A stretch of 25,271 nt of DNA. Source: a virus. The DNA lies in the IMG/VR virus record IMGVR_UViG_3300030102_005405, positions 891 through 26,161 of that record; one strand, 5' to 3'. Within the stretch, counting starts at the first letter, position 1. Each line of letters starts with the position of its first letter. The notes under the pieces were generated by a model. The model made no database searches and had not been told where the DNA came from. It was given only the letters and a program-made list of their open reading frames with translations. This document shows positions 1-25,271 of this stretch, one piece after another. A program made the translations under genes and the position numbers.

Positions 1-575
1 TTTTTCAACTGCTCAATAGCTTTATTGGTGTAGTGGATAGACAACCCAGTTTGCTTTTTTATTGCAGAGTGATTAATCGTGCCATCTTTAGCAAGAATGG
101 TAGGGTTCTTCATGATGGCGTTAATGACCTTCCTAACATTCTCTGGCTGTGACTCAGTAAAGTCCTTTAGCTCTACAGATGAGGCTGCGTAGCCTGCTCG
201 GGTATCCTCTATGATGTCATGAGAACTTCTCCCTCCTTCTTTTTCATTATAAAATAATGAGTTGTCTATTGAATGCTGTTTGTTTCTAAAAGCCATTCTC
301 TTGGTGAGAGGGATGCCTTTCTTGGCTTTACGATTCCAAAGAACAGTTTTGGTATACTGATCAAAAAGCTTATTATTGATGGCCTGCTCAAACTTCTCTC
401 CCGTTTTCTTTTCAAAGCCTTCAATAGATTCGAGAGCCGCAATGCACAAATCTGCGTAGTTGTCTTCGTGGCTAGCAATAGCATCATCACCAGAGATCTT
501 CATGGCTATGGTGTGCATTAGCTTACCGTAACGCTCTTCATAAAGAGCCCATTGTTGTTCAGTTAGTTTTACCAT
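1..575 (-). CDS. Sigma-70-like (gp55-type?) protein, 3' end outside window
   Basis: The frame opens at the ATG at 573-575 and stays open for 191 codons to the left edge, so the C-terminus is missing. Residues about 15-90 resemble region 2 of sigma-70-type factors: a helix with DLCIAALESIEGFEKKTG, then a segment around FDQYTKTVLWNRKAKKG with a basic patch. T4 gp55, a small sigma factor that directs host RNA polymerase to late promoters, has a similar order. Residues about 155-191 (AKDGTINHSAIKKQTG and following) read like a helix-turn-helix, which would fit region 4 or a general DNA-binding segment. There is no Shine-Dalgarno sequence; a TATAAT box sits 7 bases upstream and contains the stop of the preceding gene. 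The family call rests on pattern similarity only, and an unrelated DNA-binding protein is possible. Confidence 0.5.
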   Translation of the reverse strand, partial: MVKLTEQQWALYEERYGKLMHTIAMKISGDDAIASHEDNYADLCIAALESIEGFEKKTGEKFEQAINNKLFDQYTKTVLWNRKAKKGIPLTKRMAFRNKQHSIDNSLFYNEKEGGRSSHDIIEDTRAGYAASSVELKDFTESQPENVRKVINAIMKNPTILAKDGTINHSAIKKQTGLSIHYTNKAIEQLK

Positions 576-582
576 GCAACAC

Positions 583-588
583 ATTATA
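583..588 (-). promoter_or_regulatory. TATAAT box 7 bases before the sigma-like gene
   Basis: The minus strand reads CTATAAT, then 7 bases, then the ATG at 575. A TG two bases earlier makes an extended -10 (TGCTATAAT). No Shine-Dalgarno lies between box and start, so a transcript starting 7 bases after the box would be leaderless. The TAA in the box is the stop codon of the preceding gene. No good -35 hexamer is visible. Confidence 0.5.
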
Positions 589-910
589 GCACAGGACGTT
601 GTGAATTTTCATCTAATCTGACGGATTCTTCTCTAGAAGATTCACGCGCATCCTTACCCATACTAAGAAGGCTGTAGCCGCAGATGTCCCTCCAGGGAGA
701 CTCATCACCATAAGTGGGATCAGTAGCCAATCTAAAAAGTTTATCCACAACTCTACAAATAGTAAGCACATCTAAATATTGATCTGGCTGTATGCCATCA
801 GGAAACAAGACTTTAAGAATTTTGTGAGCCTTTCCAAAAGAGTCACCATATGCAGCCTGCTTTTCAGCAACTAACCTACCAACGCCTTTTCCTAGATCCT
901 CGTAGTTCAT
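584..910 (-). CDS. Conserved phage protein resembling Nmad1/DUF1599
   Basis: A 108-residue soluble protein. A YGDSFGKAHKILKVLFPDG segment near residue 21 is followed by a helix with CRVVDKLFRLAT and then ESPWRDICGYSLL. The order Y-G-D, then D-K-x-x-R, then E-x-x-x-D-x-x-x-Y resembles small all-alpha phage proteins of the DUF1599 (nucleotide-modification-associated) type, which are distantly MazG-like. This suggests handling of nucleotides, but the substrate is unknown and the match is from memory of the pattern. The ATG at 910 lies inside the end of the upstream zinc-finger gene (35-base overlap), with a weak AGG about 8 bases before it. Its last codons, CTA TAA, form part of the TATAAT box of the next gene. 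Confidence 0.6.
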   Translation of the reverse strand: MNYEDLGKGVGRLVAEKQAAYGDSFGKAHKILKVLFPDGIQPDQYLDVLTICRVVDKLFRLATDPTYGDESPWRDICGYSLLSMGKDARESSREESVRLDENSQRPVL

Positions 911-1067
911 TTTTTTTACCTATAATTTTGTTTAAAATAGACTCTCTCTTCTTACCCCTAGCATCCATGCTTAAACATGATGCACAGGTTTTTGCTTTAT
1001 TATATTCGTATAATAAAGCTTTATCGCCACACGATTGACACTTGCCTGTTTCCGCAAGCTTACGCAA
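876..1067 (-). CDS. Small zinc-finger-like protein, TTG start
   Basis: A 63-residue basic protein with two Cys pairs, CQSC and CASC, about 22 residues apart, typical of a small zinc ribbon or finger; the C-terminus is Lys/Arg-rich. The TTG at 1065-1067 is preferred because GGAGG lies exactly 6 bases upstream and the start overlaps the preceding stop by 8 bases. The in-frame ATG at 1100 has no Shine-Dalgarno sequence and would give a 41-base overlap. The protein may bind nucleic acid, but no specific family was recognised. Confidence 0.6.
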   Translation of the reverse strand: MRKLAETGKCQSCGDKALLYEYNKAKTCASCLSMDARGKKRESILNKIIGKKNELRGSRKRRW

Positions 1068-1317
1068 TCTCGCCCTCCAACCACTGAATAATGGGATCAT
1101 ACATTTGCTGCTGTATAATCACAGAGAAGTCGGCATGTCCACCCGCCTTAACATACTGATAGGTGGCATTTGCACGACTTTTAACAATCATCAGGGTGGA
1201 TGCAATGGCCTTAAACTTCTTCGTTTTGTTACGCCTAGAAGTTCTACCTTCAAGAATTCTCAGTTGATGAAGCACATCAGTGAGATACCTAGTAAGTTCT
1301 ATTTGATCGGGTGTCAT
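1060..1317 (-). CDS. Hypothetical 85-residue protein
   Basis: Starts MTPDQIELTRYL. The sequence is predicted helical with a basic central patch (GRTSRRNKTKKFK) and no Cys or transmembrane segment. No family was recognised. A TATAAT box lies 6 bases upstream of the ATG in place of a Shine-Dalgarno sequence. The stop overlaps the TTG start of the next gene, and its last codons supply that gene's GGAGG, which supports real translation. Confidence 0.6.
   Translation of the reverse strand: MTPDQIELTRYLTDVLHQLRILEGRTSRRNKTKKFKAIASTLMIVKSRANATYQYVKAGGHADFSVIIQQQMYDPIIQWLEGEIA
1074..1078 (-). promoter_or_regulatory. Shine-Dalgarno GGAGG deciding a TTG start
   Basis: GGAGG on the minus strand ends 6 bases before TTG (1067-1065). 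It lies within the last codons of the upstream gene, so the two genes are probably translationally coupled. It argues against the longer form starting at 1100. Confidence 0.65.
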
Positions 1318-1323
1318 GTTAGT

Positions 1324-1329
1324 ATTATA
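1324..1329 (-). promoter_or_regulatory. TATAAT box 6 bases before the 85-residue gene
   Basis: Minus strand reads CTATAAT, 6 bases, then ATG at 1317. The box contains the TAA stop of the upstream AAA+ gene (last codons CTA TAA). There is no Shine-Dalgarno between box and start. Confidence 0.45.
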
Positions 1330-2719
1330 GCGCAGAGAGAGCTATAGTATTAACAATTTCTAATTTATCATCAACCACTTCAGCATCATATTTTGCAGAA
1401 CCACTCTCAGGATGTCGGTTAGAGAGTATTTCCTCTGCAAGGGGAAGACCTATCAATCTCTTAACAACCCGTTGAATATCTCTAGCTCCAAATTCTTCAG
1501 AGTATCCATGCTTGATAACATAATCAAGTATTTGTGGAGTGGCCTTGATAGGGTATTTCGACAATGAAAGCTTGGCGATTTGTTTGATGTCGTTGGTGTC
1601 TAGGTCGTTAAAGAATACAAACTCATCTACTCTTCCCCTAAACTCAGGTGAAAAAGTAGTTTCAATTGATTTCATTATTTGCTCCCTGTCTCCGGCAGAA
1701 CTTTGACCGCTCCTAAACCCAACGGTAGATGTCTTAAGCTCTTTAAGACCACAGTTAGAGGTCATAATAAATATAGAATCTGTTAAGTCTACCTCATTTC
1801 CAGAGTTGTCAGTAATTGTGCCCGTGTCCAAAAGGCTCAACAAAATGTTGTATAATTTTGGATGAGCTTTCTCAATTTCATCAAATACAATAGTCCACTT
1901 CTTAGATTTATCCGCTTTCTCTTTTATAAGAGAACTCTCTGAGTGCCCGATGTAACCTGGAGGGGAGCCTAGCAGTCTACTAACTTCATGACCATTCGTA
2001 TATTCTGCACAATTAATTACCCAGAAGTGTGGTGAGTACTTCTCTCCAAGTTTTCTAGCAAGCTGAGTTTTACCCCTGCCTGTTTTACCGATAAAGAATA
2101 GGTTCATCTGCTCGCTAAACTCAACAGCCTTAAGTTTCATAGCGTTGCATACAGCCTCAATGGCAGGATCTTGCCCTATTATGTTTTTAGAAAGGAAAGT
2201 CTCTAAATCAGATATTTCTTTTAGCGTAGACAGTGAAGTCTTGGTCTTCTTCTTTTTGACTGTTTTACTTTTAGATGTCTTTGCCTTTAGAGATTTTTTA
2301 AACTCTAAATCTTCTTTGGACTCTTTAAGTAAGTTTTCAAGAATAATTGAATCTGGCAGTAATTCATTTATTTCGTAGCAGATATACTCAATTCTAAGCT
2401 CTGGGTAATACTCTACAATTGTAGAATAATAAGCCCCAAGAAGTTTATACTCAAGCATCGGATCCTGGATAGCATCCTTTACTTTTGCCGCCTCCTCCAG
2501 CCTGTCTACGAATACTCTCTTCTCATCGGAGGTCACACAGTTACCAACTATAATCTTAACATAGCTAACAAAATCAAACTCTCCAGACTTACTTGATTTA
2601 ACAAACTTAGTAAGCTTGTTAAAAATAAGTTTATGCACGCGATCGGTTAATCGCCTTACATGTATCACTGAGTTTAATTCAGCACAAAAAGCCTTTATCG
2701 TGTTAGTCTTCCTGGGCAT
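1325..2719 (-). CDS. ClpB/ClpA-type AAA+ ATPase (single AAA+ module)
   Basis: A 464-residue protein with one AAA+ module like the second module of ClpA/ClpB. Walker A is GKTGRGKT (211-218), the pore loop GSPPGYIG is at 251-258, Walker B TIVFDE is at 276-281, sensor 1 is MTSN near 322, and arginine-finger candidates lie in EFRGRVDEF near 361-363. A ClpB-type small C-terminal domain follows (GYSEEFGARDIQRVVKRL). Residues 1-165 are helical and end in a Lys-rich linker; they match no Clp N-domain I recognise. Such proteins unfold or remodel proteins using ATP. No ClpP-like peptidase is in the window, so it may act alone as a remodeller or with host ClpP. Start ATG has AAGGA 5 bases upstream. Confidence 0.88.
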   Translation of the reverse strand: MPRKTNTIKAFCAELNSVIHVRRLTDRVHKLIFNKLTKFVKSSKSGEFDFVSYVKIIVGNCVTSDEKRVFVDRLEEAAKVKDAIQDPMLEYKLLGAYYSTIVEYYPELRIEYICYEINELLPDSIILENLLKESKEDLEFKKSLKAKTSKSKTVKKKKTKTSLSTLKEISDLETFLSKNIIGQDPAIEAVCNAMKLKAVEFSEQMNLFFIGKTGRGKTQLARKLGEKYSPHFWVINCAEYTNGHEVSRLLGSPPGYIGHSESSLIKEKADKSKKWTIVFDEIEKAHPKLYNILLSLLDTGTITDNSGNEVDLTDSIFIMTSNCGLKELKTSTVGFRSGQSSAGDREQIMKSIETTFSPEFRGRVDEFVFFNDLDTNDIKQIAKLSLSKYPIKATPQILDYVIKHGYSEEFGARDIQRVVKRLIGLPLAEEILSNRHPESGSAKYDAEVVDDKLEIVNTIALSAL

Positions 2720-3113
2720 TTTCGTCCTTGTTAAGCATTGCGGTTAAGTTACTAAAGATAGATCCCTTAAGCTCTTGTTGAGCAGGTCCACCTTTACCCT
2801 CCAGGTCCATCTCTTTAAGCTGATATTTTTGCATAGTTTGCGCTAGCTTCAAAAGTTTCTCATTCGCAATACCCATTTGACCAAGGGCATTAGTAGATGC
2901 TGATATAATCTTAGCAAAAGCATCCACATTGGGGTTCCCGTTAGTATCAAAGGTAACACGGGCCTGTCCCAAGTCTTCCATTGCGACTTTACAGTCTTCA
3001 AATAATTTTTGTGCAGCTTGGCGATCAGAATCAGCGTTATCTCTGATTTCTTTGACCAGACGGTTCATCTTCTGATCTGACCACATCTTGTTCTTTAGAA
3101 TGTAATTTGCCAT
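2703..3113 (-). CDS. Hypothetical helical protein, 136 residues
   Basis: Begins MANYILKNKMWSDQKM. It is almost entirely helix-forming, with an N-terminal basic part and a Gln/Glu/Lys-rich C-terminus ending in an acidic tail (NKDENAQED). No family was recognised; a small oligomeric phage protein is plausible. The ATG at 3113 is chosen over an in-frame one at 3155 because GAGGAG lies 7 bases upstream of 3113. It overlaps the upstream gene by 77 bases and the AAA+ gene start by 17 bases. Confidence 0.65.
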   Translation of the reverse strand: MANYILKNKMWSDQKMNRLVKEIRDNADSDRQAAQKLFEDCKVAMEDLGQARVTFDTNGNPNVDAFAKIISASTNALGQMGIANEKLLKLAQTMQKYQLKEMDLEGKGGPAQQELKGSIFSNLTAMLNKDENAQED

Positions 3114-3249
3114 ATAAAAACTCCTCTTCGTCATCGAAATACTCATCCCCATCAATCATTTCATCTTGATAGTCTGGTAGATCTCTATGACTATTTAGTC
3201 TAGACTTCTTTTGTCCGTACGTTTTCTCTTTTCTAAATGTCCTTCCCAT
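3037..3249 (-). CDS. Hypothetical charged 70-residue protein
   Basis: Begins MGRTFRKEKTYGQKKSR, giving a strongly basic N-terminus, followed by a strongly acidic middle (DEYFDDEEEF) and a polar C-terminus. It is probably disordered or a small nucleic-acid or protein adaptor; no family was recognised. The ATG at 3249 has AAGGA 5 bases upstream. A longer form from 3408 would overlap the upstream membrane gene heavily and has no comparable signal. The acidic GAA GAG GAG codons double as the Shine-Dalgarno of the next gene. Confidence 0.55.
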   Translation of the reverse strand: MGRTFRKEKTYGQKKSRLNSHRDLPDYQDEMIDGDEYFDDEEEFLYGKLHSKEQDVVRSEDEPSGQRNQR

Positions 3250-3445
3250 GTTGATCCTTGAGGTTAGAGATATAACTTCCCTTAAGAAACTTATTAGTAT
3301 ACCAAAAGTAGAACGGTACAGCCCAATCCACAGGTTTGATAATGAAATCGGTATGTGTGATGTAAATGGCGACATTCGCCACAGACTCAAGTGTTGATAA
3401 TAGACCATAGGTCAATAATCCAATTCTCTTTACTATATAATTCAT
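3233..3445 (-). CDS. Small probable membrane protein
   Basis: A 70-residue protein with hydrophobic stretches at about residues 8-30 (LLTYGLLSTLESVANVAIYI) and 38-50 (VDWAVPFYFWYT), so it is likely membrane-associated with one or two segments. No family was recognised. Its ATG overlaps the stop of the upstream gene as ATGA, with GAGAAAGG just before it, pointing to translational coupling. Confidence 0.55.
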   Translation of the reverse strand: MNYIVKRIGLLTYGLLSTLESVANVAIYITHTDFIIKPVDWAVPFYFWYTNKFLKGSYISNLKDQHGKDI

Positions 3446-3660
3446 CCTTTCTCTACCATTTTCTCCATGAATTCTTGAAACGCTTGCTCTCTTGTTAGCC
3501 CTGAATCACGTTGAGCTTTGGTCATTCTAAATCGTTTTCCTGTTTTTTTCTTGTAGTCATCAATATCTATGAACGGAGAGTTCACATCGTTACTACTTGA
3601 TAACTGTTTCTTTAGCGTCTCCTGTATGAGGGCTGTCAATCTGTCTTCTAAACTAATCAT
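3442..3660 (-). CDS. Hypothetical 72-residue protein
   Basis: Begins MISLEDRLTALIQETL and continues with a polar linker and a basic helix (FRMTKAQRDSGLTREQAF). It is soluble, with no Cys and no recognised family. The start is preceded by a TATAAT box 5 bases upstream in the AT-rich gap after the recombinase gene, without a Shine-Dalgarno sequence. It overlaps the next gene as ATGA. Confidence 0.55.
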   Translation of the reverse strand: MISLEDRLTALIQETLKKQLSSSNDVNSPFIDIDDYKKKTGKRFRMTKAQRDSGLTREQAFQEFMEKMVEKG

Positions 3661-3665
3661 ACTAT

Positions 3666-3671
3666 ATTATA
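3666..3671 (-). promoter_or_regulatory. TATAAT box 5 bases before the 72-residue gene
   Basis: The 22-base gap after the recombinase stop is a run of TA repeats ending in CTATAAT, then 5 bases, then ATG at 3660. Unlike other copies, this one is not constrained by a stop codon, so its presence in a true gap supports a function. It could also be only low-complexity AT sequence. Confidence 0.45.
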
Positions 3672-3682
3672 GTATATATATA

Positions 3683-4657
3683 TTATTCTTCGTTAAGAAG
3701 ATCAGTGATAGGTTTCACACCCTCATCTTTAGATTCAATTAGATCCTTGAGGTGAGCAGACTGAAACTTCTTACCTGTCGATTTGACAGTGTACCAGGAT
3801 CCACCACGTTCCACGACACCATCACGTTCTAGGTGTGGCAGGAGTCCATAGTAAGGGTTCAGACCTTTATTAAACATAAGTTCAAACTCACACACTTTAA
3901 ATGGCTCGATGAGCTTATTCTTTTTGTTTACGACCTTACCACGAATTCCCGTGGGATTCTCCTTATCGCCTACAACATCAGTTTTCGATGTTTGCATGTT
4001 TACTCCAAGATAGTAATCCAAGGCATTACCACCCGCAGCAGCGGTCCTGGGATCTCCATACATCACACCGACTTTAGTGCGAATCTGATTAACCAAGACC
4101 AGGGCAACATTCTTAGGTCTAAGAACCGGATTGATCTTACGAAGAGCAGCACCAATTGTTTTAGCACGGGTTGCACCTTGCATGTTATTACCCTCATAAC
4201 CCTCAGCATCCATCTCAGCCTTTGAAGGAGAGACTGCTAAACTGTCGTAAAACACGACAATGGGAGTGTCGGAGTCTTCAGTTCGGATCGAGTTGATGAT
4301 CTTCTCAATTGTGTCGAAACACTCTTCGACAGTGGGAGGCGCAGCATAGATAAGCTTCTCAGGGTTAATGCCAAGCGTCACTGCGAACTTAGGGCTGTAT
4401 GCATTCTCAGAGTCGATAATAACCGTGTGGTAGCCCTTACGTTGTGCCTCACGCAGAATGTGAGTTCCAAAAACAGTCTTAGCGGTAGAGGCCTGCCCAA
4501 TAAACTGCGTGATCATACCGATAGGTATGCCACCGTTGTACTTACCAGAGATGACTTTATTCAAAGCGTAGGCTCCGGTAGAGATGAGTTCTGGCGTAAG
4601 CTCTTGCTCAGAGAGCATGGATGCGTTTTTAAGTTTCAATATGATATCGCTGGTCAT
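3683..4657 (-). CDS. uvsX: UvsX/RecA-type recombinase
   Basis: A 324-residue RecA-fold strand-exchange ATPase, expected to load on ssDNA for recombination-dependent replication and repair. Walker A occupies 54-61 as GQASTAKT, with Ala59 where RecA-fold proteins normally have Gly. The catalytic Glu is Glu84 (DSENAYSPKFA aligns with RecA DAEHALDPVYA) and Walker B is VVFYDS ending at Asp138. The NQIRTKVGVMYGDP stretch and AAAGGNALDYY (190-215) match RecA NQIRMKIGVMFGNP and GGNALKFY and cover the DNA-binding loop L2. The C-terminus is acidic (DLLNEE). It lies in the same direction as, but apart from, the SSB/helicase operon. A TATAAT box 5 bases upstream replaces a Shine-Dalgarno sequence. Confidence 0.93.
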   Translation of the reverse strand: MTSDIILKLKNASMLSEQELTPELISTGAYALNKVISGKYNGGIPIGMITQFIGQASTAKTVFGTHILREAQRKGYHTVIIDSENAYSPKFAVTLGINPEKLIYAAPPTVEECFDTIEKIINSIRTEDSDTPIVVFYDSLAVSPSKAEMDAEGYEGNNMQGATRAKTIGAALRKINPVLRPKNVALVLVNQIRTKVGVMYGDPRTAAAGGNALDYYLGVNMQTSKTDVVGDKENPTGIRGKVVNKKNKLIEPFKVCEFELMFNKGLNPYYGLLPHLERDGVVERGGSWYTVKSTGKKFQSAHLKDLIESKDEGVKPITDLLNEE

Positions 4658-4662
4658 GCAAT

Positions 4663-4668
4663 ATTATA
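4663..4668 (-). promoter_or_regulatory. TATAAT box 5 bases before the recombinase gene
   Basis: Minus strand reads CTATAAT, ATTGC, then ATG at 4657. The TAA within the box is the stop of the upstream glycosylase-like gene (Leu-stop, CTA TAA). There is no Shine-Dalgarno and no clear -35. Confidence 0.45.
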
Positions 4669-5086
4669 GCTCTACAGGCCAAAAATACTCGATATTATCT
4701 GGTTCAGTCCAGCCATGCACAGAATAATAAGAAGGATCCTTACGAAGAAGGTTAGAACGATGGCTAGCATGGACTCGATCGTCGCCAATCCAGTCGGGCA
4801 TTTGAATATCATCAGGAAGGTCATAATACTTCATGGTATTGTTGTAGCCACGATCAATCCACTCTTGAATGCAGACATTATGATAGAGCTTAAGAGCAGG
4901 TAGATAGCCACGCCACATAGTGCGAGCAGGGTGATTAGCCCAACCGACCTTAGCACTGGGGTTGGCAGCAAGCTTATTAGTGCTATTCACCAGTTGCATG
5001 GCTTCAACACGTTGCTTACCCAAACGACGGTAATCAAGGGCTTTTACAGAGGATACAAAGTCGGGATATGGAAGGAATGTTTGCAT
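4664..5086 (-). CDS. Pyrimidine-dimer glycosylase / endonuclease V-like protein
   Basis: A 140-residue protein with MQTFLPYPDF at the start, LDYRRLGKQRVEAMQ at 17-31, WANHPARTMWRGY near 49-61 and CIQEWIDRGY near 71-80. This pattern is typical of the MSMEG_6728-like relatives of T4 endonuclease V (Pyr_excise type), which act on damaged DNA at pyrimidine dimers. The family link is from remembered motifs and the enzyme activity is not proven. Its place beside the recombinase suits a repair role. Two upstream signals exist: a TATAAT box 7 bases before the ATG and a TATAAATA 44-51 bases before it. There is no Shine-Dalgarno sequence. Confidence 0.75.
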   Translation of the reverse strand: MQTFLPYPDFVSSVKALDYRRLGKQRVEAMQLVNSTNKLAANPSAKVGWANHPARTMWRGYLPALKLYHNVCIQEWIDRGYNNTMKYYDLPDDIQMPDWIGDDRVHASHRSNLLRKDPSYYSVHGWTEPDNIEYFWPVEL

Positions 5087-5093
5087 GGCCTAA

Positions 5094-5099
5094 ATTATA
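5094..5099 (-). promoter_or_regulatory. TATAAT box 7 bases before the glycosylase-like gene
   Basis: Minus strand reads GGTATAAT, 7 bases, then ATG at 5086, with an extended -10 (TGGTATAAT). A CTGGCA hexamer at 5122-5117, 17 bases upstream, matches 4 of 6 bases of a -35. This copy lies in a true intergenic gap and is the best candidate for a sigma-70-type promoter giving a leaderless transcript. Confidence 0.55.
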
Positions 5100-5129
5100 C
5101 CAATCATTTTCAATTCTGCCAGAACTAAA

Positions 5130-5137
5130 TATTTATA
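5130..5137 (-). promoter_or_regulatory. TATAAATA, identical to the T4 late-promoter core
   Basis: The minus strand reads TATAAATA in the 55-base gap between divergent genes. This octamer is the core recognised by T4 gp55-RNA polymerase. It would start a leftward transcript about 35 bases before the glycosylase-like gene. A single AT-rich octamer can occur by chance; the sigma-like gene at the left edge makes the reading more attractive. Confidence 0.4.
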
Positions 5138-5141
5138 TACC

Positions 5142-5420
5142 ATGGCTATTGTAGATCCTAACCCCAACGAAACGGTGACTAGAGCAGACCTTAACCAACA
5201 ACTGGAGGTTCACGCTAAAACTATTGAGCTTCAAATCTTGCTCTCTCAACAACAAGAGGACATTTTGGAAAAGCTCTCCAACTGTGTTGATGATCACAAA
5301 AAAATGAATAAAGCCTTGGATATCCTAGAGAGAAGGTCTTGGAAGCAAGGCTGGCTTTATTGGGGTATGATCTTCTCTCTTATTACCACCGCCGCAACTT
5401 TAATAACTAAGGCAAGCTAA
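5142..5420 (+). CDS. Membrane-anchored coiled-coil protein
   Basis: A 92-residue protein and the first gene of the only plus-strand unit. Residues about 14-60 form a heptad-like, Gln/Glu/Leu-rich helix (TRADLNQQLEVHAKTIELQI and onward) and residues about 72-90 form one hydrophobic segment (LYWGMIFSLITTAATLI) after a Lys/Arg/Trp junction. It would be a tail-anchored protein with its coiled coil in the cytoplasm, or the reverse. No family was recognised; small tail-anchored coiled-coil proteins are common in phages, and some act in lysis or exclusion. No Shine-Dalgarno is seen: an AT-rich stretch ends just before the ATG. The stop overlaps the next start as TAATG. Confidence 0.65.
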   Translation: MAIVDPNPNETVTRADLNQQLEVHAKTIELQILLSQQQEDILEKLSNCVDDHKKMNKALDILERRSWKQGWLYWGMIFSLITTAATLITKAS

Positions 5421-5584
5421 TGACCGATATCCATAGAGAGCTTCTCGATAAGATCACCACTATTAAAGGTGATGAAAGACCTAACACCTCCTACGAGGAC
5501 ACCGAAACTTACGAGAGGACACTAGCGGATGCCTCAAGCATGCTAGAGGATGAGATCAGAAAACTTAAAAGTAGAGTAGTTTAG
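5420..5584 (+). CDS. 54-residue acidic small protein
   Basis: Begins MTDIHRELLDKITTIKGDE and ends EDEIRKLKSRVV, a highly charged and mostly helical small protein. No family was recognised. It starts in the TAATG overlap with the preceding gene's stop, so it is probably translated by coupling as a partner of that gene. It ends 8 bases before the convergent MazG-like gene, leaving no room for a terminator. Confidence 0.55.
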   Translation: MTDIHRELLDKITTIKGDERPNTSYEDTETYERTLADASSMLEDEIRKLKSRVV

Positions 5585-5592
5585 TGAAGGCT

Positions 5593-5961
5593 TTAGCAGC
5601 CGTCGTCTTCGTGATCGTTGTTTACGTGGCGGATACCGCCTCCGCTCTTAAATCCTTCTGGGTATCTCGCCGTTAGCTTGTCTACATTTGCCTGAGCAAC
5701 TGACTCTAGGTCAATGCTTAAGTTAGTAGCTGCCATAGCAACATAGTATAGGATATCCCCTAGTTCTTTCTTGGCATGATCCTTATCTAGCATCTTACCA
5801 TGGAACTCACTCTTCTTGATGAGTTCACAATACTCACCTGCTTCACCAGCAATACCCAAGGCCCAATTCATAGCAGCCTGTGAGTAAGTAAGATCAGGGT
5901 TTGCGGTTCTCCTGCAAGCTTGTTGAAACTCATTAAATCTTATACCTCTACGCGGATCCAT
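5593..5961 (-). CDS. MazG-like nucleotide pyrophosphohydrolase
   Basis: A 122-residue all-alpha NTP pyrophosphohydrolase of the MazG/dUTPase-2 superfamily, which hydrolyses (d)NTPs to NMP and pyrophosphate. The metal-binding signature is present: Glu40, Glu43 and Glu46 in GEAGEYCELIKK, then Glu66 and Asp69 in KKELGDILYYVAMAA. The C-terminus is His/Asp-rich (RHVNNDHEDDGC). In phages such enzymes are thought to clean nucleotide pools or lower host alarmone levels; the substrate here is unknown. GGAG lies 7 bases before the ATG, and the gene overlaps the end of the upstream WecB-type gene, making it the last gene of the leftward glycan block. Confidence 0.85.
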   Translation of the reverse strand: MDPRRGIRFNEFQQACRRTANPDLTYSQAAMNWALGIAGEAGEYCELIKKSEFHGKMLDKDHAKKELGDILYYVAMAATNLSIDLESVAQANVDKLTARYPEGFKSGGGIRHVNNDHEDDGC

Positions 5962-6957
5962 CTAATAACTCCTTTATTTTAGTTGATGCCTGCCCATCTC
6001 CAAATGGGCACTTTCTTTCTATTTGGTAGTTGTCTATCATGTTCAGAACACTCCTTGAAAGATCTCCTGGACTTTTACATAGAACAACATGACCAGACAT
6101 CATAGCTTCTTGTCGTTCTGTATTCTTCCTACAAACTATACATTTTTTATTGAAGAATGAAGCCTCCTCCTGAATACCTCCGCTGTCTGTGATGCAGAAT
6201 TTACACTCAACTAAGAGTTTTAATAAATCATCATGACTCAACGGGTCCACCACGTTTACATGGTCCAGAAGATGCTTGTGCTCTAGCACTCTGGGGTTTG
6301 GATGGATAGGGAGAATAAACTCTAAATCATCCTTGTAAATTTTAGCAATATTGTCCAAAGCTAAGAACCAATCACGCATTATGGGATGATTCTCCCTTCT
6401 GTGTAAAGTTACAAGAACTTTATTGCCATAGTCGGTGGATTTCTTGTACTTTAATAAGTTATCTAAAACTGTATTGCCTACGACATATGACTCGCCAGCA
6501 ACATAGTCAGTTTCTAGATTTCTCAAAGATAGCTCTGTTGGGCATAGATTAATATCTGCTATTCTAGAAATCATTTGCCTATACCCCTCTTCAGGGTAAG
6601 GATTTTTTAAATCTCTTGTCCTAAGGCCAGCTTCTAAATGTATAATTTTTAGATTAAGATTAAAGGAGGCTAAAGCACATGCAAATGCTGTGGCTGTATC
6701 ACCCTGCACCAATACATAATCAAAAAGGTTTGAGTCGGAGTATGGAAATTGCTCTAAGCAATCTTGTATTACTGAGTTCAACCTTAAACCACCAGTGAGT
6801 GAAGTTGAACTCAGTTCTGGATAAATTCTGTAATCGAAATTAACTTCTTTTAACAGGTCTGGATGTTGACCTGTGAATAGAAGTTTGCAATCAAGTTTAT
6901 CAACAAGTGGCTTTACTTTGAGCCACTCTGGTCTAGTTCCAAAGCATACGAGGATCA

Positions 6958-6958
<1 letters not shown>
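5948..6958 (-). CDS. wecB: UDP-N-acetylglucosamine 2-epimerase (WecB type)
   Basis: A 336-residue GT-B-fold non-hydrolysing epimerase interconverting UDP-GlcNAc and UDP-ManNAc. GTRPE is at 7-11, QGDT with Asp87 at 85-88, HLEAGLRT at 107-114 with Glu109, PEEGYRQ near 122-128, HRREN at 186-190, and DSGGIQEEA at 258-266. These correspond to the E. coli residues Asp95, Glu117, Glu131 and His213. It is slightly shorter than the usual 370-380 residues. The start overlaps the preceding stop by one base (TAATG). It would supply ManNAc for the glycan made by the island. Confidence 0.93.
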
Positions 6959-8161
<1,203 letters not shown>

Positions 8162-8165
<4 letters not shown>

Positions 8166-8902
8166 ATCGAAACCACTCCTCTCTTTGACACAACCTTTGT
8201 GGCACACTCATTAGCGTAGACAATTGACTTGGATATGTCGTTAGTCTCAGTAAACTTAAAGGCTAAAGCTGCCATGAAAGTGTCACCGGCTCCTGATTGG
8301 TCCTTCACCTCAACCTCATCGACAGGGAAGACTTGCCCTTGAAAAGTACAGCCTTGCTTGCCAGTTGTGTAGATTATCTTATCAATTAAACCCTCTAGAG
8401 AGTTGATGCTCTCTTTAGAGGCTTCAAACTCTACACTGTTTATCTTTATGAATTTGGCCTTACTAAAATGATCGTTGATGATCTTCTTAGTATCTATGAA
8501 CACGTTATCATGTCTAGCACAGATCTCTGCTATGGCTTCGTAAGTTAGCAAGCCTTTGCAGTAATCAGATACAATAACACAATCAAAATCTTCAAAGCTT
8601 ATGCTCTTGATAAAGTCTATGGGGAAAGGTTTAGTCTCCTTATCCCCAACGTCTAAGCGCATTAGTAGGTGATTAGTCTTATCATCTACATACCTAGTTT
8701 TAGTAATAGGATTAGGTTGTGAGAAGAAAGTAACATCGACACCAAGAGATTCTAGATTGGTGACAACATTACCAGCCATACCAGAGTTTGAAGTTTTTCG
8801 AGATGGGACTAGAATGGGCGCGGGAGCAGCAGGATCTAGTCTAGTGGCAGAACCGTATTGAAATACGTCCTGGCATTCTTCACCTAGGACAAGGAATCTC
8901 AT
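8162..8902 (-). CDS. PfkB/ribokinase-family sugar kinase, HldE-kinase-like
   Basis: A 246-residue carbohydrate kinase resembling the N-terminal kinase domain of HldE (RfaE), which phosphorylates heptose 7-phosphate. TRLDPAAPAPI at 20-30 corresponds to HldE SRISPEAPVPV, SGMAGNVVTNLESLG (40-54) matches GGAANVAMNIASLG, and the PfkB signature DQSGAGDTFMAAL (201-213) carries the catalytic base Asp207. It is shorter than the 310-330 residues of HldE kinase domains, mainly in the lid and middle. No nucleotidyltransferase domain is fused or seen nearby. The ATG at 8902 is preferred over TTG at 8908 because it overlaps the upstream stop as ATGA. Confidence 0.82.
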
Positions 8903-9294
8903 TTCCAACTAATCTCCCAATCCTTAAACTCAGCAGCCAGACAATCAATCTTATAGTCCTTCCTACCACCAGCAATCTCTTGGATCTTGTTTTTAGCTGT
9001 GTTCCGAATACCATTGATGCCATGAGTGAGTTCAAGATTGCCCTCACCACTACCCTTACGAACTTCCGACTCGTTATGCCAAATGTGAAGATTCATTTGA
9101 GCTAAGACAACAATCGCTCTAATGACTTCTCCAGTTATCTCCTTACCATTCAATTCAAGTTGAATGTCGTGAACAATATCTTCGATCTCTTTAGCGTATT
9201 CATCTTTATGCTCAGAAATAAAAACTTCTTTGAGTTGAGAGATAGAGAGTCTATCGATCAGTTCCGAAAGCGTGGGCAAGTATTTTCTATCCAT
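8899..9294 (-). CDS. Conserved hypothetical protein in glycan island
   Basis: A 131-residue, mainly helical and acidic protein beginning MDRKYLPTLSELIDRLSISQ. The phrase LSELIDRLSISQLKEVF resembles a segment of DUF4254-like proteins found in some LPS gene clusters, but this is a faint similarity. His residues occur in LHIWHNES and LTHGING. No function can be given; its position between the kinase and the fucose synthase-like gene suggests a glycan role. The ATG at 9294 has AGGA close upstream and overlaps the preceding stop by 8 bases; an upstream TTG at 9312 is less likely. Confidence 0.6.
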   Translation of the reverse strand: MDRKYLPTLSELIDRLSISQLKEVFISEHKDEYAKEIEDIVHDIQLELNGKEITGEVIRAIVVLAQMNLHIWHNESEVRKGSGEGNLELTHGINGIRNTAKNKIQEIAGGRKDYKIDCLAAEFKDWEISWK

Positions 9295-10198
9295 TGTTCC
9301 TGTACCATTCAATTGTCTTTTTCAGTCCTTCCTCTAAAGAAGTGTCCGGTGTATACCCAAACTCTTCTTTAAATTTACTCATGTCGTAGTATCTTCTGGG
9401 TTGGCCATCTGGTTTAGACGCGTCCCAAACTATATCACCCTTGAAGCCTGTCAATCTTTTCAAGAGGTCAACCAGTTCGGTAATTGTAGTTTCTACGCCT
9501 GTTCCTAAATTATAGGGTCCAACACCAGCCTTATTATAGGCAGCGTCAACGATTGCTTTAGCAGTATTTTCAACATAAATAAACTCTCTGGAGGATTTAC
9601 CACTCCCCCAAATGACCACTTCAGTGTGCCCACTCTCTACTGCCTCAACAAATTTCCTAATTAACGCAGGAACTACGTGAGAGGATTTCAAATCAAAGTT
9701 ATCATGAGGTCCATATAAATTAGCAGGAAGAAGAATAGTAGAATCAAATCCATACTGTTCTTTGTAAGCGTTTGCCTGAACGACTATGTTCTTTTTAGCT
9801 AAAGAATAAGCGTAAGAGTTTTCGTCAGGATACCCGTCCCAAAACTTATCTTCATTGAAGGGGGATTCTAAATGTTTTGGGTAACCGCAACCCGCCGCGA
9901 GACCAACATATTTATCTACAGTCCCCGACTTGTAAGAATAGTGCAAGGTGTTGATACATTGCAATGCGTTCTGATAGAAAAACTCTGCGGGTCTAGTTTT
10001 ATTAGCTAATATACCACCTACCAACCCGGCGCAGTGGATGACCTTAGCATACCCCTTAATAAGGTCCTCTACTACCCTAGGATCTGTTAGATCTGCTTCT
10101 TTATGAGTAGGTGCATCGAACTCCACACTACGCTTCTTTAATTCTTCGCAGACTGATTTTCCTACGAACCCATGACCGCCAGTAACTAAAACTTTCAT
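9287..10198 (-). CDS. GDP-L-fucose synthase-like epimerase/reductase
   Basis: A 303-residue extended SDR resembling Fcl/WcaG, which converts GDP-4-keto-6-deoxy-mannose to GDP-L-fucose with NADPH. GGHGFVG is at 7-13; CAGLVGGILANKTRPAEFFY (56-75), FWDGYPDENSYAYSLAKK with Tyr131 and Lys135, LYGPHDNFDL, SHVVPALIRKF and KPDGQPRRYYD follow the Fcl order. In the active-site loop AAGCGYPK the Cys (Cys104) is kept but Gly103 stands where E. coli Fcl has Ser107. A related C3/C5 epimerase with another substrate is possible. The neighbouring GT11 fucosyltransferase supports fucose. ATGA overlap with the upstream gene. Confidence 0.85.
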   Translation of the reverse strand: MKVLVTGGHGFVGKSVCEELKKRSVEFDAPTHKEADLTDPRVVEDLIKGYAKVIHCAGLVGGILANKTRPAEFFYQNALQCINTLHYSYKSGTVDKYVGLAAGCGYPKHLESPFNEDKFWDGYPDENSYAYSLAKKNIVVQANAYKEQYGFDSTILLPANLYGPHDNFDLKSSHVVPALIRKFVEAVESGHTEVVIWGSGKSSREFIYVENTAKAIVDAAYNKAGVGPYNLGTGVETTITELVDLLKRLTGFKGDIVWDASKPDGQPRRYYDMSKFKEEFGYTPDTSLEEGLKKTIEWYRNNG

Positions 10199-11112
10199 AT
10201 TGAACTCCTAAACCAATTATAGGTCTTACGCAAACCTTCGGGTAAGCCAGTTTTAGCTTCCCAATTAATAATACTTTTAGCTAATGAATAATCACAGGAC
10301 TGTGTTTTTATGTTAGCTATTTCTTCTGTGGTGTGTATTCTAAGATCCTTTCCTGCTGCCTTCAAAACTTCTGAAGCAATTTCGTACACTGTGTGTAACT
10401 TACTCGAACCTATATTCATTGGAGGCAAGCTTTTATTAGCTGATCTTAGTTGATCTAAAGTTTTCAACGTCGCTTCAATCGCATCTTCAATGAAGCAGTA
10501 AGTTCTTGATTCTTCTCCATTGGTGAGAACGCCATACTCGGTTTTAGGGTGATCTAAGGCTTTCTTGCAAAGGACAGGAATCAAGGAACCTCTTGAAAGA
10601 TCTGAGTCTTGCCCAGGACCATAAATGCCTACGAACCTCAAGCTAGCGTTTAGCATTCCCGAACTTCTCACCAGTTCTTCTGATAAAAGCTTGGCAGTAC
10701 CATAAGTAATCGGTGGCCTCTTAGTCCAAGCCTCATCTTCAAAGATGGCATCATTTGAAAGACCATACACATGGGCAGAGCTAGCATTTATAAAGTATCT
10801 AACCCCACTCCGTCTAGAGGTTTCAATAACATTCTTATCAATTGAAGTATTATCCGATAGCACGTTATACTCAAAGTCTCGATAATAACCCATGCTACCG
10901 ACTCTGGAGGCTAGGTGGATTACAGCATCGACTCCTTGAAAGTGAGAATCAAGGTCATCCTCAATGAGATCACACTTAATGAAAGTAGCTCCATCAGGTA
11001 TGATCTTGCCTCTCGAAAGATCATCAAGAACTATTACCTCATGATCTTTAATTAAAGCATTAGCGAGATGACTCCCTATAAACCCACAGCCTCCAGTGAT
11101 TAGAACTCTCAT
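10195..11112 (-). CDS. Extended SDR, GDP-mannose 3,5-epimerase-like
   Basis: A 305-residue NAD-dependent sugar epimerase/dehydratase. GGCGFIG is at 7-13, strand 2 ends VIVLDDLSRG, HLASRVGSMGY lies at 66-76, and the catalytic residues are in NASSAHVY (109-116) and YGTAK (Tyr137, Lys141). The stretch SSAHVYGLSNDAIFEDEAW followed by RPPITYG resembles GDP-mannose 3,5-epimerase, although UDP-glucose 4-epimerase relatives are similar. It could prepare the substrate for the adjacent fucose synthase-like enzyme or make a different GDP-sugar. ATGA overlap with the upstream gene. Confidence 0.8.
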   Translation of the reverse strand: MRVLITGGCGFIGSHLANALIKDHEVIVLDDLSRGKIIPDGATFIKCDLIEDDLDSHFQGVDAVIHLASRVGSMGYYRDFEYNVLSDNTSIDKNVIETSRRSGVRYFINASSAHVYGLSNDAIFEDEAWTKRPPITYGTAKLLSEELVRSSGMLNASLRFVGIYGPGQDSDLSRGSLIPVLCKKALDHPKTEYGVLTNGEESRTYCFIEDAIEATLKTLDQLRSANKSLPPMNIGSSKLHTVYEIASEVLKAAGKDLRIHTTEEIANIKTQSCDYSLAKSIINWEAKTGLPEGLRKTYNWFRSSI

Positions 11113-11786
11113 GCCACCCTCGAAAAGTCTAACTGTGTAGCAATGTCCTTATATGCAGTATTGACATAAGTCTGATCTATAGCGTTAGTTTCTTCTATAA
11201 GTTCGAAACCCATACTTTCTAAATAGTCTTGAGTTTCCTTCTTTTCAGGATAATACTCATACTCATTCTCATAACATGTGGCCTCCACTTCTAGGTATAC
11301 AACTTTTTTTAAGTAATCTCCTGCATTCTGCAATATTTTTAAATCATTACCTTGTGTATCTGTCTTTAAATGTTCGATGTAGCTAAATCTATCCCAGGGA
11401 AATCTCTTTAAAAACTCTACAAATGGAATGAACATGAATGATGTTACCTGTACGGGGTCAAAGGTGTTTGGTTTATACATACTACTTCTACCACAGTCTT
11501 GGCCACAAATATACATGTCTTTTACAGATCCTTTTTCAGCATCATCCAACCCACATCTAAGCAATGTATACCTATTAGGATCGACACCTCTCAAAGGGTC
11601 TAGATTTGTTTGAGGCTCAAAACAAAAAACATGTCTATCTTTTAGTTTGTCTATCCATAGTCTAGCATTCGGAGCACAGTGAGATAACCCCACATCAATT
11701 TTAACATTAGATGCATACTCAGGGACAATAACCTTACCCTCTTCATCTAAGATAGGGTCTAGCAAACTTTTTAAAATATCATCCAT
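11109..11786 (-). CDS. FkbM-family methyltransferase
   Basis: A 225-residue SAM-dependent methyltransferase fold. Motif I is IDVGLSHCAPN (30-40), in a slightly altered form; the acidic end of strand 2 is FEPQ (56-59); and the FkbM hallmark HLKTDTQGNDLKIL (about 139-152) corresponds to the usual IKIDVEGxExxVL. FkbM enzymes O-methylate sugars and small molecules. It has eight Cys residues, more than its neighbours. The start overlaps the preceding stop by 8 bases. It probably methylates a sugar of the glycan; the position is unknown. Confidence 0.85.
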   Translation of the reverse strand: MDDILKSLLDPILDEEGKVIVPEYASNVKIDVGLSHCAPNARLWIDKLKDRHVFCFEPQTNLDPLRGVDPNRYTLLRCGLDDAEKGSVKDMYICGQDCGRSSMYKPNTFDPVQVTSFMFIPFVEFLKRFPWDRFSYIEHLKTDTQGNDLKILQNAGDYLKKVVYLEVEATCYENEYEYYPEKKETQDYLESMGFELIEETNAIDQTYVNTAYKDIATQLDFSRVA

Positions 11787-12699
11787 GTTTAGAGTCCCAC
11801 TTCATTTTATTAAATAGATTTCTTGATGTGTATTGCTTTACCTGATCCTTAGCAGCCTTTACGATAGGCAGGTACTTATCATAATTATCTCTAATATCTT
11901 GAATCCTAGCGTGTAGCTCCTCTTGATTAGAAAAATAAAGGAAGTGCTTGTCTGAAGTAAACCAATTTTCTACAACATTATAGCCATCCCTGTAAAGTAG
12001 CATTAGCGTGCCACAAGCAGCAGCCTCAACCATTCTAGTTTTCATTTGAGGCACCTCACTAGAGAATAAAGCTTCCGACCCTCCTTTAGAGACATACTTC
12101 TTATACTGGTCTGCATGTTGCAAGTGGCCTGCTTTAGGGAACACCAAGTTCAAGCCGACTGAGCATCTTGATTTAGCCAGAAGTTTCCACTTTTCTTGGG
12201 TTGTCACCCCGAAGTCAGTAATAAGTTCTGAGAAAGCTCCATTTGCTATACTACAAAACCTATAATTAAAATTGGACAGGGCGTTTAATAAAACGCTGTA
12301 CTTTGGACTATGTATCTGACCATAGTAAATGGCATCATAAACCTTTTCTTCTTGCACGTCTAGACATTCCTCTGGGACGGGGAAGCATACGGCAGTCCCT
12401 TTAATTCCATTATTAGATAAGATATCAGATGTGTAAGGGCAGATTGTGTATACCCCATCAAAATACTTAAAGGTCTCTACTATATCAGGGCCTGAGTAAA
12501 AAGCCGTGGGTGAGGCAGTGTCTAAGAAGAATTTTTTCTTGTAATTTCTATACTCTCTCTTAAGGTCTTCATTAAAAGCTGAATTCCACCCCCAGAACAA
12601 TACACTGTCTGCATCGCTAGGTTCTGAGAATTTATCGAACCCGAGATGTTTAACTATGCAGTCTGGGTATTCCCCGCCCTCTAAATGCACAACTTTCAT
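11779..12699 (-). CDS. Glycosyltransferase, GT-B fold (CgeB/GT1-2-like)
   Basis: A 306-residue protein with an N-terminal variable domain and a C-terminal nucleotide-sugar-binding domain. The motif MKTRMVEAAACGTLMLLYRD (219-238) is the Glu-containing donor-binding region of CgeB-like and GT4-type enzymes; it is followed by FSNQEELHARIQDIRDNYDK, a common C-terminal pattern. Donor and acceptor are unknown. It lies between the two FkbM methyltransferase genes and shares an ATGA overlap with the upstream one, so transfer and methylation may act on the same sugar. Confidence 0.75.
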   Translation of the reverse strand: MKVVHLEGGEYPDCIVKHLGFDKFSEPSDADSVLFWGWNSAFNEDLKREYRNYKKKFFLDTASPTAFYSGPDIVETFKYFDGVYTICPYTSDILSNNGIKGTAVCFPVPEECLDVQEEKVYDAIYYGQIHSPKYSVLLNALSNFNYRFCSIANGAFSELITDFGVTTQEKWKLLAKSRCSVGLNLVFPKAGHLQHADQYKKYVSKGGSEALFSSEVPQMKTRMVEAAACGTLMLLYRDGYNVVENWFTSDKHFLYFSNQEELHARIQDIRDNYDKYLPIVKAAKDQVKQYTSRNLFNKMKWDSKHG

Positions 12700-13397
12700 C
12701 TTGCCCAGAGCATCCCGTAATTAATTCTTCTTAGCACGTCGCTGGTCCTAGTTAATTCATCAATTATATCTTCCTTAGAAAGGTATCTATCAGGCTCCAC
12801 TAGATAAGGATCACCACGATCAGAGAATGTTAACTTCTTAACTTCTTGAGGATTATCATAATAGCCTATGGAACCAAATTCAGTATACCCTAAGTCATTA
12901 AGATGCTCTATACAGTGTATCGCTACATCTAGCATCTCTTCATGCCACTCGAAACAGATGTCCCCTACCTTCTTGGTAAGTCCTTGCAATACTTCTAGCT
13001 CATAGCCTTCGACATCAATCTTGATTACATCTGGCTCTCCGTGAAGCTTTACTAGTCTGTCTAAGGTGATCGTAGGTACATCAAGTGTCATGACCCAACT
13101 GGTTTGCCCAGCAGCAACGTTCTTACTACCTTTTGCAAATCTGGAGTCCTCAATAAACTTTGTAGAGACAGTGCTAATACCTAATTGGTTAGGGTCTACA
13201 TGTAATGTAGCACTTTTACCGTCTGCATCAGCTACGATATAATTTAATAAGGTAAGGTTACTAAATTTATCTACGTTAAACTTTTCGACTATAAGGGTGT
13301 TAGCTTCCAGGCCTACAACTTTACATTCTGGGTATTTTTGGTTACACGCATTAGTAAACTCGCCAAAATTAAAACCAATATCAAAAATTAAATTCAT
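12696..13397 (-). CDS. FkbM-family methyltransferase
   Basis: A 233-residue SAM-dependent methyltransferase. Motif I is FDIGFNFGEFT (5-15), strand 2 ends VVGLEAN, and the FkbM signature DVIKIDVEGYELEVLQGL lies near residues 123-140, followed by FEWHEE. Unlike the FkbM gene at 11109, motif I and the DVEG motif here are canonical. The ATG at 13397 is preferred, giving an ATGA overlap with the upstream fucosyltransferase gene; an ATG four codons earlier has AAGGA directly against it, which is too close. Probably an O-methyltransferase on a glycan sugar. Confidence 0.88.
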   Translation of the reverse strand: MNLIFDIGFNFGEFTNACNQKYPECKVVGLEANTLIVEKFNVDKFSNLTLLNYIVADADGKSATLHVDPNQLGISTVSTKFIEDSRFAKGSKNVAAGQTSWVMTLDVPTITLDRLVKLHGEPDVIKIDVEGYELEVLQGLTKKVGDICFEWHEEMLDVAIHCIEHLNDLGYTEFGSIGYYDNPQEVKKLTFSDRGDPYLVEPDRYLSKEDIIDELTRTSDVLRRINYGMLWAR

Positions 13398-14233
13398 ACT
13401 ACAATCCATTCCTTAGGGTAAAATCCCTCCCTGTGTGTGTAACTGGGGATATCAGGATGATAATGTTTTGGAGCGATAACTCGCCCATCGCTTAAATAAG
13501 CAGCCCACCAACCAAAAGAAGATATGGGACTTATGACATGTTGATCACACGCCATAATCCTACAGAAATCCTGCATGGGTAAGCCTCCCTCGGAGAACAT
13601 GAAATCACCCTTTAAATTCTCTCTTGCCCATTGAATGTCTCTAGAATTATCATCTGTAAATCTAGCGCCACCAGTGAACACCAGAAATCTAGTATTCTCT
13701 AGTTTTTCTTTAGCTTTCTCAAAGTATGAGTGCCAAAAGCCACCCCTATCATACATCCTATTTAACTCTTCGGAAGGATTAGAGCCGTCAGTGTTGTCTC
13801 CACGACGAAGATGAAGGCTTACAATCGGCCTGTCATCGATCCTCAGGGCATTGATATAACTCTCAGCCTTTTTTACAAACTCAGTCTTTGGGGTAAGTTC
13901 CGACTTTATCTCTTTCTCAAACCCTTCCCAATACTTTGTGCTTTGAAAATAACCTTTAATAAAAGTCCCATCAGGTATTGAGAAGACGGAAGCATCATAC
14001 TTCATATGATCTTTTTCAAGATATACGTGAGTGGGGGGTTGAAGGTTAGACTCTTGTTTGGAAGTTATATTAAAATTATCAAGGAGGCTCTGCTGTCCAT
14101 GCCACGATTGATCACTAAGCACAGGAAGAACTGCTTCGTAGCCGCATTTAAGAGCAATACCCTTTAGAGCAGCGTATTGAAATAGCTGATTACCTAACCT
14201 GCCATCTTGTCCAATTAGAGGATTAGCAATCAC
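13394..14233 (-). CDS. GT11-type fucosyltransferase
   Basis: A 279-residue protein of glycosyltransferase family 11, which transfers fucose from GDP-fucose, usually as an alpha-1,2 linkage. GRLGNQLFQYAALKG (11-25) is the family N-terminal motif, HLRRGD (141-146) is the GDP-fucose-binding motif, and ISSFGWWAAYL near 237-247 is the third conserved block. The start is GTG at 14233, overlapping the upstream stop as GTGA; no ATG is available and the family motif starts at residue 11. It is the natural partner of the GDP-fucose synthase-like gene 3 kb downstream in the same unit. Confidence 0.9.
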   Translation of the reverse strand: MIANPLIGQDGRLGNQLFQYAALKGIALKCGYEAVLPVLSDQSWHGQQSLLDNFNITSKQESNLQPPTHVYLEKDHMKYDASVFSIPDGTFIKGYFQSTKYWEGFEKEIKSELTPKTEFVKKAESYINALRIDDRPIVSLHLRRGDNTDGSNPSEELNRMYDRGGFWHSYFEKAKEKLENTRFLVFTGGARFTDDNSRDIQWARENLKGDFMFSEGGLPMQDFCRIMACDQHVISPISSFGWWAAYLSDGRVIAPKHYHPDIPSYTHREGFYPKEWIVV

Positions 14234-14856
14234 AATACTCTACATCCTTTGAACACCGGGAACTCTGTAAGGTCTCTGTATCCATTGTTTTCTGCAAGGT
14301 CATCTACATGCTCTGGGTAGTTTTGCATCAATGAGAGGCCATGTGCGGCTTGCTGAGGGGTCATATACATGTTCCACCCAAGTGTTTCAATGCTGTCGTC
14401 CTTATAGTTGACCTCTCCACGACCCTCATAGCGAGCTTTCTTAAGCCATTCAACCATCTTATAGTTGTCCGTAAGAATCATGCCTCCCTTTCCAATAGAG
14501 AGCAGTTTCTTGATGTGGAACGATAAACACATGACAGTGCCAGGGATATACATATCCGAGGTAAATCTCTTAGCAGAGTCATAGATAGGGTACGGCTTTA
14601 ACTGGTATATGCCCTTCCAATCTCTGTCCTCAAATACGACTTCACCGCCAGCGTGCATTATGGACATTGGCACTGAAAGATATGTTCTCTTTGGAATCGT
14701 AACCTCTTTAGCTCTGTAATACTTACAGGCTAAAAACAAGGCGTTAGTGCAACTATCCACAGAAACTGCAAATGGGGCGCCTGTGTATTCTGCAACCTCC
14801 TCCTCAAACATCTGAACAATCTTGTAGGGATTGTGTCTTATACTCTTATGCGTCAT
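14230..14856 (-). CDS. Compact DegT/DnrJ-type sugar aminotransferase
   Basis: A 208-residue PLP-dependent enzyme of the DegT/DnrJ/EryC1 family, which aminates nucleotide keto-sugars. FEEEVAEYTGAPFAVSVDS (17-35) is the usual start of the fold, VTIPKRTYLS follows, Asp93 in YDSAKRF aligns with the Asp that contacts the PLP nitrogen, and SFHIKKLLSIGKGG (112-125) contains the probable PLP lysine Lys117. Normal members have 360-400 residues. This one lacks much of the segment before the PLP Asp and most of the C-terminal domain, but the frame is clean with ATGA-type overlaps at both ends, so it looks like a reduced gene rather than a decayed one. Confidence 0.8.
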   Translation of the reverse strand: MTHKSIRHNPYKIVQMFEEEVAEYTGAPFAVSVDSCTNALFLACKYYRAKEVTIPKRTYLSVPMSIMHAGGEVVFEDRDWKGIYQLKPYPIYDSAKRFTSDMYIPGTVMCLSFHIKKLLSIGKGGMILTDNYKMVEWLKKARYEGRGEVNYKDDSIETLGWNMYMTPQQAAHGLSLMQNYPEHVDDLAENNGYRDLTEFPVFKGCRVL

Positions 14857-15221
14857 ATTACTTCATATGGAATCTTACACTTCTCAAACAGCTTTCGACT
14901 GGCAGTGTTATGCTTGAGTATCTTACCAGTGGCTTCAGGATATAGTTTCTTAATCTCACTCAGCATGAAATAACCCACGCCATTCCCAGCAAATGATGGA
15001 TGTGTGCAGATCCTAATATCATTCTCTATAACACCAACGTAACCAACAGGCTCACCGTATAATAGACACACCCTGTAATCTTGAGCGTGTTTTTCCATAT
15101 AATTTACTTGATCCTCCGCTGTGATCTCAGATTGATTGAGAAACCACTTTAAATTTTTAGGATGCATTCTTAAATTTCTGATAAACTCATAATGAGTTTC
15201 AGTTACCTCGACTAACTCCAT
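14853..15221 (-). CDS. GNAT-family N-acetyltransferase
   Basis: A 122-residue GNAT protein that would transfer an acetyl group from acetyl-CoA. CTHPSFAGNGVGYFMLSEIK (about 73-92) is motif A with the pyrophosphate-binding loop, and HNTASRKLFEKC near 105-116 matches the motif B Asn/Leu/Phe pattern. Residues 1-35 form the usual N-terminal helices. It lies immediately after the DegT-type aminotransferase on the genome and overlaps it, so it probably acetylates the amino group that enzyme makes. AGGAGG lies 4 bases before the ATG, one of the best ribosome binding sites in the window. Confidence 0.85.
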   Translation of the reverse strand: MELVEVTETHYEFIRNLRMHPKNLKWFLNQSEITAEDQVNYMEKHAQDYRVCLLYGEPVGYVGVIENDIRICTHPSFAGNGVGYFMLSEIKKLYPEATGKILKHNTASRKLFEKCKIPYEVI

Positions 15222-16009
15222 GTATCCTCCTGAACACCATACTTATTATGCTGGCCCAATACCCAGTGCTGTAAGTATGCTCTACTATACTGCCAACCCT
15301 CAAGCCCCATCCAAGGGTTCAGAGAGCTTCCAATATCGATGTAGGTATTCTCAGGGTGCTTGAAGAAACAATCTTTTACAATGAAGTTAGTAAGTGTGGA
15401 CGCTGATATTAAGAATACAACATCCTCTACATCGTTGGCTTCAATCCACTCATTAATCTGAGAGGGTAAGTCGTAGTTGTTAACAAAGCAATTACTGCCA
15501 ATTCTAAAGTCTTTTATGATGTTAAGATCGAGCTTGCTTAGATCCGCCTTTTCATTAGCCACAAATACGATTTTTTTCTTTTGAAGAAGTGGCATACACT
15601 CCTCTATGAATCTTGGATAATTTGCGTTAATAAATAGGTTAGAGAAAGTTAAATGCTCGTCATCCGTTGTAAAAGAAGTTTGATACTTCAGAACATCATC
15701 CTCTAAGCATATTGCAGTGTCCTCATTGCAGGAAAGACCTTTAAAGTAATTCTTCTTATTAGCAGACAGGCAATCTTTCAAACGATTACTGATATGCTCA
15801 TGTAGTTCTGGGTTATAGTTCTTTTCTTCCTCCTTTGTGTATCTCCCAGGCCCAGACCTTTTGCCCGTAACAAATCTATTTTCTTCCAGGATCAATTCTT
15901 CATTCTTAAGAATAAATATTTCACCATCTGAGAATCTAGAGAATCCAAAGTGCTCACCTTCACTGAGCATTTTCAAAAACTTATAAAACTCTTCTTTGTA
16001 ATTCTTCAT
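15212..16009 (-). CDS. GT-D-fold glycosyltransferase
   Basis: A 265-residue protein. GFSRFSDGEIFIL at 22-34 matches the R-x-x-D-G-E motif of GT-D-type transferases (DUF1792-like), where the acidic residues serve catalysis, and a C-terminal NTYIDIGSSLNPWMG block matches the second conserved region. A short transmembrane segment is not seen. The family transfers glucose-type sugars in bacterial adhesin glycosylation; the donor here is unknown. The ATG shares an ATGA overlap with the upstream GT-A gene. Confidence 0.8.
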   Translation of the reverse strand: MKNYKEEFYKFLKMLSEGEHFGFSRFSDGEIFILKNEELILEENRFVTGKRSGPGRYTKEEEKNYNPELHEHISNRLKDCLSANKKNYFKGLSCNEDTAICLEDDVLKYQTSFTTDDEHLTFSNLFINANYPRFIEECMPLLQKKKIVFVANEKADLSKLDLNIIKDFRIGSNCFVNNYDLPSQINEWIEANDVEDVVFLISASTLTNFIVKDCFFKHPENTYIDIGSSLNPWMGLEGWQYSRAYLQHWVLGQHNKYGVQEDTWS

Positions 16010-16731
16010 CGTGTAAGGACAGGTTTATAATCTCTTTGCATGTAATAGCTTATGATATCATCTCTTTCTTTATAGAACTGAGGTATGGCTTTAAGAGATC
16101 CGTTTGAAGAAGCCTTTGAATCGTTGCCATACTCCCACGCTTTCAGTGAACTCCACATGCTTTGATCCTCAGGATCGTGAGGAGGGCAGAAAGTTTTGAT
16201 ACCGTTACTAATGCTAGCTTGAAAAGACAATTGCATGTCTTCTCCATTCTCGTGTGTTGGAGGGACTTCAACCCAAAGATTGTTAAGAGTCTTTCTCTCC
16301 ATAAACCAAGCATGACCGACTAAGTCTACTTCAACTGTTTCTTTAGTTGGTTGGGGCCACCCTGCTCTAATATGTTGAATGTACATTGGAGACTGCAATA
16401 TACATCCCGCTCCGCCAAGTATGCACTCGCCTTTTTCTTGCATGACGGACAGACAGTTCTTAAACCAGTTCTCTCCTGGAATCGTATCATCATCAAAGAA
16501 GGCCACATACTTGGTTTGAGCTAATAACCCAAGAGCGAACCTACCGTGATACTTAAAATTCCTGGATGAGTCTACTACAACATCCACGGACGTTTCGACA
16601 GGCCAAGCACAGTCATTCCTCCAAAGCCATATTTCTTTTGGAGCGATCGTCTGAGACCTTATAGCCTTTACCTGCTCCTCAAGGTATTCGGGACGTTTAT
16701 AGCCGTTGAGTATTACAGTAATTTCTTCCAT
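16006..16731 (-). CDS. GT-A-fold glycosyltransferase (GT2-like)
   Basis: A 241-residue family-2-like glycosyltransferase. The N-terminal ITVILNGYKRPEYLEEQVKA (4-23) begins the nucleotide-binding half, the metal-binding FFDDDTIPGENW motif gives Asp80-Asp82, and PPTHENGEDMQLSFQ near 158-172 holds the catalytic ED. The donor is unknown. It overlaps the upstream GT-B gene by 19 bases, with GAGG almost touching the ATG. Confidence 0.85.
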   Translation of the reverse strand: MEEITVILNGYKRPEYLEEQVKAIRSQTIAPKEIWLWRNDCAWPVETSVDVVVDSSRNFKYHGRFALGLLAQTKYVAFFDDDTIPGENWFKNCLSVMQEKGECILGGAGCILQSPMYIQHIRAGWPQPTKETVEVDLVGHAWFMERKTLNNLWVEVPPTHENGEDMQLSFQASISNGIKTFCPPHDPEDQSMWSSLKAWEYGNDSKASSNGSLKAIPQFYKERDDIISYYMQRDYKPVLTR

Positions 16732-17483
16732 GCCTCATACACCTTATCATCATCCCAATACTCAGCTTGAGTATCGTTACCTTCATGTCCATGATAGTTT
16801 ACCTTAGCATATTCGCACTCAGGTTTTATAAGATTGAATGTTTCAAGCTCAGGAGAATGGTAAACATCCGTAACAGTGTCATAAACAGTCTGCATATCGC
16901 TTGCTACGCCTCTGTAGGAAACTTTATCCCCCAGAAGAGGCACCACCTTATTTACGAAATACCTAGCATCTGTAACCGCCCCATAGAGTCTTACATCTGT
17001 ATGTCCTTTCTCAAGTGCTCTCTGTATCGATAGATGTGTTCTTTTATTAGAATCAATACTACCTAACACACCGGCAGTGGTCACTTTAAATTTATTATCT
17101 TTAGGCCTGTATTTTTGAACAACGTTAGGTATTACATGCCCATCAACTGCCTGCCATTTCTTTTGAAACTCCGAAACAAAATGAACATCATCATAAATCA
17201 TACCATTCTGATTTTTAATTGGGAAGACTCGGGTCTCATGGCAGGACAGAATTAATTTAGCAACGTTGGGTCGCTTTTCAAATTTCATATAGTGATAGAT
17301 TACTACATCGTCTTCCTTAAAAGAAACATTGTTAATGTCATCCCAATTACAAGTAACTCCTTCCCATTTATTTGGAGCATAAAGACAAGCCTCATCTCCA
17401 CGTTCGTTAAATAGATTAACCAGATTGTTTAAAGCCACGGTCGAACCACCGGGACCTCCCCATGTAGTAATAATTTTAATCAT
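16713..17483 (-). CDS. GT-B-fold glycosyltransferase (GT4-like), short
   Basis: A 256-residue protein with a Gly-rich N-terminal loop, ITTWGGPGGSTVALNNL (4-20), typical of GT4 acceptor domains, CHETRVFPI near 81-89, and GVLGSIDSNKRTHLSIQRAL opening a second Rossmann domain. The C-terminal SPELETFNLIKPECEYAK holds the E-x7-E donor motif. At 256 residues it is about 100 shorter than usual GT4 enzymes but keeps both halves. It overlaps the upstream GT4 gene by 8 bases. Confidence 0.75.
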   Translation of the reverse strand: MIKIITTWGGPGGSTVALNNLVNLFNERGDEACLYAPNKWEGVTCNWDDINNVSFKEDDVVIYHYMKFEKRPNVAKLILSCHETRVFPIKNQNGMIYDDVHFVSEFQKKWQAVDGHVIPNVVQKYRPKDNKFKVTTAGVLGSIDSNKRTHLSIQRALEKGHTDVRLYGAVTDARYFVNKVVPLLGDKVSYRGVASDMQTVYDTVTDVYHSPELETFNLIKPECEYAKVNYHGHEGNDTQAEYWDDDKVYEAWKKLL

Positions 17484-18636
17484 CTAATTTGTATCCTGTG
17501 TTTTGCATGGCGGTTGCATAAAGCTCAAGACGTGCTGCGCTTTGTTTGCGACCATCAAATAAGTCTTTAGTATTTTCATGAAGATTTTTACCGAGTTCAA
17601 TTCTATGCTTTTTATCCTTGCAAAGCTTAGTAAGAATCTTAACCCACTCGCTTCTAGGAGCATCAGGCTCTATGAGATATCCAGTTTCTCCATTAATAAT
17701 AGTTTCTGAATAGCAACCCACGTTACTGGCGACTAGAGGAATTTTATAACGAGAGCACTCAGCAACCTTAATATCGGATTTGGAGTCATTAAATTCATTC
17801 ATTCTTAATGGAGCTATGGCGACATCCATATCAGCATAGTAGCGACCATAAGCATCAGGAGGTAACGCATAGTGAACGTTATAGTTCTTTTGCCCTTTAA
17901 ACCCCTTAAGAAGTTGCGACATATATTCAGGCCACACCTTCTCTTCCCATGTTCCTTTCTTTTTAGGATCTGGTGGTGGGTGTCCGTAGAAGTTCCATTG
18001 CACGTTTTCTCGCCCTACTTTTTGATTAACAAGGTGAGGAATAGCATTAAACACCTGCACATCGCCACGGTGATGGATTCCAGCCGCGTAACCGATACGA
18101 GTGTATTTAGCCTTAGACTTTGGATAATTCCAAGCATCAAGCGAGTAGTCTAAGACATTCTTAATTACGGCCATGCATTTACCTATGTATGGCTTAATTC
18201 TTTCCGCGAATTTGACCTGTGTAACGGTAACTAGGTCTGCATTGAAATAGCAAAATTTAGTTATCTCATCCAGCTTGTTGTTCTTATAAGTTTCATATAA
18301 GTGGTGCTCCTCGTACAAACCAGTCAGGAGATCATCAGTATCAAAATGCACGAACTTACCCAACTTCTTGGCTACACCTACAACGCGAGCCGTGTAGGGA
18401 CCTCCATACTTAAGTATGTTTGCTACGAAGACAATGTCAGCCCAATTCATGTCTGTTAGCTTGTCTTCGGGAGGTGCATAATTCTTTTCAGGGTCCACCT
18501 CTAGTGGGTTATCTGAGTATCTAATTTCAACTCTATCAGGAAACTCTTCTCCCATCATCTTCATCGGAGAAAGCTGTCTGTAGTAGCTGCACCCTCCGTG
18601 GTTTGCATAGACAACAAGAATCTTCAATTTACGCAT
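17476..18636 (-). CDS. GT4-family glycosyltransferase
   Basis: A 386-residue GT-B enzyme. The N-terminal VVYANHGGCSYYRQLSP (8-24) is the acceptor-side loop of phage and bacterial GT4 proteins, a central HFDTDDLL follows, and the donor half has DVAIAPLRMNEFNDSKSDIK (271-290) then VAECSRYKIPLVASNVG (291-307), with Lys287 and Glu293 in the conserved positions. Sugar and acceptor are unknown. It is the first gene of the leftward glycan block, sitting just after the terminator. Its ATG has no Shine-Dalgarno but a TATTAT box 6 bases upstream. Confidence 0.88.
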   Translation of the reverse strand: MRKLKILVVYANHGGCSYYRQLSPMKMMGEEFPDRVEIRYSDNPLEVDPEKNYAPPEDKLTDMNWADIVFVANILKYGGPYTARVVGVAKKLGKFVHFDTDDLLTGLYEEHHLYETYKNNKLDEITKFCYFNADLVTVTQVKFAERIKPYIGKCMAVIKNVLDYSLDAWNYPKSKAKYTRIGYAAGIHHRGDVQVFNAIPHLVNQKVGRENVQWNFYGHPPPDPKKKGTWEEKVWPEYMSQLLKGFKGQKNYNVHYALPPDAYGRYYADMDVAIAPLRMNEFNDSKSDIKVAECSRYKIPLVASNVGCYSETIINGETGYLIEPDAPRSEWVKILTKLCKDKKHRIELGKNLHENTKDLFDGRKQSAARLELYATAMQNTGYKLDD

Positions 18637-18642
18637 GAGAAT

Positions 18643-18648
18643 ATAATA
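18643..18648 (-). promoter_or_regulatory. TATTAT box 6 bases before the first glycan gene
   Basis: The minus strand reads CTATTAT, 6 bases, then ATG at 18636. It lies between the terminator and the first gene of the island, where a new promoter is expected. It differs from the TATAAT copies at one base, and no clear -35 is seen. Confidence 0.45.
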
Positions 18649-18661
18649 GTATCATGGGTAT

Positions 18662-18696
18662 AAAAAAAACTACCTCAGGTTATAAACCTGAGGTAG
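18662..18696 (-). terminator. Strong leftward intrinsic terminator
   Basis: A perfect 12-bp inverted repeat (CTACCTCAGGTT at 18670-18681, AACCTGAGGTAG at 18685-18696) with a 3-base loop. On the minus strand it is followed at once by eight T (18669-18662). On the plus strand no T-run follows, so it terminates only leftward transcription. It would stop the replication/membrane-gene transcript before the glycan island. Confidence 0.9.
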
Positions 18697-18724
18697 AAAC
18701 ATATGAATCTTCGTATTAGTTTTT

Positions 18725-18823
18725 TTATGGCTTACGGTTGTTTGAAATAATAAGCGTAGCCAATCCAGAACCCACGATGACTGTCACGCACAGTCCAAAA
18801 ATGAAAATAACGTAATCAACCAT
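18725..18823 (-). CDS. 32-residue single-span membrane peptide
   Basis: Begins MVDYVIFIFGLCVTVIVGSG and ends ATLIISNNRKP: one hydrophobic span of about 24 residues with a short basic C-terminus. It starts inside the end of the upstream small membrane gene (8-base overlap) and stops 29 bases before the terminator stem, making it the last gene of the operon. No strong Shine-Dalgarno is seen. The overlap and clean membrane profile support it, but an ORF this short could be chance. Confidence 0.45.
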   Translation of the reverse strand: MVDYVIFIFGLCVTVIVGSGLATLIISNNRKP

Positions 18824-19001
18824 CGCGGCACAATACCAAGTTTCCAAGTCCCAAGATAGAGGGAACCCACAAACCAACGAACAATCCCTCATCCCTCATC
18901 CCATAGAACCACAGGCTCACAGAGAATAAGAAGGAGAGACCCGCACCAACGAGCACCAACATGCGTGCTCGTTGGATTTCTTTTTGTTGAGAATCACTCA
19001 T
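18816..19001 (-). CDS. Small two-span membrane protein (holin-like?)
   Basis: A 61-residue protein: a charged N-terminus (MSDSQQKEIQRAR), hydrophobic spans at about 14-33 (MLVLVGAGLSFLFSVSLWFY) and 40-57 (LFVGLWVPSILGLGNLVL), and a charged C-terminus. Size and topology fit a small phage holin, but no family was recognised. There is no Shine-Dalgarno; an A-rich run precedes the ATG. A second ATG, Met14, lies at the start of the first span in the loop of a perfect hairpin, which raises the possibility of two translation starts. Confidence 0.6.
   Translation of the reverse strand: MSDSQQKEIQRARMLVLVGAGLSFLFSVSLWFYGMRDEGLFVGLWVPSILGLGNLVLCRDG
18946..18975 (-). repeat. 11-bp inverted repeat with an ATG in its loop
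   Basis: CCAACGAGCAC (18946-18956) and GTGCTCGTTGG (18965-18975) pair perfectly around an 8-base loop. On the coding (minus) strand the loop reads GCATGTTG, holding the in-frame Met14 codon of the small membrane gene. No T-run follows, so it is not a terminator. It could control access to one of two starts, or be chance in coding sequence. Confidence 0.6.
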
Positions 19002-19006
19002 GTTTT

Positions 19007-19564
19007 TTACGCCGAAGCCGTAGGTTTCTTAACTTCGTCCTCAAAGACCTTTTTAGATCCATCAGAACTGTGGGCAGCGCCAATCGCCTTGCCGATAGAC
19101 ATCACGGCATCCTTTAGCTCCATCTTTCCATTACCAGGAACAGCAGCCTTTACAGCAGCACCGTAGTGCTTACGCTTACGCTTAGAGAAGAGAAGCCCAA
19201 GACCCTCTAGAGCAGCAACACCGGGGAAGACTGTGTTCAGGCCTCCAAGGGCCATGCTGATAGCCGAATCTAGAGCCTCTGCACCTGGATCCATAACATC
19301 AACAACATCTGCCATTGGATCAAGCACAAATTGCTTATCCACCAAGACGACTGTCTCTCCTGTAGCTGCCATTTTACCTGCAACCTCTGGAGGAAGCATG
19401 CCAAGGTCAGCCGGAACTGCTTCAGCACGACCCGCAGGAGTCACATTGCCAATGGTTGTAACTACCTTGTCAGCGAAAAGACTCTCCGCTAACGCGCAAC
19501 CAGTACAAAGAAGGCCAAATACTGTAACGAAAAAGCCTGTCAACCAAAAATTCTTACTCATCAT
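19007..19564 (-). CDS. Putative lipoprotein with internal hydrophobic segment
   Basis: A 185-residue secreted protein. The signal sequence has a hydrophobic core at about 8-22 (LTGFFVTVFGLLCTG) ending in a lipobox-like LCTGC with Cys23 as the likely lipidated residue; Cys at -3 is unusual. A Val/Ala/Gly/Pro-rich linker follows, then a hydrophobic stretch at about 98-125 ending in a strongly basic KRKRKHYG, and an Ala/Lys-rich C-terminus. No family was recognised. The ATG overlaps the SSB stop as ATGA with GGGAGA about 9 bases upstream. Its neighbours are two small membrane proteins, so a cell-envelope or lysis role is possible. Confidence 0.65.
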   Translation of the reverse strand: MMSKNFWLTGFFVTVFGLLCTGCALAESLFADKVVTTIGNVTPAGRAEAVPADLGMLPPEVAGKMAATGETVVLVDKQFVLDPMADVVDVMDPGAEALDSAISMALGGLNTVFPGVAALEGLGLLFSKRKRKHYGAAVKAAVPGNGKMELKDAVMSIGKAIGAAHSSDGSKKVFEDEVKKPTASA

Positions 19565-20382
19565 ACTTGCAAATCTCCCTTATCATCACTCCAGGGTGGA
19601 GCTTCCGAGGTGGTCTCGGTCTTAACGGGGTTGAGAGAGGCTTCAAGGTTCATTACAAGTTCCTTGCCCTCCTCATAGCTACCAATCTCAACGAGAGATT
19701 GAAGGTTCAACTCATTATCCATCCACTCAGCAACCTGAGCAGGATTTCCAGCGCGAGTCTTCTTGTACTTAGCATTAGACTCGATAAAGCTAGGCCATTG
19801 ACCCTGCTTAGTAATACGAATGTTGAAGTCGTTACCACGCTCCAAGTCAATGATCGTGCTGTTATCAGGATCATCCTCATCTTGGAAGTCCTCGTTGATC
19901 ATAGCTGACATCACGCGATCGAACAACTGCTTGCTCATGGCGATATACTTAACTGGATCTTCACCGGCCTCTTCAAGAGAACGCACCACACCGATAGAGT
20001 AGAATCGAGGCTTGGCCTTAAGCTGCGTGGCCAGATCACCAAACTTAGACTTAACGTTCTTGCCAGTCGAATCCTTGCCTAGATTCAATTCCTTGTGACG
20101 ACGCCACAGATCAAAGTAGTAATCACACACAGGACACTTTTCACCCTGAGTCTTACGGCACTTGAAGTTCCGCCACTGACCCTCGCTGTTTTGATACTTG
20201 TGAACAGCGCCCTCCACAAAGAATTCCAGCGGGTCATCCTTACCAGGAAGGAATCTTACGAAGTTGTCGCCGTCCTGGAACGTAGCCCAGTTCGACATGC
20301 CCTGACCGCCAGTGGCCTGAGGCTTGTCCTCGTTCATAATCTTCTTATGCATCTCACGAAGTTCTGCTAGTGTTTTTGCCAT
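19561..20382 (-). CDS. gp32-type single-stranded DNA-binding protein
   Basis: A 273-residue protein that would coat ssDNA during replication and recombination. Residues 1-20 form a basic N-terminal region, MSNWATFQDGDNFVRFLPG (29-47) starts the OB-fold, and a zinc site is given by His61, Cys75, Cys83 and Cys86 (FKCRKTQGEKCPVC); T4 gp32 uses His64, Cys77, Cys87 and Cys90 with similar spacing. The C-terminus is acidic with Trp (PPWSDDKGDLQV), typical of the tail that contacts partner proteins. AGGAG lies 7 bases before the ATG. It is in the same leftward operon as the helicase. Confidence 0.85.
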   Translation of the reverse strand: MAKTLAELREMHKKIMNEDKPQATGGQGMSNWATFQDGDNFVRFLPGKDDPLEFFVEGAVHKYQNSEGQWRNFKCRKTQGEKCPVCDYYFDLWRRHKELNLGKDSTGKNVKSKFGDLATQLKAKPRFYSIGVVRSLEEAGEDPVKYIAMSKQLFDRVMSAMINEDFQDEDDPDNSTIIDLERGNDFNIRITKQGQWPSFIESNAKYKKTRAGNPAQVAEWMDNELNLQSLVEIGSYEEGKELVMNLEASLNPVKTETTSEAPPWSDDKGDLQV

Positions 20383-20428
20383 TCTATTTCTCCTTTAGGC
20401 TATTGGTTTGCAATTGAGTGCTAACAAG

Positions 20429-20851
20429 TTATTGGTAAAGCTTGGATTCCTGCCGACTGTTAGCGGAAAGCTGGACAAGCATATCTTTCTTCATCTCCAA
20501 GGTACTACAGATACCCTTAGTATATCCATAGCTTTCCTTGAGACGACGAACTTCATTGTTTAATTCTCCAGTCAATTCAAGCGACTGAACATAATCTTCA
20601 GCAGCGACAGCAGTCAGCTTGACGCCTTCGCTCCTCTTTGAGGTTCGCGCAGATGCCTTGTAGTTCTCCAAAGCATCTTCAGCGTTGTCCAAGAGTCTCT
20701 TAACCTTGATCATGATACCATAATAATAGCCGTAAAGGGCTGAAATTTCACGAAGTTGGTTAGCCACCTCATGAGGATCGCGAGCCACTTGCCCTACGTT
20801 TTTGATGGCGGTCTCGTAGGCCTCTTGCGTAATGTTTTCGGGATCAAGCAT
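20429..20851 (-). CDS. Helical replication-operon protein, unknown function
   Basis: A 140-residue, almost wholly helical protein with a Tyr-rich patch (ALYGYYYGIMIKVKRLL) and a C-terminal YGYTKGICSTLEMKKDMLVQ region ending in ANSRQESKLYQ. This C-terminal pattern (helix, then D-x-L-x-x-L, then R-x-E) recurs in phage proteins near SSB genes, but I cannot name a family. It is placed between the HExxH gene and the SSB, suggesting a replication accessory or recombination mediator. The ATG at 20851 overlaps the preceding stop by 8 bases; a TTG at 20863 is possible. No Shine-Dalgarno is seen. Confidence 0.65.
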   Translation of the reverse strand: MLDPENITQEAYETAIKNVGQVARDPHEVANQLREISALYGYYYGIMIKVKRLLDNAEDALENYKASARTSKRSEGVKLTAVAAEDYVQSLELTGELNNEVRRLKESYGYTKGICSTLEMKKDMLVQLSANSRQESKLYQ

Positions 20852-21245
20852 AGATTGTTGCAAATAGTTTGGGGTTTAAATTCTGAATTAACATCGTTTG
20901 CTTTGTGAGTGCTACCACAAGTTGCTCATTAGACATAAACATCCTCTGCTGGTCAAAGTTTTTCTCATCTAATCCTACACTTTCTAGCATACAGTGATAG
21001 ATTTCATGAATTATAGTCTCTCTAGCATCAAAATCCGAAAGACTCATTTCTAATTTTATTGCACGCTCATCCCAACAACAGAGCCCATCAACTTTTTGAT
21101 CGTCTTGATGAAGATCTGAGTGCAATTCAAAAGTAAAGGTGGCCCACCCTAATTCTACAGTGCCTATCTCCTTATCCACAAATTTATTGTAGATGTGTTT
21201 CTTCTCTTTAATGAATGGGAAGTCACTCGGCGTGCTGTTCTTCAT
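20844..21245 (-). CDS. HExxH zincin-like protein
   Basis: A 133-residue protein with an HExxH motif, RETIIHEIYHCMLESVGL, giving His80, Glu81 and His84, the zinc ligands and catalytic Glu of zincin metallopeptidases. Glu107 in MSNEQLV could be the third ligand, as in ImmA/IrrE- or SprT-like folds. Upstream is a beta-rich region (VELGWATFTFELHSD and LCCWDERAIKLEM) that fits the usual edge strands. No substrate can be given. Its location between helicase and SSB suggests cleavage of a host or phage regulator, or a structural role. Its start overlaps the helicase gene by 23 bases. Confidence 0.75.
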   Translation of the reverse strand: MKNSTPSDFPFIKEKKHIYNKFVDKEIGTVELGWATFTFELHSDLHQDDQKVDGLCCWDERAIKLEMSLSDFDARETIIHEIYHCMLESVGLDEKNFDQQRMFMSNEQLVVALTKQTMLIQNLNPKLFATIYA

Positions 21246-22533
21246 GTGATGGCTCTCTCATCTGAAGGGTCGTGTAGTCGATCCCAATATTAATTAGATA
21301 GTGCTGCTTCGAGTCGCGAGCCTTAATAACAAAGACTCGCATTTGACCCTCATCATACTCTTCTTGCGTCTGATTTAAAGAGATAACCCAGTCTGCTGGA
21401 CGAATTTTTCCATACGAATCGCCAAGTTCTGCATCTGTGATAATGTTGACACGACGAGCCTGACGATTGGTCTGAGAAGCTGTCCAAACCAAGCAATTAT
21501 GCTCCACCGCAAGACCTCGAAGCTCCTCTGCGATCCGCTGTTGAGCCTGATACTCAGAGTCAATAATACGGTTTGGACGAAGAAGTTCCAGGTAATCTAC
21601 AATGATCAGGTCTGGTACAAAGTCTTTGTGAAGTCGTAACTGCACAAGCAGGGCTCGTAACTGATTCACATTAGAAGCACCTGTTGGGAACTCCTTGATG
21701 ATCAGCCTGCCATTGGTTTTGGTCTGAACTTCCTTAAGACGGTCCTTAAGCTTCAACTGAGCGTGAGGCTTCTTAAGATCAGCGTTGCGAATCTCTGTGA
21801 GCACAGAGTCGAATCGTCCTGCGATCTTATCTTGGCTCATCTCCAACGAGAGATACAAAACGTTCTTACCTTCGTAGATGGCATGAGCGCCCTGATTGAC
21901 AAGATACAATGACTTGCCAACACCTGGAGGCGCTACAACAATTGCAAGCTCCTTAGCTGCCAAGCCACCTTCAAGATGCCTATCATGGGTGTTGAATACC
22001 GTAGAAATTTTTCGCTCGTTATTATCCTGGTAAGATCTGTATAGGCGAGCGTTAACCTCTTCAAAGTAGTCCTGACCAACGTCTACGTTACGGTTTACGA
22101 GTAACGCATTTTTTACAAGCTCTTCAACTTCAGCGATATCACCCTCTTCGTTGAGGATGACCATCGCCTTACGAACAGCGCCGTCCATTGCTTTCTGACG
22201 AGCAAACTCCTCCACGGTATCGAGCAAGAACTCGCGGTCGCCAAGACACGACTTGTCAATAGTGTTAATCTCTGCAATGGTATTCTCGTAATCAATGCCT
22301 GCATCAGCCGCGCCCGAAACACTAGCATTGATGTAGTCTGGCAGAACTGAATCTGAGGGCAGCTTACGATACTTATCGTAATAGTTTCTTACACCTAGAA
22401 AGACATTCTTATAAGCGGGGAAGTCGAAGTAATCCGACTTCAGAAGTGGCACGATCTCAGAAAAGAACTCGATGTCCTTCTTGAGTAGATACAGACAACC
22501 CCGCTTGGTGTTGTCGCTAATATGGTAGGGCAT
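21223..22533 (-). CDS. DnaB/gp41-type replicative helicase
   Basis: A 436-residue hexameric 5'-3' helicase with an N-terminal helical domain (about 1-150) and a RecA-fold motor. Walker A is APPGVGKS (201-208), where the first residue of the usual G-x4-GK-S is Ala; VLYLSLEMSQDK (225-236) is motif H1a with Glu231; LIIVDYLELLRP is Walker B; and WTASQTNRQARR is motif H4 with the DNA-contacting Gln. In the operon it lies between the zinc-ribbon gene and the HExxH gene. A TATCAT box stands 5 bases before the ATG and no Shine-Dalgarno is present. Confidence 0.92.
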   Translation of the reverse strand: MPYHISDNTKRGCLYLLKKDIEFFSEIVPLLKSDYFDFPAYKNVFLGVRNYYDKYRKLPSDSVLPDYINASVSGAADAGIDYENTIAEINTIDKSCLGDREFLLDTVEEFARQKAMDGAVRKAMVILNEEGDIAEVEELVKNALLVNRNVDVGQDYFEEVNARLYRSYQDNNERKISTVFNTHDRHLEGGLAAKELAIVVAPPGVGKSLYLVNQGAHAIYEGKNVLYLSLEMSQDKIAGRFDSVLTEIRNADLKKPHAQLKLKDRLKEVQTKTNGRLIIKEFPTGASNVNQLRALLVQLRLHKDFVPDLIIVDYLELLRPNRIIDSEYQAQQRIAEELRGLAVEHNCLVWTASQTNRQARRVNIITDAELGDSYGKIRPADWVISLNQTQEEYDEGQMRVFVIKARDSKQHYLINIGIDYTTLQMREPSHEEQHAE

Positions 22534-22538
22534 GCAGT

Positions 22539-22544
22539 ATGATA
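22539..22544 (-). promoter_or_regulatory. TATCAT box 5 bases before the helicase gene
   Basis: The minus strand reads CTATCAT, ACTGC, then ATG at 22533, in a 21-base true gap. It differs from TATAAT at one base. The spacer ACTGC resembles ATTGC before the recombinase gene. There is no Shine-Dalgarno. Confidence 0.4.
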
Positions 22545-22554
22545 GGTTGGTGGG

Positions 22555-23112
22555 TTACTTTTTAAAATTTTGTTTTCCAAGAGTTCCGTCCTTGGTCAGA
22601 GAACGGTTCATGTCTTTTAGGTTTTGAGCCTGCTGCTGTGCATCACCTTTGGTTCTCCGCTTAACAACTCCTTCTTTTTCAAGAACCTTGAAGTTGGGAA
22701 CAACCTTTTTGTAGTGCTGATCTCCTGATTTAACTCTTTTCTTTGTGGCTTCAATGGATTCAGTATAGAATTTCTCTGCTTGCTTTTTATCCATACCGTA
22801 GCGATTGTATCTTTGTCTTTCCTTTAGAGCATGATAAGAGTTTTTACCGTGCTTGATGGTTGGAGCGTCTCCTACTATACGGTCGCCCTCACCACCACAA
22901 TAGCATTTTACCACATCAGGTGGCATTTCACCATACTTAACTTCCTTGTAAACTTCATAATCTCTAGGATCATCCCAATCAGGAAGAGCATCAATCTCCT
23001 CCTGATTGAGACTGCTAACTAAAACTTGCTCAGTAAATATACCGTTTACCAAAGGAATGTGACGCAGTTCTTCCTTATCACATTCCTTGCAGTAATAGTT
23101 GTAGTAGGGCAT
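22555..23112 (-). CDS. Zinc-ribbon protein, FmdB-like N-terminus
   Basis: A 185-residue protein starting MPYYNYYCKECDKEELRHIP, the pattern of FmdB-type zinc ribbons (Cys8, Cys11), with a second pair in CYCGGEGDRI around residue 70. The remaining 110 residues are basic and helical (HALKERQRYNRYGMDKKQAE) and unlike known FmdB proteins. It may bind DNA, RNA or a replication protein. GGAG lies 4 bases before the ATG at 23112, which overlaps the RNR stop as TGATG; an in-frame GTG at 23124 is less likely. Confidence 0.7.
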   Translation of the reverse strand: MPYYNYYCKECDKEELRHIPLVNGIFTEQVLVSSLNQEEIDALPDWDDPRDYEVYKEVKYGEMPPDVVKCYCGGEGDRIVGDAPTIKHGKNSYHALKERQRYNRYGMDKKQAEKFYTESIEATKKRVKSGDQHYKKVVPNFKVLEKEGVVKRRTKGDAQQQAQNLKDMNRSLTKDGTLGKQNFKK

Positions 23113-25016
23113 CAGGCTCCGCACTCCCCACCAATCTTACAGGCTTCAACCGCCATTTCAGTCTCAGCTTGTTCAGCAGCAATAAGCTCCTTAGCCTTGG
23201 CGATGTTCTCATCGGTCGGAGACAGAGCTTCTAGAGGCTCCATACCCTTTGAACCCGCTCGGTACACTGTCATACCCTTAAGGTATGGAGCATACTTGAG
23301 AGCCATCTTGGACACCACTTCATGACTCGCATCGTTAGGTAAGTTAATGGTCTTACTAATCGCGTTATCAACATACTTTTGGATACAAGCTTGAACTGCC
23401 ATGTGCTGTTCAGCAGTGATATCGTAAGCACCTACAATGTGACGACCATTACTACCCTTCATCAACTCCTCCTTGAACAAAGGATCAAGAACCAGAGTGG
23501 ACTTCCAAGTATTACCTTCACGATAACGACGATTATACATTGGAGCAAAGATCGGCTCAATACCCGTCGAGGCACCATGTACCATTGAAATCGTGCCCGT
23601 AGGAGCAGCCGTAAGCATTACAGCGTTTCGAATACCATGCTCCTTAATGAGCATTCGAATGCGTGCAGGGAGAGTCTTAGCGAACTCTTCGTTAAGGTAC
23701 TTGCGAGCATTGAACTCAGGGAAAGAACCACGCTCACGAGCAATGTAAACTGAAGCGAGGTAAGACTCGTTACGAATCGTAGTGTAGAGTCGATCAATAA
23801 ACTCAATGCACTTGTCTGTGCCATACTTAATGCCAAGCTTGATAAGCATGTGGTGCAGACCCATTGTGCCCAACCCGATACGACGCGAACGATCACCCGC
23901 AATCTTGCATTCCTCAATGGGATAGTGATTTGCGGTCAACGTGTTATCAAGGAATCGAATGCCAGTGCGAATAGTTCTAGCAAGTCGGTTCCAGTCCAAG
24001 TCGCTACCGTCCTCGTTTACCATGTTGGAAAGGTTGACGTGGCCCAAGCAGCAGTTAGCATACGAGTCCAACGGAATCTCACCACAAGGGTTGGTGGCAT
24101 TCATTCGAAGAAAGTAAGACATGTTGGTGTATCGGTTCGTCAGCGATAGGTTGAAGATACCCGGCTCACCAGACTTGACCGCATTCTCCCACAAGCGATT
24201 CCACAAATCAATAGCCTTGAACTGAACTTCCTGAACGTCCTCAAATTGATCGTCCCAACCACGAAGATGATGCTGCTTTGCACGGCCTAGAGCATCTTCC
24301 TCAGACAATCCAACAATGTTGATTACTTCACTGTGTCCGTCGCTTGAAATTCTGTTTGCCGAGTAGACCTTGTAGTCTCTGTTACCAAACTTAAACTGCC
24401 AATTGTCATTGTTCTCACACGCTTCAATAAACTTATCGGTGATTGCAACCGAGATGTTGAAGTTCGTTAGCTGAGAAAGGTCCAGCTTAATGTGCAAAAA
24501 GTCCAGTAGATCAGGGTGATCCACATTAAGTTCCGCCATAAGTGCGGTCCTTCTGTTTTTACCTGCTTTAACATGATTCCCTACCTCATTAATCATTTGC
24601 ATCACTGACACCGAGCCAGGAGCAGAGTTCTTTACATTACCAATGTCATCGCCCTTCGGACGAATTTTAGAAAAGTTGAAGCCAATGCCGCCTCCCCCAC
24701 AAGAGATGCGATACATATCTTGAATGGTTTTACCAATGGATTCAACACTATCTTCAGGCTCAATAGCATAGCAATTGAGAAGATTTTGTTGACTACGACC
24801 GGCACCATAAATAATTCGACCGCCAGGAACGAGATCGCCTGTGCTCAGAGCATCGTAAAACTTCTTCTCGTACTTTTCAATCTCTTCTTCACTTTCGACA
24901 GCGGCAATGTGCTTCGCCATCACCTTACATCTCTCAGAGTATTTCGTTTCGCCAGGGTAAGCGTAACGCTGCATAAAAATATCTTGTCCCAAACTATCCA
25001 ATTGCTTAATTGCCAT
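23112..25016 (-). CDS. nrdJ: Class II (adenosylcobalamin-dependent) ribonucleotide reductase
   Basis: A 634-residue enzyme that would make deoxyribonucleotides for phage replication. The conserved Cys82 in NLLNCYAI and Cys322 or Cys323 in YANCCLGHVNLSN are the likely redox pair, NPCGE (309-313) holds the thiyl-radical Cys311 and Glu313, GAPTG-type APTGTISMVHGASTGIEPIF is near 470-490, and a C-terminal CKIGGEC supplies the re-reducing thiols. RRTALMAELNVDHPDLLDFL fits class II NrdJ. No NrdB-like small subunit is in the window. Residues about 205-262 (QFKFGNRDYKVYSANRIS onward) look like an extra segment before AIDLWNRLWENAVKSGEPG. AAGG lies 6 bases before the ATG. Confidence 0.9.
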   Translation of the reverse strand: MAIKQLDSLGQDIFMQRYAYPGETKYSERCKVMAKHIAAVESEEEIEKYEKKFYDALSTGDLVPGGRIIYGAGRSQQNLLNCYAIEPEDSVESIGKTIQDMYRISCGGGGIGFNFSKIRPKGDDIGNVKNSAPGSVSVMQMINEVGNHVKAGKNRRTALMAELNVDHPDLLDFLHIKLDLSQLTNFNISVAITDKFIEACENNDNWQFKFGNRDYKVYSANRISSDGHSEVINIVGLSEEDALGRAKQHHLRGWDDQFEDVQEVQFKAIDLWNRLWENAVKSGEPGIFNLSLTNRYTNMSYFLRMNATNPCGEIPLDSYANCCLGHVNLSNMVNEDGSDLDWNRLARTIRTGIRFLDNTLTANHYPIEECKIAGDRSRRIGLGTMGLHHMLIKLGIKYGTDKCIEFIDRLYTTIRNESYLASVYIARERGSFPEFNARKYLNEEFAKTLPARIRMLIKEHGIRNAVMLTAAPTGTISMVHGASTGIEPIFAPMYNRRYREGNTWKSTLVLDPLFKEELMKGSNGRHIVGAYDITAEQHMAVQACIQKYVDNAISKTINLPNDASHEVVSKMALKYAPYLKGMTVYRAGSKGMEPLEALSPTDENIAKAKELIAAEQAETEMAVEACKIGGECGA

Positions 25017-25271
25017 GATTGACCTTACTTATACCTTTGTGTTTTCTAACTGTAATCGCATTCGTGTCTCCCAGAAGTTCCTGTAAATAATTATTATGTG
25101 TAATCACTAAAACCTTCTTCTCAGGATTCTGGGATTCTAAAGTGCGAAGAAGATTATTAACAGCCAAGATACCAGGATTGTCGATATTATCACAAACCTC
25201 ATCGAAGAACAAGAGGTTGCAATCAGTTCTCGAAATCTTAGAGCTAAGATCTTGAAGTGCTAACATGATAG
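25006..25271 (-). CDS. SbcC/gp46-like ATPase, C-terminal fragment
   Basis: The frame is open to the right edge, so only the last 88 or so codons are present. LLFFDEVCDNIDNPGI is a Walker B with Asp and catalytic Glu plus a D-loop, and VLVITHNNYLQELL holds the H-loop His, as in the second ATPase half of SbcC/Rad50/T4 gp46. It would pair with a gp47/SbcD nuclease to resect DNA ends for recombination. The C-terminus is basic (VRKHKGISKVNHGN) and the stop overlaps the RNR start by 11 bases, placing it upstream in the same operon. Confidence 0.8.
   Translation of the reverse strand, partial: IMLALQDLSSKISRTDCNLLFFDEVCDNIDNPGILAVNNLLRTLESQNPEKKVLVITHNNYLQELLGDTNAITVRKHKGISKVNHGN

Follow-up and report, generated by a model that had tools for sequence, protein, structure and literature searches.

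According to the available part of one source (PMC3556154), holins are hard to find by sequence, and those of class III have one membrane span, with the N-terminus inside and the C-terminus outside; the available part of a second source describes RIII of phage T4 as a cytoplasmic antiholin (PMC8385771). Two T4 proteins thereby offer a comparison for the small gene pair, ORF1 and ORF2, that is the subject of this report: holin T, of class III, has the same topology as that inferred for ORF1, and RIII, being cytoplasmic, has a role like that proposed for ORF2. Holin T carries a large domain outside the membrane, whereas the helix of ORF1 would lie inside and few residues follow its span. Furthermore, no significant match to a holin family was obtained for ORF1 (four family members searched against Pfam, five against PHROGs).

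The XhlA-type 'hemolysin' of PBSX-like prophages (Pfam family PF10779) provides another comparison. XhlA-type proteins are about 70-90 aa long, consist of a helix followed by a C-terminal span and work together with a partner in lysis; ORF1 is like them in size and layout. PF10779 was not matched by any of four ORF1 proteins, and the sole lysis-like match of ORF1 is to phrog_1193 'hemolysin', at E 0.037 in one of five members (L040). Two further proteins are of interest through relatives of genes that occupy the place of the pair in other contigs. The first is the T7 gene 17.5 holin, at whose position a relative of one such occupant (the L114 type) is found; it has two spans according to its record note, against one predicted in ORF1, which is not found at that position. 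The second is gp44 of Rhodobacter phage RcZahn, a 'membrane protein' of a lysis cassette that is related to another occupant of the slot (in L107); it is a multi-span protein and not a relative of ORF1.

The locus and its gene pair

The DNA analysed here, referred to as the window, comprises 25,271 bases out of a 26,161-base virus record, and its products include UvsX, gp32-like, MazG-like, Clp/AAA and pyrimidine-dimer-glycosylase family proteins. When non-overlapping ORFs of at least 50 aa were picked mechanically, 33 of the 37 obtained lay on the minus strand and four on the plus strand. Two of these four (273-521 and 1042-1347) overlap minus-strand ORFs and are without support here, and ORF1 and ORF2 are the sole supported rightward genes of the window, as an earlier reading of the sequence alone (the sequence-only reading) had proposed. 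The coordinates given there are exact, as are the lengths of 92 and 54 residues and the TAATG junction, at which the A of the ORF2 ATG is the last base of the ORF1 TAA, an overlap of one base (Table 1). Positions 5948-18636 hold a long leftward run of sugar-nucleotide, epimerase, methyl- and glycosyltransferase-like genes (assigned by eye), the content of which varies among relatives.

Table 1. Features of the gene pair and its surroundings (positions in the window)
Feature	Position	Strand	Basis
uvsX	3683..4657	-	PF00154 E 1.3e-44, phrog_97 E 3.8e-64
Pyrimidine-dimer-glycosylase family gene	4664..5086	-	PF03013 E 9.7e-21
Sigma-70-like promoter, CTGGCA-17-TATAAT, TG before second hexamer, back to back with the late-type motif	5094..5122	-	
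CTAAATA, T4-late-type promoter motif, 17 nt before ORF1 start	5125..5131	+	HTAAATA in 31/31 loci
ORF1, 92 aa, with a near-invariant N-terminal block, a long helix (predicted) and a membrane span at the C-terminus	5142..5420	+	31 loci, pN/pS, model
Predicted single membrane span, ORF1 codons 70-88, opens with WKQGW.WG block	5349..5405	+	hydropathy 1.39, conservation
ORF2, 54 aa, soluble helical hairpin	5420..5584	+	31/31 loci, pN/pS 0.17, model
mazG-like gene, convergent with ORF2	5593..5961	-	PF03819 E 1.6e-12

ORF1 was found at 31 loci, on 29 IMG/VR contigs and on two contigs of one MAG labelled Altibacter; these do not represent 31 independent events, because many are close relatives of one another. 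In all 31, ORF2 follows directly after ORF1 (in L041 it extends past the end of the sequence stretch), and the pair lies on the strand opposite to its neighbours uvsX, the glycosylase gene and mazG. One side is flanked by mazG in 30 of the 31 loci, and the other, again in 30, by uvsX and/or the glycosylase gene, the exceptions being stretches that end there (L041 and L034). The glycosylase gene was not found in six loci, in which the pair and uvsX are still there. A profile search with ORF1 recovered one copy in each of 16 of 17 records, the exception being the record of L117. The pair therefore co-occurs in one and the same slot in all loci and is not scattered, and the second gene, proposed as a possible partner of the first, is conserved along with it, with identity falling to 22-28% in distant members. 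Neither protein has a match among 50,697 phage records at E 1 and 5. The spacing between ORF2 and mazG, small or nil in most loci, is about 0.37 kb in two near-identical ones (L022:8443-8810 and L062:4911-5277), where it is filled by other sequence.

Both ORFs are short, and mechanical ORF lists contain many shadows, which would be in keeping with chance ORFs on the antisense strand. Both frames are, however, under purifying selection: across nine gap-free loci, pN/pS in frame is 0.11 for ORF1 and 0.17 for ORF2, whereas the two remaining sense frames of each ORF give 0.97-3.1; on the antisense side one frame per ORF gives 0.23-0.30 and the remaining frames at least 1.1. Given this selection, the co-occurrence of the two genes in 31 of 31 loci and the conserved motif upstream, an origin by chance is hardly credible.

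Predicted structure of the two proteins

The start of ORF1 is almost invariant in the family alignment (VTRADLNQQLE.H.K.IELQ), and a further near-invariant block, R.WKQ.WL.WG.IFS, opens its single C-terminal span. AlphaFold2 models the protein as one helix, residues 14-91 (mean pLDDT 81.7, pTM 0.40). The sequence-only reading had described a long coiled coil with one membrane span at its end. The long helix stands, whereas its heptad periodicity is weak, one test failing and one being borderline: in the former, hydrophobic residues fall on heptad positions no more regularly than in shuffles (2996 of 5000 reach the same score, and 4672 of 5000 reach that of a rough family consensus), and in the latter, which uses the hydrophobic moment at 102.9 degrees, 95 of 2000 shuffles reach the value of residues 14-66 and 26 of 2000 that of residues 40-66. 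The span is likewise predicted, from residue 70, and is modest, with a best 19-residue hydropathy of 1.39 (1.42-1.64 in three relatives), since 15 of 90 other small genes of three relatives (60-160 aa) also score at least 1.35. With 92 aa and a span of this position and modest score, ORF1 is nevertheless of holin size and span number.

To judge from the charges that precede the span, the N-terminus of ORF1 would lie inside, and the near-invariant block at this end points to a specific partner, beyond the needs of a simple pore. ORF2 is modelled as two helices, residues 3-17 and 25-53, and its second half is amphipathic (moment at 98.2 degrees equalled by 23 of 2000 shuffles). A match of ORF1 to DUF386 (E 9e-4; score 19.7 bits, cut-off 26.5) covers the helix alone and was rejected as a helix cross-match; in a PDB profile search, the best matches were helical proteins at E 0.055 or above.

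A late-type promoter motif and the phage lineage

The available part of PMC2984593 gives the late promoter of cyanophage S-PM2 as NATAAATA and that of T4 as TATAAATA. The gene pair has a TATAAATA-type promoter element close upstream, as in a T4-type late transcription unit: all 31 loci carry HTAAATA at a distance of 17-27 nt before ORF1. In three relatives, HTAAATA precedes 12 of 236 genes, compared with 2-6 of 236 for five control patterns. Three of these 12 genes are ORF1 itself and two, which may be chance occurrences, lie in the sugar-gene region; the other seven (assigned partly by eye) either belong to or adjoin the structural cluster, or precede an opposite-strand gene of 305 aa. A gene of 298-305 aa with a TAAATA-type motif upstream (G001 79673-80569, in L050/L051, and L055:842-1759) is the second one that faces against most of the genome in G001, a 91-kb contig of a relative.

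The sigma-70-like site listed in Table 1 is placed back to back with the motif, so that this short gap may accommodate both an early and a late promoter; two such sites were found in the stretch, compared with 1.0 expected in shuffles, and TTATACCA is present in most of the upstream stretches inspected. Within positions 5089-5142, the leftward early-type and the rightward late-type promoter-like sites nearly touch. With respect to the factor that would read the late motif, a 200-aa protein of G001 (76876-77478; L050:16876-17478) has a Sigma70_r2 match at E 4.1e-4, sub-threshold against the curated cut-off, and showed no similarity to T4 gp55 by BLASTP, PHROGs being without a gp55 family. We regard it as a candidate late sigma factor, by which a gp55-type factor is weakly indicated.

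The pair belongs to a lineage of the T4 superfamily. The gp23-like capsid protein of G001 is less than 60% identical to all 2473 phage records that it matched (27.9-32.9% in the best 25 of these), which points to a T4-superfamily lineage that has no close isolate among those phage records. The label of the MAG, Altibacter, together with the link between a Far-T4-like phage and Bacteroidetes made in the available part of PMC7198788, hints at flavobacteria as hosts, with the caveat that phage contigs can be mis-binned. The available portion of the main text of the Far-T4 genome paper (PMC4360716) does not mention lysis, holin, endolysin, uvsX, mazG or 'late promoter'.

From the motif we infer that the unit is transcribed late. 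This bears on the functions considered in the sequence-only reading, namely host takeover, exclusion and lysis control: a late-type motif makes host takeover less likely and, to a lesser degree, exclusion as well. As a late exclusion or host-surface function, ORF1 would be a helix anchored in the membrane and blocking either the entry of DNA or a receptor. A small membrane protein encoded by an isolated, exchangeable unit would be suited to such a task, and exchange would be expected in an arms race. However, the motif is of late type in 31 of 31 loci, whereas imm and sp, which serve exclusion in T4, are early genes, and both ends of ORF1 are very conserved instead of variable. We therefore consider exclusion unlikely.

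Replacement of the pair by other membrane proteins

For a denominator independent of ORF1, searches were made with the neighbour gene h72 and with UvsX. The h72 search gave nine further contigs of the clade without ORF1, among which L107 and L114 alone span the uvsX-mazG interval; L117 (102,677 bases) has no mazG match beside uvsX and no ORF1 anywhere, and the remaining six stop too soon to show the interval. The UvsX search gave at least 80 loci, 15 of which are more distant relatives (UvsX about 40-61% identical). In the 14 of these that were inspected (L127 was left out), no convincing antisense membrane unit was seen; their minus-strand ORFs, some with hydrophobic stretches, overlap plus-strand genes. 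Loci L146-L152 were covered by a tblastn scan alone, and L153-L197 were left out.

Four contigs (L107, L114, L121 and L145) have the uvsX-mazG interval of the clade without ORF1 and carry small opposite-strand membrane proteins in its place. The slot of L114 and L121 holds a 91-aa helix with a C-terminal span, that of L107 two proteins, one of 145 aa with multiple spans and one of 72 aa with an N-terminal span, and that of L145 a 78-aa relative of the latter with a match to phrog_2658 'hol-like chemotaxis' (E 0.0027). Their spans score 1.97-2.28, and values of at least 1.9 are reached by three of 90 small genes. HTAAATA is found upstream of three of the four replacement units, L121 having CTAGATA. 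No second occupant kind was found on the same record, in searches that had no internal positive control.

A recognisable lysis cassette contains a relative of one of these kinds, namely RcZahn gp44, which is matched by the L107 protein (29% identity, E 3e-7). The gp44 gene is followed by genes for a muramidase (PF11860, E 1.4e-47) and for an Rz-like spanin (phrog_214, E 8.1e-5). An L114-type protein is encoded in L201, a T7-like contig, between T7-type tail-fibre and small-terminase genes, which is the slot of the T7 holin. The link of the L114 type to lysis is this position in one contig; two relatives, in L203 and L204, are instead encoded between T4-type terminase and portal genes (called by Pfam in L204 and by like gene order in L203). 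Among annotated phages, L114-type relatives occur in two near-identical records, at E 1e-3 and beside a terminase gene, and for the copies of L201 and L204 no relatives were found there. Homology between ORF1 and the L114-type protein was considered and is not supported (hhalign probability 0.65%, E 0.088).

Exchange among unrelated membrane proteins is well known for holins. As the contents of this slot are swapped among unrelated membrane proteins, some of them linked to lysis, a shared task explains them best, although the slot may also gather late membrane genes with unrelated functions.

Such a function could be late morphogenesis, in which ORF1 would anchor head or tail assembly at the inner membrane, with ORF2 as a chaperone and the N-terminal block as the site that binds a structural protein. 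HTAAATA also occurs before genes of the structural cluster (assigned partly by eye), VTRADLNQQLE is extremely conserved, and the position of the L203 and L204 genes between terminase and portal genes would be in line with this reading. T4 encodes gp40, a head-vertex assembly chaperone recorded as 'membrane-associated', next to uvsX, for which reason it was considered as a counterpart. The identity of ORF1 with gp40 was rejected: BLASTP gave E 1.7, which is no similarity, the best hydropathy of gp40 is 0.83, without a span-like stretch, and gp40 is encoded on the same strand as uvsX in T4. Furthermore, the pair lies outside the structural cluster, and one slot occupant is related to a lysis-cassette protein. 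A role in the virion or its assembly is thus possible, if doubtful.

The place beside uvsX, which the slot adjoins wherever a locus extends far enough, would suit a tether that holds the machinery of late replication, recombination or transcription at the membrane. The slot is, however, shared with membrane proteins that are unrelated, a lysis-linked kind among them, and we regard this reading as improbable.

A putative late lysis-control unit

We favour the reading that the pair is a late lysis-control unit, in which ORF1 is a holin or holin component and ORF2 its cytoplasmic partner or antiholin, and put its probability at about one half. It agrees with that one of the functions named in the sequence-only reading to which both the late-type motif and the slot occupants point. 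Phage late factors and RNA polymerase would read rightward from CTAAATA at 5125. The C-terminal span of ORF1 would then insert into the inner membrane, leaving the helix in the cytoplasm, and the accumulating protein would act as a holin or an essential holin component, forming the hole. ORF2 would be translated by coupling and, in contact with ORF1 in the cytoplasm, would most simply serve as an antiholin or timer that sets the moment of lysis.

Endolysin and spanin genes usually, and not obligatorily, lie beside the holin gene. None was found beside the pair, whose neighbours are uvsX, the glycosylase gene and mazG, and a Pfam search of 16 proteins, out of 110 ORFs selected in G001, which is a fragment, gave no lysis domain. 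Also weighing against lysis control are the negative searches of holin families, the modest span of ORF1, its N-terminal block, which points to a specific partner, the unsupported homology to the lysis-linked occupants of the slot and a further holin candidate in the head-gene cluster.

Should lysis control be the function, the pair may even represent a new holin system, an idea that we put forward tentatively and hold to be doubtful. It would combine a tail-anchored, inside-facing helix that leaves almost nothing outside with a co-translated cytoplasmic hairpin that holds it back, and the late promoter, abutting the early promoter of the recombination operon, would make a lysis clock that is started by the end of early transcription itself. 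If lysis control is borne out, the pair is a testable candidate for how an uncultured lineage times the bursting of its host, and tracking a slot with swapped membrane proteins offers a route to lysis genes that are missed by family searches.

Other candidates in related contigs

The holin could instead be a protein of G001 encoded at 31443-31928 (L048:11443-11928), a charged helix of 161 aa with hydrophobic stretches that lies in the head-gene cluster, is conserved in G002 and has a weak match to phrog_1544 (E 0.0011). A secreted-looking protein of 147 aa at the end of the G001 contig was tried as an endolysin and rejected: it has no Pfam or PHROG match, its best PDB match is at E 0.95, and no second copy occurs in the searched sequence; matches were obtained in seven phage records, all unnamed or unannotated. 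In the T4-like contigs L203 (3980-4210) and L204 (3479-3709), a 76-aa helix with a C-terminal span and an LKIKAGIWG motif is a possible holin candidate.
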